64,000 nucleotides of DNA from the NCBI RefSeq assembly GCF_018326305.1, contig NZ_AP023415.1, forward strand, positions 1,178,001-1,242,000, read 5' to 3'. The position numbers and the translations under genes were made by a program. The stretch comes from Vescimonas fastidiosa. Lineage in GTDB: Bacteria > Bacillota > Clostridia > Oscillospirales > Oscillospiraceae. Shown here piece after piece: positions 1 to 64,000 of the stretch (positions are counted from its first letter, which is position 1; each line of letters begins with the position of its first letter). Under the pieces are notes generated by a model, which worked only from the letters and a program-made list of their open reading frames with translations, had not been told where the DNA came from and did not search any database.

Positions 1-924
1 TTCTCCCTTCTGCTCTCCGGCATTGCCTCCGGCGCGGAGAAGATCGTTCTGCTCCTCAGCCTGCCCTCCGATGAGGTGGGCAACCATCTGGTCAGCATGG
101 ACCAGCTGGACGAGGCCGGCGTAGATCCCTTCCGGGATGTGCTGACCCTGGAGCAGTTCCGCAGCCACTTCGGCTCCGTGATCCATCCCTTCACCGGCGT
201 TGACTATGTAGACTATTACCAGCGTATCATTCAGGAGGCCGGCGCCCAGGCGGAGATCATTTTCTCCAACCGTGTCCAGTCCATCCTCCCCTACACCGAC
301 ACCGTCATCTGCTGCGACATTCACACCCGCCAGCGCTCCAAGCGCCTGCTGAAGGCCGCCGGCGCTAAGTGCGTCCTGGGCCTGGATGACCTGCTGACCT
401 CCTCCGTGGACGGCAGCGGCTATAACCCCCAGTACGGCCTCCTGGGCTCCAACAAAGCCGATGACGGCCGCGTGAAGCTCTTCCCCCGGGACACCATGGC
501 CGTGGCGGAGGCCCTGGGTCAGGCTCTGTCCCAGCGCACCGGCAAGCATATCGAGGCCATGATCTACGGTGACGGCGCCTTCAAGGACCCCGTCGGAAAG
601 ATCTGGGAGCTGGCGGACCCCGTTGTCGCCCCCGGCTATACCAGCGGTTTGGTGGGCACCCCCAATGAGCTGAAGCTGAAGTACCTGGCCGACAAGGACT
701 TTGCCGACCTCAGCGGCGAGGCCCTGCAGCAGGCCATTTCCGAGAAGATTCGCCAGAAGGACGCCTCGGTCTCCCTGGTAGGCAACATGGTCTCCGAGGG
801 CACCACCCCCCGCAACCTGACGGACCTCATCGGCTCCCTCTGTGACCTGACCTCCGGCAGCGGCGACAAGGGTACTCCCATCGTCTACATCCAGGGCTAT
901 TTCGATAACTACACCACCGACTAA
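1..924 (+). CDS. Coenzyme F420-0:L-glutamate ligase-like protein (5' end outside window)
   Basis: The frame is open from base 1, so the gene begins upstream; 307 residues are visible. The GTG at 76 is internal, since the frame continues before it without a stop. The C-terminal half carries YGDGAFKDPVGKIWELADP followed by GTPNELKLKYLAD, which I associate with the CofE-like (F420-0:gamma-glutamyl ligase) family that many Clostridia encode without a known F420 pathway. In such organisms the real substrate is unknown; amide-bond formation with glutamate is a family-level inference only. A strong terminator follows 46 bases after the stop, so it is the last gene of its transcript. The family call is from memory of conserved segments and is moderate. 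Confidence 0.6.
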   Translation, partial: FSLLLSGIASGAEKIVLLLSLPSDEVGNHLVSMDQLDEAGVDPFRDVLTLEQFRSHFGSVIHPFTGVDYVDYYQRIIQEAGAQAEIIFSNRVQSILPYTDTVICCDIHTRQRSKRLLKAAGAKCVLGLDDLLTSSVDGSGYNPQYGLLGSNKADDGRVKLFPRDTMAVAEALGQALSQRTGKHIEAMIYGDGAFKDPVGKIWELADPVVAPGYTSGLVGTPNELKLKYLADKDFADLSGEALQQAISEKIRQKDASVSLVGNMVSEGTTPRNLTDLIGSLCDLTSGSGDKGTPIVYIQGYFDNYTTD

Positions 925-970
925 TTCCCTTACCATTTCTTTTCTCTCTTTTTCCTTTTTCCCCTTTTCA

Positions 971-1010
971 GCCGCGCAGGTTTGCCCCCTGCGCGGCCCC
1001 TTTTTTCTTT
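971..1010 (+). terminator. Rho-independent terminator after the ligase-like gene
   Basis: Perfect 10-bp stem (971-980 with 988-997, GCCGCGCAGG arm), 7-base loop, then a run of T. Confidence 0.9.
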
Positions 1011-1046
1011 CCCCTGTGCTATATAAGCCGGCCCCGGCAGCGTATC

Positions 1047-1092
1047 AAAAAGCCGAACTCCTCGGGTCTTACCCCGCCGGAGTCCGGCTAAT
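1047..1092 (-). terminator. Terminator of the histidine kinase gene
   Basis: Read on the minus strand, arms at 1079-1090 and 1050-1061 (AGCCGGACTCC with GGAGTTCGGCT) are followed by TTTTTGAT. It lies 8 to 50 bases beyond the kinase stop. Confidence 0.75.
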
Positions 1093-1099
1093 TTTCTTT

Positions 1100-2089
1100 T
1101 TATCCCTCCTGCCTCAGGTGCAGGGTAAAGGTCGTCCCCTGCCCGGGTCTGCTGTCCACGGTAATGGGAATGTGCAGCAGCGCCGCCGCCTTTCCCGCCA
1201 GATACAGCCCCAGTCCGCTGGAGGTCCGCTCCAGACGCCCGTTCTCCCCGGTGTACCCCTTCTCAAAGATCCGCGGCAGGTCCTCCGGGGCGATGCCGAT
1301 GCCCGTGTCCGAAATGCGCAGGCAGTCCCCCTCCAGCCGGATGGTAATGTATCCCTCCGGGGTGTACTTGATGGCGTTGGAGAGCAGCTGCTCCAAAATA
1401 CACACAAACCACTTCCGGTCCGTCACCACCGTCCGCTCCGTGGGCTCATAGTGAAGGCTCAGCTTTCGCAGTACAAACTGCGGCCCATACCGCCGCACGG
1501 CCTCCCTTATCAGCTCATCCAGGTCGCACCGGGTAATGACCAGATCGTTCTCGCCCCCGTCCAGCCGCAGGTACTGCAGCACCATGTCCACATACTGCTC
1601 CATGCGGAATAGCTCCGCCCCCATGGCCCGATGCTCCGGGCTCTCCGCCCCCAGATACAGCTTCATCACCGCCATAGGCGTCTTGATCTGATGCACCCAG
1701 GTGGTGTAGTAGTCCAGCATGTCCTGCCGCTGCGCCTCCTGGGCGGCGGTCTCCTGCCGGAGCTGCCTTCCCAGACTGCGGATCATGTCGCCGTAGTCCG
1801 CCTGCTCCAAGGTCCTTTCCTCAGGCAGACTATTCCACTCGGTCAAAATGGCCTCCCGCAGCCGCAGCCGCTCCCGGGCCGCCTGCATTTCCCTGCGCAG
1901 GTCCAGTCCCAGCAGTAAAAGCCCCAAAGCCAGCGTCAGCACCCCGGCATACAGCAGCGGCTCCCACATAATGCGGTACAGGTAAAACACCACCCATTCC
2001 GTCAAAACCGTCAGCACCCACAGCAAAATCGCCACCCGGTTTTTGCGCAGGCAGTCCCCCAGGACCGCCCCCCTGCGTCCCTTTTTCAT
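1100..2089 (-). CDS. Intramembrane-sensing histidine kinase, BceS type
   Basis: 329-residue sensor kinase. Two membrane helices (about residues 20-38 and 44-62) are joined by only a few outside residues, with no extracellular sensor domain; this is the signature of BceS-like kinases, which take their signal from the partner ABC transporter. The H box holds His133 (WVHQIKTPMA), the N box LLSNAIKYTPEG, the G boxes DTGIGIAPEDL and SSGLGLYLAG. The ATG at 2089 is chosen because it overlaps the stop of the response regulator gene by four bases (ATGA); a longer frame to 2218 would overlap that gene by 130 bases. It likely autophosphorylates and passes phosphate to the regulator just upstream to report cell-wall-active peptides. 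Confidence 0.85.
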   Translation of the reverse strand: MKKGRRGAVLGDCLRKNRVAILLWVLTVLTEWVVFYLYRIMWEPLLYAGVLTLALGLLLLGLDLRREMQAARERLRLREAILTEWNSLPEERTLEQADYGDMIRSLGRQLRQETAAQEAQRQDMLDYYTTWVHQIKTPMAVMKLYLGAESPEHRAMGAELFRMEQYVDMVLQYLRLDGGENDLVITRCDLDELIREAVRRYGPQFVLRKLSLHYEPTERTVVTDRKWFVCILEQLLSNAIKYTPEGYITIRLEGDCLRISDTGIGIAPEDLPRIFEKGYTGENGRLERTSSGLGLYLAGKAAALLHIPITVDSRPGQGTTFTLHLRQEG

Positions 2090-2757
2090 AGAATGATGTA
2101 CCCCCTGCCCGGCTTCGTGAGGATCACGCCCTCCAGGCCGCCCTCCTCCAGCTTTTTCCGCAGCCTCGCCACATTTACCGTCAGGGTGTTTTCCTCCACA
2201 TAGAGGTCGCTCTGCCACAGGCGCATCATCAGCTCCTCCCGACTCACGATCTTCCCCCGGTTTTCCAGCAGCAGCTGCAAAATGCGAAATTCGTTTTTTG
2301 TCAGCTCCACCCGTCCCTTTTCCGTGTGCAGGCAGCCATCGCCCAGACTCAGGGTAGCCCCGCAGAATTCCACGGTCTGCCCTGCCCCGGCGATCTCATA
2401 GGTCCGCCGCAGCACCGCCTGCACCTTGGCCGTAAGGACCATGGGGTCCACAGGCTTGGCGATAAAGTCGTCCCCGCCCATGTTCAGGGCCATGACGATG
2501 TTCATGTTGTCCGACGCAGAGGAGAGAAACACCACCGGCACCGCCGAAATCTCCCGAATCCGGCTGCACCAATAGTACCCGTCCCGGTAAGGGAGCTTAA
2601 TGTCCATAAGCACCAGCTGCGGCTGACAGGCGGCAAATTCCCCCAAAACATCCGCAAAATCCTCCACGCACCGCACCCGGCTTCCATAGCTCTCCAGCAG
2701 CTTCTGCACCGCCAGCGCCAGGGCCCGGTCATCCTCCACCAGTAGGATCTGATACAT
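2086..2757 (-). CDS. Response regulator, OmpR/PhoB family, BceR type
   Basis: 223 residues: receiver domain with acidic pair near residues 9-10, phospho-acceptor Asp52 (LMDIKLPYRDG), a Ser switch residue (FLSSAS) and Lys in FIAKPVDP; then a winged-helix DNA-binding domain (about 125-223) ending GRGYII. It is the cognate partner of the kinase gene it overlaps. The BceAB-like transporter genes lie 650 bases upstream, separated by repeats, and have a BceR-like operator, so transporter induction on peptide stress is the likely output. Confidence 0.9.
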   Translation of the reverse strand: MYQILLVEDDRALALAVQKLLESYGSRVRCVEDFADVLGEFAACQPQLVLMDIKLPYRDGYYWCSRIREISAVPVVFLSSASDNMNIVMALNMGGDDFIAKPVDPMVLTAKVQAVLRRTYEIAGAGQTVEFCGATLSLGDGCLHTEKGRVELTKNEFRILQLLLENRGKIVSREELMMRLWQSDLYVEENTLTVNVARLRKKLEEGGLEGVILTKPGRGYIIL

Positions 2758-2820
2758 GCATTTCCTCCTCCCACGGGCATAAGCCAGCGTGTCGAAAAAA
2801 TCTTTTCGCCCCGCTGCCTA

Positions 2821-2853
2821 AGTTTTTGAAGCTTTGAAAAAGCTTCAAAAACT
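2821..2853. repeat. Perfect inverted repeat upstream of the response regulator
   Basis: AGTTTTTGAAGCTT (2821-2834) and its exact complement (2840-2853) with a 5-base loop, 64 bases before the regulator start. It could be a terminator for readthrough from the transporter genes or a regulatory hairpin in the leader; no clear T-run follows on the minus strand. Bases 2866-2945 beside it match a dispersed repeat also found at 22811-22881. Confidence 0.6.
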
Positions 2854-2988
2854 ACTGATTTCAATGGTAAGGGACACCCTTCTTGGGTTTCCCTCACACA
2901 CCCTTCCTTACCGTTATCGCAAATCCTGCCACTTTATCGACAGTCTCAGGCTATCTCATAAGAGGTGGCCTTCGCCCATAATAAACCA

Positions 2989-3403
2989 TGTCATTGCGAG
3001 ACCAGTTCGCAAACTGGTCGTGGCAATCCGCATCCCCCGTCCCCTCGGCTCCCTTGCCTAAAGGGGGCTGGCACGGCGAAGCCGTGACTGGGGGAGTCTT
3101 TCCCCGTACTCCCTGCAAAAACCTGTCATTGCGAGACCAGTTCGCAAACTGGTCGTGGCAATCCGCATCTCCCGCCCCCTCGGCCCCCTTGCCTAAAGGG
3201 GGCTGGCACGGCGAAGCCGTGACTGGGGGATTCCTCCCCGCACCGCACCTTCTTGTAGCGCTTTCGTAGGGGCGACCCTCGCGGTCGCCCGCCCCACAGA
3301 CTTCTTGCAAACCACCCGTAGGGGCCGATGCCTACATCGGCCCGCCGTACTGCACCATCAATAATGCTTCCGTAGCGGCGGACGCCTCTGTCCGCCCCCT
3401 ACG
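2989..3403. repeat. Cluster of palindromic repeats: two family A copies and three family B copies
   Basis: Family A copies at 2989-3098 and 3124-3233 each hold a hairpin around GACCAGTTCGCAAACTGGTC flanked by CATTGCGA and GTGGCAATC, then a G/C-rich hairpin ending in ACGGCGAAGCCGT. Family B copies at 3266-3295, 3318-3346 and 3372-3403 begin GTAGGGGC (or GTAGCGGC) and differ in arm sequence: GCGACC/GGTCGC, GCCGATG/CATCGGC, GCGGAC/GTCCGC. No gene is credible in the 648-base gap 2758-3405. Confidence 0.9.
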
Positions 3404-3405
3404 CC

Positions 3406-5478
3406 TTACCGCACGATTTTATAATAGGTCCGGGCCGTGGCCATATAGATCAGCGTGTACACCGCCGCAAATACCCCGAAGGTGACAAGCGAGCAGACCA
3501 CAAACAAGCTCGTGCTGGACAAAAGCAAAATGTGCAGCACCTTCTCCAAAATGGGAAATGCAAAGGCCAAATGCATCCCCGCCACCACCAGCGGCAGGAA
3601 AAATACCAGCAGCACCTGGCTGTTGATGGTGCTTTTCACCTCCCGGCGGCTCATGCCCACCTTCTGCATGATCTGGAACCGGGCCCGATCCTCGTAACCC
3701 TCGGAGATCTGCTTGTAATACACGATCAGCACCGTGGCAAACAGGCACACCAGCCCCAGGATAATGCCCAAAAACAGCAGTGCCCCGCACATGGCCGTCA
3801 CGGACTCCCGGGCGCCCCACACGGTGTTGCCTGTGATGATCAGGCTTTCACCCGGCTCCTGCTGCTGGGGAAAGGCCGCCTCCTTCAGGTACGCCTTCAC
3901 ATCCCGCTCCAGCTTTTCTCCTACATCACCGTTGGCTCCCCGGCCCGCAAAGCTCGCCGCGATACGCCGGGTATAGTCCGAGGCCGCGTTCCCGTAGACC
4001 TGCTTTTGCTGGTCATATAGGTGCGCCAGCACACTCTCGTCTGCTACCACCACGCCGTAGCAGTTGGTGGACAACTCCTCCATGCCGGACCGAATGGGGA
4101 ACTCGGGCAGCACGGTTTTCACCTGATAGCTGTCCCCCTCTATGGTGATCTCCGTCCGGTCAAGGCCCCTCTGGCGGATGTCCATGGGACACACGGCGAT
4201 TTCATCCTCAGCCAGGTTCAGCTCCTCCCCGCCCAGGCTGCGGTACATCTCCTGGGTGATATAGGTCATCACGCTGAGTCCCTTGAGACTGTCGGCGGCG
4301 TTGCCGTCCGCCTGCCGGCAGTACAGGACGCCGTTTTCATTCTTATAGGAGACCGTCAGATACTCCTGGAAGTCCATCTCCTTTATGGTCAGGCCGTTTT
4401 TTCCCGCCCCCTGCTCTACGGCCCGGAGCAGGGTCTCCCGGGGCATATCCTCCGAGTGCAGCAACACGCCCTCATCGCTCCACTGCATATACCGTGCGGA
4501 GAGATAATAATCCTGGGGATAGTTCCGCTTCACCGTCTCCTCCGCCCCGGCATACAGGCTCACAGTGGTGGAGATCATCACCAGCACCCCTGTGGCCAGA
4601 ATTGCGATGGAGGCCAGGCCCACGGCGTTCTGCTTCATGCGGTAGAGAAGACCCGATACGGCAGGCATGTGTTTTTTATTATAATAGAACCTTCTATTCT
4701 TTTTCAAGGCCTTCAGCACAAAAATACTTCCGGCCACGAACAAAAAGTAGGTTCCGATGATCACCAGTATCACCGCCACGAAGAACAGGACAATGGCCTT
4801 CAGAGGATTCTGGGTAGTAAGGGAAATGTAATAGCCCCCACCCAGGGCCAGCAGGCCCAGCACCAGCAGCGGCCACTTGACCTTGGGTTCCCGCTCGCCC
4901 ACATTGGCAGAGGAGAGCATCTCCACAGGCTTGAGGCGGGCGATGGTCACGCAGTTGACGCCGTAGGCCACCACATCCAGCACCAGGAAAAAGGCTCCGG
5001 ACAGGGCCAGGCTCCTGGCATTTATAAAGTAAAAGCCCAAAACGATCTCCGCGTTCAGCAGCTGGCAGATAAGCAGAGAGCAGAGCTTGTAAAACAGCGT
5101 CCCCAGCGCAAGTCCCAGCACCACGGATGCCAGGCTGCTAAGGGCTGTTTCGTGGAAAAGCACCCGGCAGATGTGCCGCTTTTCCAGGCCCAAAATATTA
5201 TAAACGCCAAACTCACGCTTGCGCTGCTTCATGAGAAAGCTGTTGATATAAAACAGCAGAATTACCGACAGCAGCATCATCACCGCCACGCCGATGGACA
5301 TGAACACCTCGATGTATTGTCCGCCCCGGAGCTGCAGGATGCGTTCGTCGGTCCGGAGGGTGAACACAATGTAAAACACGCATAAAAGCCCTGCCTCAGA
5401 CAGAATACGCGGGAGGAAAAACCGGCGGTTCTTGCTGATGTTGCTCCGGGCCAGCTTCAGAAAAAATCCCCTTTTCAT
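3406..5478 (-). CDS. ABC transporter permease, BceB type (FtsX-like)
   Basis: 690-residue membrane protein beginning with FLKLARSNISKNRRFFLPR, typical of BceB-like permeases of antimicrobial-peptide resistance transporters. Ten membrane segments can be counted, in groups one, three, two, one and three; between the seventh and eighth (about residues 310-530) is a large hydrophilic domain, the extracellular domain that defines BceB and recognises the peptide or lipid II complex. Its start overlaps the ATPase stop by four bases (ATGA), so the pair is translationally coupled. With the kinase and regulator below it completes a BceABRS-type module. Substrate (bacitracin, nisin, mersacidin or others) cannot be read from sequence. 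Confidence 0.85.
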   Translation of the reverse strand: MKRGFFLKLARSNISKNRRFFLPRILSEAGLLCVFYIVFTLRTDERILQLRGGQYIEVFMSIGVAVMMLLSVILLFYINSFLMKQRKREFGVYNILGLEKRHICRVLFHETALSSLASVVLGLALGTLFYKLCSLLICQLLNAEIVLGFYFINARSLALSGAFFLVLDVVAYGVNCVTIARLKPVEMLSSANVGEREPKVKWPLLVLGLLALGGGYYISLTTQNPLKAIVLFFVAVILVIIGTYFLFVAGSIFVLKALKKNRRFYYNKKHMPAVSGLLYRMKQNAVGLASIAILATGVLVMISTTVSLYAGAEETVKRNYPQDYYLSARYMQWSDEGVLLHSEDMPRETLLRAVEQGAGKNGLTIKEMDFQEYLTVSYKNENGVLYCRQADGNAADSLKGLSVMTYITQEMYRSLGGEELNLAEDEIAVCPMDIRQRGLDRTEITIEGDSYQVKTVLPEFPIRSGMEELSTNCYGVVVADESVLAHLYDQQKQVYGNAASDYTRRIAASFAGRGANGDVGEKLERDVKAYLKEAAFPQQQEPGESLIITGNTVWGARESVTAMCGALLFLGIILGLVCLFATVLIVYYKQISEGYEDRARFQIMQKVGMSRREVKSTINSQVLLVFFLPLVVAGMHLAFAFPILEKVLHILLLSSTSLFVVCSLVTFGVFAAVYTLIYMATARTYYKIVR

Positions 5479-6239
5479 TCAGCGTCCCTCCCTGTGCGGA
5501 GCATGGTCAGGGTGTCGCTGATCTTTTTATAGAGCTGCTGGTCACTGCACTCACCCCGGTAAATTTGGTGGAACACCACACCGTCCCGGATGAACAGCAC
5601 CCGCCCGGCATGGGAGGCGGCGTCCACGGAGTGGGTGACCATGAGGATGGTCTGGCCCTGGCCGTTGACCTTTTCAAACATCCGCAAAAGGTCCGCCGAG
5701 GACGCGGAATCCAAGGCCCCGGTGGGCTCGTCCGCCAAGAGTAGCTTGGGGCCGGCGATCATGGCCCGGGCCACGGCGGCGCGCTGCTTCTGGCCGCCGG
5801 ATACCTCATAGGGGAACTTGTGCAGGATGTCCTCAATGCCCAGAGACCGGGCCAGGGGCAGCAGGGTCTGCTGCATCTGCTGCACACCTTTTCCCGCCAA
5901 AACCAAGGGCAGGAGGATATTGTCCTCAATGGAAAAAGTATCCAGCAGGTTAAACTCCTGGAATACAAAGCCCAGGTTGTCCCGGCGGAAGGCGGCCAGG
6001 TCCCCCTCGGGGATGGTCTCCAGGTTTTTCCCCGACAAAAGCACCTCTCCGGCCGTGGGCCTGTCCAGGGCCGCCAGGATATTCAGCAGGGTGGTTTTGC
6101 CGGAGCCGGACTCGCCCATGATGGCCACATACTCCCCCTCCTGCACAGAAAAGGTCACGCCCTTCAGGGCCTGGACCCGGTTGCCGCCAAAGCGGGAGGT
6201 ATAGGTTTTTTTCACTTCATTAACCTTTAAAATTTCCAT
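5475..6239 (-). CDS. ABC transporter ATP-binding protein, BceA type
   Basis: 254 residues with Walker A GESGSGKTT (42-50), Q-loop FVFQEFNLLD, signature SGGQ (147-150), Walker B LLLADE (166-171) and switch His in VTHS. The length and the motif order are those of the MacB/LolD/BceA class. First gene of the transporter pair; RBS GGAGG sits 7 bases before the ATG. It powers the BceB-like permease and, in known modules, its activity sets the kinase signal. A BceR-like operator lies 82 bases upstream. Confidence 0.9.
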   Translation of the reverse strand: MEILKVNEVKKTYTSRFGGNRVQALKGVTFSVQEGEYVAIMGESGSGKTTLLNILAALDRPTAGEVLLSGKNLETIPEGDLAAFRRDNLGFVFQEFNLLDTFSIEDNILLPLVLAGKGVQQMQQTLLPLARSLGIEDILHKFPYEVSGGQKQRAAVARAMIAGPKLLLADEPTGALDSASSADLLRMFEKVNGQGQTILMVTHSVDAASHAGRVLFIRDGVVFHQIYRGECSDQQLYKKISDTLTMLRTGRDAE

Positions 6240-6270
6240 ATTAAACCTCCGAAATCTGATTTACAGGCTT

Positions 6271-6334
6271 ATTTTACGGCAAACCGGGCCGCTCCGCCAT
6301 CGCTTCGGGTGACAGGGCTGTGACAGTTTTGTAA
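6271..6334 (-). promoter_or_regulatory. Predicted BceR-type operator and promoter of the transporter genes
   Basis: TGACA-GTTT-TGTAA at 6321-6334 matches the TNACA-N4-TGTAA inverted repeat described for BceR-like regulators. On the minus strand it is followed by a TAAAAT -10 box (6271-6276) with only a poor -35, as expected for an activator-dependent promoter. The transporter ATG is at 6239. Confidence 0.6.
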
Positions 6335-6355
6335 GGGGGGGGAGCATCGGTGCCA

Positions 6356-6413
6356 TTTGGTGCAGTTTGGTGCAGCTGCGGTGACGGATTTGGGACGGAA
6401 GCGGTGACGGATT
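6356..6413. repeat. Short direct repeats between the SARP gene and the transporter genes
   Basis: TTTGGTGCAG occurs twice in tandem (6356-6365, 6366-6375), then GCGGTGACGGATT twice (6378-6390, 6401-6413). SARP regulators bind short direct repeats, so this could be an operator, but it lies downstream of the SARP gene; it may also be chance or remnant sequence. The rest of 6240-6514 holds no gene. Confidence 0.5.
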
Positions 6414-6514
6414 CGGTGTCGAAGCAGCCCCGGCCCGTCCTGTTTTGCACCCGGCCATAAAGTGCCGCTCCCCGGCCTGCGCAGTGCGGGTCGGGGAGCA
6501 GAGGAGCGCGGGGC

Positions 6515-7624
6515 TTACAGCAGCACAAGGCTGCTCCCGCATTTCATTTGAAGGACGGCGGCTACATCCCGGCTGAGGTCATCCAGGGGAGCGCCGTTTA
6601 CAGACTGAATTTCCAGTTTTTGGATGGAGTCTCCCGCGCAAAGGGCGCAGATGAGATCCATGAACGCCTCGGCTATCCGCACCAGGGGCACCGGGGCGCA
6701 GAGGCACTCTCCCAGCTCGGGCCGGAAATACGCCAGGTCGGAAAGCTGCTGCGCCGTCAGGTAATCGGCCCAGTTGACCTGGCCGCACCCGTAAAGGGCC
6801 CGCAGCACCTGGGACATCCAGCCCCCGGGCAGGGACGGAACGGTGCAGACCTCCAAATGCAGCACACGGCCCCGGGGCTCCTTGCTCTCCTGCAGGTGCA
6901 GGTGCTTGCTCAGCTCCTGCAGCTTCACCGACGGCTCCACACCCACATCCCGCAGCAGACGGCTGCAAAACATCTGATAGTACTGGGCGGCCTCCCGCCG
7001 GGCGTTTCGCTGCAGCAAAATCTCCAGGCGTATCTGCACAATGTCCTCATTATAGGGGTCTATTTCCTCGCAGGCGGACAGGAGCTGCAGGCAGTCGTCA
7101 TAGAGCTTATTCTCATAGGTCAGGTGAATCAGCCGGTGATAGACCACCAGCTTTCGGTTTTCCAGATAGTACCGGCGCAGAATGATATGCTCCAGGAAGC
7201 CGTCGCAGTTGTGCAGGCTGCAATTTTCAAGAAAATCGCCCCGGAAAAGCGACAGCAGGTGCTTCAGCTCCCCTATGGAGTCCATGGTTTCGGGGTCGGC
7301 CTGCTCGATTTCCACAATGTCGCAGCGGAAGCTGAAGTGGGGATTGATCCCGACCACATCCTTGCTCACCAGCAAGAACGGCTCTCCGTCCGCCTGCACA
7401 AGGGTCTTTTTGATCTGCCAGAGGTTAAAGCGGAGATTATATTTGGCGGCATCGTCCTCGCTCTCGCCCCAGAGAAAACCGATGAGGTCGCTGCGGCGCA
7501 TTTGGCGGGAGCTGTTCATCAAAATCAGCGCCAGGATGGCGGCGGACTTGCTGCTGATCTGCCCGCTTACATCCACGCCGTCCAGCAGAAACTGCGTCTG
7601 CCCCATAAATGTAATACTTAACAT
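6515..7624 (-). CDS. SARP/BTAD-family transcriptional regulator
   Basis: 369 residues. The first ~95 form a winged helix of the OmpR type (SSKSAAILALILMNSSRQMR, then RSDLIGFLWG and NLRFNLWQIKKTL). Residues ~98-250 fit the bacterial transcriptional activator (BTAD) helical repeats, with the characteristic DIVQIRLEILLQRN and GVEPSVKLQEL. The last ~120 residues are unrecognised; there is no NB-ARC ATPase as in large SARPs. Its start overlaps the 3' end of the amidohydrolase-like gene by seven bases, so both are made from one transcript. It probably controls the neighbouring amide/peptide genes; the signal is unknown. SARPs are best known from Streptomyces, but BTAD proteins also occur in Clostridia. 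Confidence 0.75.
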   Translation of the reverse strand: MLSITFMGQTQFLLDGVDVSGQISSKSAAILALILMNSSRQMRRSDLIGFLWGESEDDAAKYNLRFNLWQIKKTLVQADGEPFLLVSKDVVGINPHFSFRCDIVEIEQADPETMDSIGELKHLLSLFRGDFLENCSLHNCDGFLEHIILRRYYLENRKLVVYHRLIHLTYENKLYDDCLQLLSACEEIDPYNEDIVQIRLEILLQRNARREAAQYYQMFCSRLLRDVGVEPSVKLQELSKHLHLQESKEPRGRVLHLEVCTVPSLPGGWMSQVLRALYGCGQVNWADYLTAQQLSDLAYFRPELGECLCAPVPLVRIAEAFMDLICALCAGDSIQKLEIQSVNGAPLDDLSRDVAAVLQMKCGSSLVLL

Positions 7625-9171
7625 AGGCTTGCCATTCTGTTAAACACGACACGGCCACCCTTAATGGTCATGTCCACCTTGACTTCCTTCAGCTGCTGCG
7701 GGTCCGTCTGTGTGATGTCGCGATCCAGGATGACGATGTCTGCGTCCATGCCCTCCCGCAGGCTGCCCTTCTGCTTTTCCAGGAAAAGCGCATAGGCCCC
7801 GTTAACGGTGTACATCTCCAGGGCCTCCTGAAGGGTGGCGCTGTTGGCAGGAACAGGGTGATTCACGGCGTAATGGATCCCCAGAAGGGGATTGATATGG
7901 GTGACGGGTGGGTCGGCCCCTGCGCAAACCGTTATGCCGCTGTCGATGATGCGGCGGAAGCGGTTGGTGGTGCCGTAATGGGCGCCCAGGCGCTGCTGAT
8001 ACATACCCCCGGGATAGCCCCACAGCCCCTCATAGCCGGGCTGCATACACAGGATCACTCCCAGACGGGCGGCCCGCTCCATCTGAGAGGGGGTAATCAG
8101 CTCCGCATGCTCGATTCGGTGGCGCATGGCGGGGACATCGTATTTCTCCGCAGCGGCCTCCAAGGCCTGAAGCACCGCCTCAATGGCCATGTCCCCGATG
8201 GCGTCAAAGCCGATTTGCAGGTCGTGTTGGCAGCACTCCATGGTGAACTGGGTCAGGGCGTCCCGGGTCAGATAGACCCAGCCGCGCTTGTGGGGAGCAT
8301 CGGCATAGTCGAAGGACAGAGCGGCAGACCGGCCGCCCATGGTGCCGTCGATATACAGCGCGCCGCCGATGTGCTTCAGGCCCTGCTCCAGGGCGCGCTT
8401 ACACTCGGTGGTCTGATAGAAAATCTCTATGGTCAGCGGATAGCGGTCCTTATAGCGCACCAAAAAATCGCTGGCACGCAGAGGGGCCTGCTCCGCCTGG
8501 GCACCCCGGCACTCCATAGCGGCCACGGTGGTCACGCCGTAGGATAGGGCCATTTTTGAACCCAGGGCCGCCGCCTTATCAAAATCGTCATAGGAATGGG
8601 TATCCATCACATTGCTCTCCAGGCGGTTTTCCGCCTGGTTGGTGAAAATACCCGTGAGAATGCCGTTTGCATCCGTTTGGATCCCCGGCAGGGTGAAGGG
8701 GATCTTATAATAGAGAATGCCCACCGTATTGAGCATGATGGTATGGCGGTCCAGGGAAAAGATCAGCACCGGCTTATCGGCACAGTAGCGGTCAAGGACC
8801 CGGCGGTCCGGGAGGGCCTTTTCCTCCAGGCAGCTGCTGTCCAGATGATAGGCCGTGATCACGCTGCGCTTTGCGGCCTCCCGGCGGAGGATCTGGCCCA
8901 TCTGCTCGTAATTCCGGGCGGGAGAGAGGTCCACACAGCCGCACTCCAGCCCCAACCGGACCACCTCGAAATGATTATCGATAAAGCCGGGCAGAACCGT
9001 GTGGCCCTTGGCATCAATGGTCTGCACCGTGCCGGAGATATACTCCGGCCTGCAGTCTCCCACGCCCAAACGGGAGATCTTGCCGTCATGGGTCAGCAGC
9101 CAGTCGGCGCACCGGCCCCCGTCCATACAGAGGATCTTTCCGTTTTTAATGAGAAGGTCTCTTTGGTCCAT
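7618..9171 (-). CDS. YtcJ-like amidohydrolase-fold protein with degenerate metal site
   Basis: 517 residues from the ATG at 9171, chosen because AGGAG lies 9 bases upstream and the N-terminus (MDQRDLLIKNGKIL) then fits the family; the frame runs on to 9378 with non-family sequence. The overall order of elements matches the intact homologue at 12437-14062, but the expected HxH is H67-F-E69, the Lys of KLFKDG is Ala271, the His of HCIGD is Asp323; only His355 (IEHAEL) and Asp420 (GADPPV) remain. The distance between the Lys and third His sites is 52 residues in both proteins, so the alignment is firm. Either an altered catalyst or a sensor/binding protein for the SARP encoded with it. Confidence 0.75.
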   Translation of the reverse strand: MDQRDLLIKNGKILCMDGGRCADWLLTHDGKISRLGVGDCRPEYISGTVQTIDAKGHTVLPGFIDNHFEVVRLGLECGCVDLSPARNYEQMGQILRREAAKRSVITAYHLDSSCLEEKALPDRRVLDRYCADKPVLIFSLDRHTIMLNTVGILYYKIPFTLPGIQTDANGILTGIFTNQAENRLESNVMDTHSYDDFDKAAALGSKMALSYGVTTVAAMECRGAQAEQAPLRASDFLVRYKDRYPLTIEIFYQTTECKRALEQGLKHIGGALYIDGTMGGRSAALSFDYADAPHKRGWVYLTRDALTQFTMECCQHDLQIGFDAIGDMAIEAVLQALEAAAEKYDVPAMRHRIEHAELITPSQMERAARLGVILCMQPGYEGLWGYPGGMYQQRLGAHYGTTNRFRRIIDSGITVCAGADPPVTHINPLLGIHYAVNHPVPANSATLQEALEMYTVNGAYALFLEKQKGSLREGMDADIVILDRDITQTDPQQLKEVKVDMTIKGGRVVFNRMASLC

Positions 9172-9361
9172 GACATTTGCTCCTATCTCTGCGGCGGCAA
9201 AGGGGTCGGGCTTTCCCGAAAGCACTTTGAGACGCCGGACGGCGTTTTTTAATTTCTCAAACCTCTTCAAAAGCAGCGGCACCCGGGGGAAGGTCCCATT
9301 TATGGGGAGGCACGCGCCCGTCTTTACTGCCGTATCCGCAGACCTATTCTTTCTATGGCTC

Positions 9362-9390
9362 AGTATAGCATATCCCAAGGGGAAAAGGAA
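9362..9390 (-). promoter_or_regulatory. Possible promoter of the amidohydrolase-like/SARP pair
   Basis: Minus-strand TTCCTT (9385-9390), 17-base spacer, TATACT (9362-9367). The -35 is weak. The -10 and the GGATATGC before it are identical to those of the ddl promoter at 40083-40111. It would give a leader of about 185 bases. Confidence 0.4.
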
Positions 9391-9428
9391 GTATCAGCGT
9401 GGTGAAAAAGTCTTTTCGCCACGCTGAT

Positions 9429-9530
9429 AGACTGTCGAAAAAACCTCCGGGTTTTTCCGGCAAAAGGATTGCAGTCTGCTGCGCGCATAATTTGTCCGCC
9501 TGTGACGGACAAATTATGCACTGGCAGCCT
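9429..9530. repeat. Dispersed repeat, family C, copy 1
   Basis: Shares about 100 bases (GTCGAAAAA, CTCCGGGTTTTTCCGG, TTGCAGTCTGCTGCGCGCAT, CTGGCAGCCT) with 16852-16962. It contains a perfect 14-bp inverted repeat GCATAATTTGTCCG (9485-9498) / complement (9506-9519). The remainder of the gap 9172-9540 has no gene. Confidence 0.8.
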
Positions 9531-9540
9531 TAAAGTCTCT

Positions 9541-10557
9541 TTACTCCGCCGTTTCGATAAAGGCGGCCATATTCTCCAAAAAGTCCGCATCGGTCAGCTG
9601 GGCTGCCAGGTCATAGCACAGGGAGAGACCTCGGTCGCTGTTGGTGAGGACCACAAGACCGTCTCCGGTCCCTTTATCCCACAGGGCCAGGGACTTGAAC
9701 CCATCGTTATCGCCCCAGTGCCACTGGAGGTCGGGATGCTTGCGCACCAGACCCACACCCAGGCCCCAGGCAATGGCCTCATCGGCGATGTTCTGCACGG
9801 AGCCCATCTGCTGATAGGTACGCTCCCGCAGCCAGCCCCGGCAGCGAAGCAGTCCGATGAGGAACCGGGCATAGTCCGAGGCGCAGGAATACAGCGACCA
9901 GGCGGCGTTGGGCTCGGGGGCATTGCCTGTAAGGTCAACGCCGCTGCGCACCCGGCAGGGCTTTCCCGCCGCATCGAAGCCCACAGAGATGGCACTCCCC
10001 ACGGAGGGAGTCCAAAGCACGGCGGAGCGGCTCATGCGGAAGGGGACGAAAATATGCTCCTCAAACAGCTCCGGCAGGGTCTTGCCCGTGCGCTTTTCCG
10101 CCAAATGCTGCAGCAGATAGTAGCCCTGGCCGGAATAGCCGAAGGCCGTGCCCGGGGCAAAGAGCATGGGCATGGGGCGGCTGTGCCAATCGGGCAGGCC
10201 GGAGCCGTGGCTGAGAATGTGGCGGGGGGTGATTTTCTCGAAGTCTGCCTCCTCGGACCAGGGGATGCCTCCCAGCTGGGCGGCCACCGGCTCATCCAAA
10301 GGCAGGAGGCCCCGGTCCGCTAATTGCAGCGCAAGCACAGCAAACAGGGGCTTGGTCAGGGACGCACATTCATAGAGCGTGTCCTCCGTTACCCCCTCGC
10401 CCCCTTCGCCGCGAACGCCGCAGGTGACGGAGCCAAACGCCTCCCCGCCCCGTATCAGAGCCACACTGCACCCGGGAACGCCGAAGCGCTCCGCCTTTTG
10501 GGCGAGCAGGGTGGGGTCGGCGCAAAGGCGCTCTGCATTCGTAAGCAAAATACGCAT
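9541..10557 (-). CDS. Serine hydrolase, beta-lactamase/D-aminopeptidase family (class C fold)
   Basis: 338 residues with the serine beta-lactamase-fold motifs: Ser66-x-x-Lys69 (SLTK), Tyr141 in GYSG at the YxN position (Asn replaced by Gly), and HWG near residue 278 in place of KTG. These are typical of the EstB, D-aminopeptidase (Dap) and penicillin-binding-protein-like group, which act on D-amino-acid peptides or esters. No signal peptide, so it acts in the cytoplasm. RBS AAGGAGG precedes the ATG. Last gene of a five-gene operon with a racemase and a P1 peptidase, which supports a role in hydrolysing imported peptides or amides. Exact substrate unknown. Confidence 0.75.
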   Translation of the reverse strand: MRILLTNAERLCADPTLLAQKAERFGVPGCSVALIRGGEAFGSVTCGVRGEGGEGVTEDTLYECASLTKPLFAVLALQLADRGLLPLDEPVAAQLGGIPWSEEADFEKITPRHILSHGSGLPDWHSRPMPMLFAPGTAFGYSGQGYYLLQHLAEKRTGKTLPELFEEHIFVPFRMSRSAVLWTPSVGSAISVGFDAAGKPCRVRSGVDLTGNAPEPNAAWSLYSCASDYARFLIGLLRCRGWLRERTYQQMGSVQNIADEAIAWGLGVGLVRKHPDLQWHWGDNDGFKSLALWDKGTGDGLVVLTNSDRGLSLCYDLAAQLTDADFLENMAAFIETAE

Positions 10558-10569
10558 AGAGGGGCCTCC

Positions 10570-11277
10570 TTAGTAGAGCTTTTTAACGGGATAACCGGCA
10601 AAGGCCACGGCGGCCTCGGCCAGGATCTGCGTGGGGTCCGCTACGGAATACGCCAGGGCGCACTGAGAAAAGACTATGGGCAGCTCCGTGCAGCCCAGGA
10701 CAAAGCGCTCCGCTCCCTGCTCAAGCATAGCATCCAGGGTCTGCCGCAGGGCCGGGATGTCAATGGCGGCCAGGTTTCCGGCCTTCACCCCGTCATAGAT
10801 GGCGGACATGACCCGACGCTGCCCCACGGCATCGGGCTTGACGACCTTTATACCCCGGTCCGCCAGAAGCGTCTCATAAATACCGGTGCGTATGGTGCCG
10901 TCTGTTGCCAGGAGGCCCACGGTGCCTATGCCCTCCCGCTCCAGGCTGTCCGCCGTCAGGCGGAGCATATGCAGCACCGGCAGGTCGGTGTGCCGGCAAA
11001 GCTCGTCATAAAACCAGTGGGCGGTGTTGCAGGGCATGGCCAGCACCTGGGCCCCGGCCCTTTCCAGGGCGTGGGCTGAGCGCACCAGCTGGGGCACCGG
11101 GTCCTCGCCGCCGCTGAGAATGGCCGCGGTGCGGTCGGGAATATCCGTATTGCAGTCCACGATCACATGGGGAAAATCCTGATCCCGGGCGGCGTCCGTG
11201 GCGTGGATGATCTTCTCGAACAGATCCACCGTGGCCAGGGGGCCCATGCCGCCGATGATGCCTATACTCTTTTTCAT
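10570..11277 (-). CDS. Aspartate/glutamate racemase family protein
   Basis: 235 residues beginning IGIIGGMGPLATVDLF, with the two catalytic cysteines of the cofactor-independent racemase family at Cys83 (MPCNTAH) and Cys196 (GCTELP). These enzymes interconvert L and D forms of Asp, Glu and, in some members, other amino acids. It sits 12 bases from each neighbour in an operon with an amino-acid permease and peptide hydrolases, so the most natural role is catabolic or salvage racemisation, not supply of D-Glu to the cell wall (MurI would normally be elsewhere). Confidence 0.85.
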   Translation of the reverse strand: MKKSIGIIGGMGPLATVDLFEKIIHATDAARDQDFPHVIVDCNTDIPDRTAAILSGGEDPVPQLVRSAHALERAGAQVLAMPCNTAHWFYDELCRHTDLPVLHMLRLTADSLEREGIGTVGLLATDGTIRTGIYETLLADRGIKVVKPDAVGQRRVMSAIYDGVKAGNLAAIDIPALRQTLDAMLEQGAERFVLGCTELPIVFSQCALAYSVADPTQILAEAAVAFAGYPVKKLY

Positions 11278-11289
11278 GGCAATTTCCTC

Positions 11290-12330
11290 TTACTTTTCTC
11301 CGGGCTTATAGAGGTCGGCCAGGCTCTTATAGTGGTTGCCTGCCCGGCCCGTTACGGCGGAGGCGTGGAGCATGGAGCTGATGATGGCCTCATCTACGCT
11401 CTCAATGGCCGCCCGGAACACCTCGTCGATATCCTCCTCGTAGACCAGGCGGATAGATTCCAGCCGGTCGCTGCTGTAATGGGCCAGCTTGTTGCCCGTG
11501 GTGAAAGCCAGAGCGATCTCGCCGCTGCCATTGCCGGAGATGCCGCCGGTGCGGGCAATGCCGGACTGGGCACGCTTGGCCACACGCTCCAACTGGCGGG
11601 AGGACAGGGGTACATCGGTGGCCAGGACTATGATGATGCTGCCCTTGTCCTTCAGCTCCGACTGCTCCTGCCGGTACAGCCGCTCGCCTACCGGGTCTCC
11701 TGCCACACGCAGGTCACGCAGGGTGCCGAAGTTGGTCATTACCAGGGCGCCCACGGTGTAGGTCTCGCCATAGAGATGGCAAAGCCGGGAGGCGGAACCG
11801 ATGCCGCCCTTGAGGGAGTAGCACACCATGCCGGCGCCGGCGCCCACATCACCCTCGGCAAAGGTCTCCGATGCTGCCGCCAGAGCCGCACGGGCGTGCT
11901 CCTTGGTGACATGCAGGCCGCGGATGTCGCTGAGGCGGGCATCGTTGCACTCCATGACCAGGGAATTGACCGTGCCTGCATCCAGGCCGATGTCGTCGTT
12001 TCGCTCCAGCATATACTCCACCAGCGCCGTGGACACGGTGCCCACGGACAGGGTATTGGTCAGCAAAATGGGGGTCTCCAGGGTGCCCAGCTCCTGCACC
12101 TGGACCAGGCCGATGCTCTTGCCGAAGCCGTTAATAACATGGGCCCCGGCCAGGCACTTCTCGTGGAACACATCCCCTGTGTGGGGAATGATGGCGGTGA
12201 CGCCGGTATGTATCTCCCCGTCGTGGATGGTCACCTGGCCCACACGAACACCCGGCACATCGGTAATGAGGTTGCGCTGACCGTGCTCCATGTAGCCGAA
12301 GGTCAGGCCGTATCTGCTCTCTACGCCCAT
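11290..12330 (-). CDS. P1-family peptidase (DmpA/BapA-type aminopeptidase/esterase)
   Basis: 346 residues. The family is an Ntn-like self-cleaving hydrolase; the cleavage/nucleophile site is visible as Asn267-Gly268-Ser269 (GISGNGSGEIALAF), with Ser269 expected to become the new N-terminal nucleophile. Other family segments are DVPGVRVGQVTI and AGTVNSLVMECND. Characterised members remove N-terminal D-amino acids, beta-amino acids or ordinary residues from small peptides and amides. No signal peptide. Between the intact amidohydrolase gene and the racemase gene in the operon; a long inverted repeat lies 31 bases upstream. Confidence 0.85.
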   Translation of the reverse strand: MGVESRYGLTFGYMEHGQRNLITDVPGVRVGQVTIHDGEIHTGVTAIIPHTGDVFHEKCLAGAHVINGFGKSIGLVQVQELGTLETPILLTNTLSVGTVSTALVEYMLERNDDIGLDAGTVNSLVMECNDARLSDIRGLHVTKEHARAALAAASETFAEGDVGAGAGMVCYSLKGGIGSASRLCHLYGETYTVGALVMTNFGTLRDLRVAGDPVGERLYRQEQSELKDKGSIIIVLATDVPLSSRQLERVAKRAQSGIARTGGISGNGSGEIALAFTTGNKLAHYSSDRLESIRLVYEEDIDEVFRAAIESVDEAIISSMLHASAVTGRAGNHYKSLADLYKPGEK

Positions 12331-12360
12331 AATCTTATTTCCTCCTAATTTCTTGCCTAT

Positions 12361-12425
12361 AGCGACAAGAGGGCCGCCCGTTCAGCTCGCACAAACATAC
12401 GCACTGAACGAGCAGCCCTGTCGCT
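12361..12425. other. Long imperfect inverted repeat in the operon
   Basis: Arms 12361-12385 and 12404-12425 (AGCGACA..GGGC..GCCCGTTCAG and its near complement) with an 18-base loop, inside the 106-base gap between the amidohydrolase and P1 peptidase genes. No T-run follows on either strand, so it is more likely an mRNA processing or stability hairpin, or a partial terminator that lowers downstream expression. Confidence 0.6.
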
Positions 12426-12436
12426 TTTCGTAATCG

Positions 12437-14062
12437 TTATTTCTTATAAACTACCTTGCCGCCCACAATGGTCATTACGGGCAGGATGTCCTTGATCTCC
12501 ATGGGATCCACGGTGAAAATATCCCGATCCAGCAGGACCATGTCCGCATAATAGCCGGGCATCAGGCGGCCCTTGACATCCTCCTGGAACTCCGCGTAGG
12601 CGCTCTCCTTGGTGTAGGCGTCAATAGCCGTTTCCACATCCACGCACTCGCCGGGATAGAAGCCGCCTGCGGGACGGCCCTGTCTATCCTTGCGGGTAAC
12701 GGCCATGTAGATATTGGTGAAGGGGTTGCAGTCCTCCACAGGGCAGTCGGTGCCGTAGGACAGATGCACGCCCATGCGCAGAAGGGTGCCGAAGGCGTAG
12801 GAGGTGGAGGCCAGCTCCTTGCCGCACAGCTTTTCCACGATGTTCATGTCGTAATCCAGGAAAATGGGCTGGGCAAACACCAGAATATCGTCCTTGGCAA
12901 TGCGCTCCAGCAGGGCGCGGTCGGTGATCTGGCAGTGGACAACGGCGTGGCGGAGCTTGTTCTTGCCGTCCACGAAGGCCCGCTCATAGCACCCCACGGT
13001 GCGGCGCACAGCCTCGTCACCGATGCAGTGGGTGATCACCTGCAGATTATGCTTCTTTGCCAGCTGGCAGTAGCGGTCCATATCCTCCACGCTGATCCAC
13101 TCCAGGCCGTGGTTTTCCGGATCGTCCACATAGCCCTGGGACATGAGACCCGTGCGGGCGCCCAGGCTGCCGTCCTTGAACAGCTTCAGGGGGCCCAGGG
13201 TGAGCCAGGAGCCCTTCTTATACTCGCCCACGGCGTACTCGCCATGGGTCAGGTACTCCTCGAAATCCTTCAGGTTGTTGAAGCAGACCTGATGGCGATA
13301 GCGAACCTTGCCCTCGCCGTTATCATACATCTCGTGCAGCAGGCGGAAGGCAGCGGGGGTATCCAGGAAGGTGGTGCCCACATCGTTGCTCTGGACGCTG
13401 GTGAGACCGTGGGAAACCGCATAGTCCATGGCATCCCTCATGAACTCATGGCGCTCCTCCAGGGTGAACTCCGGGATAAGACGCTTGGCGATGTTGCAGC
13501 CGTTGCCGGTGAAGATGCCGTTGGGCACGCCGTTTTCATCGGTGAGGCAGTCCTCGCCCTTGCACTTGTCTATTTCGCCGGTGCTTTGCAGGATCTCCAG
13601 GAGCTTGCTGTTGACGGAAACAATGTGTCCGCAGACGCGCTCCAGCACGATGGGATAGTCGGTGCTGATCTTGTCCAGGTCGTGCCGGTCAGGCAGGCGG
13701 CCGCCGTCGGTGAAATAGTCCTGGTTCCAGCCGATGGCATGGAGACCGTTTTTCACACGCTGGGGGTGCTCCTGGGCAAACTTGCGGCACACCTCGATCA
13801 GCTCCCCGATGGACTTTACATCGGCAATCCGGGCCTGATTCAGCGTCTCGCTGAACTGGGCAAAGTGCATATGAGAATCGTTGAGACCGGGGATCATGGT
13901 CCGGCCGCCGCAGTCCACCCGGACGGCGTCGGCAGGGGCTTCGGAGAGCAGGGCATCGCTGCTGCCTATGCGGCGGATGATGCCGTCCTCAACCAAAACT
14001 GCCTGCTCATAATGACCCTTTTCCACATAGACCTTGGCATTATAATACAGCTCAGCCATCAT
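12437..14062 (-). CDS. Amidohydrolase, YtcJ/NfdA-like, intact metal site
   Basis: 541 residues with all expected ligands of the binuclear amidohydrolase fold: His64/His66 (LNDSHMHF), Lys293 (KLFKDGSLG), His345 (THCIGDEA), His376 (VVHCQI) and Asp439 (YGTDCPVED). PF07969-type enzymes cleave N-acyl, formamide or cyclic amide bonds; the specific substrate is unknown. RBS GGAGG is inside the end of the permease gene, and the ATG overlaps that gene by 11 bases, so translation is coupled to substrate import. It is the intact counterpart of the degenerate protein encoded at 7618-9171. Confidence 0.8.
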   Translation of the reverse strand: MMAELYYNAKVYVEKGHYEQAVLVEDGIIRRIGSSDALLSEAPADAVRVDCGGRTMIPGLNDSHMHFAQFSETLNQARIADVKSIGELIEVCRKFAQEHPQRVKNGLHAIGWNQDYFTDGGRLPDRHDLDKISTDYPIVLERVCGHIVSVNSKLLEILQSTGEIDKCKGEDCLTDENGVPNGIFTGNGCNIAKRLIPEFTLEERHEFMRDAMDYAVSHGLTSVQSNDVGTTFLDTPAAFRLLHEMYDNGEGKVRYRHQVCFNNLKDFEEYLTHGEYAVGEYKKGSWLTLGPLKLFKDGSLGARTGLMSQGYVDDPENHGLEWISVEDMDRYCQLAKKHNLQVITHCIGDEAVRRTVGCYERAFVDGKNKLRHAVVHCQITDRALLERIAKDDILVFAQPIFLDYDMNIVEKLCGKELASTSYAFGTLLRMGVHLSYGTDCPVEDCNPFTNIYMAVTRKDRQGRPAGGFYPGECVDVETAIDAYTKESAYAEFQEDVKGRLMPGYYADMVLLDRDIFTVDPMEIKDILPVMTIVGGKVVYKK

Positions 14063-15458
14063 TAGCCTCCTTATTCTCCGCCGCTTCCTTCTTCAGCTTA
14101 CGGTCAAAGATCAGGTAAACAACGGCGCCGAGAGCGGGCACGGTGAAGCCGATGGAGCCCAGGACGGGATTCTCAATGGCGGAGTTGACGAACAGGGCCA
14201 GGAACACGATGGCGGTGAAGATGATGGACACGGGATAGAGCCACACCTTGTAGGGACGCTCGATATTGGGGAACTTCTTGCGCAGGATGGGCACAGCCAG
14301 AACGATCAAGACATTGAAGAGCATGTTGCTCAGCACCACCATGTCGGTCAGCTCGCTCAGGTTACGCAGCAGCACCAGGGCGCTGGAGATGACAGCCTGG
14401 ACAAGGACGGGCACATAGGGGATCTTCTGCTTATTCAGCTTGGTGAAGCTCTTGAAGAAGTGGCCCTCCTTGGCCATGGCATAGTACATTCTGGGCTGGG
14501 CCAGGATGAGGCCGTTCATGCTGCCGAACATGGCCAGAACCATGCCCACGGTAACCACCACGGCACCTGCGCTGCCCAGCAGCTTCTTGGCAGCCGCCGT
14601 ACCCAGATACAGGTCGCCGGCGTCGATCATGGAGGCGATCTCCTCGTGGGGCAGAACCTTCATGATGGCAAAGTTGAAGAGGGCGTAGAGAATCGTAACG
14701 CCGCCGATGCCGATGATAAGGGCCAGGGGCAGATTCTTGCGGGGGTTCTTCATTTCCTCGGCCACAGTGTTCAGGTTGGTCCAGCCCTCATAGGCCCAGA
14801 GGGAGGCCACAACGGCCAAGGCGATCATGCTGAAAACGCTGGTGTTGTTCTCGGCGGCATAGACGCTGGCAGAGCCAAAGGACAGGTCGGGGGTAACATG
14901 GCCGACAAACAGGGCTGCCAGCAGAATGATGGCAACGGGCACCATCTTGGCGATCATGGAGACATTCTGCACCACGGAGGCCAGCTTAACGCCCACCATG
15001 TTATAGGCGGTGATACCGAAGATGAGTACAACGGCGGCAATCTTGCAGCCGAAGTCGCTGAGGTGGAAAATGGGCTGGAACACGCCCATCAGAGCCAGGG
15101 CCAGAGCAGCCACGGAGCCGGGGCCGCCGATGAGCCAATCCACAAAGCCGTTCATGAAGCCCACGATGGGATGATAAGCCTCATTCAGGTAGACCACACG
15201 GCCACCGGACTGGGGCATTGCCGCGCCCATTTCCGCATAGGCCAGACCGCCAAACAGGGAAATGACGCCGCCGATAATCCAGCACAGCAGAGCCAGACCG
15301 CTGTTCATGCCCACACGCTGCAGCACATAGGCACCCAGGTAGAAGATACCGGAGCCGATCATGATACCAGCAATAATGCTAACACCACCAAAGGCACCTA
15401 TTTCTCGCTTTAGTTCTGTTTTTTCTGTTGTCAGGTCGCTTATAGTTTCTTTTTTCAT
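14052..15458 (-). CDS. APC-family amino-acid permease (LAT/SteT-like)
   Basis: 468-residue integral membrane protein with about twelve membrane segments and the APC start FGGVSIIAGIMIGSGIFYLG and EMGAAMPQSGGRVVYL in segment 3, closest in style to LAT/SteT-type exchangers. First gene of the five-gene operon; probably imports or exchanges the amino acids or small derivatives that the downstream hydrolases and racemase process. A good promoter lies 45 to 73 bases upstream. Confidence 0.85.
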   Translation of the reverse strand: MKKETISDLTTEKTELKREIGAFGGVSIIAGIMIGSGIFYLGAYVLQRVGMNSGLALLCWIIGGVISLFGGLAYAEMGAAMPQSGGRVVYLNEAYHPIVGFMNGFVDWLIGGPGSVAALALALMGVFQPIFHLSDFGCKIAAVVLIFGITAYNMVGVKLASVVQNVSMIAKMVPVAIILLAALFVGHVTPDLSFGSASVYAAENNTSVFSMIALAVVASLWAYEGWTNLNTVAEEMKNPRKNLPLALIIGIGGVTILYALFNFAIMKVLPHEEIASMIDAGDLYLGTAAAKKLLGSAGAVVVTVGMVLAMFGSMNGLILAQPRMYYAMAKEGHFFKSFTKLNKQKIPYVPVLVQAVISSALVLLRNLSELTDMVVLSNMLFNVLIVLAVPILRKKFPNIERPYKVWLYPVSIIFTAIVFLALFVNSAIENPVLGSIGFTVPALGAVVYLIFDRKLKKEAAENKEANDG

Positions 15459-15502
15459 GAGATGCGCCTCCTTTTTTCGGCTATAAAAATAGCCTGTATG
15501 TA

Positions 15503-15531
15503 AATTTATTGTAAAATATTCCCGTTCTCAA
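15503..15531 (-). promoter_or_regulatory. Promoter of the permease-hydrolase operon
   Basis: Minus-strand TTGAGA (15526-15531), 17-base spacer, TAAATT (15503-15508); RBS GGAGG 7 bases before the permease ATG. The A/T-rich 15459-15777 gap holds divergent promoters and no gene. Confidence 0.6.
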
Positions 15532-15685
15532 AGGTGTTTATACTCGAAAATTTGGGGGTATTTTTATATAAACGCTTTATTAAACCCAATCAACACAGTG
15601 TTTTTTAGGGAGAAGGCCCGAACCCCTGTGCTGCATCGGGGCAAAAAAGTCTTTTTCCGTGCCGATTGCGTTATTGACAGCCCGG

Positions 15686-15691
15686 TATAAT
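15686..15691 (+). promoter_or_regulatory. Likely -10 box of the bile-salt-hydrolase-like gene
   Basis: TATAAT in a typical position about 90 bases before the ATG. No good -35 at 17 bases; the upstream TTGACA at 15674 is too near (6 bases). Confidence 0.4.
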
Positions 15692-15777
15692 ATAAGTAAG
15701 CATTGCAGGCCCACGACTCCACCCCGGAGCTTTGCAGGGCTTCCGGATGCCGAGACCGAACAGAGGAGGAACCGTTT

Positions 15778-16773
15778 ATGTGTACCGCTGCCGCTTTTCG
15801 CTCAAAGGACTTCTATTTTGGGCGCACACTGGACTATGAATTTTCCTACGGGGACCAGGTGGTGATCCTGCCCCGGAGCTATCCCCTGCACTATTTGGAG
15901 CAGGAGACCCAGACCCGTCACTACGCCATGATCGGTATGGCCTGCGTGATGGAGGACACGCCCCTTTTTTACGACGCGGTCAATGAAAAGGGCCTTGCCA
16001 TAGCGGGACTGAACTTCGTGGGCAACGCCTGCTACCATCCCCACGCCCCGGGCAAGGAAAATATCGCCCAGTTTGAGCTGATCCCCTGGCTGCTGAGCCA
16101 ATGCGCCTCTGTGGCGGAGGCTCGGAAGCGCCTGGAGTGCATGAATATCCTGGACACGCCCTTCCGCCCCGGGCTGCCTGCGGCCCAGCTGCACTGGCTC
16201 ATTGCCGACCGGGAGGGCTCCCTTACCGTGGAATCCGTGGCAGAGGGACTGATGATTTACGAGAATCCCGTGGGTGTTCTCACCAACAACCCGCCGTTTC
16301 CCATGCAGATGCAAAACCTGGCCAACTACCGCCACCTCTCCCCCGACCCTGTGGAGGCTACCTTCGGGCCGGGCCTGTCACTGCCGCAGTACAGCCGGGG
16401 CATGGGCGCTCTGGGGCTGCCGGGAGATCTTTCGTCCCAGTCCCGGTTTGTTCGGGTGGCCTTTACGAAGCTGAATTCCCGGTGTGGAGAGAGCGAGGAG
16501 GAGAGCGTCAGCCAGTTCTTCCACATTCTCGGCTCCGTGGACCAGCAGCGCGGCTGCTGCCATCTGGGAGAGGGAAAATACGAGATCACTCTTTATACCT
16601 CCTGCTGCAACACAGACCGGGGCATTTACTACTACACCACCTATGATAACCACCGCATTATCGGCGTGGATATGCACCGGGAGGACCTGGAGGGCGGGAG
16701 CCTTATCCGCTATGCCCCGGTTACAAAGGAGCGCATCCCCATACAGAATGCGCCTAAGGGGGACGGGGTGTAA
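15778..16773 (+). CDS. Choloylglycine hydrolase family protein, probable bile salt hydrolase
   Basis: 331 residues, almost the length of Clostridium perfringens CBAH-1 and alignable to it throughout by eye. The ATG at 15778 is right because Cys2 must become the N-terminal nucleophile (MCTAAAF); AGAGGAGG precedes it. Arg16 and Asp19 (FGRTLDYE), the Asn in AGLNFVGN, Asn in GVLTNNPPF and Arg in SRFVRVAF fill the other known active-site roles. Family members remove glycine or taurine from bile salts, or acyl groups from penicillin V or quorum signals. The LPGD-SSQSRF and TSCCNTDRGIYYYTTYDN segments favour the bile-salt branch. Divergent from the amino-acid operon, which could use the freed glycine or taurine. 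Confidence 0.8.
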   Translation: MCTAAAFRSKDFYFGRTLDYEFSYGDQVVILPRSYPLHYLEQETQTRHYAMIGMACVMEDTPLFYDAVNEKGLAIAGLNFVGNACYHPHAPGKENIAQFELIPWLLSQCASVAEARKRLECMNILDTPFRPGLPAAQLHWLIADREGSLTVESVAEGLMIYENPVGVLTNNPPFPMQMQNLANYRHLSPDPVEATFGPGLSLPQYSRGMGALGLPGDLSSQSRFVRVAFTKLNSRCGESEEESVSQFFHILGSVDQQRGCCHLGEGKYEITLYTSCCNTDRGIYYYTTYDNHRIIGVDMHREDLEGGSLIRYAPVTKERIPIQNAPKGDGV

Positions 16774-16814
16774 TATTGCAGCGGGGTGAACAGGCCTTTT
16801 GACATGATGACGCA

Positions 16815-16846
16815 AAAACGGTGCAACCGCAAGGGTTGCACCGTTT
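16815..16846. terminator. Bidirectional hairpin after the bile-salt-hydrolase-like gene
   Basis: ACGGTGCAACC-GCAA-GGGTTGCACCGT with flanking A and T tracts. The same hairpin with one base change recurs at 17057-17092. Confidence 0.7.
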
Positions 16847-16851
16847 CTGCA

Positions 16852-16962
16852 AGGCTGTCGAAAAACCCTCCGGGTTTTTCCGGCAAAAGGTTTGCAGTCT
16901 GCTGCGCGCATAATTTGTGCGCCGTAGACACACAAATTCCACACTGGCAGCCTGAGAGGAAT
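16852..16962. repeat. Dispersed repeat, family C, copy 2
   Basis: About 100 bases shared with 9429-9530, including CTCCGGGTTTTTCCGG and TTGCAGTCTGCTGCGCGCAT. The internal inverted repeat has changed to AATTTGTG/CACAAATT, i.e. partly compensated. Confidence 0.8.
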
Positions 16963-17056
16963 TTTCTCTCACGCACATGTCGCGAGAGAAAATGATTTTA
17001 TTTCTTTGCCGCCTGCGGGCGGCAAACTCTGCGAGACTTTTTTGACACGATGACGC

Positions 17057-17092
17057 AAAAACGGTGCAACCGCAAGGGTTACACCGTTTCTG
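17057..17092 (-). terminator. Terminator of the PHP-domain surface protein gene
   Basis: Minus-strand ACGGTGTAACC-CTTGC-GGTTGCACCGT then TTTTTGCG, 55 bases after the stop. Nearly identical to 16815-16846. Confidence 0.7.
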
Positions 17093-17102
17093 CGACTTAT
17101 GG

Positions 17103-17135
17103 GAGGGGCATTTCGGATGCGCCCTCTTTTTCATT
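17103..17135 (+). terminator. Second plus-strand terminator
   Basis: GAGGGGCAT-TTCGG-ATGCGCCCTC followed by TTTTTCATTTT. It would stop readthrough from the bile-salt-hydrolase-like gene before the convergent surface gene. Confidence 0.65.
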
Positions 17136-17146
17136 TTGCCCCGGAG

Positions 17147-20100
17147 TCAGGTCCGGCGCTTTTTTTGCCGGGTCAGAGTCACACCGGCCAGGGCGGTGAG
17201 AGCCATGAGACTGAGCCAGAGGGTCAGGTGCATGGTGTCGCCGGTGGCGGGAGTGAGGGTCTGGCCGCAGAGGTCACACTTACCGTCCTTATTGGCGTCC
17301 GTATGGCCCGTGGCCGGGAGGAGACGGGTCTCGGTTTCGCCGCAGGCGCACTTGCGCGTCTCCGCACCGGAGGCGGTGCAGGTGGCGGGGGTGGTGACGG
17401 TCCAGGCACCGAAGGCATGGGTGTGATCCGTGCAGATCACATCCGCGCGGTTGCTGATACGGATACGGGGGGCCATGGCGGTGCCATCGGAGAGGACGAA
17501 GGTATTGTCATAGGAGGCAAGGCCGGTGGCCTCGATGGCGCAGCCCACCTTCAGGTTCTGCACCTCGCTCTCGGGACAGATATAGCCGTCGATGAACACA
17601 CGGGCTACCTTGCCCTGAGGATCCCGGACCAGAATGGTCTGGACCTTGCCCTCGGCCATCTCGATGGCGGTGACGATACCCTTGAGGGTGACCAGCCGGC
17701 CCAGCACGGAGCCGTCGTTGACCTGAGTGGAGGTGACGGTCAAGGGCGTAACGGGGGTGCCGTCACCGATCTTCTCGATCTTGGTCACGGCCAGCTGGCG
17801 CTCGCCCTGATAGGAGCTGGTGGTGCCGCTGACACGGACCCTGTCGCCGATCTTGAAGTCCCCTGCCACGGGGAAGCAGTTGATGCCGCCGGTCTCATCC
17901 TGGATATAGATGCAATCGAAGAAGGCGGTATCCTTATCGTGGCCGGAGGCGTTGGAGGTGACGATGCCCTCCACGGTGTACTTGAAGCCCTCCTCGGGCT
18001 GCTGATGGATCTGGTCGATGGTGCTGAGCTGCACGGGGTTGAGATAACTGACCAGATTCTCGCAGATGCGATAGTTGGAATAGTTCTTCTCAGCGCCGTT
18101 ATCCAGCTGGGCCTGGACCTCGAAGTTGGACATGAAGGCCGCGCCGGAGACCACGATGAGGCCCTTGCCCGCCAGCTGCTCGGTGGCCATGACCAGCAGG
18201 CGGTTGTCGTTTTCGGCATAGGTGTACTTGGGAGTGCCTGCGCCGCCCTTGCCGTCCTTATCCACATCGATTGAATAGGTGGTGGCGTGGCCGTAGACCA
18301 CAGGGGATACGGTGGCGGGGAGAGCGGAGGTAGGATTGCCGCCGGCATCCACGGCATAGATGGAGGCGCCGCCGTAGTGGCTGAAGCGCTCGGTGTACAG
18401 CTTGTCGTAGGGGTGGTCAGCGTCCACGATGACGCCGCTTGTGAGGAAGTTATCCGTGTTATAGGTGCTGAAGTAGAGTCTCCACTTATCCACACCGTCG
18501 GCGGCGCTGCGAACATCATCGTAGGTAGCATCGTCGCTGATGCGGAGGCTGGAGCCCAGGGCCTTCAGCACATCGTTCTGGGTCTCGGCCATATGCTTGA
18601 TGGCGGGATTCTTCTGAATGACCTCGTAGTTCTCATAGTTGTCGCTCCAGCCGGCCAGGATGACCGTTCCCCCGGCGGCGTTGAAGGCAGCCAGGGCCTT
18701 GAGCTCCGCATCGGAGTAGGTCTTGGGGTCCTTTTGGGCATCCGCCAGGCGGCGGCTGGGGGCGGTGAGGATGAGAGCCTTATACTTGGGATTGGAGCAG
18801 GCAGCGATGAGATCCGCACCGGTGTTCAGCTGAACGGTACGGACGCTGTGGTCTGCGGCGAGATTGCCGAAGTTGCCCATGCTGTCCTTATAGTTGCCGG
18901 ACACATACTCATTATAATGAGAGGCGTCGATGCCGATGTAGACCAGGGAGTCGGCATTCAGAACATCCAGGCCGACGGTCTTGGTGAAGGTGTACTCGTT
19001 ATTCCCCTGCTCCACCACGGCGGTGACCTGCACGGTAAAGACCCGGGCGGCGGTGGGGGTATACTTGAAGGGCACATCCAGGGTGCTGCTCTTGGCGAGG
19101 GTATAGCCGGTCTTATCGGTGCCGATGACGGTGCCGCCGATGCTGTAGGTCAGGGACTTGATGGTGGCATCGCTATCCTCACTATTGAAGAAGGTGGTGG
19201 TGAGAGTCAGCTCCTCGTCGGTGACGGGGGTGGCGGTACCGCAGACCATGTTGGAGATACCCAGCTTCAGGCTCTCGCCCACCCACACAGGGGAGGTGAC
19301 GGCCAGGTCGCCGTCTTTCTGGGTGACACGGATGAAGTAGTAGCTGTAGCTGGGGTCCAGAGTGGCGGAGAGCTTGCCGCTCCTGAGCTGGGCGGCGTTA
19401 TCCCAGGTGTAGGCCACCTTACCGGAGTTGGCCACCACCTCCACCTTGGCGATGGAGTCGGAGGCGTCGGGATCGTTGACGGTGACCTCGACATTCAGCT
19501 TATCGGGGATCTCGGTGATGCTGGAGCCCATCATAAGCCCGTTGACGGTGTAGGTCAGCTCCAGATTCTTATCCTCGGTGGCATACATACGCAGAGCGCG
19601 GATGGCCTCGTAGATGCCCTGCTCGCTGAAATCGTCGGTGAGGATAACATCCCGGGCATCGTTGGCATTGCCCCACTTGCCTTTGTGGTTATCCTGGTTG
19701 TTGGTGGGGGCCAGGTGCCAGCCCTTATCCAGCGCCATGATGTACTGCTCATAGCTGGGATAGTAGCCGCCGGCGCCGATGGCACCCTCGCCGTTACCCA
19801 CCTCCACCATGTACATACGGCTGTCGATGACGGGATCCCAGTAGTTGAAATCCTTGAAGTTGCCGAAGGTGGTGCCGGGGTGGTTGAACTGGCTGATGGA
19901 GGTTGCGCCCTCGGCCTGGCTCAGCAGGGCGTAATAGGCCTTCATGCCCGCATCATCGGTCTTATTATTCAGGGTCTTATTGTTGCGGGAGACGATGCCG
20001 GGGGTATTGAAGGTGTTGATATGGCCGGGGCCGCCGGACCAGGTCATCTCGAAGCCGCCGATGGCCACCATGCTGCCGGCGTTGTCCTCGTTGAACTTGG

Positions 20101-22402
20101 CGATGGTGTCCTTGTAGGTCTTCCAGCTGTGGTTGGCATCGGAATCCTTGACCAAGGAGGTGTCATAGAGGGCGGCCTCCACATTGGGGCTGGAGGAGGA
20201 GTCGAAATAGTTGGAGTGGTCGGTGAAGGCCACGAACTGGACATTGGCGCTGGCAGGCAGATTCTCCACATAGCGCAGCGCGTCGGTCAGGGGACCGGCA
20301 CCGTCGGAATACTGGGTATGGCTATGGAGCTGGCCGAAGTAGTGCTGATACTTTGTGGCGCCGACGGTGAAGAACCAGGTGATGCTGGCGCTCTTGCCAT
20401 CGGCGCGCCTGACCGTCACCGTGACCTCGGTACGGCCCTGGGGCAGGTCGGCAGCGGGGGTGTAGGTGACGCGGCTATTTTTATAGGTGGCTGTCACGGT
20501 CTTGCCGCCCACGGTCATGGTGACGGTGGGGTTCTGGCCGGCATTATCCAGGGCCACAGAGATGGTGGGGCGCTTATTCTCGCCGGTCTGGCTGCCCCGG
20601 GCAGGGGTGGGATCGGCAAGGACGGGCTCGTCCTTGACGGTGATCTCAGCGGCGGCGGAGATGGGAATATACTTATTGTCCGCGCCCTTGATGTTCACGG
20701 TGAGCTTATCGCCCGTGACGGAGGCGGCGGGGATGGTGACGGTGTAGGTGCCATCCTCGCCCTTCGTGACGCTGAGGGATGTGCCATTGAGCTTGGCGGT
20801 GATGTCACCCCGCACGCCGAAGGGGGCGTCCACGGTGAAGGGGAAAGAATAGTCCGTGCCCACATAGGCATCGGGCAGGTCGCCCAGGATCACGGCGGGG
20901 TTATTCACGACGCCGTCCGAGATCGTACCCGGGCCCACGGGGTAGAAGGAGAAGGAGTAGATGGTGTAGTCGGTGACATTATACATGGAATAGACCTTGA
21001 AGCTGTCACTGTAATACTCCAGCCACTGACTGTACTTGCCGCTAAATTTGGCGGTGCGGTGCTCCATCTCGTAGCCGCCTACGCCGCCGGAGCAGGTGCG
21101 CAGGAGCCAATCGGCATCGTCGCTGGCGGTGGCGCTATAAAAAGCGTTGTTGCCGGTGCCGCCCGCGCAGAGGTAGCCGTAGGTCTTGTTATAGAAACGG
21201 TAGTAGTCTCCGCTTTTTTCCACGGTGAACACGGCGGCGCCGTTGGCGCAGGCAGCCTTGCCGTCTTTAATGGTGGCGGCGGCCTTGTTGATGGCGGGGC
21301 TGGTTGCATTATCGTTCTGCGCAGCCAGGACAGCCTGGGCATTCTGATTGTAGATGACCACCTGGTCGCCGGGTTTGGGGAGACCGGCGGAGGGCTGGTC
21401 GGAGTCGATCACCAGGTAGAGCTGCTGGGCGAAGAGGGCTTCGTTATTCCCTATATTATAGTAGCTGCTCCAATTGCCCTTGTCCGCGTACCACTCGATG
21501 TAGTTATTGCGGACGGTATTCTGAATATAGAAGCAGTCCTTGGTGGCGGCGGGGGTGATCTTCCAGCTTTGGTTGACCTCGTCCAGGGGCGTGCTGGTGA
21601 ATTTTGCGCCCATGGCCAGCTTCTTACCATCGGCGGTGGCGAAGGTGTAGGTGCCGTCGGCGTTGACGCCGAGAGTCCATTTATCGGCGGCGGTAAAGCC
21701 CTCGAGCTTGCCGTCGGTCAGGGTCACATCGGTGCCTTTGTTGTAGAAGCCGTTGTACTCTGTGGACAGAGTTTTCCCATTGGCGGGGTTGAATACCACT
21801 ACGGTGTCGCCGTCCTGCAGGGTGGTCAGGTCCGTGACGATGCCGCTCTGGCGGGCGGAAACGGTGTCCAGCTTGTAGAGGGTGAAATTGCAGGGATAGC
21901 TATCGGCATAGCCGGAAATAGTCTTGTTCTTATATGCTCTGTACTTATTGTCAGCGCCGGTATTTCCGGCCAGCTTCACGGTATCGGTGCCTTGGCCCGA
22001 GAAGGTGAAGGTGCCGTTGGCAAAAGCAACGGCCCACTTGTAGTCGCCTTTCTTAATGCCGTTGTTGTTGCCGCCCGAAGGGGCAATGGATGTATTGCTG
22101 GCATCGGTAAGGACAACACCGTCTGCACTTACGGTGATGGTCCATATACCCTCGGATGCTGTGGCTGTGTCACCGTTGACCGCAACGGTCGTCTTGGTGA
22201 CCCAGTTGCCGCTGAGTTCTTTGGGCGAGCAGCCTTTTTCGTCTACCAGCACATACTGGCCGGTGACTAGCTCATCGCCGGATTTGACCTTTTTGAAGGT
22301 CTTTGCCGTCGCATCTGCCGCAAGCACCGCCGCGGGCAACAGCGACAGCAGCATGACCAGCGCCAGCAGAACGGACAGAAGCCGTCTGCTATGTCCTCTC
22401 AT
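17147..22402 (-). CDS. Surface-anchored multidomain protein with PHP-type metallohydrolase domain (CehA/McbA-like)
   Basis: 1751 residues from the ATG at 22402. AAGGAGGG lies upstream; an in-frame GTG at 22435 or TTG at 22408 are alternatives. Signal peptide: RRLLSVLLALVMLLSLLPA then AVLAADA. Residues ~35-480 contain repeated ligand-binding-like segments. A PHP/CehA domain starts near 686 (GQLHSHTQYSDG, then AFTDHSNYF). A glutamine-amidotransferase-like fold follows around 1130-1300, an OB-fold (YhcR type) around 1470-1535, and a Cys-rich module (CACGETETR, DGKCDLCG). The end TPATGDT, a hydrophobic stretch and QKKRRT is a sortase-type anchor. Likely a cell-wall phosphoesterase or nuclease; the substrate is not deducible. 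Monocistronic. Confidence 0.75.
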   Translation of the reverse strand: MRGHSRRLLSVLLALVMLLSLLPAAVLAADATAKTFKKVKSGDELVTGQYVLVDEKGCSPKELSGNWVTKTTVAVNGDTATASEGIWTITVSADGVVLTDASNTSIAPSGGNNNGIKKGDYKWAVAFANGTFTFSGQGTDTVKLAGNTGADNKYRAYKNKTISGYADSYPCNFTLYKLDTVSARQSGIVTDLTTLQDGDTVVVFNPANGKTLSTEYNGFYNKGTDVTLTDGKLEGFTAADKWTLGVNADGTYTFATADGKKLAMGAKFTSTPLDEVNQSWKITPAATKDCFYIQNTVRNNYIEWYADKGNWSSYYNIGNNEALFAQQLYLVIDSDQPSAGLPKPGDQVVIYNQNAQAVLAAQNDNATSPAINKAAATIKDGKAACANGAAVFTVEKSGDYYRFYNKTYGYLCAGGTGNNAFYSATASDDADWLLRTCSGGVGGYEMEHRTAKFSGKYSQWLEYYSDSFKVYSMYNVTDYTIYSFSFYPVGPGTISDGVVNNPAVILGDLPDAYVGTDYSFPFTVDAPFGVRGDITAKLNGTSLSVTKGEDGTYTVTIPAASVTGDKLTVNIKGADNKYIPISAAAEITVKDEPVLADPTPARGSQTGENKRPTISVALDNAGQNPTVTMTVGGKTVTATYKNSRVTYTPAADLPQGRTEVTVTVRRADGKSASITWFFTVGATKYQHYFGQLHSHTQYSDGAGPLTDALRYVENLPASANVQFVAFTDHSNYFDSSSSPNVEAALYDTSLVKDSDANHSWKTYKDTIAKFNEDNAGSMVAIGGFEMTWSGGPGHINTFNTPGIVSRNNKTLNNKTDDAGMKAYYALLSQAEGATSISQFNHPGTTFGNFKDFNYWDPVIDSRMYMVEVGNGEGAIGAGGYYPSYEQYIMALDKGWHLAPTNNQDNHKGKWGNANDARDVILTDDFSEQGIYEAIRALRMYATEDKNLELTYTVNGLMMGSSITEIPDKLNVEVTVNDPDASDSIAKVEVVANSGKVAYTWDNAAQLRSGKLSATLDPSYSYYFIRVTQKDGDLAVTSPVWVGESLKLGISNMVCGTATPVTDEELTLTTTFFNSEDSDATIKSLTYSIGGTVIGTDKTGYTLAKSSTLDVPFKYTPTAARVFTVQVTAVVEQGNNEYTFTKTVGLDVLNADSLVYIGIDASHYNEYVSGNYKDSMGNFGNLAADHSVRTVQLNTGADLIAACSNPKYKALILTAPSRRLADAQKDPKTYSDAELKALAAFNAAGGTVILAGWSDNYENYEVIQKNPAIKHMAETQNDVLKALGSSLRISDDATYDDVRSAADGVDKWRLYFSTYNTDNFLTSGVIVDADHPYDKLYTERFSHYGGASIYAVDAGGNPTSALPATVSPVVYGHATTYSIDVDKDGKGGAGTPKYTYAENDNRLLVMATEQLAGKGLIVVSGAAFMSNFEVQAQLDNGAEKNYSNYRICENLVSYLNPVQLSTIDQIHQQPEEGFKYTVEGIVTSNASGHDKDTAFFDCIYIQDETGGINCFPVAGDFKIGDRVRVSGTTSSYQGERQLAVTKIEKIGDGTPVTPLTVTSTQVNDGSVLGRLVTLKGIVTAIEMAEGKVQTILVRDPQGKVARVFIDGYICPESEVQNLKVGCAIEATGLASYDNTFVLSDGTAMAPRIRISNRADVICTDHTHAFGAWTVTTPATCTASGAETRKCACGETETRLLPATGHTDANKDGKCDLCGQTLTPATGDTMHLTLWLSLMALTALAGVTLTRQKKRRT

Positions 22403-22490
22403 TTTCAAATATGATCCCTCCTTTTCATTTTGCACGGCGGTCTGCCCCCGGCCCGGGCAGGCGGATCCGTTCTTTCATCATAAAGCCACT

Positions 22491-22690
22491 ATGAAAAATC
22501 CGAAACCGCTCTTTTGTAAAACCTGCGCGAAGTACGCAGAGACAGAAAAAGCCGCCTGCCCCAACTGCGTGGGGAGACGACCCTGCACAACCGCTGCAAG
22601 AAATGCTACTTAGAATTCCGTCGACCAGGACAGCAGGCTGTGAAGGATGCCGGGAAACGAGAGCAAACTTTTCGTGGTAATGAGGATATT
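22491..22690 (+). pseudogene. Possible frameshifted small zinc-ribbon protein
   Basis: From the ATG at 22491 the frame encodes FCKTCAKY and AACPNC, then changes character and stops at 22613. Shifting the frame by two bases right after CPNC continues with GETTLHNRCKKCYLEFRR, which supplies the second Cys pair of a zinc ribbon. This looks like a small two-knuckle protein broken by an indel, or a sequencing error. No close RBS is evident. Alternatively it is chance coding in an intergenic region. Confidence 0.3.
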
Positions 22691-22810
22691 TTACCATATT
22701 CGGATAGGGATTGCCACCGTTTTTTTTATTTTAGTGAAAAACAGAGGGAAAGCAACGTTTATATTGTGGAAAATATCCAAATTCGTTCGCTGGATTCGGT
22801 CTCTGCAATG

Positions 22811-22881
22811 GAGAGGGACGCCCTTTCCGGGTTTCCCTCCGTACCGTTATCGCAAGTTCTGCCACTTTATCGGCAGCCTCC
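22811..22881. repeat. Dispersed repeat, family D
   Basis: GAGGGAC-CCCTT-GGGTTTCCCTC then TACCGTTATCGCAA and CTGCCACTTTATCGGCAG. Near copies at 2866-2945 and, for the second half, at 24311-24335 and 24683-24725. Confidence 0.75.
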
Positions 22882-22910
22882 TTGACATCGGGGGGAGAAA
22901 TTGCTATGCT
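22882..22910 (+). promoter_or_regulatory. Promoter of the YibE/F-like gene
   Basis: TTGACA (22882-22887), 17-base spacer, TATGCT (22905-22910), directly abutting a family D repeat. The region 22436-22881 holds only the broken zinc-ribbon ORF and repeat. Confidence 0.75.
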
Positions 22911-22937
22911 GAAAAAAAAGACACGGAGGTCTCCCCT

Positions 22938-24158
22938 ATGAAGAAAGTCAAGGGAAAAAGCACACGACCGGAGGCACGGGACTGGTGGCGCAAAAACCGG
23001 CTGAGCTGCCTGATCCTGGCGGCGGCGGTGGTGCTGTTTTTCGCTGTGCGGGCGGCGGCGGTGAGCCGGGAGCCGTCCCAGAGCCGGGGCGAGGATTACG
23101 CCGAATATGAGCGGGGCGTGATTACGGATGTTTTGGCCGACAACACCGAAACGGACGAGGTTTCCGACGGGGGATACCGGGGTGAGCAGCTGCTGCTGGC
23201 CACGGTGCGCACAGGGCAGTACAAGGGCGAGACCATGCAGGTGTCCAACTTCGTGGGGCCGCTGTACGGCCAGCCGCTGCAGGTGGGACAGTCGGCGGTG
23301 CTGCTGATCTCCACCTATGCGGACGGGACCCACACGGCCACGGTATACGAATACAACCGGGCGGTGGGTCTGGCGGTGATCGTGGGGCTATTCCTGCTGG
23401 TGACGGTGGCCGTGGGCGGCAAGGTGGGCGCTAAGTCCCTGATTGCCCTGGCGGTGACACTGGCGTGCCTATTCTATGTGCTGATCCCGCTGCTGATGAA
23501 GGGGGCCCCTACCCTGGTGACGGTATTTTTGGTATGCGCATACATCACCGTTGTAACGATGGTCATACTGGGCGGCGTGTGCCGGAAAACCGTGTGCGCG
23601 GCATTGGGGACTATTGCGGGAACGGCGCTGGCCCTGCTATTCGGCCTGCTGGCACAGGGAATCCTGCACATTGACGGGCTCAGGCTAACGGATGTGGAGC
23701 CGCTGCTCCAGCTGCGGCAGACGGGCACCCCCCTGGGCCTGCGGGGCCTGCTGGTGGCGGGGGTGGTCATCAGTGCCCTGGGGGCGGTGATGGATGTGGC
23801 CATGAGCATCTCCTCGGCCCTGACGGAGGTACACGCAGTGGCCCCGGGCCGCAGCGGACGCGACCTTTTCCGCTCGGGCATGAACATTGGACGGGACATG
23901 GTGGGCACCATGACCAACACGCTGATATTGGCCTTTTTGGGCAGCGGGTTTTCCTTTATCCTCTACCTCTGCTCCCTGGGGCTGAATCTCCGGCAGCTTA
24001 TCAGCTCCCCGTATGTGGCCACGGAGGTCATCAGCGGCGTGGCCAGCAGCGTCGGCGTTATATTGGCGGTGCCGCTGACGGCGGCGATCACGGCGGCCAT
24101 CGTAACGCGGGAAAAAGCCGTCCCCTCGGCGGCGGAAAAGGCCGCAGAGGGAAAGTAA
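22938..24158 (+). CDS. YibE/F-family membrane protein
   Basis: 406 residues from the ATG at 22938 (GGAGG 8 bases upstream; the frame runs on upstream but without a site). One N-terminal membrane helix (~residues 24-42), an extracytoplasmic stretch (~43-150) rich in beta structure (GEQLLLATVRTGQYKGE), then seven to eight membrane helices with GVVISALGAVMDVAMSISSA and the motif GMNIGRDMVGTMTNTLILAF, which define YibE/F proteins. Function is unknown; transport has been proposed. A single-gene transcript with its own promoter and terminator. Confidence 0.85.
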   Translation: MKKVKGKSTRPEARDWWRKNRLSCLILAAAVVLFFAVRAAAVSREPSQSRGEDYAEYERGVITDVLADNTETDEVSDGGYRGEQLLLATVRTGQYKGETMQVSNFVGPLYGQPLQVGQSAVLLISTYADGTHTATVYEYNRAVGLAVIVGLFLLVTVAVGGKVGAKSLIALAVTLACLFYVLIPLLMKGAPTLVTVFLVCAYITVVTMVILGGVCRKTVCAALGTIAGTALALLFGLLAQGILHIDGLRLTDVEPLLQLRQTGTPLGLRGLLVAGVVISALGAVMDVAMSISSALTEVHAVAPGRSGRDLFRSGMNIGRDMVGTMTNTLILAFLGSGFSFILYLCSLGLNLRQLISSPYVATEVISGVASSVGVILAVPLTAAITAAIVTREKAVPSAAEKAAEGK

Positions 24159-24164
24159 ATACGC

Positions 24165-24208
24165 AAAAAGCAGCGTACCGAAGGCTCCATTCGGTACGCT
24201 GCTTTTTT
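24165..24208 (+). terminator. Terminator of the YibE/F-like gene
   Basis: Perfect stem AAGCAGCGTACCGAA / TTCGGTACGCTGCTT with a 7-base loop and T-run, 7 bases after the stop. Confidence 0.95.
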
Positions 24209-24221
24209 GCGGCGGGTGAGG

Positions 24222-24387
24222 GCGGATTGCCACGGGCGCAGAGCGCCCTCGCAATGACAGGTTAGAAGAAATGCGGTGCAAGCCCGGGCGGCGGGGTGAG
24301 GGCACCCCGCCCTACCACTTTATCGGCAGTCTCACGGGCAGGGCAGAGCCCCGCCCCTACGCATAACAGGTTAGGAAGCGGTTTCGT
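24222..24387. repeat. Repeat cluster: half family A, family B and copy 1 of a 77-bp direct repeat
   Basis: 24222-24261 is the GGATTGCCAC..CGCAATGACA half of family A with a GGGCGC/GCGCCC arm. 24311-24387 matches 24701-24777 with only three differences and carries a family B hairpin (GGGGCGGGGCTC type). Confidence 0.85.
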
Positions 24388-24430
24388 CGTTGCCTATGCA
24401 GAAGGCAGGGGGAATGCTTGAGGAGAGATT

Positions 24431-24667
24431 CTACTCCCGGGGAGGCACTGCGGAATCTCCTGCATTCTTAAGAATACTTTTGAGGTTCAGAAGAATGCAG
24501 GTAGGTGCAGCTATACCCAGGGCAATCAGGATAGCTTGCAGCTTGAGCGGCATCTCAGCATCCGTGGCCCAGTAGTACGCGCACACAAGGGCTATTGCAT
24601 ACAGGACAATGCACGCAAGGATGATTTCTTTTCTGCACCAGGGAATGTCGTGTCTTCTCTTTTTCAT
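24431..24667 (-). CDS. Small membrane protein, unknown function
   Basis: 78 residues with two clear membrane helices (IILACIVLYAIALVCAYYWA and LQAILIALGIAAPTCILL), a basic N-terminus (MKKRRHD) and GGAGGC 9 bases before the ATG. No family recognised. It is followed on the same strand by a second small membrane protein gene's downstream repeat; both genes are bordered by copies of the same 77-bp repeat, so the pair may be an old duplication or simply repeat-rich space. Confidence 0.5.
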   Translation of the reverse strand: MKKRRHDIPWCRKEIILACIVLYAIALVCAYYWATDAEMPLKLQAILIALGIAAPTCILLNLKSILKNAGDSAVPPRE

Positions 24668-24700
24668 ACAGGCCTCCGCCTCCTTACCGTTATCGTAATT

Positions 24701-24777
24701 CCTACCACTTTATCGGCAGTCTCACGGGCAGGGCAGAGCCCCGCCCCTACGCACAACAGGTTAGGCAGCGGTTTCGC
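24701..24777. repeat. Copy 2 of the 77-bp direct repeat
   Basis: Three mismatches with 24311-24387. Its end forms the last codons and stop of the small gene 24761-24967, so that gene's C-terminus is repeat-derived. Confidence 0.85.
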
Positions 24778-24967
24778 TATTTTTGCGCTTCTTTCGGAAA
24801 TAGGCCCGGAGCAGCTTAAAATACTCAATGGCAGCCAGGAGGAGGAAAGTGCCGATAAAAAAGTATTCCATAAAAAACCAGTCATGAAAAGTATCAAGAA
24901 TGCGGGCGCATTGCAGGGCAGTGTAAATGCCCGCGGCGCAGAGGAGCAGTTTGTCGGCTAAACGCAT
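24761..24967 (-). CDS. Small membrane protein, unknown function
   Basis: 68 residues from the ATG at 24967 (AAAGGAG 9 bases upstream; an upstream in-frame codon at 24988 lacks a site). One or two membrane helices (KLLLCAAGIYTALQCA; FFIGTFLLLAAIEYF) and a basic tail FRKKRK. The final residues SETAA are encoded by a dispersed repeat. No family recognised. Confidence 0.5.
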   Translation of the reverse strand: MRLADKLLLCAAGIYTALQCARILDTFHDWFFMEYFFIGTFLLLAAIEYFKLLRAYFRKKRKNSETAA

Positions 24968-25088
24968 AAGGGTCTCCTTTCGACGCAAAAGCGCATGGTT
25001 TTTCTCCGTTTTGTTTGTTAATTATACAATATGCTTCGCTTTAATGCAATGAAAAATTGGAATTTTTGTTAAATCATTGGGTGAGCGC

Positions 25089-25523
25089 TTATTGGAAGCT
25101 GTTTTCGTAGATGTCCACAAAGCCGGTGACGAAACGCGCCTGCCGCAGTTCTTCTTCGGTGCCCTCCGTAAGCTGCCAGCCGTACATCCCATAGAGATTA
25201 TAGGTGTAAGGGGTAAGGGGCAACATATACAGTTCTTTTTGGACAGCCCAGATGCCCTCACCGTAATGGGTGCGCAGAGCCCGGAGGGCCCTGGCGGGGT
25301 TTTTGAAGACGGCCATGCCGTCCTCGTCCGCGCCGATGGCAAAGGCGTCATCAACGGCCAAAAACCGTGCCGTGTCCACCTGGCCCCGGCAATTGCCGCT
25401 GCCGACGATATATTCCTGGGTGGCGGGATTCTTCACAGGCCGCCATGTGGTGAAAATTGCAATGAGCAGCACGATAACAGCGGCCAGGGCGGCCCATTTC
25501 CAGTGTTTTTTCAGAGTTTTCAT
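25089..25523 (-). CDS. Membrane-anchored hypothetical protein
   Basis: 144 residues from the ATG at 25523 (GAAAGG at 9 bases). A basic start and one membrane helix (WAALAAVIVLLIAIFTTW) are followed by a ~110-residue extracytoplasmic domain with Tyr-rich LTPYTYNLYGMYGWQL. Alternative start at 25544. I recognise no family. It stands alone between A/T-rich promoter-like DNA and the large repeat cluster, with no partner gene to suggest a role. Confidence 0.6.
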   Translation of the reverse strand: MKTLKKHWKWAALAAVIVLLIAIFTTWRPVKNPATQEYIVGSGNCRGQVDTARFLAVDDAFAIGADEDGMAVFKNPARALRALRTHYGEGIWAVQKELYMLPLTPYTYNLYGMYGWQLTEGTEEELRQARFVTGFVDIYENSFQ

Positions 25524-25689
25524 GGCAGTACCTTCTTTCTTCATGGTGTGTTTGAGTGAACGGAGCGCAAGGGCGCTCTGTTTTTCGCTTTTAGGGGTTA
25601 TATTTGTATCATATCGTTCTTTTGATTACAATACAAGGGTAGGAAATTTACAATTTTGTTAAAAAGCATTTACAAGAATTCAGAAAAGG

Positions 25690-26286
25690 GGCGGGCGACC
25701 GCGAGGGTCGCCCCTACGGAGAAGCGGGAACGGGCGGGGTAGAACCCCGCCCCTACGGAGGGTTACAAGAGGTGCGGTGAGCGGGCCGATGTGGGGAGCG
25801 AATCGAGCGCCGCCGGTGGCGGATGAAGCGAGATGAGCGAGTGGCCGCGGTCAAAATTTTAAGCGGCAGCCGTAAGGCAGCGCAGAAATTTTGGGCACCG
25901 CAACAGGGTCATCGGCCCCTACGAAAGCGCAGCAAGAAGTTCGGTAAACAGGCCGCCGGGGACGCCGACCCCTACGGAGGGTTACAAGAGGTGCGGTGAG
26001 AGCGGTATCCCCCAGTCACGGCTTTGCCGTGACAGCCCCCTTTAGGCAAGGGGGCCGTGGGGACGGGGGACGCGGATTGCCACAGCCAGTGTGCGCACTG
26101 GCTTCGCAATGACAGGGTTTTTGCAAGGGGTGCGGTGGGGAATCGACGGGCGGGCAGAGGCGTCCGCCCCTACGGAGGGTTTACCGATAGGATTTCGTAG
26201 GGGGCGATGCCCACATCGCCCCGCGTCCGTTACAAGAGGTGCGGAAGAACGGGCGGGGTAGAACCCCGCCCCTACGGAGGGTACAA
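25690..26286. repeat. Large cluster of palindromic repeats (families A and B)
   Basis: At least six family B hairpins with different arms (GCGACC/GGTCGC, GGGGTA-GAACCCC, GCCGATG/CATCGGC, GGACGCC, GGCGATG/CATCGCC) joined by the shared linker CTACGGAGGGTTACAAGAGG, and one complete family A copy (26006-26116) with the arm AGCCAGTGTGCGCACTGGCT. No gene in 25524-26852. Confidence 0.9.
25795..25909. repeat. 115-bp nested element, copy 1
   Basis: Sits exactly between GCCGATGTGG and CATCGGCCCC of a family B hairpin. It contains a GCGAATCGAGCG / GCGAGATGAGCG near-repeat, a CCGCCGGTGGCGG hairpin, and GCGGT-AAAATTTT...AAATTTT-ACCGC pairing. Copies 2 and 3 at 43375-43489 and 44585-44699 have the same length. 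Confidence 0.85.
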
Positions 26287-26347
26287 GAGGTGCGGTGAGC
26301 GGGCCGCCGGGGATATGCAGGAGGGGCCTTCCTTTGGATTTTTGGGC

Positions 26348-26373
26348 AAAAAAATACCCGCTTCAAAAGCGGG
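26348..26373 (-). terminator. Orphan minus-strand terminator
   Basis: Minus-strand CCCGCTTTTGAAGCGGG followed by TATTTTTTT. No minus-strand gene lies upstream of it before 26852, so it either ends a small RNA or antisense transcript of the T-box region, or is a relic. Confidence 0.6.
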
Positions 26374-26495
26374 ATCAATCTTACCATACTACGGCGGCGG
26401 TGACAATGCAAGAAAAAATTTTGCCGGAGGGGAAATTTTGTCACATAATATGATCTTTTTTTAACAATGGGGCAAAATATTCGGCACATGGAACA

Positions 26496-26524
26496 TTGAC
26501 GGATGGGGCCCGGGGCGGTAGAAT
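26496..26524 (+). promoter_or_regulatory. Promoter of the T-box/asnB transcript
   Basis: TTGACG (26496-26501), 17-base spacer, TAGAAT (26519-26524). Predicted start near 26531, giving a ~320-base leader before asnB. Confidence 0.7.
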
Positions 26525-26559
26525 CGGAACATATTTTTCAGGCGGACGATCGCTTTGAA

Positions 26560-26843
26560 AACCATACTTCCAAATGCAGAGAACGAGACAAGTAGCGCAG
26601 CCACTCGGCCACAGCGAGGAGGGGACGGTGGGAGCCCTCCGCACAGAAGCGGCGCGAATAACACTCGGGAGCAGCGATCTGAACGGCTTCGGCTCAGTAG
26701 GAAAGACGCGGCGTGCGGCGTTAATGCACAGGGGCTTGCCTGAGCCCCGCAAAGCGGCTGAAAATTCAGCAAATTAGGTGGCACCACGGATGCGCAGCGA
26801 TTCGTCCTAAAATTTTTAGGAATCGCTGCCACTATTTCGGAGG
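26560..26843 (+). promoter_or_regulatory. T-box riboswitch, Asn-responsive, upstream of asnB
   Basis: The T-box sequence AGGTGGCACCACG is at 26776-26788, the varied bases TGGC pairing with a tRNA ending GCCA; bacterial tRNA-Asn has G at that position. The specifier loop GCGAATAACACTC (26654-26666) presents AAC (26660-26662), an Asn codon followed by A. Stem I features include GGACGGTGGGAGCC around 26622-26635. The terminator hairpin GCAGCGATTC..TCCTAAAA / TTTTAGGAATCGCTGC (26794-26829) includes the conserved CGTCCT strand that the antiterminator would use. Its T-run is poor (CACTATTT). Uncharged tRNA-Asn should switch on asparagine synthesis. Everything visible agrees. Confidence 0.85.
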
Positions 26844-26852
26844 TGTTTTTTT

Positions 26853-28436
26853 ATGTGCGCAATCATGGGCTTCACATCCCCCAGCCTGACGGCTCAGACC
26901 GTTCGTCCGTTCTTTGACAGGACCCTTTCCCGAGGGCCCGACCAGAGCCGCATCGAGCCTGCGGGCACCGGGCAGCTATGCTTTCACAGGCTGGCCATTA
27001 TGGGTCTGCAGGAGGAGGGCATGCAGCCGTTCCACCTGGGCGGCGACATGGTGGTATGCAACGGGGAGCTATACGGCTTCCGGCCGCTGAAGCGGGAGCT
27101 GGAGAAGCGGGGCTTTACCTTCCGCAGCGAGTCCGACTGCGAGCTGATTCTGCCGCTGTACCAGGAGTACGGGCTGGATATGTTCCGGCGGCTGGACGCA
27201 GAATTTGCCATGATCATCTACGACCACAAAACCGACAGCCTCATCGCCGCCCGGGACCCCATCGGCATCCGGCCCCTGTTCTACGGATATCTGGACGACG
27301 GGAGCATCATCTTTGCCAGCGAAGCTAAGAACCTGGTGGGCCTGTGCAAGGAGATCTGCCCCTTTCCTCCGGGGCACTACTACGCCTACGGACGCTTCGT
27401 GCGCTATGCTGACCTGACCACCGTGACCCAGTACAGCACCGACGACCTGGACACAGTGTGCAAAAACATCCGGGAAAAGCTCATTGCCGCCGTGGAGAAG
27501 CGGCTGGACGCCGACGCGCCCCTGGGCTTTCTCCTCTCCGGCGGCCTGGACTCCAGCCTGGTGTGCGCCATCTCCGCCAAGCTCCTGGGGAAGAAGATCC
27601 GCACCTTTGCCATCGGCATGGACTTAGACCCCATTGACCTGAAATACGCCCGGGAGGTGGCCGACTTCATCGGCGCGGAGCACACGGAGGTCATTATGTC
27701 CCGGCAGCTGGTGCTGGACACCCTGGAGGAGGTCATTTCCCTGCTGGGCACCTACGACATCACCACCATCCGGGCCAGCATGGGTATGTATCTGTGCTGC
27801 CGGGCCATCCACAGGCATACGAACCTGCGGGTGCTGATGACCGGGGAAATTTCCGACGAGCTGTTCGGATACAAGTACACCGACTTTGCCCCCTCCCCGG
27901 AGGCCTTCCAGCAGGAGGCCAAGAAGCGGGTGGATGAGCTGTATATGTACGATGTGCTCCGGGCGGACCGGTGCATCTCCTCCAACTCTCTGGAGGCCCG
28001 GGTACCCTTCGGCGACCTGGACTTTGTGAAATATGTGATGTCCATTGACCCGAAGCTGAAGATGAACTCCTACAACATGGGCAAATTCCTGCTGCGGCGG
28101 GCCTTTGAAAAGGATCACATCCTGCCCGACGACATCCTCTGGCGGCAGAAGGCGGCCTTCTCCGATGCGGTGGGGCACTCCATGGTGGACGACCTGAAGG
28201 CCTTCGCCGAGGACATGTACACGGATCGGGAGTTTGAGCGCAAGCGCAAAACCTATGACTTTGCCACTCCCTTTACCAAGGAATCCCTGCTGTATCGGGA
28301 GATATTTGAGAAGTACTACCCCGGTCAGGCCCGGATGGTCAAGGACTTTTGGATGCCCAACCGGGAATGGAAGGGCTGCGATGTGTCCGATCCGTCGGCT
28401 CGGGTGCTGTCCAACTACGGGGAGAGCGGAAAATAA
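26853..28436 (+). CDS. asnB: Asparagine synthase (glutamine-hydrolysing)
   Basis: 527 residues, usual AsnB length. Cys2 (MCAIMGF) is the Ntn glutaminase nucleophile once Met is removed; RLAIMGLQEEGMQPF, VCNGELYGF and the Asp-containing SDCELILPLYQEYG complete that domain (1-~200). The synthetase domain has the pyrophosphate loop LLSGGLDSSLV and TGEISDELFGYKY. It makes Asn from Asp, Gln and ATP, joining the two sites by an internal ammonia tunnel. RBS CGGAGG. Controlled by the Asn T-box upstream; pyrG follows after 30 bases without a terminator. Confidence 0.95.
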   Translation: MCAIMGFTSPSLTAQTVRPFFDRTLSRGPDQSRIEPAGTGQLCFHRLAIMGLQEEGMQPFHLGGDMVVCNGELYGFRPLKRELEKRGFTFRSESDCELILPLYQEYGLDMFRRLDAEFAMIIYDHKTDSLIAARDPIGIRPLFYGYLDDGSIIFASEAKNLVGLCKEICPFPPGHYYAYGRFVRYADLTTVTQYSTDDLDTVCKNIREKLIAAVEKRLDADAPLGFLLSGGLDSSLVCAISAKLLGKKIRTFAIGMDLDPIDLKYAREVADFIGAEHTEVIMSRQLVLDTLEEVISLLGTYDITTIRASMGMYLCCRAIHRHTNLRVLMTGEISDELFGYKYTDFAPSPEAFQQEAKKRVDELYMYDVLRADRCISSNSLEARVPFGDLDFVKYVMSIDPKLKMNSYNMGKFLLRRAFEKDHILPDDILWRQKAAFSDAVGHSMVDDLKAFAEDMYTDREFERKRKTYDFATPFTKESLLYREIFEKYYPGQARMVKDFWMPNREWKGCDVSDPSARVLSNYGESGK

Positions 28437-28466
28437 AGCATAAGGCGTTTGGGGAGGTATAGTGGA

Positions 28467-30056
28467 ATGAAGTACATTTTTGTCACCGGAGGCGTGGTTT
28501 CGGGCCTGGGCAAGGGCATATGCGCGGCGTCCCTGGGACGGCTGCTGAAGCAGTGCGGGCTGCGGGTGAAGAACCAGAAATTTGACCCGTATCTCAATGT
28601 GGATCCGGGGACCATGAGCCCCTATCAGCACGGGGAGGTCTTTGTCACCGACGACGGTGCGGAGACAGACCTGGATCTGGGGCACTACGAGCGGTTCGTG
28701 GACGAGGCCCTGGACGCCAACGCCTCCATTTCCTCGGGAAAAATCTACTGGAGCGTGCTGAACCGGGAGCGCCAGGGTGGCTACCTGGGCGGCACGGTGC
28801 AGATCATTCCCCATGTGACCGACGAGATCAAAAATCGGGTGTACGCCATGGATGACGGGAACACGGATGTGGTCATCACGGAGATCGGCGGCACCGTGGG
28901 CGACATTGAGAGCCAGCCGTTTCTGGAGGCCATTCGCCAGGTGGCCAAGGAAAAGGGCAAGGAAAATGTGCTGTATATCCATGTGCCGCTGGTGGTGTCC
29001 ATCCCCGGCAGCGGAGAGCTGAAGAGCAAGCCCACCCAGCACTCGGTGAAGGAGCTGCTGAGTCTGGGCATTCAGCCGGACATTCTGGTGTGCCGCACAG
29101 ACAGCCCCCTGACAGAGGACATTCGGCGAAAAATCGCCCTGTTTTGCAATGTGGAGGAGGACTGCGTCATCGCCAACACCACCGCCTCCACCCTATACCA
29201 AGTGCCGCTGCTGCTGGAAAAGGAGGGGCTGTGCGCGGTGGTATGCCGCAAGCTGGGACTGGGCAGCGGCGTGCCGGACATGACAGACTGGCAGGCTATG
29301 GTGGAAAAAATCTTAGGGGCACACCGAAGAGTGGAGATCGCTCTGGTGGGCAAATACACCGGGCTGCACGACGCCTACCTCAGTGTGGCGGAATCGCTGT
29401 TTCACGCAGGGACGGCCTGCGACGCCAAGGTGGACATCCGCTGGGTGGACTCGGAGACGCTGACGGAGGAGAATGCGGCCCAGATGCTGGCCGGCTGCGG
29501 GGGCGTGCTGGTGCCCGGGGGCTTTGGCGACCGGGGCATTGAGGGAATGATCGCCGCTGCCCGGTATGCCCGGGAGAATCGGGTGCCGTATTTGGGTATT
29601 TGCCTGGGGATGCAAATTGCCGTCATTGAATTTGCCCGGCATGTGGCCGGATGGGACGACGCGGACAGCACGGAATTCACCACCCGGACGGCCCACCCGG
29701 TCATTGACCTGATGCCCGAGCAGGTGGGCGTGACCGCCAAGGGCGGCACCATGCGCTTGGGACGCTATCCCTGTGTACTGGCAGAGGGGAGCCGGGCCCG
29801 GGCAGCCTACGGCACGGCGGAGGTCTTTGAGCGGCACCGCCATCGCTACGAGTTCAACAACCAGTTCCGCACGGAGCTGGAGGAGGCGGGGCTCAGGCTC
29901 TCGGGTCTGTCCCCGGACCGGCAGCTGGTGGAGATCGTGGAGGAGCCGGGACACCCGTGGTTTGTGGGGTGTCAATTCCACCCGGAGTTTCTCAGCAGGC
30001 CGGACAGGCCGCACCCGCTGTTTTGGGGGTTTGTGGCGGCGGCGCTGGAGAAGTAA
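28467..30056 (+). CDS. pyrG: CTP synthase
   Basis: 529 residues from the ATG at 28467 (GGGGAGG upstream). The N-terminal synthetase domain opens [17 protein letters not shown] with the ATP loop; [22 protein letters not shown] and [13 protein letters not shown] are standard. The class I glutaminase domain has nucleophile Cys in YLGICLGMQ and His-Glu in FHPEFLSRP. It aminates UTP to CTP with Gln ammonia. Lying 30 bases after asnB with no terminator between, it is probably on the T-box-controlled transcript, unless an internal promoter exists. Confidence 0.97.
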
Positions 30057-30078
30057 CGGCGTATTAGAATTATGGTAC

Positions 30079-30345
30079 GGCGGGGTGAGGGCCCCGCCGC
30101 TTTGTGCGGAAAGAGGTGCGGTACAAAACCGGCGGGCGGGGTAGAACCCCGCCCCTACGGAGGGTTACAAGTAGTGCGGAAGAGGAATCCCCCAGGCACG
30201 GCTTCGCCGTGTCTGCCCCCTTTAGGCAAGGGGGCCTGGGGACGGGGGATGCGGATTGCCACAACCAGTGACATCGGTCACTGGTTTCGCAATGACACAT
30301 TATTGGAAATACGGTACAAAACCGGCGGGCGGACAGAGTCGTCCG
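30079..30345. repeat. Repeat cluster after pyrG (families A and B)
   Basis: Family B hairpins at about 30079-30101, 30135-30162 and 30323-30350 (arms GGCGGGG, GGGGTAGAACCCC, GGACAGAGTCGTCC) and a complete family A copy (30187-30297) with the arm AACCAGTGACATCGGTCACT. Confidence 0.88.
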
Positions 30346-30370
30346 CCCCTACATTTTTGTTATAAATTGC

Positions 30371-30416
30371 AAAAAGCAAGGCTCTCCGGAGGTGGAGGGC
30401 CTTGCCTTTCTTTTTT
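30371..30416. terminator. Bidirectional terminator between pyrG and the M18 aminopeptidase gene
   Basis: AGCAAGGCTCTCC / GGAGGGCCTTGC stem with an A-run on one side and CTTTCTTTTTT on the other, serving both convergent transcripts. Confidence 0.85.
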
Positions 30417-30423
30417 ATTCCGT

Positions 30424-31818
30424 TTATTCCGCCTCGTAGATGGCCTTGCATGCTTTATAGGTCATATAGCAGTCCAGCTTGGCCACGGTCTCGAAGGGAG
30501 CGTGCATGCTCAGCACCGGCACGCCTGCGTCCAGGGTGGCAATGTTGCGGTTGGCCATATACATGGCCACGGTGCCGCCGCCGCCGGCATCCACCTTGCC
30601 CAGCTCCGAAATGTGCCAGAGGACATCCGCCTCGTCCAGCACCCGGCGGACATAGGCCACCGTCTCCGCCGAAGCATCGGAGGCGCCGGACTTGCCCCGG
30701 GCGCCGGTATACTTGCACAAGCCCACGCCGTGGTTGACGAAGGCTGCATTGCGCTTTTCAAAGACCTCGGGGAAGTTGGGGTCGTAAGCCGCCGTCACAT
30801 CGCAGGAGAGACAGAAGGAGTTTTCAAAGCAGGCCCGCAGGGGGACACCCTGCCCGTCGCACAGGTCGTGAAGGAAGGTGTCAAAGGCGGCGGACTGCAT
30901 ACCCGTGACGCCCATGGAGCCGATCTCCTCCTTGTCGGCCAGCATACACACGGCGGTCTTTTCCGGCTCTGCCAGCTCCAAAATCCCTTGCAGGGCCGCA
31001 AAGCCGCAGACACGGTCATCGTGGCCGTAGGCTCCGATGAGGCTGGCGTCCAGGCCGATGTCCGTGGGGGCGGCGGCAGGGACGGCCTCCAGCTCGGCGG
31101 AGGTGAAATCGTCCTCGGTGATGCCGTACTTCTCATAGAGCTTTTCCAAAATCTGCATCTTCACCCGGTCCTTCTCGTCCTCCTCGCCGGAGGGGCAGGA
31201 GCCCAGAAGAATATTCAGGCTCTCGCCGGGGACGGCCTCGTTGAGAGGCTTTTTCCCCTGCTCACCGCCCAGATGGGGCAGCAGGTCCGTGATGACAAAC
31301 TTAGGCTCCTTGTCCTCGCCCAGCTTCACCTCCACCACGGTGCCGTCCTTCTTGGCCACCACGCCGTGAAGCTCCAGGGGGATGGTGACCCACTGGTACT
31401 TGCGGATGCCGCCGTAGTAATGGGTCTTGAAAAAGGCCAGCTCACTGTCCTCATACAGGGGGTTGGGCTTCAGGTCCAGGCGGGGGGAGTCGATATGGGC
31501 GGCCACGATCTGGGCGCCCTTTTCCAGGCTCTGCTTGCCTATGACAGCCAGCATGACGCTCTTGCCCCGGTTTACGCGATAGATACGGTCGCCAGGCTTT
31601 AGCTCCATGCCCCGCTCATAGGGCTTGAAGCCCGCCTTTTCCGCCAGCTCCACGGCCACCCGGGCGCACTCGCGCTCGGTTTTGCCCTGGTGCAAAAAGG
31701 TTTTATAGAGGCTGCAATAGCGCTCCATGGCCGGAATCTCCTGGGCGGGCACGCGGTCGTAGCCGTTCTTCCTCTGGCTCAGCAGCTTTTCCCGCTGGGT
31801 CTTTCTCTCGTCATTCAT
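30424..31818 (-). CDS. M18-family aminopeptidase (aspartyl aminopeptidase type)
   Basis: 464 residues. Metal-binding motifs of M18 enzymes: AAHIDSPRLDLKPNPL, GAYGHDDRVCGFA, DKEEIGSMG, and a late His in VLSMHAPFE. These cytosolic dodecamers with two zinc ions release N-terminal acidic or other residues from peptides. Last gene of the long minus-strand series; its ATG overlaps the end of the Sua5/CoaE fusion gene by eight bases, with no own promoter visible. Confidence 0.9.
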   Translation of the reverse strand: MNDERKTQREKLLSQRKNGYDRVPAQEIPAMERYCSLYKTFLHQGKTERECARVAVELAEKAGFKPYERGMELKPGDRIYRVNRGKSVMLAVIGKQSLEKGAQIVAAHIDSPRLDLKPNPLYEDSELAFFKTHYYGGIRKYQWVTIPLELHGVVAKKDGTVVEVKLGEDKEPKFVITDLLPHLGGEQGKKPLNEAVPGESLNILLGSCPSGEEDEKDRVKMQILEKLYEKYGITEDDFTSAELEAVPAAAPTDIGLDASLIGAYGHDDRVCGFAALQGILELAEPEKTAVCMLADKEEIGSMGVTGMQSAAFDTFLHDLCDGQGVPLRACFENSFCLSCDVTAAYDPNFPEVFEKRNAAFVNHGVGLCKYTGARGKSGASDASAETVAYVRRVLDEADVLWHISELGKVDAGGGGTVAMYMANRNIATLDAGVPVLSMHAPFETVAKLDCYMTYKACKAIYEAE

Positions 31819-33439
31819 AGGTAAATACCTCCCGGATCAGATTTTTGAAAAATTTCTCGGCCACCGCCTCAAATTCTGCCGGGGATTCCTGGCAGTTTTC
31901 CAAAATATGGCTGCAGTGGGCGGTGTAATATTCGTCTGCGGGCTGGGCGGCCATGCGCAGGCGGGCATAGTCCTCGGTGATGCCGTCCCGGGCCATGATG
32001 CGAAGGACCCGGTCCTCCCGGGGGGCGGTGATGCCTACGGTAGCCCGGCACAGGGCGGCCAGGCCGCTTTCAAAGAGGTTAATGGCGTCCAGGCCCACAA
32101 TGAGACTGCCCTGCATCTCCCGGCGGATCACCGGGAGGAGGTGGAAATAGACGATCTCATTGAGCCTGTCCAAGGCGGCAGAGTCGGAAAAGACCTGGCT
32201 GCCCAGCTTTTGCCGGTCCAGCTCGTCTCCGGCGAACACATCCCCGAAGGCGCCGGTGATAGCCCTGCGGAGGGCGGGGTTCTGGCGCAGCTCCCGGTGA
32301 TAGACCGCGTCACAGTCAATGACCTTGCCCCCCAGGCGCTCTAAGGCGCGAAGGGCGCTGGTCTTGCCGCTGCCGGTGCCGCCGGTGATGCCGATGACGG
32401 CCTGGGGCAAACGGTCGGCATCCACGATGTGAAAGCCCGCCGCCTTTTTCAGCCGATTGCCCACAGCCAGGCCCAGGCCTGCATCCCCGGGGCACTGGGT
32501 ATAGATGGCGGTGACCGGCGTGCTGTCAAACCGCCGGAGAGCGTCAAAGACCCGGTGGGCCTGCTGGGCGGAGTCTCCGGATGCACCCAAGGACTGCACC
32601 TGAAAGCCGGAAAACAGGTCCCGATACTCCTCGAAACAGATGACCCCCTCCCCTGCCTGCAGGACGGAGCGGATATAGGCGGCACTGCGGCCAGCCTCGC
32701 CGGTAACGGCGGTCACCGGGGCGTGGGGGGCATAGTGGCGATACTTCATGCCCGGAGCCCGGGGCGGCTCGCTGCCCGTGACCTTCTGCGTAACGGCCTT
32801 ATCCACGGCCACCTCGCCCAGAATACGGCGCAGCTCCTCCAAGGGCAGACCGCCAGGACGCAGGAGCCGGGGCGGGGTAACGGTGAGGTCGATAATGGTG
32901 GACTCCACCCCCACCCGGCAGGGCCCGCCGTCCACGATGCCGTCAATTTTCCCGTCCATATCCTCCAGCATATCGGCGGCGCTGGTGGGGCTGGGGCGGC
33001 CTGAGGTGTTGCCGCTGGGGGCGGCCACAGGAACCCCCGCTTCCTGGATGATGGCCCGGGTGACGGGGTGATCGGGGCAGCGAACGCCCACGGTGTCCAG
33101 GCCCCCGGTGGTGCGCAGGGGGACGATGGGCTTTCTGGGCAGGATCATGGTCAGGGGGCCGGGCCAAAAGGCCTCCGCCAGGCGGTAAGCCGTGTCCGGC
33201 ACCTGGGCGCAGTAGCGCTCCAGCCAGGTGACATCCGGCACATGGATAATAAGGGGATTATCCTGGGGGCGGCCCTTGGCCTGGAAAATATGCAGCACCG
33301 CGTCCTCGTTCAAAGCACTGGCGCCCAGGCCGTAGACCGTTTCCGTGGGGATGCCCAAAAGGCCTCCGGAGCGCAGGATCTGTGCCGCTTCCCTTATTTC
33401 ATTTTCCCCGTTTTCGGGGTGAAATACCCTTGTTTTCAA
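31811..33439 (-). CDS. Fusion: L-threonylcarbamoyladenylate synthase (Sua5/TsaC) with dephospho-CoA kinase (CoaE)
   Basis: 542 residues in one uninterrupted frame. Residues 1-~205 are the YrdC/Sua5 catalytic domain (IPTETVYGLGASA, KGRPQDNPLIIHV, APSGNTSGRPSPTSA), ~210-340 the Sua5 C-terminal domain (MKYRHYAPHAPV). From ~347 comes a P-loop kinase, GITGGTGSGKTSAL at about 349-362, with VIDCDAVYHREL and a lid region, matching CoaE in order and length (~195 residues). The first half makes threonylcarbamoyl-AMP for tRNA t6A; the second makes CoA from dephospho-CoA. The CoaE P-loop ends KTS instead of the usual KST. TsaE and TsaB are encoded at 41957-43095. Confidence 0.88.
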   Translation of the reverse strand: MKTRVFHPENGENEIREAAQILRSGGLLGIPTETVYGLGASALNEDAVLHIFQAKGRPQDNPLIIHVPDVTWLERYCAQVPDTAYRLAEAFWPGPLTMILPRKPIVPLRTTGGLDTVGVRCPDHPVTRAIIQEAGVPVAAPSGNTSGRPSPTSAADMLEDMDGKIDGIVDGGPCRVGVESTIIDLTVTPPRLLRPGGLPLEELRRILGEVAVDKAVTQKVTGSEPPRAPGMKYRHYAPHAPVTAVTGEAGRSAAYIRSVLQAGEGVICFEEYRDLFSGFQVQSLGASGDSAQQAHRVFDALRRFDSTPVTAIYTQCPGDAGLGLAVGNRLKKAAGFHIVDADRLPQAVIGITGGTGSGKTSALRALERLGGKVIDCDAVYHRELRQNPALRRAITGAFGDVFAGDELDRQKLGSQVFSDSAALDRLNEIVYFHLLPVIRREMQGSLIVGLDAINLFESGLAALCRATVGITAPREDRVLRIMARDGITEDYARLRMAAQPADEYYTAHCSHILENCQESPAEFEAVAEKFFKNLIREVFTYE

Positions 33440-33478
33440 ATTGAATTCCTCTTTTTAGAAAAAGGTTTTTCCCGTTTT

Positions 33479-34117
33479 TTAGAAACCGAGGTCTTCGCCC
33501 ACCAGGACGACTTTGATGCGACCTGCGGGCTTGCACATACGGGTGATGACGATCTGAGCGCAGATGCTGTCGGGTCCCTTGCAGTCGGCGCAGAGGCCGT
33601 TTGCAACGCAGGGCGTCTTCAGCGGGAAGCGCTGGGCGTTCATAGGCGCGGCCACCTGCCGGGCCCGGCGCATGGCACCGTCCAGGTCTCCGGCCACCTT
33701 ATTCATGCCGGCCACCACTATCACCTGGTCCGGGCCGAAGCACAGGGCGGCCACCCGGTTGCCGGTACCGTCGATGTTCACCAGCTGGCCGTCGGCGGAG
33801 ATGGCGTTGCTGCCCATGAGGAAGGTGTCGCAGGTGAGGGCCTGCTTCAGCATCTGCTGGCGCTCCTGGGCGTCCTTGGCGGTGTCGCGGTCGATGACGG
33901 CCTGGCCCCGCTGACGCAGAGCCTCCTTGACGCCCAACTCGTCCACGGTGGCAGTGCCGCCCCAGGAGGCCACATGGTCCTGGGGGATCAGCTCCAGGAT
34001 CTTCTCCAGTGCCGCGGCCCGGTCCGAGCAATAATACGCCTCAAAATAGCGCTTGTTCAGGGCCTCGGCCACCTTGGCTCCCGCCTTATCATACTGCATC
34101 TTTCTCTGTGTCAACAT
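33479..34117 (-). CDS. LUD-domain protein (LutC/DUF162 family)
   Basis: 212 residues with the family segments SWGGTATVDELGVKEAL, LMGSNAISADGQLVNIDGTG and VIVVAGMNKVAGDLDGA, plus a Cys cluster near the C-terminus (CVANGLCADCKGPDSIC) that could bind metal. LutC acts in lactate oxidation with LutA and LutB, but no such genes are adjacent; free-standing LUD proteins are common in Firmicutes and their role is unclear. Encoded 17 bases after prfA in the same direction. Confidence 0.85.
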   Translation of the reverse strand: MLTQRKMQYDKAGAKVAEALNKRYFEAYYCSDRAAALEKILELIPQDHVASWGGTATVDELGVKEALRQRGQAVIDRDTAKDAQERQQMLKQALTCDTFLMGSNAISADGQLVNIDGTGNRVAALCFGPDQVIVVAGMNKVAGDLDGAMRRARQVAAPMNAQRFPLKTPCVANGLCADCKGPDSICAQIVITRMCKPAGRIKVVLVGEDLGF

Positions 34118-34134
34118 GGTTGTTTCCTCCTTGC

Positions 34135-35208
34135 TTAGTCATTTGCTTGCTGTAATAATTTCTCGGTCTGCTGTTGGGCGGTAAGGGCGTCTAAAATGCC
34201 GTCCAGGTCCCCGTCCAGCACCGGGCCAAGGGGATAACTCTTATGCTCCCCGGTGAGGCGATGGTCTACCACGATCTTTTCCTGGAAGCGGTAGGTGCGG
34301 ATGCGCTCGGAGCGCTCGGCCCCGCCCACCTGACTCTTGCGCCGGGCGGCCCGGGCGGCTTCGCTCTCCGCCTGCTGCCGGGCATAGAGCCGGGAGCGGA
34401 GGATTTTCAGGGCGCGATCCTTATTTTTATACTGGCTGCGCTCATCCTGGCACTCCACCACCAGACCCGTGGGCAGGTGGGTGACGCGGATGGCGGACTC
34501 GGTCTTATTCACATGCTGGCCTCCGGCGCCGCCGGAGCGGTAGGTGTCGATGCGCAGGTCCTCCGGGGCGATGTAAAGCTCCGTCTCCTCCGCCTCGGGC
34601 AGCACGGCCACGGTAGCGGTGGAGGTATGGATGCGTCCGCCGCTCTCCGTCTCCGGCACGCGCTTGACGCAGTGGGTGCCGCCCTCAAACTTGAGCCGGG
34701 CATAGACCCCGGGGCCCTCTACGGTGAGGGTGGCCTCCTTCACGCCGCCCAGCTCCGTGTCGCTGCGGTGGACCACATCCGTCTGCCAGCCGCAGCTATC
34801 GGCATAGAGCAGGTACATACGAAGAAGGTCGGCGGCAAACAGAGCCCCCTCTTCCCCGCCCACACCGGCCCGAATCTCCAGGACCGCGCTGCGGTCATCG
34901 TCCGGGTCCCGGGGCAGGAGCAGAAGGTGAAGCTCCTCTGTCAGAGCCTCCTGCCGCTCCTTGGCCCGGTGCAGCTCCTCCCGGGCCAGGTCGTGCATCT
35001 CCGGGTCGGAGAGCATGGCCTCCGCCTCCTGCCGGGCGCTGCGGGCCCTGAGAAGTGCCTCATACGCCCGAACCACAGGGGTCAGCTCCTTTTGCTCCCG
35101 GGTCAGATCCCGCAGGCGAGCGGGGTCTGCGTACACCTCCGGCTGGGACAGGAGCAGCTCCACCTCCTGCAGACGCAGGGCGGCGCGGCTGAGCTTATCT
35201 TCCATCAT
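34135..35208 (-). CDS. prfA: Peptide chain release factor 1
   Basis: 357 residues. The peptidyl-tRNA hydrolysis loop RSGGAGGQHVNKTESAIR (~residue 225-242) has the universal GGQ, with downstream QDERSQYKNKDRAL. The codon-recognition motif appears as RVPETES, in the PxT form of RF1 (UAA/UAG). Two in-frame ATGs (35208, 35205) both fit the 6-base gap after the flavodoxin gene. The methylase gene prmC, often adjacent, is not here. Confidence 0.95.
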   Translation of the reverse strand: MMEDKLSRAALRLQEVELLLSQPEVYADPARLRDLTREQKELTPVVRAYEALLRARSARQEAEAMLSDPEMHDLAREELHRAKERQEALTEELHLLLLPRDPDDDRSAVLEIRAGVGGEEGALFAADLLRMYLLYADSCGWQTDVVHRSDTELGGVKEATLTVEGPGVYARLKFEGGTHCVKRVPETESGGRIHTSTATVAVLPEAEETELYIAPEDLRIDTYRSGGAGGQHVNKTESAIRVTHLPTGLVVECQDERSQYKNKDRALKILRSRLYARQQAESEAARAARRKSQVGGAERSERIRTYRFQEKIVVDHRLTGEHKSYPLGPVLDGDLDGILDALTAQQQTEKLLQQAND

Positions 35209-35214
35209 ACTCTG

Positions 35215-35700
35215 TCACAGGCCCAGGGCATTTTTGGTGTCCTGAATGAATTTATCCCGCCAGAATTCATATCCCGCGTCGTCCGGCCGCAGGGAAACAT
35301 CCGTCAGGCGCATACGCTTTAAGAATGTCGCCATGTGGGCCAGCACATCGTCGCAGCGGTCTGCGCCGCTGCGGGTGACCACGCAGGAAACCAGGGGCAG
35401 GGACTCGGCGTTCTGAGCCAAAAAGCTCTTGACGGGACTGGCGCACCGGCCCGCCCAGGCGGGAGTGCCGATGATGACCAGGCGGTAGTCCTGGAGAGGG
35501 CGCTCCGTCTGCAGGGGGGCAATGGGGCAGAGCTTCTTGCTCATGGCCTCCATCCCCGAGCGCAGATAGCCCCGGAGCTTGCTGCGGTCCTGGCCGTCCT
35601 CGATTTTCACCAGCTCCGCGTCCAAAGCCCGGGCGATCTCGCCCATGGCCTTCTCCGTTCTCCCGGTGCGGGAATAATATACACACAAAATGTCGCTCAC
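35215..35700 (-). CDS. Flavodoxin-family protein
   Basis: 161 residues. The phosphate loop of an FMN site is at the N-terminus (VYYSRTGRTEKAM), and the mid segment YRLVIIGTPAWAGRCASPVKSF matches the flavodoxin/flavodoxin-like quinone reductase group. Likely a small electron carrier or reductase in the cytosol. 38 bases after the ABC-F gene and 6 before prfA, inside the housekeeping series; the partner is unknown. Confidence 0.8.
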   Translation of the reverse strand: MSDILCVYYSRTGRTEKAMGEIARALDAELVKIEDGQDRSKLRGYLRSGMEAMSKKLCPIAPLQTERPLQDYRLVIIGTPAWAGRCASPVKSFLAQNAESLPLVSCVVTRSGADRCDDVLAHMATFLKRMRLTDVSLRPDDAGYEFWRDKFIQDTKNALGL

Positions 35701-35738
35701 TGCTGTGCGCTCCTTTCTGTCATCCTTCGATCTCTTAT

Positions 35739-37628
35739 TTACTCCTCCAGCTGCAGGCTCAGCTCCTCCCAGCGGGCCATCTGCTCCTGCAGGGTGTTCT
35801 CCGTTTCCAGTTTTTTGGCATAGACCTCCGCCAGCTTATCCGGATCCCGGCCCACCTGCTGCATTTGCCCGTCCAGGTCGGCAATCTCCGACTCCAGCTT
35901 AGCTATGGTATTCTCGCAGATGGTCAGCTGCCGACGGGCGGCCTGCTGGGAGCGGTTTCCCTTGGCAGGGCGGGTATCGGCCTTTTTCTCCCGGGGGGCC
36001 GGGGGCTCCTGCTTTTCCTGGGCTTTTACAGATTGGTATTGGGTGAAGCCCATGGGATAGTCGGTGACGGTGCCCCCGGAGAGCTCCCAGATGCGGGTGG
36101 CGAAGCGATTTATAAAGTAGCGGTCGTGGCTGACAAAGAGCAAGGTGCCGTCAAAGGCCTCCACCGCCTCCTCCACCCACTCCCGGGCGGCAATGTCCAG
36201 GTGGTTGGTGGGCTCGTCCAAAATCAGGAAGCTGGTCTGCTCGTCCATGAGCATACACAGGCGCAGGCGGGAAAGCTCGCCGCCGGAGAGGGACGACACG
36301 CTCTTAAACACATCCTCCCCCTGAAACTGGTACTGGGCCAGGCGATTGCGGGCGCTCTGGGCGGTCATGCCCTTTTTCTCGTAGAGCATGGTGTCAAGGA
36401 GGCTCCGCTCCGGGTGGGCAAAGCGGATGATCTGAGGCAGATACGCCGTGACCACCGAAGGGCCCAGGCGGATGGAGCCGCTGTCCGGCCGCTCAGAGCC
36501 TACGATCATATTCAGCAGCGTGGTTTTCCCGGTGCCGTTTTCCCCCAGGAGGGCAATGCGCTCCCCGGGCTCCACCCGAAGATAAATATCCGAGAACAGG
36601 GTCCGCTCTCCAAAGGATTTCGTAAGGCCCCGAAGCTGCAGCACCTCGTCGCCCCGAAACTCCCGGCTGGCAAACTGGGCATTCATCTTCCTGGCCTTGG
36701 TGGGCTTTTCCGTGGTGCGCATACGCTGGATGCGCTTTTCCATGGAGAATGCCCGCTTATGAAGGGCATCGTTACCCATAAAGGCCCACAGGTGCATCTG
36801 ATCGGCGGCCTTTTCCAGCTGCCGGATCTTGGCCTGCTCCTTGAGATACTGCTTCATGCGCTCCTGATAGCGCCGCTCCTTTTCCACGGCGTAGAAGCTG
36901 TAATTTCCGCTGTAAAACGCCGCCTTGCCGTCGGCAATTTCGATGATACGGGTAACGGTGCGGTCTAAAAAATAGCGGTCGTGGGAGATGGTGAGGACGG
37001 TGCCCCGGAACTTGGAAATATACTCCTCCAGCCAGACGGTGGCCTGGAGGTCCAAGTGGTTGGTGGGCTCATCCAGCAGGAGGATGTCCGTGTCCTCCAG
37101 TATCAGGCGGCCCAGGTTCACCCGGGTCTTTTCGCCGCCGGAGAGCTCGGAGAAAAGGCGGCCGCGCATGGACTGGTCAATGGTGAGGCCGTTTGCCACC
37201 TTGCTCACGGCGGTGTCGGTATCCCAGCCCCCTAAGCCCTCGAACCGGGCGGAGAGGTCGCCGTAGCGCTTTAAGGTGGCGGCGCTACTGTCCCCGGCGG
37301 CCATCTTCTCCGCCAGGGCATCCATCTCCTCCTTCAGCCTCTCCATCCGGGAAAAGGCCGTGCGCAGCACATCCTCCACGGTGTACTCCGGCGGGTAGAC
37401 GGGAATCTGGGAGATGAGGCCCAGACGCTTGCCCGGGGCCACGAAAACCTCGCCGCTGTCGTAGTCCAGCTCGCCGGTGAGAATTTTAAAAAAGGTGGTC
37501 TTCCCTGCCCCGTTGCGGCCCAAAATGCCCACCCGCTCGCCGGTGTCGATCTGAAGGGTGAGACCGTCCAGTATTTTCTTTTCCAGGTCGAAGGACTTTA
37601 CAAGTCCCGTGACGCCAATATCGATCAT
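35739..37628 (-). CDS. ABC-F family ATPase (ribosome-associated type)
   Basis: 629 residues: two ABC ATPase domains in one chain, no membrane segments. First: GRNGAGKTT, LSGGEKTRVNLGRL, LLLDEPTNHLD. Linker (~245-325) rich in charged residues (KERRYQERMKQYLKEQAKIR). Second: GENGTGKTT, LSGGELSRLRL, LILDEPTNHLD. A C-terminal coiled coil (~560-629) as in YfmR/Uup-like proteins. ABC-F proteins act on the ribosome, relieving stalling or protecting from antibiotics. The ATG overlaps the end of murF by four bases, so it is translated with it. Confidence 0.9.
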   Translation of the reverse strand: MIDIGVTGLVKSFDLEKKILDGLTLQIDTGERVGILGRNGAGKTTFFKILTGELDYDSGEVFVAPGKRLGLISQIPVYPPEYTVEDVLRTAFSRMERLKEEMDALAEKMAAGDSSAATLKRYGDLSARFEGLGGWDTDTAVSKVANGLTIDQSMRGRLFSELSGGEKTRVNLGRLILEDTDILLLDEPTNHLDLQATVWLEEYISKFRGTVLTISHDRYFLDRTVTRIIEIADGKAAFYSGNYSFYAVEKERRYQERMKQYLKEQAKIRQLEKAADQMHLWAFMGNDALHKRAFSMEKRIQRMRTTEKPTKARKMNAQFASREFRGDEVLQLRGLTKSFGERTLFSDIYLRVEPGERIALLGENGTGKTTLLNMIVGSERPDSGSIRLGPSVVTAYLPQIIRFAHPERSLLDTMLYEKKGMTAQSARNRLAQYQFQGEDVFKSVSSLSGGELSRLRLCMLMDEQTSFLILDEPTNHLDIAAREWVEEAVEAFDGTLLFVSHDRYFINRFATRIWELSGGTVTDYPMGFTQYQSVKAQEKQEPPAPREKKADTRPAKGNRSQQAARRQLTICENTIAKLESEIADLDGQMQQVGRDPDKLAEVYAKKLETENTLQEQMARWEELSLQLEE

Positions 37629-38980
37629 ACTTTTTCCAGTTCCTCAACGATTTTTTCAAAATGCATAGAGTGGGAAGCCTTCACCAGGGCCACAGTGCCG
37701 GGGGTAAACTCCCGGCGGAGGGTGTCATAGGACTGCTCCAGGGTGTCGAAATGATAGACATTGCCCTGGGCGGCACGGGCCAAATGGGTCATCCAATGGC
37801 CCACGGCCACCACGCAGTCCAGCTTTAATTCATTAAGCAGCAGGCCGATGTCGGTGTGGGCCTTGGGGGAAAGGTCGCCCAAATCGCCCATATCCCCCAG
37901 CACGGCCATGCGGCGGGGGCAGTCCGTGGCGGCCAGCAGGCGCAGGGCCGCGGCCATGGCCTGGGGATTGGCGTTATAACAGTCGTCGATGATGAGACGG
38001 TCACCGGGCCGGTGGATCAGGCGCATCCGGGAGCCGGTGGGGGTATAGGCCGCCACGCCCCGGATAATTTCGTCCTTGGTAAGGCCCAGATATTCGCCGA
38101 TGGCCACGCCCATGGAGGCGGAATAAATCATAAACCGGCCCGGAGAGGGGATGGTCAGGGGGTAGGTGTCCTTTTCCGTGGTCACGGTACAGGTGAGGCC
38201 CTGAATGCCGCGCTCGCAGATGTCTGTAACATGGACATTGCAGCCCTCACTCTCGCCGCAGCGGAGGGTCTTAAAGGGCAGCTTCAGGGTATTGAGCAGA
38301 GGGTCATCGCCGTTGAGAACAGCCAGGCCGCCGGGCTGCAAATTTTCGAAAATTTCGCTCTTGGCCCGGAGGACGCCCCCACGGGTGCCGTCCAGGTTGC
38401 CGATGTGGGCGTCGCCGATATTCGTAATGACGGCAACGGTGGGGCGCACCATGGCACCCATGCGGCGAATCTCCCCGAAGTGGTCCATACCCGTCTCGAT
38501 GACCGCCGCCTGATGCGCCTGCTCCAGGCGCAGGAGGGTCTGAGGCGTGCCCACAAAATTATTGAAATTGGCCAAGGTCTTGAGGGTGCGGAAGTGCTGG
38601 GAAAGCACCGCCGCCAGCATCTCCTTGGTGGTGGTTTTGCCCGCGGAGCCGGTGACCTGCACCACGGGGATGTCGAATTTTCCCCGATACCAGCCTGCCA
38701 GGCGGCCCAGGGCGGCCTCGGTATCGTCCACGGCAATATAGAACTTGCCGGGCTGCAAATTTTCGGGAATTTTGGCGCACAGGCACCCGGCGGCCCCCTT
38801 CTGCAGGGCCATGTCTATATAGGCGTGGCCGTCGAAGCGCTCACCCACCAGGGGCACAAAGAGGTCGCCGGGGAGAATATCCCGGCTGTCGGTGCTGACC
38901 CGGGTGACGGCGGCGCCCTCTTGCAGGAGGCGTCCGTCTGTGGCGGCGGCGATCTCCCGGGCCGTGCAGGGAATCATCAT
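37625..38980 (-). CDS. murF: UDP-N-acetylmuramoyl-tripeptide--D-alanyl-D-alanine ligase
   Basis: 451 residues with the Mur-ligase layout: N-terminal UDP-binding part (SRDILPGDLFVPLVGERFDG), ATP loop VTGSAGKTTTKEML, central NFNNFVGTPQTLL and IETGMDHFGEI, and C-terminal DDCYNANPQAMAAAL. It adds D-Ala-D-Ala to the wall precursor in the cytosol. Its start overlaps the ddl stop by four bases, coupling it to the enzyme that makes its substrate. Confidence 0.95.
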   Translation of the reverse strand: MMIPCTAREIAAATDGRLLQEGAAVTRVSTDSRDILPGDLFVPLVGERFDGHAYIDMALQKGAAGCLCAKIPENLQPGKFYIAVDDTEAALGRLAGWYRGKFDIPVVQVTGSAGKTTTKEMLAAVLSQHFRTLKTLANFNNFVGTPQTLLRLEQAHQAAVIETGMDHFGEIRRMGAMVRPTVAVITNIGDAHIGNLDGTRGGVLRAKSEIFENLQPGGLAVLNGDDPLLNTLKLPFKTLRCGESEGCNVHVTDICERGIQGLTCTVTTEKDTYPLTIPSPGRFMIYSASMGVAIGEYLGLTKDEIIRGVAAYTPTGSRMRLIHRPGDRLIIDDCYNANPQAMAAALRLLAATDCPRRMAVLGDMGDLGDLSPKAHTDIGLLLNELKLDCVVAVGHWMTHLARAAQGNVYHFDTLEQSYDTLRREFTPGTVALVKASHSMHFEKIVEELEKV

Positions 38981-40038
38981 AGCCGCTCCGCCTTTCTCAC
39001 GCGCAGAGACTCCTCTGCGATCTTCTCACACAGGGCATCATAGTCCATGCCCACGGCGGCAGCCTCCTGGGGCACCAGGCTGGTGGGGGTCATGCCCGGG
39101 AGGGTATTTACCTCCAGGCACCAGGCCCGGCCCTCCTCATCCAGGATGAAGTCCGTGCGGGAATAGACGGACAGGCCCAGGGCCCGGTGGAGCTTCAGGG
39201 CCATCCGGCCCACCTGATGCCACTCCTCCTCGGTGATGGGGGCGGGACAAATCTCCACAGCGCCGCCCTTCTGATACTTGGATTCGTAGTCGAAATAGGC
39301 GTTTTTGGGAATAATTTCCACGGCGGGGAGATAGGTGTCGCCCAGGACGGCGATCTGAATTTCCCGGCCCTTGATCTTCTTTTCCACCACCACATGGTCG
39401 CCGTAGCGGAGCATATGGTGCAGGGCGGCCTCCAGCTCCTCCTTGGTATCCGGCAGCTCCACGCCGATGGAGCTGCCGCCGTTGACGATCTTCACGGCGC
39501 AGGGCACCTCCAGCTTCTCTACCAAAGCGGGAATGTCGGCTTCGGTATAGTGTACATCGTGCCAAGGGGCGGTGCGGATGCCCTCGGCATCCATAAAGCG
39601 CTTGGTGATGGCCTTGTCCATGGCCATACCGCTGGAGACATAGTTGCTGCCGGTGTAGGGCACGCCCAAAAGGTCCAGAGTGGCCTGGATGCGGCCATCC
39701 TCGCCGCAGGAGCCGTGAAGGGCCAGGAACACCAGGTCCGCCAGGGCGCACACCTGCAAAACGCCCTGACCCAGCATGGAGGGGCTTTGATCCCTCCGGG
39801 AGCGGCGCACCGCCTCCAGGTCCGGAGCAGCGGAGGAGACGCTGTGGTCGGCACACAGGCCGTCGGGCGCGTCGAAAATATTCTCTATTTCTCCGGAATA
39901 GTTTTCCAGGCCCAGGAACATATCCACCAGCACCGCCCGGTGGCCCCGGCGGCGCAGGGCCCGGCATATACCGGCACCGCTGGTCAGGGCCACATTGCGC
40001 TCGGTGCTGAGACCGCCGGACAAAACAACGATTTTCAT
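38977..40038 (-). CDS. ddl: D-alanine--D-alanine ligase
   Basis: 353 residues, ATP-grasp fold: VVLSGGLSTERNVALTSG at the start, LHGSCGEDGRIQATLDLLGV, YTGSNYVSSGMAMDK, PCAVKIVNGGSSIGVEL, and the metal-binding end CLEVNTLPGMTPTSLVP. First gene of the eight-gene minus-strand series, with a clear promoter 45 to 73 bases upstream. Product D-Ala-D-Ala feeds MurF encoded next. Confidence 0.95.
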   Translation of the reverse strand: MKIVVLSGGLSTERNVALTSGAGICRALRRRGHRAVLVDMFLGLENYSGEIENIFDAPDGLCADHSVSSAAPDLEAVRRSRRDQSPSMLGQGVLQVCALADLVFLALHGSCGEDGRIQATLDLLGVPYTGSNYVSSGMAMDKAITKRFMDAEGIRTAPWHDVHYTEADIPALVEKLEVPCAVKIVNGGSSIGVELPDTKEELEAALHHMLRYGDHVVVEKKIKGREIQIAVLGDTYLPAVEIIPKNAYFDYESKYQKGGAVEICPAPITEEEWHQVGRMALKLHRALGLSVYSRTDFILDEEGRAWCLEVNTLPGMTPTSLVPQEAAAVGMDYDALCEKIAEESLRVRKAERL

Positions 40039-40082
40039 AAAGCATCCCTCGATTCAGGCAGGATATTATTTTTAGATAGTAT

Positions 40083-40111
40083 AGTATAGCATATCCGGCG
40101 GAGGATTACAA
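40083..40111 (-). promoter_or_regulatory. Promoter of the ddl-murF series
   Basis: Minus-strand TTGTAA (40106-40111), 17-base spacer, TATACT (40083-40088). Confidence 0.75.
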
Positions 40112-40138
40112 CGGATATGTAGGAGATTTATGACAGTA

Positions 40139-40267
40139 CGGATTGCCACGACCAGTTTGCGAACTGGTCTCGCAATGACAGGAAGTTTTGCAAGGGGTGC
40201 GGTGCAAGTCCGGCAGTCCTTGGTGTGCGTAGGGGCGGGACGATGTAGGCATCGTCCCCTACGGATG
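40139..40267. repeat. Half family A copy and a family B copy
   Basis: 40139-40181 has GATTGCCAC..CGCAATGACA around ACCAGTTTGCGAACTGGT; 40228-40266 has the GGGACGATG/CATCGTCCC hairpin with GTAGGGGC and CCCTACG ends. No gene in 40039-40333. Confidence 0.88.
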
Positions 40268-40333
40268 GTATGCGGGGTGCGAAAACCGGGCGCGGTCTTG
40301 CTCCGTGCCCGGTGAAGTCTCTCTTTTCTGTTT

Positions 40334-41485
40334 TTATCGCAGCCACTCGGGGCGGGCCCGCTTTTGGATGCCGGAGACCATGCCCATGGCGGCAAACAAG
40401 GTCACGATGGAGGTGCCGCCGTAGCTGATAAAGGGCAGGGTCAGACCGATGACGGGCATGACGAACAGGCACATGCCGATGTTGGACATCACCTGGAAAA
40501 TCAGCATGGCCGCAACGCCTACGCAGATATACATATCGATTCTCTGCTGGGCGTGACGGGCAATGAGGACGCAGCGCAGGATGATGGCGGCCAGGAGGGC
40601 GATGGTAAACAGGCACCCCAGCATCCCCAGCTCCTCGCCGATGACGGAGAAGATGAAGTCCGTGTGCCGGGCCGGAAGGCTCCAGGCGCTCTTGGACTGG
40701 GTCTGGGTGCCGTGAAACAGGCCCTGGCCCGTGAGCTTGCCGCCCCCCAGAGCCAGGAGGCTGCGGGTCTGCTGCCAGCCAATGTCCATGGGGTCCAGGT
40801 CGTGGTCAAAGAGGGTCAGGAAGCGGTCCTTCATATAGGGGTTGATCTTATCCTCCTCCCAGAGCACATAAAAGGCGAAGCTGCCGCCCAGGATGCCGAT
40901 GACGAACCAGCGCTTGGCCACCCCCGCCACAAAGCACATGCAGGCGAAGATGAACATAAGCACCAGGGCACTGCCCATGTCGCCGGAGACTGCGGCATAG
41001 GCCCCCACGATCAGGACCAGATGGCCGCCCAGCAGGGCGATGGAGGGGATGGATTTCAGGTCACGGTTCTCCTGCAGGTAGACAAGCTGCCGGGCCAGCA
41101 GAGCAATGAAAATCAGCTTCACGATCTCCACCGGCTGCAGATTTACAGGGAGGCCCGAAACGCCCAGCCAGGCCCGGTTGCCGGTGCCGCCGTCCATGCC
41201 CAGGGGGGTTTTCAGCAGGAAAATAAGCACCAGGCTCGCCCCCAGGAGCCACTTCCAGCGCTTGCTGACCTCCGCCAGGTCCAGCATACTCATGAGCACA
41301 TAGGCCACGATGCCCAGGCACAGGGCCGCCAGCTGGACAATGACATTTTTATAAGAGCCTGTATAGTGGGTGGCACTGGCGATCATCAGGCAGCCAAAGA
41401 GGGTGGCGCCGGTACACAGGGCCAGCAGCACCAGGTCCACCTGGCGGATACAGCCGAGGAAGAAATCTGAAATTTTACGCAGCAT
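40334..41485 (-). CDS. rodA: Rod-shape/cell-elongation peptidoglycan polymerase RodA (SEDS family)
   Basis: 383 residues from the ATG at 41485, chosen for AAAGGAGG 8 bases upstream; the frame continues to 41563 through repeat DNA. About ten membrane helices. SEDS motifs: NRAWLGVSGLPVNLQPVE (RodA style), GWQQTRSLLALGGG, HTDFIFSVIGEELG with the catalytic Asp of the family, and the end LPFISYGGTSIV. It polymerises lipid II glycan strands with a class B PBP that is not encoded here. Monocistronic between two repeat clusters. Confidence 0.88.
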   Translation of the reverse strand: MLRKISDFFLGCIRQVDLVLLALCTGATLFGCLMIASATHYTGSYKNVIVQLAALCLGIVAYVLMSMLDLAEVSKRWKWLLGASLVLIFLLKTPLGMDGGTGNRAWLGVSGLPVNLQPVEIVKLIFIALLARQLVYLQENRDLKSIPSIALLGGHLVLIVGAYAAVSGDMGSALVLMFIFACMCFVAGVAKRWFVIGILGGSFAFYVLWEEDKINPYMKDRFLTLFDHDLDPMDIGWQQTRSLLALGGGKLTGQGLFHGTQTQSKSAWSLPARHTDFIFSVIGEELGMLGCLFTIALLAAIILRCVLIARHAQQRIDMYICVGVAAMLIFQVMSNIGMCLFVMPVIGLTLPFISYGGTSIVTLFAAMGMVSGIQKRARPEWLR

Positions 41486-41535
41486 TCTGCCGGCCTCCTT
41501 TCGAGAAAGATGAAAGCGGGGAGTTTTTGTAGGGG

Positions 41536-41800
41536 TACGGATTGCCACTGGCGGCGCATGCACCGGCTTCGCAATGACAGGGTTTTTTACAAGGGGTGCG
41601 GGAAAAGAATCCCCCAGTCACGGCTTTGCCGTGCCAGCCCCCTTTAGGCAAGGGGGCCTTGGGGACGGGGGATGCGGATTGCCACGACCGGTGTGCGCAC
41701 CGGCTTCGCAATGACACATTACAAAGAGTGCAGTGAGGCGGGCCGATGTAGGCATCGGCCCCTACGCACCGTTTACCGATAGGATTTTGTAGGGGCGGAG
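41536..41800. repeat. Repeat cluster upstream of rodA and tsaE
   Basis: Half family A at 41536-41581, full family A at 41607-41720 (arm GACCGGTGTGCGCACCGGCT), family B at about 41741-41766 (GCCGATG/CATCGGC) and a decayed one near 41790. The rest of 41486-41956 is A/T-rich promoter DNA. Confidence 0.88.
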
Positions 41801-41919
41801 GACTCTGGCCGCCGGGTGCGGTTTTGTACGCAGGAAACACCGCGACAGTATATAGTTTACCACAAGAAGTTTTTTCTGTAAACGCCTCCTTCACTCTTTT
41901 CTTTTGTTTTTTGCCGTGC

Positions 41920-41925
41920 TATAAT
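41920..41925 (+). promoter_or_regulatory. -10 box for tsaE-tsaB
   Basis: TATAAT 32 bases before the tsaE ATG, downstream of T-rich DNA; no strong -35. Confidence 0.5.
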
Positions 41926-41956
41926 AGATTGATTTTAGAGAAAAGCGGGTGAGAGC

Positions 41957-42385
41957 ATGGTCTATCGGACGGAGAGCGCGGCGCAGACGGAGGCTTTGGG
42001 CCGGGAGCTGGGCGCGAAGCTGCGTCCGGGCAGCGTGGTGGCCTTTCGGGGCGGTCTGGGCATGGGCAAGACCGCTTTTACCCGGGGACTGGCTCAGGGC
42101 CTGGGCTGCACAGGCCGGGTCACAAGCCCTACCTTTACCATTGTCAACGAATACAGGGGGAATATTCCCCTGTTTCATTTCGATATGTACCGGCTGGACA
42201 GCTCCGACGCCCTCTTTGACATCGGCTGGGAGGATTATCTGGATCGGGGCGGCGTGTGCGCCGTGGAGTGGAGCGAGAATGTGGCGGACGCCATGCCCGA
42301 TGGCACGGTGTATGTGACCATCCAGCGCGCTCCGGAGGGCGAAAACGCCCGGAAAATCACCATTACGGGAGGCGAAGCACTGTGA
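41957..42385 (+). CDS. tsaE: tRNA threonylcarbamoyladenosine biosynthesis ATPase TsaE
   Basis: 142 residues. P-loop GGLGMGKTAFTRGLAQGLG, then VTSPTFTIVNEY and HFDMYRLDSSDALFDIGW, all standard TsaE features. It binds the TsaB-TsaD pair and recycles it during t6A formation on ANN-decoding tRNAs. Overlaps the tsaB start by four bases (GTGA). Works with the Sua5 half of the fusion encoded at 31811-33439. Confidence 0.95.
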   Translation: MVYRTESAAQTEALGRELGAKLRPGSVVAFRGGLGMGKTAFTRGLAQGLGCTGRVTSPTFTIVNEYRGNIPLFHFDMYRLDSSDALFDIGWEDYLDRGGVCAVEWSENVADAMPDGTVYVTIQRAPEGENARKITITGGEAL

Positions 42386-43095
42386 AAACTCTGGCTTTGG
42401 AGACCTCGGCCAAGAGCGTATCCGTGGCCGTGACGGAGGACGGAAAGGTGCTGGCCTCCTCTTACCAAAATATCGGCCTGACACACAGCGTGACCCTGAT
42501 GCCGCTGCTGGACGGAATGCTGCAAAACGCAGGGCTGACCCTAAAGGATATGGATCTTCTGGCCGTGGCGGCGGGGCCGGGCAGCTTCACAGGGCTGCGC
42601 ATCGGCGTTTCGGCCCTGAAGGGCCTTGCCTGGGCGGAGGACAAGCCCTGCTGCGGTGTGTCCACCCTGGAGGCTATGGCCCAGAACGGGCGGCTGTTTA
42701 CAGGCACGGTGGTCTGCGCCATGGACGCCCGGCGCAGTCAGGTGTATAACGCCCTGTTCCGCTGCGAAAACGGGCAGCTGACCCGGCTATGTCCGGACCG
42801 GGCCATCGGCCTGGAGGAGCTGGCGGAGGAGCTGCGGAAGGACGAAGGCCCCAAGCTGGCCCTGGGGGATGGCGGGCGGCTGTGCTGCGATTACCTGAAC
42901 AGCCACGGTATCGCCTGCCGACTGGCGCCGGAGAATGGGCTGTATCAGTCCGCCGTGGGGGTTGCCCTGGCGGCGGAGGACATGGCCCGGCGGGGAGAGA
43001 CCGTCAGCGGGCGGGACCTGGTGCCCACCTATCTGCGGCTTTCGCAGGCGGAGCGGGAGAGGCTTGCCAAGGGGCTGAAAATTACGGTGGAGTAA
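42382..43095 (+). CDS. tsaB: tRNA threonylcarbamoyladenosine biosynthesis protein TsaB
   Basis: 237 residues from the GTG at 42382, which overlaps the tsaE stop (GTGA) and yields the usual N-terminus MKTLALETSAKSVSVAV. Also present: AVAAGPGSFTGLRIGVSALK and VCAMDARRSQVYNALF. It is the inactive partner that holds TsaD. The usual third gene rimI and then tsaD do not follow; the transcript runs into repeats. Confidence 0.93.
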   Translation: MKTLALETSAKSVSVAVTEDGKVLASSYQNIGLTHSVTLMPLLDGMLQNAGLTLKDMDLLAVAAGPGSFTGLRIGVSALKGLAWAEDKPCCGVSTLEAMAQNGRLFTGTVVCAMDARRSQVYNALFRCENGQLTRLCPDRAIGLEELAEELRKDEGPKLALGDGGRLCCDYLNSHGIACRLAPENGLYQSAVGVALAAEDMARRGETVSGRDLVPTYLRLSQAERERLAKGLKITVE

Positions 43096-43129
43096 CGGAT
43101 CGGACGGGTTTCGTTTACATCGGCGCGGG

Positions 43130-43338
43130 GAGGAATCCCCCAGCGGGCTTCGCTGCCCTTTAGGCAAGGGGCCAAGGAGAACGGATTGCCACGACCAGTT
43201 TACGAACTGGTCTCGCAATGACACATTTACAAGAAATGCGGTGTAAGTCCGGTTCGGGCCGATGTAGGCATCGGCCCCTACGGAGGGTTACAAGGGATGC
43301 GGTAAGGCGGGCGACCGCAAGGGTCGCCCCTACGGAAA
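43130..43338. repeat. Repeat cluster between tsaB and upp
   Basis: Shortened family A copy at 43130-43225 (arm GACCAGTTTACGAACTGGTC), family B at about 43257-43283 (GCCGATG/CATCGGC) and 43307-43336 (GCGACC/GGTCGC). Confidence 0.88.
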
Positions 43339-43374
43339 GGGTATAAACTTACCGCGCAAGGCGGCAGGCTGAGG

Positions 43375-43489
43375 GGAGCGAACTGAGCGCTGCCGGTGGC
43401 AGAGGAAGCGAAGTGAGCGAGTGGCCGCGGTCAAAATTTTAAGCGACAGCCGTAAGGCAGCGCAAAAATTTTGGGCACCGCAACAGGAC
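43375..43489. repeat. 115-bp nested element, copy 2
   Basis: Same length and content as 25795-25909 and 44585-44699. It lies between GGCAGGCTGAGG and CAGCCCACCCTACGG, i.e. at the tip of a family B hairpin with a different arm (GGCTG/CAGCC). Confidence 0.85.
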
Positions 43490-43576
43490 CAGCCCACCCT
43501 ACGGACGGTTCTATCCTCGCTTCCCTCCCCTTTCATCATTTTGTTATAAATTTTTTTATATACGGAGGACACTTCT

Positions 43577-44218
43577 ATGAGCACAAAATTTCCCACCTTG
43601 CACATTGTGGACCACCCCCTGGTGCAGCACAAGCTGTCGGTAATGCGCGACAAGAACACCAGCGTAAAGGACTTCCGTACCCTGGTGGGGGAGGTCGCCA
43701 TGCTGCTGACCTATGAGGCAACCCGGAACCTGCCCATGACCACCAGGACCATCGAGACCCCCCTGTGTACCTACGAGGCCCCGGTGCTGGCGGGCAAGAA
43801 GATGGCTATTGTGCCCATTCTGCGGGCGGGCCTGGGCTTTGAAGACGGCATCCTGGCCCTGATCCCCTCTGCCCGGGTGGCCCATATCGGTATGTACCGG
43901 GATGAGGAGACCCTGGAGCCCCACTTCTACTTCCTGAAGTATCCCAAGGACATCGCAGACCGGGAGGTGCTCATTGTAGACCCCATGTTGGCTACCGGCG
44001 GCAGCGCCGACATGGCCATCACCAAGATGAAGGAGCTGGGCTGCAAAAACATCAAGCTGATGATCCTGGTGGCGGCTCCCGAGGGTGTGCAGTTCATCTA
44101 CGACCGGCACCCGGATGTGGAGATCTACTGCGCCGCTCTGGATGACCACCTGAATGAGAACGGCTACATCGTTCCCGGCCTGGGCGATGCAGGGGACCGG
44201 ATTTTCGGAACAAAGTAA
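43577..44218 (+). CDS. upp: Uracil phosphoribosyltransferase
   Basis: 213 residues. The PRPP loop [18 protein letters not shown] and the uracil-binding end [17 protein letters not shown] are diagnostic; [15 protein letters not shown] is also conserved. It salvages uracil to UMP. RBS GGAGG 8 bases upstream, own terminator. It stands alone, with no uracil permease beside it. Confidence 0.97.
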
Positions 44219-44232
44219 ATAATACGATGCGT

Positions 44233-44260
44233 AAGGGCGGGGGGTTCCCCGCCCTTTTTT
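44233..44260 (+). terminator. Terminator of upp
   Basis: AAGGGCGGGG-GGTT-CCCCGCCCTT then TTTT. Confidence 0.92.
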
Positions 44261-44317
44261 GCAGGTGTCGAGGGTCCGACAACGGACACACTCCCGGTCT
44301 GTGCGCAGGGGAAATCC

Positions 44318-44545
44318 CCGGGCGGGCGGACAGGGACGTCCGCCCCTACGGAGGGTTGCAAGAAGTGCCTGTGTGCGGGCCGATGTGGGCATCGGCCCCT
44401 ACGAAAGCGTTACAAGGGGTGCAGGAGAGAGCGGAATCCCCCAGTCACGGCTTTGCCGTGACAGCCCCCTTTAGGCAAGGGGGCCTTGGGGACGGGGGTT
44501 ACGGATTGCCACAGCCAGTGTGCGCACTGGCTTCGCAATGACAGG
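44318..44545. repeat. Repeat cluster after upp
   Basis: Family B at about 44329-44351 (GCGGACAG/GTCCGC) and 44377-44403 (GCCGATG/CATCGGC), full family A at 44433-44545 (arm AGCCAGTGTGCGCACTGGCT). Confidence 0.88.
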
Positions 44546-44584
44546 GTGGTTTTACAAGGGGGGCGGTGGGGCGGGCCGATGTGG

Positions 44585-44699
44585 GGAGCGAACTGAGCGC
44601 TGCCAGTGGCAGAGGAAGCGAGGTGAGCGAGTGGCCGCGGTCAAAATTTCCAGCGCCCGCCGTAAGGCAGCGCAGAAATTTTGGGCACCGCAACAGGAT
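44585..44699. repeat. 115-bp nested element, copy 3
   Basis: Between GCCGATGTGG and CATCGGCCCC of a family B hairpin, the same junctions as copy 1. Confidence 0.85.
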
Positions 44700-44834
44700 C
44701 ATCGGCCCCTACGGAGTTGGTTGTAGGGGCGGGTGACTCTGCTCGTCCGGGCGGTGTGCGGGGCATCCGGCGGGAATCATAGGGATGGCTGCGGATTTTT
44801 TTGGTATTTATAGATAAATTCGCAGAATTTCCTG

Positions 44835-44863
44835 TTGCGTTTTGGGGCGTTTTCGTGTAAAAT
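44835..44863 (+). promoter_or_regulatory. Promoter of the ssnA-RAYT-ygfK transcript
   Basis: TTGCGT (44835-44840), 17-base spacer, TAAAAT (44858-44863). Start expected near 44870. Confidence 0.75.
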
Positions 44864-44869
44864 AGGGAT

Positions 44870-45060
44870 ACAATCAAGATTGGTAGCTGTAAGGAAGTGC
44901 TTTGCGCACGGGCTGCAACTATCACTCGGCGCTGTGCTTGAGTGTTTCAGATCCTCTCAGGAGGGTTTGGAACATTTTTCGTTATAGGCGGCAGTGTCGA
45001 ATATAGGGAGAAAGGTCTTGACTCAAATCCGTAACAGCGAGAAAACAGCAAGGAGGAAAA
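44870..45060 (+). promoter_or_regulatory. Long structured 5' leader of ssnA, unassigned
   Basis: About 195 transcribed bases precede the ssnA ATG. Visible hairpins: GTGC-TTTGC-GCAC within GTAGC..GCTGC (about 44884-44927), ACTC..GAGT (44933-44953), CCTC-TCA-GGAGG (44955-44967). No T-run terminator is obvious. The leader fits no riboswitch class I can name; a purine, molybdenum or selenium signal would suit the genes. RBS AGGAGG at 45051-45056. Confidence 0.45.
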
Positions 45061-45064
45061 AAGA

Positions 45065-46408
45065 ATGTATTTAGTCACCAACGGCAGACTCATCACCCGT
45101 GACCCCGACGGCAAGGGGTACTATGAGCACGGCGCTGTGGCCTACGAGGGCAGCCAAATCGTAGAGGTAGGCGAGGAAAGTGCCCTGCGGGCCAAGTACG
45201 CGGATGCGGAGATCATCGACGCCAAGGGCGGCGTCATCATGCCCGCCCTCATCAACGCCCACACCCACATCTACTCCGCTTTGGCCAGGGGCCTGTCCAT
45301 TGTGGGCAACAACCCCACCAATTTCTACGAGGTGCTGGACGGAACCTGGTGGGCCATCGACCGCCACCTGATGATGGACGGTACCCGCGCCAGCGCCACC
45401 GCCCTCTACATGGACTCCATCAAGCAGGGCGTCACCACCATCTTTGACCACCACGCTTCTTACGGCGAGATCCCCGGCACCCTGCACACCATTGCCGAAG
45501 AGAGCAAGCGTCTGGGCCTGCGCTCCTGCCTGTGCTATGAGGTCTCCGACCGGGACGGCGAGGAGAAGTGCCTCCAGGCCATTCAGGAGAATGCCGACTT
45601 CATCAGCGAGTGCGAGAAGAACAAGGACCCCATGCTGGCCGCCATGTTCGGCGGGCACGCCCTGTTCACCATCTCCGACAAGACCTTTGACCGCATGGTG
45701 GAGGCCAACAATGGCCGCACCGGCTACCACATCCATGTGTCCGAGGGCATGAACGATGTGTATGACTCCCTGCAGAACTATGGCCGCCGCCCCGTGCAGC
45801 GCCTGCAAGACCATGGCATTCTGGGGGAAAAGACCATCCTGGGCCACTGCATCCATGTGAACACCGCCGAAATGGAGATCATCAAGGAGACCGGCACCAT
45901 GGTGGTGAACAATCCCGAGAGCAATATGGGCAACGCCATCGGCATCTGCCCGGTACTCCAGCTGCACAAGCGGGGCATTCTCCTGGGCATGGGCACCGAC
46001 GCCTATACCAACGACATGCTGGAGTCCCTGAAGGTGGCCCTGTGCTCCCAGCGCAGCCAGAACTGCCTGCCCAATGTGGGCTGGTGCGAGGTCACGGATA
46101 TGCTGTTCAAGAACAACGCCAAGATCGGCGAGAAGTACTTCCCCGCCACCCTGGGCGTGCTGAAGGCCGGCGCCGCCGCCGACATCATCGTGATGGATTA
46201 CAAGCCCTTCACCCCCTTCTCCGATGAGAACATCGACGGCCACATGATCTTCGGCATGACCGGCCGCCAGTGCCAGACCACCATCGCAAACGGCAAGGTC
46301 CTTATGCAGGATCGCGTGCTGGTGGGTATCGATGAGGAGGCCGAGAATGCTCACATCCTGGAGGCCGCCAAGAAGCTTTGGGGAGATCTGAATCACCGGG
46401 TGTATTGA
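45065..46408 (+). CDS. ssnA: Putative aminohydrolase SsnA
   Basis: 447 residues, close to the 442 of E. coli SsnA and similar along its length: MPALINAHTHIYSALARGL (metal-binding HxH), VTTIFDHHASYGEIPG, GYHIHVSEGMNDVYDSL, GHCIHVN and GMGTDAYTNDMLESLK supply the His and Asp ligands. It belongs to the guanine/chlorohydrolase-type amidohydrolases and occurs in purine-breakdown clusters with selenium-dependent molybdenum hydroxylases and ygfK; its substrate is unproven. Preceded by a long leader; the stop overlaps the RAYT start by one base. Confidence 0.9.
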   Translation: MYLVTNGRLITRDPDGKGYYEHGAVAYEGSQIVEVGEESALRAKYADAEIIDAKGGVIMPALINAHTHIYSALARGLSIVGNNPTNFYEVLDGTWWAIDRHLMMDGTRASATALYMDSIKQGVTTIFDHHASYGEIPGTLHTIAEESKRLGLRSCLCYEVSDRDGEEKCLQAIQENADFISECEKNKDPMLAAMFGGHALFTISDKTFDRMVEANNGRTGYHIHVSEGMNDVYDSLQNYGRRPVQRLQDHGILGEKTILGHCIHVNTAEMEIIKETGTMVVNNPESNMGNAIGICPVLQLHKRGILLGMGTDAYTNDMLESLKVALCSQRSQNCLPNVGWCEVTDMLFKNNAKIGEKYFPATLGVLKAGAAADIIVMDYKPFTPFSDENIDGHMIFGMTGRQCQTTIANGKVLMQDRVLVGIDEEAENAHILEAAKKLWGDLNHRVY

Positions 46409-46875
46409 TGTTGCCGAAGCGCAAGAGCCCGCGATTGCCTAACCACGATTACGCCTGTGGTTGGTATTTTGTGACCATATGTACAAAAGATAAGCGGTAC
46501 AGTCTTGGTACTGTCGTAGGGGGCGATGCCCACATCGCCCCGCATGTGGAACTTTCAAATATAGGCTCTGTCGCAGAGATGTACCTCAAACGCATCCCCG
46601 GCATAGACACATATGTTGTTATGCCGAATCATGTGCATTTCATCGTATCCATTGCCACGGAGGGCGGGCCGATGTGGGCATCGGCCCCTACGCAAACATT
46701 GGGATGCTTGGTGCGTTCTTTCAAAACCCTTTCAACGAAAGCTGCCGGGCAAAAACTCTGGCAGCGAGGCTACTACGACCATATCGTTCGGTGTGAGGCG
46801 GATTATCTCCGCATTTGGCAATATATGGATGAAAACCCCGTCCGGTGGACGGAGGACGAGTATTATTTTGAATAA
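46408..46875 (+). CDS. REP-associated tyrosine transposase (RAYT, Y1/IS200-like)
   Basis: 155 residues. The N-terminus GWYFVTICTKDKR, the HUH metal site MPNHVHFIVS (His75, His77) and the Tyr-containing LWQRGYYDHIVR with YMDENPVRW are typical. RAYTs nick single-stranded REP hairpins. The frame contains two family B palindromes, at 46516-46543 (encoding VVGGDAHIAP) and 46664-46692 (encoding GPMWASAPT), in opposite orientation around the HUH site. The ATG at 46408 overlaps the ssnA stop (TGATG) and the gene ends 17 bases before ygfK, so it is expressed within a metabolic operon. Intact, no frameshift. Confidence 0.88.
   Translation: MLPKRKSPRLPNHDYACGWYFVTICTKDKRYSLGTVVGGDAHIAPHVELSNIGSVAEMYLKRIPGIDTYVVMPNHVHFIVSIATEGGPMWASAPTQTLGCLVRSFKTLSTKAAGQKLWQRGYYDHIVRCEADYLRIWQYMDENPVRWTEDEYYFE
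46516..46543 (+). repeat. Family B palindrome inside the RAYT gene, copy 1
   Basis: GTAGGGGGCGATGCCCACAT, continuing as CGCCCCGC; same as the intergenic copy at 26197-26224. Confidence 0.92.
46664..46692 (-). repeat. Family B palindrome inside the RAYT gene, copy 2
   Basis: GCGGGCCGATGTGGGCATCG, continuing as GCCCCTACG; identical to 44375-44403 and in reverse orientation to copy 1. Confidence 0.92.
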
Positions 46876-46892
46876 GTATAGGAGGAAGCCCT

Positions 46893-49844
46893 ATGTCTGA
46901 AAAAATGTATCCCATTCCTTTTAAGTCTCTTATGAACTGGGTGGTCACCGAGTACGCCATGAGCGGTGAGATCTTCGGCGTACACAAGGCCTACAAGGCC
47001 AGCGGCAAGAGCCTGCCCATTTTCGGTGAGCGCATCGAGACCCCCTTCGGGCCCGCCGCCGGTCCCAACAGCCAGCTGGCGCAGAACATCATCGCCGCCT
47101 ACTTCGCCGGGGCCCGCTTCTTTGAGGTCAAGACCGTGCAGAAGATGGACGGCGCCGACCTGGCCGCCTGTGTGCCCAGACCCTGCATCCTGGCAAACGA
47201 CGAGGGCTACAACCAGGAGTGGTCCACGGAGCTGACCGTGCCCCAGGCCATGGACGAATACATCAAGGCCTGGTGCACGCTGAAGGTCCTTTCCAAGGTC
47301 TACGGCCTGGGCGACCCCAACGGGTTCGTATTCAATATGTCCGTGGGCTATGACCTGGAGGGCATCAAGGGCGAGAAGGTGGACACCTACCTCAACGGCA
47401 TGATGGACGCCACCAAGACCGCCATTTTCGGTGAGTGCAAGGCAGTGCTCAAGGAGCTGTTCCCCCAGGAGAGCGACTACATTGACGCCATCTCCCCCTG
47501 CGTTTCCCGCAGCGTCACCGTGTCCACCCTCCACGGCTGCCCCCCGGATGAGATCGAGCGCATTGCCTCCTACCTCATTTCCGAAAAGCACCTGCACACC
47601 TTCGTGAAGTGCAACCCCACCATCCTGGGCTATGAGACCGCCCGGACCATTCTGGACGGCATGGGCTATGACTATATCGTGTTTGACGACCACCACTTCC
47701 GGGAGGACCTCCAGTGGGCGGACGCCGTGCCTATGTTTGAGCGCCTGCAGGATCTGGCCGACAAGTGCGGCCTGGAATTCGGACTGAAGCTCTCCAACAC
47801 CTTCCCCGTGGACACCACCCGGGGTGAGCTGCCCAACGACGAAATGTATATGTCCGGCCGGTCCCTCTTCCCCCTGACCATTGAGATGTGCCACCGGATC
47901 TCCCGCCAGTTCAAGGGTAAGATGCGCATTTCCTTCGCAGGCGGCGCGGAATACTTCAACTGCGACAAGCTCTTTGCCGCCGGTATCTGGCCCATCACCG
48001 TAGCCACCACCATCCTCAAGCCCGGCGGATACAACCGCCTGCTGCAGATGGTGGAAAAGGTGGAGTCCATGCCCTACAAGGCCTTTGACGGCACCTGCAC
48101 CGAGGCCATCTGCGCCCTGTCCGCCGCTTCTCACACGGACTATCACCATGTCAAGCCCATCAAGCCCCTGCCCAAGCGCAAGAGCGAGAAGAATGTGCCC
48201 TGGATCGACTGCTTCACTGCCCCCTGTAAGGGCGGCTGCCCCATCGAGCAGGACATTCCCGAGTATGTGGAGCTGTGCCGCAAGGAGCTGTACGGCCCGG
48301 CCCTGAAGCTTATCACCGAGAAGAATCCCCTGCCCTTCCTCACGGGCACCATCTGCGCGCACCGCTGCCAGAACAAGTGTACCCGCAACTTCTACGAGGA
48401 GTCCGTGCAGATCCGCGACACCAAGCTGGTGGCGGCCTACCACGGCTATGAGGCCCTCATGGCCTCCATCCGGAAGCCCGCTAAGGTTTCCGGCAAGAAG
48501 GCCGCCATCATCGGCGGCGGCCCCACCGGCATCGCCGCGGCCTATTTCCTGGGCCGGGCCGGTATCGAGACCACCATCTTTGAGCGCGAGCGGTGCCTCG
48601 GCGGCGTGCCCCGGCATGTGATCCCCTCCTTCCGCATTGCCAACGAGACCATCGAGAAGGACATTGCCCTGATGCAGAAGTACGATGTGGAGGTCAAGTG
48701 CGGCGCCCCCGCTCCCTCTGTGGAGGAGCTGAAGAAACTGGGCTACACCCACATTCTCTTCGCCGTAGGCGCCTGGAAGCCCGGCAAGCTGGACATCCCC
48801 GGCGATGTGGCCGGTGCCATCCAGTGGATGAAGGGCGTGAAGGCCGGAAACATCGCCGTAGGCGGCAATGTGGTGGTGGTAGGCGGCGGCAACACCGCCA
48901 TGGACGCAGCCCGTCTTGCCAAGCGCAGCGGCGCTAAGAATGTGACCCTGGTGTATCGCCGCACCAAGAAGTATATGCCCGCCGACGAGCATGAGCTGGC
49001 TCTGGCCCTTCAGGACGGCGTGGCCTTTGCCGAGCTGGCCGCCCCCGTGGCCCAGGCGGACGGCGTGCTCAAGTGTGAGCAGATGAAGCTGGGCGAGGCC
49101 GACGCCTCCGGCCGCCGCAGCCCCGTGGGCACCGGCGAGTTCTTCACCGTGCCCTGCGACCTGGTCATCTCCGCCGTGGGTGAGCAGGTGGACGACGCTC
49201 TCATGAGCGCCAACGGCATCGAGCTGGACAAGAAGGGCCGTCCCGCCTTCAAGACCAATGTGGAGGGCGTGTACGCCGCCGGCGACGCCACCCGGGGTCC
49301 CGCCACCGTGGTGGAGGGCATTGCCGACGCCGCCCGGTTCGCAGAGGAAGTTATCGGCGCGGCTCACACCTATGAGATCCCCGCTGCGGCCTATATCACC
49401 AAGGCCGACGCCATCGCTAAGAAGGGCACCCTGCTCATGAGCAAGGACGCCTGCTGCGAGGGCAAGCGCTGCCTGCAGTGCAGCACCGTCTGCGAAAACT
49501 GCGTGGACTCCTGCCCCAACCGGGCTAATGTGGCCATTGCCATGGCCGACGGCAGCCACCAGATCGTCCATGTGGACAAGATGTGCAACGAGTGCGGCAA
49601 CTGCACCCAGTTCTGCCCCTATGCCTCCGAGCCCTGCCACGACAAGTTCACCCTGTTCCAGACCGCGGAGGACATGGTGGACTCCAAGAACGCCGGTGTG
49701 CTGTTCCTGGGCGGCGATATGGTTCGTGTGCGCACCTTCGGTGAGCCCAAGGACTACGATTTGAGCCGCGACAATGACCTGCCCGCCGACCTGGAGAAGC
49801 TGATCGTCACCATTCGTGACAAATACAGCTACCTGTTTGGCTGA
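46893..49844 (+). CDS. ygfK: YgfK-like FAD/Fe-S oxidoreductase (putative selenate reductase subunit)
   Basis: 983 residues (E. coli YgfK about 1030). Order: dihydroorotate-dehydrogenase-like region (~1-400; TPFGPAAGPNSQLAQN, STLHGCPPDEIERIA); Cys cluster APCKGGCPIEQDIPEYV (~447); GltD-like FAD site AAIIGGGPTGIAAAYF (~537) and NAD(P)H site VVVVGGGNTAMDAARLAK (~660); then two [4Fe-4S] ferredoxin sites (RCLQCSTVCENCVDSCP and MCNECGNCTQFCPY, ~865-910). Such proteins pass electrons in purine or selenium-linked reactions; the true substrate is unknown. RBS AGGAGG 9 bases before the ATG. The selenium hydroxylase usually found with it is not in the window. Confidence 0.88.
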   Translation: MSEKMYPIPFKSLMNWVVTEYAMSGEIFGVHKAYKASGKSLPIFGERIETPFGPAAGPNSQLAQNIIAAYFAGARFFEVKTVQKMDGADLAACVPRPCILANDEGYNQEWSTELTVPQAMDEYIKAWCTLKVLSKVYGLGDPNGFVFNMSVGYDLEGIKGEKVDTYLNGMMDATKTAIFGECKAVLKELFPQESDYIDAISPCVSRSVTVSTLHGCPPDEIERIASYLISEKHLHTFVKCNPTILGYETARTILDGMGYDYIVFDDHHFREDLQWADAVPMFERLQDLADKCGLEFGLKLSNTFPVDTTRGELPNDEMYMSGRSLFPLTIEMCHRISRQFKGKMRISFAGGAEYFNCDKLFAAGIWPITVATTILKPGGYNRLLQMVEKVESMPYKAFDGTCTEAICALSAASHTDYHHVKPIKPLPKRKSEKNVPWIDCFTAPCKGGCPIEQDIPEYVELCRKELYGPALKLITEKNPLPFLTGTICAHRCQNKCTRNFYEESVQIRDTKLVAAYHGYEALMASIRKPAKVSGKKAAIIGGGPTGIAAAYFLGRAGIETTIFERERCLGGVPRHVIPSFRIANETIEKDIALMQKYDVEVKCGAPAPSVEELKKLGYTHILFAVGAWKPGKLDIPGDVAGAIQWMKGVKAGNIAVGGNVVVVGGGNTAMDAARLAKRSGAKNVTLVYRRTKKYMPADEHELALALQDGVAFAELAAPVAQADGVLKCEQMKLGEADASGRRSPVGTGEFFTVPCDLVISAVGEQVDDALMSANGIELDKKGRPAFKTNVEGVYAAGDATRGPATVVEGIADAARFAEEVIGAAHTYEIPAAAYITKADAIAKKGTLLMSKDACCEGKRCLQCSTVCENCVDSCPNRANVAIAMADGSHQIVHVDKMCNECGNCTQFCPYASEPCHDKFTLFQTAEDMVDSKNAGVLFLGGDMVRVRTFGEPKDYDLSRDNDLPADLEKLIVTIRDKYSYLFG

Positions 49845-49876
49845 GCCAAAGCGCTTTTCCCTCAAAACTTATAAAG

Positions 49877-49914
49877 AACCGCCCTGTCCCTTATTTCGGG
49901 GACAGGGCGGTTTT
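49877..49914. terminator. Bidirectional terminator between ygfK and the giant surface gene
   Basis: AACCGCCCTGTCCC / GGGACAGGGCGGTT stem, 10-base loop, T on the plus side and A/T on the minus side. Confidence 0.9.
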
Positions 49915-49947
49915 GCTATGGGTTATCGGCCCTTGCGGGCGGCATTA

Positions 49948-52900
49948 TCAGCCGTTCTCGCGCTTTTTGCGGCGGACTGCCACCAGGGCGCCCAGGCCGC
50001 ACAGGGCTGCCAGGGAAACCCACAGGGTCAGGCTGGCGGTGTCACCGGTGGGCACCACGGCGGGTGCAGCGGTAACGGTGAACACAGTCTCAGCTGTGCC
50101 GGAGGCGGAGGTCACACCCAGGGTGTGCTGCCCCACGGACAGGGTGCTCAGGTAATCGGCCTTCAGCGTCACCAGAATACTTCCCTCCCGGAGGGTGTAC
50201 TGGGTAGCATCCAGCACTTTGCCGTCCACGCTGACGGAGAGGAAGTCCTCGAAGGAGGCATCGGATCGGAAGGTCAGATCGGTATTGCCGCCGGACTGGT
50301 GCTTGCCGTTGGCGCCCTCCACGATGGTGGGAGCCAGCTTCGCCACAGGCTCGGTGCGCAGCACCAAGCCACAGACGGTGCAGGTGAAGGTCTTTTCACC
50401 CTCCACAGCAGCGGTGGGTTCCTTGGTGATCTTGCCCTCGTCGGAGATGTGCTTCTCAACGGTGGAGGTCACATCGCAGTCATCGCGCTTGCAGGTCTGC
50501 CAGTGGCCGGTTTCATCGTGCAGATAGGGCTGGCCTGCAAAGTCGTGGCCCAGGGCGGTGCCTGCGGCGGTGAAGGTCTCGCTGCCGTTTTCGGCGCAGC
50601 GCTCACAGCTCTTATAGTACACAGCGTCCTCGGTGCAGGTGGCGGCGCTCTTCAGGTGGGCGGCGCCGGTGTCCTCCCGGGTGTAGCTGTGGCCCAGAGC
50701 GGTATCCGCAGCGATGAAGGTCTCGGTGCCGTTCTTGCCGCAGCGCTCGCAGCTCTTATAGTACACAGCGTCCTCGGTGCAGGTGGCGGGGGTCTTCAGG
50801 TGCTCGGCACCGGTGTCTTCCTTGGTATAGCTGTGGCCCAGGGGGTTGCCGTCGGTGAAGGTCTTGTCCGTGCTGTGGGTATCACAGCGGGAGCAGTCGT
50901 AATAGTACACGGCGGCCTCGGTGCAGGTGGCACCGCTCTTCAGGTGCGCATCATCCACCAGCTTCTCGGTGAAGTTGTGGCCCAGGGGATCACCATAGGA
51001 ATAGGTATCCGCGGTACTGTGCTCATTGCAGCGGGAGCAGTCGTAGTAGTACACGGCAGACTCGGTGCAGGTGGCGGCACTCTTCAGGTGGGCGGCATCT
51101 GTCACTTTCTCGGTGAAGTTGTGGCCCAGGGGATCACCATAGGAATAGGTATCCGCGGTGCTGTGGGTATCGCAGCGGGAGCAGTCGTAGTAGTACACGG
51201 CAGACTCGGTGCAGGTAGCGGCACTCTTCAGGTGGGCGGCATCTGTCACTTTCTCGGTGAAGTCGTGGCCCAGGGGATCACCATAGGAATAGGTATCCGC
51301 GGTGCTGTGGGTATCGCAGCGGGAGCAGTCGTAGTAGTACACGGCGGCCTCGGTGCAGGTGGCACCACTCTTCAGGTGAGCGGCATCTGTCACTTTCTCG
51401 GTGAAGTCGTGGCCCAGGGCGGACTTCAGGAAGCGATCGTTGGTGTCGTAAGCCTTAGAGGTATCCATGTCGCCGTTCTTGTCGGCAAAATACTTGCCGC
51501 AGTCGGCGCAGTGCCAGTAGGCATCGTTGCCGGGCTGGGTGCAGGTGGGTGCCTTGGCTTCCGTCTTTTGGGCCAGAAGATGGTTATTGGGGTCCTTATC
51601 CGCCAGCTTGTAGCCGCAAACCTGGCACTTGGACTCGGCTACGCAGGTGGCTTCATTGGCGGAATGGGCCTGGTGGGCTGTCTCCTGGGTGCAGCTGTCG
51701 TGCTTGCAGATCTGCCAGTGCTCGGTGGTGCTGGTCTTATAGGGCTGGCCGGAGAAGTCGTGGCCCAGAGCGTTCAGCAGGAAGCTGGCATTACTGTTGT
51801 AAGCGACGGTGGAATCCAGCTTGCCGTCCTTGTCGGCATAGTAGTTGCCGCAGTCGGCGCAGTACCAATAGGCATCGTTGCCGCCCACTTCGCAGGTGGG
51901 AGCCACGGCCTTCGTCTGTTTAGCGTTCTTATGGGTCAGAGCCGCGATGTCAAAGGCGCTGGCGTCGTCATACAGAGTCTTGTCGCCGTCCTTGAAATAC
52001 TTGTGGCAGTCGGCGCAGTAGTTATAAGCCTCGTTGCCCGCAGCGCCGCAGGTGGGAGCCTTGTAAGCGGTGGAAGTGACCTTGCCCTCGGTGTGGTTGT
52101 GGGCATTGAACTCGCCATACTGGGCATGGCAGGTGGTACACACAGCCTTGGTGACGCAGGTGGCGGGGGTGTCGGTCATGTGGTTTCCACGCTCCTCGGC
52201 GGAGCAGCCGGGCACGGTGCAGTTGCGCCAGTGCTGGGTGTCGTCATGCTGCCAACTGCCCCAAACATGATCGGTGGGGTGCTGGATGGTAAAGGTCCAG
52301 GTGGCTGCCGTGAGGCCATCGGTGGGAGCGAAGTTACCGTCGCCGGTGATGACCAGATACACCTGGTAGGTGCCGGGATCGGTGGGATTCTCTACCACCT
52401 TGTCGCCCTGCTTATACACCAGAGAGGTCTTGCAGCCGCCCAGGGTCAGAGGAGCCTTCAGGCTAATGGTGGCGGCCTTGGCATTGCCGTCCCAAATCAG
52501 GTTTTCGGGGGCAGCAAAGGTGAAGTCCTGCGCCTGGGCCGCTCTCTTGGAGATGATCCAGGTGAGGGTGTTGCTCTCGGGGGTGGCGCTCCACTGGTAT
52601 CTATCCTCTTCCAGCTTCACAGTCACGGTGTAGGAGCCCGCGTTGGTGGCCTTGGTGATGCCCTCCACGGTGTAGCCCTCGTCGCCGATGGGCAGGGTGT
52701 GCTCTTTACCGGTATAGGTGTAGCTGAGGCTGGGTGCGGGGAAGCTGATCGCCTTGAGATACTTAGGTACGGTCACGGCGGCAGCATCGGAGGTGTAGGA
52801 AATATCCGTTGCCTTGACGCGGACATAGTAGGTGCCCTGGCCGCCTACGGTGGTAGTGCCCTCGGCGCAGGGGGTCCAGGTCTCGCTGTCGGGAGAGGTG

Positions 52901-55900
52901 GCCCACTCCATAGTGGCCTTGGTGCCGCTGATCTTGCCGTCCACGGCCTCCCAGGTGCTGGGAGCCACGCCCTGAAGGCCGCCGGGAGCGGCGGGGGTGG
53001 TCTTAGCGGTGGCGGCGGGGAGGATCAGGGTCACTTCCTCCGCCGTGGGGGTGCCGGAGACGGTGATCTGGGTGAGGCTGTCACGGGTGACGGTGATGCC
53101 GTCCTTGGACAGATTGGCCGCGTAGTCCTCGGGGAAGTAGCAGCCTTCTTCGGCGGTGATGGTCACATTCGCAATGGGATGCTTCTTCAAAACCGTCTGC
53201 TTCAGGTCGCCGGAGGCGGTCATGTTCTTGCCCGGGGTGACGGTGACGGTGCTGGACTCGGCGATGATGTAAAGCTGATTCTTGTCGGCATCCAGCTTCA
53301 CCTCATAGCCCTCATCGCTGGTGAAATAGCCCTTGCTGGTCGCATCGCCGGTGATATAGACGGGTGCGATGGTGCCGCCGTCCTTCAGGGGCTTTATCTC
53401 GGTGGTGACACCGATGGTGGAGCCTGCGGTGAGGCCGGTGACAGCGGGGAGCATTGTTCCAGCAGTCACTTCAGGGAAATAGAGGTTGTTGACCACTCCC
53501 TCGGCGTTATTGCCGGTAATATTCATCTTGCCGGACAGCTCAAAGACCCAGCCGTTGCCGTGGCTGCTTTTGGGAATGATACGGGCATTCACACCGCCGC
53601 CGCCCCATTTTTCGAGCTTGGTGGCCGTATTGCCGGTGATGGTGGTGTCGCTGATCTTCACGGGGCCGGAGGTGCTGATGCCGCCGCCGCATTTAGCGGT
53701 GTTATTTTGAATGGTGGCATTCTGGATGACAGCGGGGATATAGGGGTCACTTGCGGTTCCATTGCCCTTGGCTTCGGAAATATAAATACCGCCGCCCAGG
53801 CTCTCCCCGCCGTTATTGCCGGTGACGGTGGCGCCGTCAATGGTGAGGGCGCTGTCCCACACGCATACCCCGCCGCCGCCTTTCGCCGCGGTGTTGTCGG
53901 TGATGTTGGCTTTGCCAATGGTGAGGGTAGCCTTCTTCGCGTAGATGCCGCCGCCCTCAGCCGCAGAGCTGCCGGTGATGGTGCCGCCGTTGATGATGAC
54001 GGTAGCGCCATCGTTGTACACAGCGCCGCCGTGGCCGGCCCACCCGCGGGAACCATTATCTTTTTCGGTTTCAGAGGCCTTGCCGGTGACGGTGCCGCCG
54101 TTCATGACGAATCTGCCGCCAGAGACATACACGGCGCCGCCGCTGCCGTTGAGGGCCTTGCCGCTGAGGGAGCCGTCGTTCATGATGAATTTGCCGCTTC
54201 CGACATATACGGCACCGCCGTTGCCGCTGGCGGTCCAGGCGGAGATAGAGCCGCCGTTCATGATGAAGGTGCCGCCATTGACCCACACGCCGCCGCCGTT
54301 AGGCGTGCTGCTGGAGTAGCTGGGCCATTGCGCCCAAAGGTCGGTGAGCTGGCCGTTCCACAGGGTGAAGGTGGAGCCGGAGTTCACTTTCACGCCGCGG
54401 GAGTAGCCGGTAGAATTATAGATGCAGCTGATCCTGCCGGAATTATCCACAGAGCAGTCGGTAATGGCAACGGAATTCTTATTTTTGATATTAATGATAG
54501 CGTCGTCTGAGCGGGAGCTGTCCCCGATCCAACCGCCGTTGAGACAGATGTTATAGTCCCCGGTGGGGGTCCATTGATTATAAGTGTAAGACCGCAGCAG
54601 GTAGTAGTTGCCCGCAGGCAGGTCCTTCAGCTCGGTAACGCCGATCCAGTTGAGCTTTTCGTGGGTGTGGGTGCTGTCGGCGGTGTTTTCCCCGGTGCCG
54701 CAGACACAGTGGGTGTGGCCCTTACCGTTGTGCCACAGCTCCAGGCCGGTATTGCCCGAGGTCAGCAGGGGGCCGGACTTGTCGGTGGTAGGCCGCAGGA
54801 CAAAGCTGCTGTCGTCTGCGTGGAAGCCCTTTCCGCTGGTGTTGCCCGAAACCACCAGGGAGGGAATATCCCAGGCGCTGAGGCCGATGGAGCTGGTGGT
54901 CTTGAAGCCGCTGTCCGTGGTGATGGCGCAGCCGGAGCCTATCATAACATTGCAGTCAACAACGGTCGTCGTGTCCTGATAGTAGGCATTATAGGAAATC
55001 CGGGACTTGTTGTTCTTCACCACGACCTTGCCGGTGAAAACGGGGGCGTTGGTGCTGTCCACAGCGATGCCGCCGCCGCGCCTTTCGGATTTGTTATCCT
55101 CAACGGTGGTGTTCTTGATGGTGGCCGTACCCTTGCCGTAGAGGTAGATGCCGCCGCCGTCGCCGTGAGAGAGGTTTTGGGTGACGGTGCAGTCTTCAAT
55201 GAGGGTAGTGCCCGGGCAGCCGCTGTTGATGGCGCAGCCCCGGCTGTTTTCGTAATTTGCATTTTGGGTGTTATTGGCATTGCCCGTGAAGGTGCAGTTC
55301 TTCACCGTGAAGCTGCCCGTGGTTGCGCCCTTGTCCGTGAACCAGAGGGTGGGGGCACCCATGGCGTTATTCTTAAAGGTGCTGTCCGTCACCGTGACCT
55401 CGCTGCCGGTGGAGGCCACCAGGAAGCCGCTCTTGTTATTAGAGTATTCGCAGCCGCTGATGTTGACGGTGGCGCCGGTAGCCGAGATAAAGGTGCTGCC
55501 GGTTTTCTCCTTCACGGTCACATTGGTCAGGTTGAGAGTACTGCCGGAGGTAGTTTCGATGTTGTTGCTGCCGGAGCTGTAGGAATAGCCGGTGATGTAG
55601 CCGGGGGTCGCGGTGCCATGCTTGCAGTCGGTGATGTTCAGAGTGCCGCTGTTTTTGAAGTAGATGGGCTCGCTCTTGTGGCCGTTGAGGCAGACATTTA
55701 CGGTGTTATTCGCGCCCACGGTCACACTACTGGACATCTTGGAATCCTGCAGCAGGTAATAATTGCCGGTGGCATTGCTGGGGATCTCGGCCAGCGAATA
55801 GACGGGGGTGTAGGTAATGCCATCGTGGGTGTGGGCCGGTATCCTGGCCAGCACATCTTCGCCGTCGCCGTCACGGACCAGGGTGATCTTTTCCGCCTCG

Positions 55901-58491
55901 AAGGCGAAGCGGCTGTCGCCGTCACGAATATCCTTGCCGGTGTTGGTGATTACCGCGGTACCCTCTGCCTTCTGAATGCGCGCCAGGGGCAGGGAGAGGG
56001 TGATGCTGCTGCCGTCCGCCGGAGCCACCGGAGCTATGAGCTTCTTCGCGCCGGGGAGATAGAGGTTGTGCCCGGTGGTTTTTTCGGAGGTGTTATTCCG
56101 GACGATGATGGTGCCGGTGCCCAGGTTCACGGTACCCTTGGTGTCCACATAGAGGCCGCCGCCCTCGTAGAAGGCGGTATTGTCCTCGATGGTGCCGCCA
56201 TTGAGGCTCATGGTGCCGCCTACGAACACGCCGCCGCCGTAGAGGTTTTTCGCATCGCTCTGATACTGGCTCGTCATGGTGTTGGACTTGAGGGAGGATT
56301 TTTCACTCATGGTGAAGGTGCCGCCCTCACTGACATAGACGCCTGCACCCTGGGCAACACTGTCGCTATAGCCGTTGCGGACGAGGTTCCCCTCCACACC
56401 GGCGTTTCCACTCATGGTGAAGGTGCCGCTGGCGCCCACAAAGACGCCGCCGCCCTTGTGCTCGTAGTGCCTATAGTCCATCTGGGCTTTGTTGCCGCTG
56501 ATCTTGGCATCGCCGGTCATTTCGAAGGTGCCTTTGACCACGGCCACGCCGCCGCCGTTGCGGGAGGCAGTGTTGCCGGAAATTTCGCCGCCGGTCATGG
56601 TGAATTTGCCGCCAGCGCCGATATACACAGCGCCGCCGTCACCCTGGACATTGCCCCCACCGGCCCGGTTGTTCTTGATAACGCCGCCGGTCATGGTGAA
56701 TTTGCCGCCGTTCACATAAACGGCACCGCCGTTAAAGGTGCCGCTGGCCCGTTCATCGTGGGCAGAACGGTTGCCGGAGAGCTCGCCGTCATAGAGGTTA
56801 AATTTGCCGGTGGAGTTTACCAGCACGCCGCCGATATAGTTGCTATCGGCGCCGATCCAGCCGGTGCCCTGGTTATTCTTGATGGAGCCGCCATACATAT
56901 TAAATATACCGTTGACCTCCACAGCACCCGCCTTGAGCCCGGTCTGATAGGAGTAGAGGGTATTGTCGCAGATGCTGCCGTTATAGAGGTTGAAGGTGGC
57001 TCTGGCGCCGATGATAACGCCGCTGGCCCCGTCGACATTGCCGTTGCTATCGACGATGCCAGTGACCTTGCCGTCGGTGCCGCAGTCGGTGAGGTTAAAG
57101 GTGATATAGGTGTCTTTCAATTCGATGGCCGCCGTTTTCCACGCCGCATGGATGGCGTGGCCGTTGAGACACAGGGTAACCCCGAAATTGGGCTTCCAGG
57201 TTTTGGTGAGGGTCACATCGTTCAGCAGGTAGTAGCTGCCGCTATCCTTGATCAGGTCCAGGCTGCTGACGCCCTTGCAGGTGATCTTCTGATGGCCGGT
57301 GCCGGTCTCTTGGCAGTCGGTACGGCCACAGATGCAGTGGGTGTGGTCATCCTTGCCCACCAGCTCAAGATCGCCGCCGGTGGTGGCCTTGAGCTTGGTT
57401 TCGGTGCGGTCGGCGGTGAAATAGCCGGTTTCGCTGTCGTTGGCATAGCCGGTGACCAGGGTGGAGGGGATGTTCGCGCCGGAAATGCCGACCTGGCTGC
57501 CCTCTTGCAGGCCGGAGCCGCTGACGGTCTTACCGGCGGCCAGGTACACATTGTTGGAGCTGCCCTTGCCGGTGTTGCCGGTGATGTTGGTGACACCGCT
57601 GACGGTGAAGGTGGTGCCGGCAAAGTACACGCCGCCGCCCAGCTGCTGGGAGGTGTTGCCGGTGATGGTGGTGCCGCTGAGGTTCAGGACAATATCGCCG
57701 GAGTTATTGGTGGACGCGCCATAGATGGCGCCGCCGTTACCGTTGGCGGTGGTGTTCTCGATGATGCTGTCCTGAATGTCCATGGTCACTCGACCGCTGG
57801 TGAAGATGGCGCCGCCCTGCGCGTAGTTAGCAGAGCCGGTGGTGGAGCAGCCGGAGATGGTGGCGCTCTTCATGGTGAAGGTGATGGCGCCGGTAGAGTA
57901 GTTGCTCCAGGGTTCATAGATCATGGCAATGGCGCCGCCCCGGTAGCTGGTGGTGCAGTCCTTGATGGCGCTGCCCTCTTCCATGACCACCTTACCCGTG
58001 GACACATAGACGGCGGCACCGTAGCTGGTGGTAGCGCAGTTCTGGATGATAGCGCCCTGACCCAAGGTCAGCTGCGTGTCATTGGAGCCGGACACAAAAA
58101 CGAATGTGTTTTTGGCCGTTACAGCGTCCTTGTTGCCGTCCAGGATGATGTTTTTGAAGGTCAGCTTACCAGCTTTCAGCCGGAACGCATACTCACTTTT
58201 ATAGTCGTCTGCGCTGGCCTGGAAGGAAGCGGAGCGAAGCAGCTTATAGGTGCTGCCCTCCTGGCTTCGTATGGTGATGTCCTTCTTTGAGCTGGAGATA
58301 GTCAGTTCCTGCGTCAGCTCAATGTCGTTCGTCACGACGATGTCGATGGTGTCGGCATCGCTGGCAATTGCTGCTTGCAATTCCTCAAAGGTGCCGACTT
58401 CCGTCGTGCCGTCCGCTGCCCACACCGTGGCCGGGACCAGGCTGAGAGCCAGGACCAGGGCCATGAGCAGGCTTCCTATGCGTTTTTTCAT
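49948..58491 (-). CDS. Giant repetitive cell-surface protein (beta-helix, MBG-like and Cys-rich repeats, sortase anchor)
   Basis: 2847 residues. Signal peptide MKKRIGSLLMALVLALSLVP to AADG; AAGGAGG lies 8 bases before the ATG. Residues ~30-1750 are a long series of short repeats (GGGVYFAG, GGAVYVNGGKF and many variants) typical of right-handed parallel beta-helices as in polymorphic adhesins. About 1870-2065 resembles MBG/Ig-like modules (SYTYTGKEHTLPI). From ~2097 a Cys-pair-rich stretch includes six 48-residue tandem units (see 50552-51415). The C-terminus VVPTGDTASLTLWVSLAALC then RRKKRENG is a sortase-type anchor. Probably a host- or mucus-contacting adhesin. It is likely switched on by the MerR-type regulator encoded divergently. 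Confidence 0.85.
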   Translation of the reverse strand: MKKRIGSLLMALVLALSLVPATVWAADGTTEVGTFEELQAAIASDADTIDIVVTNDIELTQELTISSSKKDITIRSQEGSTYKLLRSASFQASADDYKSEYAFRLKAGKLTFKNIILDGNKDAVTAKNTFVFVSGSNDTQLTLGQGAIIQNCATTSYGAAVYVSTGKVVMEEGSAIKDCTTSYRGGAIAMIYEPWSNYSTGAITFTMKSATISGCSTTGSANYAQGGAIFTSGRVTMDIQDSIIENTTANGNGGAIYGASTNNSGDIVLNLSGTTITGNTSQQLGGGVYFAGTTFTVSGVTNITGNTGKGSSNNVYLAAGKTVSGSGLQEGSQVGISGANIPSTLVTGYANDSETGYFTADRTETKLKATTGGDLELVGKDDHTHCICGRTDCQETGTGHQKITCKGVSSLDLIKDSGSYYLLNDVTLTKTWKPNFGVTLCLNGHAIHAAWKTAAIELKDTYITFNLTDCGTDGKVTGIVDSNGNVDGASGVIIGARATFNLYNGSICDNTLYSYQTGLKAGAVEVNGIFNMYGGSIKNNQGTGWIGADSNYIGGVLVNSTGKFNLYDGELSGNRSAHDERASGTFNGGAVYVNGGKFTMTGGVIKNNRAGGGNVQGDGGAVYIGAGGKFTMTGGEISGNTASRNGGGVAVVKGTFEMTGDAKISGNKAQMDYRHYEHKGGGVFVGASGTFTMSGNAGVEGNLVRNGYSDSVAQGAGVYVSEGGTFTMSEKSSLKSNTMTSQYQSDAKNLYGGGVFVGGTMSLNGGTIEDNTAFYEGGGLYVDTKGTVNLGTGTIIVRNNTSEKTTGHNLYLPGAKKLIAPVAPADGSSITLSLPLARIQKAEGTAVITNTGKDIRDGDSRFAFEAEKITLVRDGDGEDVLARIPAHTHDGITYTPVYSLAEIPSNATGNYYLLQDSKMSSSVTVGANNTVNVCLNGHKSEPIYFKNSGTLNITDCKHGTATPGYITGYSYSSGSNNIETTSGSTLNLTNVTVKEKTGSTFISATGATVNISGCEYSNNKSGFLVASTGSEVTVTDSTFKNNAMGAPTLWFTDKGATTGSFTVKNCTFTGNANNTQNANYENSRGCAINSGCPGTTLIEDCTVTQNLSHGDGGGIYLYGKGTATIKNTTVEDNKSERRGGGIAVDSTNAPVFTGKVVVKNNKSRISYNAYYQDTTTVVDCNVMIGSGCAITTDSGFKTTSSIGLSAWDIPSLVVSGNTSGKGFHADDSSFVLRPTTDKSGPLLTSGNTGLELWHNGKGHTHCVCGTGENTADSTHTHEKLNWIGVTELKDLPAGNYYLLRSYTYNQWTPTGDYNICLNGGWIGDSSRSDDAIINIKNKNSVAITDCSVDNSGRISCIYNSTGYSRGVKVNSGSTFTLWNGQLTDLWAQWPSYSSSTPNGGGVWVNGGTFIMNGGSISAWTASGNGGAVYVGSGKFIMNDGSLSGKALNGSGGAVYVSGGRFVMNGGTVTGKASETEKDNGSRGWAGHGGAVYNDGATVIINGGTITGSSAAEGGGIYAKKATLTIGKANITDNTAAKGGGGVCVWDSALTIDGATVTGNNGGESLGGGIYISEAKGNGTASDPYIPAVIQNATIQNNTAKCGGGISTSGPVKISDTTITGNTATKLEKWGGGGVNARIIPKSSHGNGWVFELSGKMNITGNNAEGVVNNLYFPEVTAGTMLPAVTGLTAGSTIGVTTEIKPLKDGGTIAPVYITGDATSKGYFTSDEGYEVKLDADKNQLYIIAESSTVTVTPGKNMTASGDLKQTVLKKHPIANVTITAEEGCYFPEDYAANLSKDGITVTRDSLTQITVSGTPTAEEVTLILPAATAKTTPAAPGGLQGVAPSTWEAVDGKISGTKATMEWATSPDSETWTPCAEGTTTVGGQGTYYVRVKATDISYTSDAAAVTVPKYLKAISFPAPSLSYTYTGKEHTLPIGDEGYTVEGITKATNAGSYTVTVKLEEDRYQWSATPESNTLTWIISKRAAQAQDFTFAAPENLIWDGNAKAATISLKAPLTLGGCKTSLVYKQGDKVVENPTDPGTYQVYLVITGDGNFAPTDGLTAATWTFTIQHPTDHVWGSWQHDDTQHWRNCTVPGCSAEERGNHMTDTPATCVTKAVCTTCHAQYGEFNAHNHTEGKVTSTAYKAPTCGAAGNEAYNYCADCHKYFKDGDKTLYDDASAFDIAALTHKNAKQTKAVAPTCEVGGNDAYWYCADCGNYYADKDGKLDSTVAYNSNASFLLNALGHDFSGQPYKTSTTEHWQICKHDSCTQETAHQAHSANEATCVAESKCQVCGYKLADKDPNNHLLAQKTEAKAPTCTQPGNDAYWHCADCGKYFADKNGDMDTSKAYDTNDRFLKSALGHDFTEKVTDAAHLKSGATCTEAAVYYYDCSRCDTHSTADTYSYGDPLGHDFTEKVTDAAHLKSAATCTESAVYYYDCSRCDTHSTADTYSYGDPLGHNFTEKVTDAAHLKSAATCTESAVYYYDCSRCNEHSTADTYSYGDPLGHNFTEKLVDDAHLKSGATCTEAAVYYYDCSRCDTHSTDKTFTDGNPLGHSYTKEDTGAEHLKTPATCTEDAVYYKSCERCGKNGTETFIAADTALGHSYTREDTGAAHLKSAATCTEDAVYYKSCERCAENGSETFTAAGTALGHDFAGQPYLHDETGHWQTCKRDDCDVTSTVEKHISDEGKITKEPTAAVEGEKTFTCTVCGLVLRTEPVAKLAPTIVEGANGKHQSGGNTDLTFRSDASFEDFLSVSVDGKVLDATQYTLREGSILVTLKADYLSTLSVGQHTLGVTSASGTAETVFTVTAAPAVVPTGDTASLTLWVSLAALCGLGALVAVRRKKRENG
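50552..51415 (-). repeat. Six tandem 144-bp coding repeats in the giant surface protein
   Basis: Each unit encodes 48 residues beginning LGH(D/N/S)(F/Y)T, with HLKS.ATCTE, VYYYDCSRC or VYYKSCERC, ending before the next LGH. The first four (about 50840-51415) are nearly identical at DNA level, the last two diverged, indicating recent unit duplication. Two CxxC-like Cys plus His per unit suggest a metal-binding or disulfide knuckle. Confidence 0.9.
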
Positions 58492-58541
58492 CTTTTTTCC
58501 TCCTTGGGATGGGTTTCACCCAATTTATTTTCTTGCAAATT

Positions 58542-58570
58542 TTGACATTTCATTTATAATGGAGTATAGA
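58542..58570 (+). promoter_or_regulatory. Promoter of the merR-type gene
   Basis: TTGACA (58542-58547), 17-base spacer, TATAGA (58565-58570); the palindrome at 58572-58587 lies at the start site, where bound regulator would repress its own gene. Confidence 0.65.
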
Positions 58571-58593
58571 CCGTACACCGGTGTACGATGCAA
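58563..58593 (-). promoter_or_regulatory. MerR-type promoter of the giant surface protein gene
   Basis: Minus-strand TTGCAT (58588-58593), a 19-base spacer, TATACT (58563-58568). The spacer contains the perfect palindrome CGTACACCGGTGTACG (58572-58587). Overlong spacers with a central dyad are the mark of promoters activated by MerR-family proteins. Confidence 0.75.
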
Positions 58594-58643
58594 GTCTTTT
58601 TTTGAAAAAAGCTGTAAAATTATTGAAAGCGAACGGAGAAACC

Positions 58644-59417
58644 ATGAGAAACAACAATCCGCATTTACTGTCGATAGGCGAGGTGGCAAAATCTCTGCAC
58701 ATCACCCGCCGCATCCTGCTCAACTACGAGGACAAGGGGCTGGTACACCCCGATGTGAAGGAGGGCAAGGGCGGCAACCGCTACTATACCACCGACACCG
58801 TGACCCGTATCCGGGCCATCCGCCGCCTGCAGTCCCTGGGCATCTCCCTGGACGAAATAAAGCTCTACTTTGAGGACAAGGCCGACCTGCGGGAATTTAT
58901 CGGGCGGCTGGAGAATATGCGGGACGAGCTGGACCTGTGCATTGAAAAGCTCCGCCTGCGGGTCAGCGAAAATGAGGAGGATGTCATTGAGGTGCGGGAG
59001 ATCCCGGCCCAGACGGTGTATATCCGCCGCTGCAGCACCCCTACGGTGGCCCATCGAATGGAGATTTTCCGGCAGGTGATCCCGGAGGCTATGCGCCTGT
59101 ATGGAAGCGACAGCTCCAAGCGGATGTTCCTGCTGGCCTATCCCCTGGAGGACACCGACGACACCCGCTTCTGCGTGGCGGTGCCCCAGGGCAGCCGCGG
59201 AGACGGCGTGGAGCAGTGGGAAAAGGAACGGGCGGTGAGCGTGTTTTTCCATGGGGATTACACTGATATCCCCCGAATACGGGAAAAGCTGCTGGACTAT
59301 GCCCGGCAGCACGGGCTGCGGCCTAAGGGGACCTGCCGCCATATCTATCTGGAGGGCCCGGCCCACCACTCGGATGCGAATAAATTTATCACGCAGGTGG
59401 CCATACCTATTGAGTAA
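58644..59417 (+). CDS. MerR-family regulator with GyrI-like effector domain
   Basis: 257 residues from the ATG at 58644 (CGGAGA 5 bases upstream; the frame extends to 58581 across the promoter). Winged helix-turn-helix at ~8-75 (LLSIGEVAKSLHITRRILLN, YEDKGLV, NRYYTTD), a coiled-coil dimer helix ~85-118, then a GyrI-like ligand domain ~120-257 (REIPAQTVYIRRC, FHGDYTDIPRIREKLLDYA, HIYLEGPAH). This is the BmrR/TipA-like class that senses small hydrophobic or cationic molecules. Divergent from the surface protein gene, sharing an operator with it. Confidence 0.9.
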   Translation: MRNNNPHLLSIGEVAKSLHITRRILLNYEDKGLVHPDVKEGKGGNRYYTTDTVTRIRAIRRLQSLGISLDEIKLYFEDKADLREFIGRLENMRDELDLCIEKLRLRVSENEEDVIEVREIPAQTVYIRRCSTPTVAHRMEIFRQVIPEAMRLYGSDSSKRMFLLAYPLEDTDDTRFCVAVPQGSRGDGVEQWEKERAVSVFFHGDYTDIPRIREKLLDYARQHGLRPKGTCRHIYLEGPAHHSDANKFITQVAIPIE

Positions 59418-59438
59418 CGGTGAGAAGTGTGGTATAGT
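59410..59438 (+). promoter_or_regulatory. Promoter of the aconitase-icd pair
   Basis: TTGAGT (59410-59415), 17-base spacer, TATAGT (59433-59438); the -35 overlaps the end of the merR-type gene. Confidence 0.65.
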
Positions 59439-59472
59439 ATTTTGAATTGGTTTTACGCAAGGAGGATATTGT

Positions 59473-61716
59473 ATGATCCAGTGCTTTGATAAGGGCGTTT
59501 TCCTGGAAAACGGCCAACTGACGGAAACAGCCCCCGTGCCCGCCGCCCGGGCCCGGGAGAACACCATGGCCTGGCAAATTCTGCAGGCCCACAATGTAAG
59601 CGGCGATCCGGAGCGGCTGCAGGTGCGCTTTGACGCCATGGTGTCCCACGACATCACCTATGTGGGCATCATCCAGCAGGCGAGAGCCTCCGGCATGAAG
59701 GAATTTCCCCTCCCCTACGCCCTGACCAACTGCCACAACAGTCTGTGTGCCGTGGGCGGCACCATCAACGAGGACGACCATATGTTCGGCCTGTCCGCCG
59801 CCAAGAAGTACGGCGGCATCTATGTGCCCGCCAATCAGAGCGTCATCCACTCCTACGCCCGGGAGGAGCTGGCCGGGTGCGGCAAGATGATCCTGGGCTC
59901 CGACTCCCACACCCGCTACGGTGCCCTGGGCACCATGGCCGTGGGCGAGGGCGGCCCGGAGCTTGCCAAGCAGCTGCTGAAAAACACCTGGGATGTGCCC
60001 ATGCCCAAGGTGGTGCTGGTGTATCTCACCGGAACGCCCAAAAAGGGCGTGGGCCCCCACGATGTGGCCATCGCCCTGGTGAAGGCCACCTTTGAGACGG
60101 GGTTTGTAAATAACTGCGTGCTGGAGTTCTGCGGCCCGGGCATCCGGGACCTGCCCATTGACTACCGCAACGGCATTGATGTGATGACCACCGAGACCAC
60201 CTGCCTCTCCTCCATCTGGGAGACGGACCAGGTGACGGAGGGCTTCTTCCGTACCCATGGCCGCCCCGAGGACTATAAGCCCCTGCACCCGGGCGAGGTT
60301 GCCTGGTATGACAAGTACATTACCATTGAGCTGGACAAGGTGGGGCCTATGATCGCCCTGCCCTTCCACCCCTCCAATGCCTATACTATCAAAGAATTTT
60401 TGGCAAACGCCGAGGAGATCCTCAAGGGCGTGGAGGCCGACGCCCGGCGGCGCTTCCCCAAGGCGAACCCCCACCTGACGGACAAAATTCACGACGGCGG
60501 CGTGTGGGCCGACCAGGGCGTCATCGCCGGGTGTGCCGGGGGCCTGTTTGACAATATCGCAGAGGCGGCGGACATCCTCCGGGGCAAATTTACCGGGTCC
60601 GGAGCCTTCAGCTTCGATGTGTACCCCACCTCGGTGCCGGTTTCCCTGGAGCTGATGAAGCTGGGTGCCACGGCGGATCTGCTGGAGTCCGGGGCCATTA
60701 TCAAGCCCAGCTTCTGCGGCCCCTGCTTCGGCGCGGGAGATGTACCCGCCAACAACGGCCTTAGTCTGCGCCACACCACCCGGAACTTCCCCAACCGGGA
60801 GGGCAGCAAGCCCGGCGAGGGACAGTTTGCGGGTGTGTGCCTGATGGATGCCCGGTCTATTGCCGCCACCGCCGCAAACGGCGGACGCATCACCCCGGCC
60901 ACGGACCTGGACTACACCCCCGTACACCACGAATATCATTTTGATGATACCGTGTATAAAAACCGCGTATACTACGGCTTCGGCAAGGCGGACCCCTCTG
61001 TGGAGCTGCAGATGGGCCCCAATATCACCGACTGGCCCAAGATGTACGCACTGAGCGAGAACCTGCTGGTGGAGCTGGCGGCGGTGATCCACGACCCGGT
61101 GACCACCACCGACGAGCTGATCCCCTCCGGAGAGACCTCGTCTTACCGCAGCAATCCCCTGCGCCTGGCTGAGTTCACCCTCAGCCGCCGGGTGCCGGAG
61201 TATGTGGATAGGTCCAAGGCTGTGGCCCGGCAGGAAACGGCCCGGCGAGAGGGGACCTTGAGCGAGCATCTGCGCCAGGTGCTTTCTCAGGTAGGCGATG
61301 CCGACCGGCTGGCGGAGAGCACCCAGTTCGGCTCCTGCGTCTTTGCCAATAAGCCCGGCGACGGCTCTGCCCGGGAGCAGGCCGCCTCCTGCCAGAAGGT
61401 GCTGGGGGGCTTTGCCAATATCTGCTATCAGTTCGCCACCAAGCGCTACCGCAGCAACTGCATCAACTGGGGCATCCTGCCCTTCACGCTGGACGAGGGC
61501 ACGCCCTTCGACTACGAGAGCGGCGACTGCGTGTTCGTGCCCCACATCCGTCAGGCGGTGGAGCAGGGCCGGGAGGACATTCCCGCCAAGGTCATCTGCC
61601 GGGACGGCAGCGTCCACGACCTGCTGCTGCACATCAAGGGTCTGACGGCGGATGAAAAAGAGATCATTTTGGACGGCTGCCTCATGAACTACTACGCCGC
61701 CCGGAATAAGGAGTGA
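59473..61716 (+). CDS. Aconitase-family hydratase (YbhJ-like), probable aconitate hydratase
   Basis: 747 residues, similar in length and sequence style to E. coli YbhJ, an aconitase-superfamily protein of uncertain substrate. The three Fe-S ligands expected of aconitases are visible: Cys near 244 (TTETTCLSS) and the pair in SFCGPCFGAGD (~415, 418). LGSDSHTRYGALGTMAVGEG and HDGGVWADQGVIAG fit the family, and the swivel domain is at the C-terminus (QFATKRYRSNCINWGILPF). Directly followed by icd, four bases apart, so citrate/isocitrate interconversion in a partial TCA route to 2-oxoglutarate and glutamate is the best guess. RBS AGGAGG. Confidence 0.85.
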   Translation: MIQCFDKGVFLENGQLTETAPVPAARARENTMAWQILQAHNVSGDPERLQVRFDAMVSHDITYVGIIQQARASGMKEFPLPYALTNCHNSLCAVGGTINEDDHMFGLSAAKKYGGIYVPANQSVIHSYAREELAGCGKMILGSDSHTRYGALGTMAVGEGGPELAKQLLKNTWDVPMPKVVLVYLTGTPKKGVGPHDVAIALVKATFETGFVNNCVLEFCGPGIRDLPIDYRNGIDVMTTETTCLSSIWETDQVTEGFFRTHGRPEDYKPLHPGEVAWYDKYITIELDKVGPMIALPFHPSNAYTIKEFLANAEEILKGVEADARRRFPKANPHLTDKIHDGGVWADQGVIAGCAGGLFDNIAEAADILRGKFTGSGAFSFDVYPTSVPVSLELMKLGATADLLESGAIIKPSFCGPCFGAGDVPANNGLSLRHTTRNFPNREGSKPGEGQFAGVCLMDARSIAATAANGGRITPATDLDYTPVHHEYHFDDTVYKNRVYYGFGKADPSVELQMGPNITDWPKMYALSENLLVELAAVIHDPVTTTDELIPSGETSSYRSNPLRLAEFTLSRRVPEYVDRSKAVARQETARREGTLSEHLRQVLSQVGDADRLAESTQFGSCVFANKPGDGSAREQAASCQKVLGGFANICYQFATKRYRSNCINWGILPFTLDEGTPFDYESGDCVFVPHIRQAVEQGREDIPAKVICRDGSVHDLLLHIKGLTADEKEIILDGCLMNYYAARNKE

Positions 61717-61720
61717 GACC

Positions 61721-62932
61721 ATGGAGAAAATCAAAATGACCACCCCCCTGGTGGAGATGGACGGCGACGAGATGACCCGCATCCTCTGGGCCATGATAAA
61801 GGAGCAGCTGATTTTGCCCTTTGTGGACCTGAAAACGGAATACTATGACCTGGGGCTGCTGCACCGGAACGAGACGGAGGACCGGGTGACGGTGGAGGCC
61901 GCCAATGCCACCCGGCGCCTGGGTGTGGCCGTAAAATGCGCTACCATCACCCCCAACAAGCAGCGCATGGAGGAGTATCCGCAGCTGACCCAGATGTGGA
62001 AGAGCCCCAACGGCACCATCCGCTCCATTCTGGACGGCACGGTGTTTCGCGCCCCCATTCTCATCGACTCCATTCACCCTGTGGTGAAGAACTGGAAAAA
62101 GCCCATCACCATCGCCCGGCACGCCTACGGAGATGTGTATAAGAGCGTGGATCTATACACCACCGAGCCCGGCGAATGCCTCCTCACCTTCCGGGGCCGG
62201 AGCGGCGCAGAGCAGACCGTTTCTGTCCAAAAGGTAGACGGCCCCGCCGTCTGGCAGGGCCAGCACAACAAGGAGTCGAGCATCCGTTCCTTTGCCCGCT
62301 CCTGCTTCCAGTATGCCATCGACACCCGGCAGGACCTGTGGTTTTCCACCAAGGACACCATCGCCAAGGTCTATGACGGCGAGTTCAAGCGGGTGTTTGA
62401 GGAGGAATTCGAAAACTACAAGGCGGCGTTTGAAAAGCTGGGCATCACCTATTTTTACACCCTTATCGACGACGCCGTAGCCCGGGTCATCCGCTCGGAG
62501 GGCGGGTTCATTTGGGCCTGCAAAAACTACGACGGCGATGTGATGAGCGACATGGTCTCCACCGCCTTTGGAAGCCTCGCTATGATGACCTCCGTGCTGG
62601 TGGCCCCGGACGGCACCACCGAATATGAGGCCGCCCACGGCACCGTGACCAAGCATTATTACAAGCACCTGAAGGGGGAAAAGACCTCCACCAACCCCAT
62701 GGCCACCATCTTTGCCTGGACCGGCGCCCTGCGCAAGCGCGGCCAGCTGGACGGGCTTACTGACCTGGAGAATTTCGCCGGGCAGCTGGAGGGAGCCTGC
62801 TTTGACACCCTGAACCAGGGTACCATGACCAAGGATCTGGTGGGCCTGGTGGATGAGGGCGTGTCTGCCCGCGCCGTCACCAGCGAGGCGTTTATTGCCG
62901 CCATCCGGGAGAATCTGGAAAAGCGCCTGTAA
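61721..62932 (+). CDS. icd: Isocitrate dehydrogenase, NADP type (eukaryote-like subfamily)
   Basis: 403 residues. Substrate-binding segment KSPNGTIRSILDGTVFRAPI (Ser and Arg residues), Mg-binding Asp in DDAVARVIRSEGGFIWACKN and YDGDVMSDMV, nucleotide region EAAHGTVTKHYYKHLKG followed by TSTNPMATIFAWT. This is the homodimeric subfamily shared with eukaryotic IDH1, not the E. coli Icd type. Oxidises isocitrate to 2-oxoglutarate. Translated with the hydratase; strong terminator follows. Confidence 0.95.
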   Translation: MEKIKMTTPLVEMDGDEMTRILWAMIKEQLILPFVDLKTEYYDLGLLHRNETEDRVTVEAANATRRLGVAVKCATITPNKQRMEEYPQLTQMWKSPNGTIRSILDGTVFRAPILIDSIHPVVKNWKKPITIARHAYGDVYKSVDLYTTEPGECLLTFRGRSGAEQTVSVQKVDGPAVWQGQHNKESSIRSFARSCFQYAIDTRQDLWFSTKDTIAKVYDGEFKRVFEEEFENYKAAFEKLGITYFYTLIDDAVARVIRSEGGFIWACKNYDGDVMSDMVSTAFGSLAMMTSVLVAPDGTTEYEAAHGTVTKHYYKHLKGEKTSTNPMATIFAWTGALRKRGQLDGLTDLENFAGQLEGACFDTLNQGTMTKDLVGLVDEGVSARAVTSEAFIAAIRENLEKRL

Positions 62933-62940
62933 AACAGAAA

Positions 62941-62978
62941 GGGCTTGCCATCTTTTACTTGAGAGATGGCAAGCCTTT
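62941..62978 (+). terminator. Terminator of icd
   Basis: GGCTTGCCATCT / AGATGGCAAGCC stem with TTTTG after it. Confidence 0.92.
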
Positions 62979-63018
62979 TGACCCGGCCGGAAAAGCGCGC
63001 CTTTCCCGGCAGATTTAT

Positions 63019-63357
63019 TCACTTCACATTGGGTACCACGCCCAGAATGACCAGGGGCTCGGTGCCGGTGTTCACTACACTGTGGCTGTGGCCCGGAGGG
63101 CAGTAGTGGGTCATGCCGGGGCGGATGTCCACGGTCCGGCCGTCATCGGTGCAGACACCGGTGCCGGAGAGGAAGTGCATCACCTCATAGCTGCCCTCAT
63201 GGACATGCAGGCCGATGGTGCTGCCGGCGGGCAGAGTCAGAATCAGAATTTTCCCCTGCTCGTCCTCGAATTTGCGCACCAGCGCCTGTCCCTCACCGCC
63301 CTTAAAATGGGGCACGGCTACCTCCTGCATGGAAGAAAAATCCAAAAACATAGCCAT
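63019..63357 (-). CDS. Small cupin-domain protein
   Basis: 112 residues, one cupin barrel. Motif 1 is GLHVHEGSYEVMHFLSG (His, His, Glu, then a late His), motif 2 GMTHYCPPGHSHSVVNTG, so the metal ligands look intact. Small cupins of this sort bind metals or small metabolites or act as isomerases; no specific role is deducible. GGAGAA precedes the ATG. Divergent from the next gene. Confidence 0.88.
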   Translation of the reverse strand: MAMFLDFSSMQEVAVPHFKGGEGQALVRKFEDEQGKILILTLPAGSTIGLHVHEGSYEVMHFLSGTGVCTDDGRTVDIRPGMTHYCPPGHSHSVVNTGTEPLVILGVVPNVK

Positions 63358-63450
63358 TTCTCCTTTGCGTTATTTTGCTGCCGGCAATCCGGCGCATCCT
63401 TATAGCCGAGTATAGCAGAAGCCTGCGCTTTTTTCAAGAAAGGAGCCACG

Positions 63451-63873
63451 ATGAAAGACAAAAATACCGAGATCCGCGAGGCCATCGACGCCGGAAACCG
63501 CGCCTTGAAGGCCCTGGAGGAAGCCGCCCGGCATTTGCAGGCCGCCCGGGGCCTGGGCCTGTGGGATATGCTGGGCGGCGGCTTTCTCAGCAGCCTCCTC
63601 AAGCACTCCAAAATGGACGATGCCCAGCGGGCCATGGACCGGGCGGAGCAGGAGCTGCGGGCCTTTGGCCGGGAGCTGGCGGATGTGCAGATGTATGCGG
63701 ATATTCAGCTGCGCTTTGACAGCTTCACCCGTTTTTTTGACACCTTCTGCGACAATTTCTTTGTAGATTGGATGGTCCAGTCTCAGATCCTCCAGGCCCA
63801 GGACCGGGTGGAGGAGGCCAGGCAACGGGTCTGGGAAGCCGTGCAGCAGCTGCAATTTTTGCAGGGCGCGTGA
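63451..63873 (+). CDS. Small helical protein of unknown function
   Basis: 140 residues, almost wholly alpha-helical with heptad-like Ala/Leu/Glu spacing (ALKALEEAARHLQAARGL, AQRAMDRAEQELRAFGREL), a central FDSFTRFFDTFCDNFFVDW aromatic segment, and no membrane helix or signal peptide. AAAGGAGCC is 9 bases before the ATG. I do not recognise the family with certainty; such proteins recur in Clostridia as hypotheticals. Confidence 0.75.
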   Translation: MKDKNTEIREAIDAGNRALKALEEAARHLQAARGLGLWDMLGGGFLSSLLKHSKMDDAQRAMDRAEQELRAFGRELADVQMYADIQLRFDSFTRFFDTFCDNFFVDWMVQSQILQAQDRVEEARQRVWEAVQQLQFLQGA

Positions 63874-63958
63874 GCTTGCCCCTATCCTGCACTTTACTAC
63901 CCGCAGGGAGGCTCCCGCCCCAGGAGCCGTCCGTCCCTGCAAATCCCCAACCACCGCC

Positions 63959-63994
63959 AAGCCCCCATTCCCCGGAAGCAGGGAATGGGGGCTT
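63959..63994 (+). terminator. Terminator-like hairpin at the window end
   Basis: AAGCCCCCATTCCC / GGGAATGGGGGCTT stem with an 8-base loop; few T follow. It may serve the small helical gene or a convergent gene beyond the window. Confidence 0.7.
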
Positions 63995-64000
63995 GAGACT

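Follow-up and report, generated by a model that had tools for sequence, protein, structure and literature searches.

A REPIN, in the sense of Bertels and Rainey, is reportedly made of two inverted REPs able to fold as one long hairpin, and the 2018 paper on subclass 2.4 of the tnpAREP genes is said to be the work of Quentin et al. In the part of the literature at hand, two inverted REPs are described as always flanking RAYT genes, with which they apparently co-evolve (Nunvar et al., 2010, PMC2817692). The E. coli TnpAREP recognises single-stranded REPs and cleaves them at a CT beside the hairpin, the GTAG being crucial, according to the portion of PMC8266576 available. Closest to our subject are the accessible sections of PMC6006769 (2018), in which REPs lying in frame within tnpAREP genes are given as a predominant and unique trait of subclass 2.4, to which Bertels group 4 is assigned. 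There, the in-frame REPs come on top of flanking ones and generally sit between HuH and Y; they may have little effect on protein activity, and a surface placement is reported. The core phenomenon presented here, namely in-frame REPs inside RAYT genes, is already known from this subclass, as far as those sections go (PMC6006769). Within the literature searched, REPs inside RAYT genes were reported in that paper only.

The window is the whole stretch of DNA analyzed, i.e. 64,000 nucleotides of Vescimonas fastidiosa (contig NZ_AP023415.1 of the host genome), and its relevant features are given in Table 1. The protein encoded between ssnA and ygfK can be identified as a RAYT by its HUH motif, its WQ...R residues, a profile match to PDB 4er8 and the associated REPs. 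This filing rests on these residues, on that match and on the REPs because the window protein alone stays under the curated cut-offs of Pfam Y1_Tnp (PF01797; 21.4 vs 23 bits) and of NF047646 (57.9 vs 80 bits). The profile match was obtained with alignment A1, which includes the window protein and matches E. coli TnpAREP (4er8) with an E value of 7.8e-11. Residues H75, H77 and Y139 were unchanged in sequence across the 11 aligned proteins, that of the window included. Tyr139 is presumably the catalytic residue, as we take it from the alignment to E. coli TnpAREP, in which this residue is numbered Y115. Among the equivalents of W94, Q95 and R104 of E. coli TnpAREP, conserved residues named in the consulted part of PMC6006769, Q119 and R128 were invariant and W118 was present in at least 90% of the 11-sequence alignment. 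The protein ends 8 residues after W147, without a C-terminal extension past the core. The PHROGs comparison led to a family without a name, and the viral-contig scan gave a single weak locus. The ORF coordinates agree with the earlier note in that the RAYT gene starts on the stop codon of ssnA, its ATG (46408-46410) sharing bases with the TGA (TGATG), and in that 17 nt separate its stop, ending at 46875, from the ATG of ygfK at 46893. Further along the window, at 49948-58491 on the minus strand, lies an ORF of 2847 aa with internal repeats, an apparent signal peptide and an apparent C-terminal membrane anchor.

Table 1. Positions in the window of the RAYT gene, its REPs and its neighbours.
Feature	Positions	Strand	Evidence or detail
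ssnA RNA motif (RF03031), cis-regulatory RNA upstream of ssnA	44877..44924	+	69 bits
ssnA, putative aminohydrolase	45065..46408	+	NF005540, 605 bits
RAYT (TnpAREP) ORF, 155 aa	46408..46875	+	HUH residues H75/H77, presumed catalytic Tyr139
ygfK, putative selenate reductase subunit	46893..49844	+	TIGR03315, 1270 bits
In-gene REP 1 (site 1, before HUH strand)	46516..46541	+	GTAG foot 46516-46519 and hairpin 46520-46541
In-gene REP 2 (site 2, after HUH strand)	46666..46691	-	hairpin 46666-46687 and CTAC 46688-46691 (GTAG on minus strand)
Inverted REP pair around HUH-coding segment	46516..46691	.	REPIN-like ssDNA fold predicted
Intergenic REP, same family, identical to in-gene REP 2	44377..44402	-	

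Two palindromes are present within the RAYT ORF, both in frame and in opposite orientations, with the H75/H77 codons between them; coordinates and motif positions here bear out what had been noticed from the sequence at first. In-gene REP 1 has a 9-bp stem and a 4-nt loop and encodes VGGDAHIAP, and in-gene REP 2 encodes GGPMWASAPT. The identity of one in-gene copy to an intergenic one also held, extending over 29 nt (46664-46692 and 44375-44403). The window contains 8 matches to the hairpin with up to 3 mismatches, against 0.01 expected by shuffling. Over the 2.50-Mb host genome, the 22-nt hairpin has 110 matches at the same limit (54 and 56 by strand) and the reversed pattern none. The in-gene palindromes of the window are REPs of a family that is abundant in the host genome, and a chance origin of in-gene hairpins was rejected by the shuffles and the reversed-pattern controls. 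No inverted REPs flank the window gene, the closest other REP of the same family in the window being 2 kb off, at 44377. The intergenic region at 44240-44760 is a crowded block of several repeat types, including the palindrome CCAGTGTGCGCACTGG, which is also present in the G010 junction upstream of a threonine synthase-like gene.

The survey of the window gene's relatives comprised 162 distinct RAYT genes from genomes of the family and from named contigs, among the matches listed. The sampling was seeded with profile A1, i.e. 11 genus sequences mostly with in-gene REPs, and flank-type genes are for this reason perhaps under-sampled. A gene could be parsed in 72 of the 80 named loci, 13 of the 60 fetched regions (L164-L223) held no gene by the motif pattern, and alignment A2 consisted of 78 sequences, the window's and 77 others picked from 110 of 158 references. 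REP detection thresholds vary between the individual counts of this survey. In the first 110 genes, hairpins with a score of at least 8 were detected at site 1 in 47 genes and at site 2 in 57, where shuffles of synonymous codons gave expectations of 2.7 and 2.3; at the two gene ends, hairpins were present in 2 and 3 genes. When the foot was relaxed to GT[AG]G, 145 of the 162 genes proved to contain one or more in-gene REPs, and 118 an inverted pair occupying these two sites; one REP only or another arrangement was seen in 27, some perhaps by chance. Search windows read backwards indeed gave 23 hits vs 275 forward (648 window-strands), so a few single in-gene hits may be fortuitous. In the second RAYT examined in the host genome (L002), sites 1 and 2 are occupied by a different hairpin, and relatives in the genus likewise have different hairpins there. 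The coupling, at first called unusual, can no longer be described in this way, given the 145 related genes and the in-frame REPs published in 2018 in the text seen of PMC6006769.

That this anatomy might be a peculiarity of one gene or one operon was rejected, since relatives at other loci have the same. A general trait of Y1 transposases was rejected too, 10 RAYT-like genes (161-286 aa, those parsed from 30 phylum loci) being without a tagged hairpin. Inside the rayT gene of E. coli K-12, GTAG and CTAC are both absent. Across the 80 named loci, the density of REPs per 10 kb was 28.8 in RAYT ORFs, 5.3 in intergenic DNA and 0.49 in other ORFs of at least 200 aa (39 REPs in 0.80 Mb), i.e. a 58-fold excess of RAYT ORFs over other long ORFs.

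Some variants of the arrangement were also observed. L085 and L205 have both in-gene REPs in reversed orientation, with GTAG inward. L040 and L046 show a tandem expansion of in-gene REPs, with 5 and 3 near-identical copies in one frame and a repeated peptide. In four Chloroflexota RAYTs (L117, L123, L128, L130), site 2 alone is occupied, by one perfect GTAG...CTAC palindrome.

The 300-nt flanks could be compared in 153 of the 162 genes. Among the 137 genes with in-gene REPs, 105 had no REP within 300 nt and 3 were flanked on both sides, whereas all 16 genes without in-gene REPs had at least one REP within this distance, 11 of them on both sides (Fisher 8e-11 for both-side flanking, uncorrected for relatedness). 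With a limit of 150 nt, 16 of 17 genes without in-gene REPs were flanked, 12 on both sides. In our sample, in-gene REPs mostly take the place of flanking REPs, the two being nearly exclusive. The upstream + and downstream - REPs had the orientation of the in-gene pair in all 11 both-side flank sets, several of which also hold REPs in other orientations; the best opposite-orientation pair in flank sets had an identity of 0.73-1.00. On the core-protein tree, a quick tree of 124 columns with many unresolved forks, 10 changes between the in-gene and flank states are needed, of which supported branches impose 3 or more, and the independent-pairs test of in-gene vs flanking REPs offered 3 supported contrasts only. 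The window gene groups on this quick tree (SH-aLRT 92, inner forks unresolved) with the in-gene types L074, L154 and L193 and with the flank types L059, L062, L063 and L100. The REP downstream of the L063 gene equals window REP 2 over 26 nt, the flanking REPs of L062 differ from it at 2 positions, and L059 and L100 are flanked by REPs of different types.

We consider it fairly likely that the window gene represents a REPtron in internalised form, its inverted pair of cognate REPs having moved inside the ORF. RAYTs would generally be bracketed by such a pair; in the group of the window gene, it would have been relocated into two protein loops, one preceding and one following the HUH strand as placed by the sequence alignment to 4er8, with GTAG still pointing outward. 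The pair would be held in cis because the RAYT recognises its hairpin type, and would accompany the gene through every copying or transfer. Dispersed REPs may also derive from it or use it as a template, and it may let the RAYT act on its own gene or mRNA. We infer cognate recognition, the source role and any regulation from the patterns reported here.

A different reading of the same pair makes autoregulation its main function: the REPs would pair in mRNA or ssDNA, and the RAYT would bind or cut them, thereby limiting its own synthesis. The segment 46513-46696 is predicted, as ssDNA, to fold by pairing of the two REPs with each other (z -6.0), and the RNA 46380-46900 has a predicted fold with z -3.1 (1 of 100 shuffles equally low). 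The same inverted pair is also retained in most relatives examined, but a coding location is not required for such a control, since flank-type RAYTs have the pair outside the ORF. As the main function, autoregulation appears quite improbable to us; self-targeting or autoregulation by the window RAYT, as imagined in the earlier note, is possible as judged from its sequence.

The two hairpins of a gene are closely matched. In the 112 paired genes, hairpin identity was 0.955 within genes vs 0.580 between genes (0 of 5000 permutations as high), and the stems are diverse, with 41 distinct 9-nt stem starts in 76 genes. Hairpin identity rises with that of the protein core, from 0.52-0.55 (core identity below 0.5) to 0.63 (0.5-0.6), 0.86 (0.6-0.7) and 0.97 (0.7-0.8), and the Mantel test of hairpin vs core gave r 0.31 (0/2000). 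Stem changes compensated on both sides numbered 154 vs 31 others at a core identity of 0.55-0.65, and 29 vs 6 at 0.65-0.8, as counted on same-length hairpins with at most 10 differences in gene pairs that share genes and are non-independent. Where the amino acid is the same, codons were identical in 913 of 999 cases (91%) inside REPs vs 3503 of 7052 (50%) outside, over 83 non-independent pairs. The RAYT genes are under purifying selection, with a dN/dS of 0.07-0.27 in the 9 gene pairs, of 10, for which it was computable. Gene conversion with genomic REPs could yield part of the hairpin match and of the codon conservation.

Such conversion enters into a reading close to that of the available text of PMC6006769, in which REPs would land in permissive surface loops with little consequence and be kept alike by genomic REPs. 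The variability of the loops and the surface placement reported in the sections consulted of PMC6006769 agree with tolerated insertions, as do the REPs found in other ORFs and the tandem expansions in L040 and L046. The occupation of the same two sites in one orientation by matched pairs in most of the genes surveyed speaks against it, and so do the codon conservation, the excess over other long ORFs and the near-exclusivity with flanking REPs; altogether we regard tolerance alone as rather unlikely. The REP-encoded peptides might also act themselves, for example as substrate-recognition loops. Most of the members examined indeed have such loops, which change from one REP family to another. 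Against this, DNA complementarity and synonymous codons are preserved between genes whose peptides differ, and flank-type members do without the loops, which makes a peptide function barely credible. As for homologues with the same peptide segments and no such repeats, on which the earlier note had made its reading depend, the homologues examined mostly differ in these peptides, and their own repeats encode them.

We now return to the internalised pair and to the relation between each gene and the REPs of its genome. The hairpin of two G032 RAYTs, an unusual one, has 41 matches in G032 and a single one in G044, with none in the 45 remaining genomes searched. Four genomes have a RAYT with the hairpin of the GGCGGGACCTATGTGTCCCGCC family, and the matches to this family number 49, 50, 63 and 157 in them, as against at most 3 in 41 of 43 other genomes (strands counted apart, some sites twice). 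In the genomes G000 and G011, 39 and 35 matches were found (strands counted apart) and no RAYT of the type; these REPs are possibly orphans after RAYT loss. In G000, the NF047646 search gives three matches, and two RAYTs were examined. Private variants are also common to gene and genome. Among 18 listed window-family sites of G080, 10 (two of them in its RAYT) are exactly one of G080's in-gene sequences, and the window's loop occurs in none of the 18. A mismatch in the in-gene stem of G011 is present in 21 of 22 listed sites, of 43. Near the gene, copies of the own family are only about 2.5- to 3-fold over foreign ones, and 9-13 of 38 loci contain one own copy or more. The in-gene REPs are probably the cognate substrate of the window RAYT type, since REP and protein core diverge together and private variants are shared by gene and genome; the presumption that the palindromes are substrates is strengthened to this extent.

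Within the genus, a RAYT hit was obtained in 10 genomes, 7 of which have 15-62 sites of the L002 family; all 22 genomes without a hit have at most 2. G015, G022, G025 and G028 hold 31-55 sites of it and their examined RAYTs carry other hairpins; the family therefore tracks the presence of any RAYT in the genus and not strictly that of a matching one. These unmatched REP families in four genus genomes weaken the reading of the window gene as an internalised REPtron. G108 has 104 matches of a further family, with no matching RAYT found among those examined; REP families unmatched in this sense are common. RAYT replacement at one site could leave unmatched REP families behind. At one intergenic site upstream of a threonine synthase-like gene (L286-L308), 7 of 23 genus genomes have RAYTs, which belong to roughly three lineages that differ in their REPs, and no RAYT match was found at this position in the other 16; this site looks like a hot spot of insertion or replacement.

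The position of the gene in its operon was examined separately. A ygfK match was present in 43 genomes, and 30 ssnA-ygfK loci were compared, that of the window and 29 others. In all 29 others, no RAYT match was found between ssnA and ygfK, which are adjacent and on one strand; the gap is 39 nt in the nearest relative. Among the loci compared, the RAYT between ssnA and ygfK is an insertion private to the host genome, and its operon position is incidental. The wedge into a purine operon, pointed out in the earlier note, is not a conserved regulatory link, as it was found in 1 of 30 loci, in the host genome only. Fifteen of the 29 other junctions were inspected closely, together with one with an uncertain end; among these 16 loci, L229 (G062) has in its junction two inverted REPs of the same family type as those of the window, and L240 a lone REP. 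In a consensus scan, promoter-like sites were not above chance. This result, the stop/start overlap and the ygfK ribosome site after the RAYT make co-transcription with ssnA plausible, and the ssnA RNA motif of the host genome may control the RAYT too.

More broadly, RAYTs may depend on having two inverted cognate REPs in cis, whether these surround the gene or lie within it. The group would then have switched between flanking and internal pairs several times, each gene would be a one-ORF REPtron with its own readable substrate and with the HUH segment as the spacer of a REPIN, and any gene transfer would found a new REP family. We put forward this generalization tentatively, its chances being a little short of even. 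If the presumed cognate REP can be read from the gene itself, more than 100 enzyme-substrate pairs would be available for binding or cleavage tests. A further prediction follows from the inside-or-outside pattern: to function or to persist, a RAYT should require an inverted REP pair linked to it. This bears on which RAYT pairs with which REP and on why both persist together.

Compared with described systems, the window gene appears to fit subclass 2.4 in the features tested, namely in-frame REPs and the lack of a C-terminal extension. Shared with this subclass are HUH-Y1, this same lack, a variable insertion between HUH and Y, the in-frame REPs, and a GTAG foot with a G-C stem bottom; the GTAG...CTAC form of L117, L123, L128 and L130 resembles the "double foot" type in the seen part of the subclass 2.4 paper (PMC6006769). 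Unlike what the available text of PMC6006769 describes for this subclass, the REPs here form a matched inverted pair, one member lies before HUH, and the pair mostly replaces flanking REPs. With intragenic GTAG REPs (Di Nocera et al., 2013, PMC3733652), the genes share GTAG palindromes translated within ORFs, whereas the host genes listed in the part at hand of that paper are repair and other genes, RAYT not being among them. In common with the gammaproteobacterial REPtron, as it appears in the consulted part of PMC2817692, are an inverted cognate pair linked to the RAYT, co-divergence, palindromes that are kept in spite of changes, and dispersed copies; the window REPs, which we presume to be cognate, do have a dispersed genomic family. 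The pair flanks the ORF in the REPtron and lies inside it in the group of the window gene (PMC2817692, same part). Two inverted REPs and one long hairpin, here a predicted fold, are shared with REPINs; the spacer differs, as it is here the coding sequence of the catalytic HUH strand. A matched inverted in-gene pair mostly replacing the flanking pair was not found described in the literature searched, and Figure S10 of PMC6006769, a paper seen in part, might show site 1. New with respect to the text of PMC6006769 at our disposal are the inverted pair at the same sites, the match within each gene, the codon conservation and the replacement of flanking REPs.
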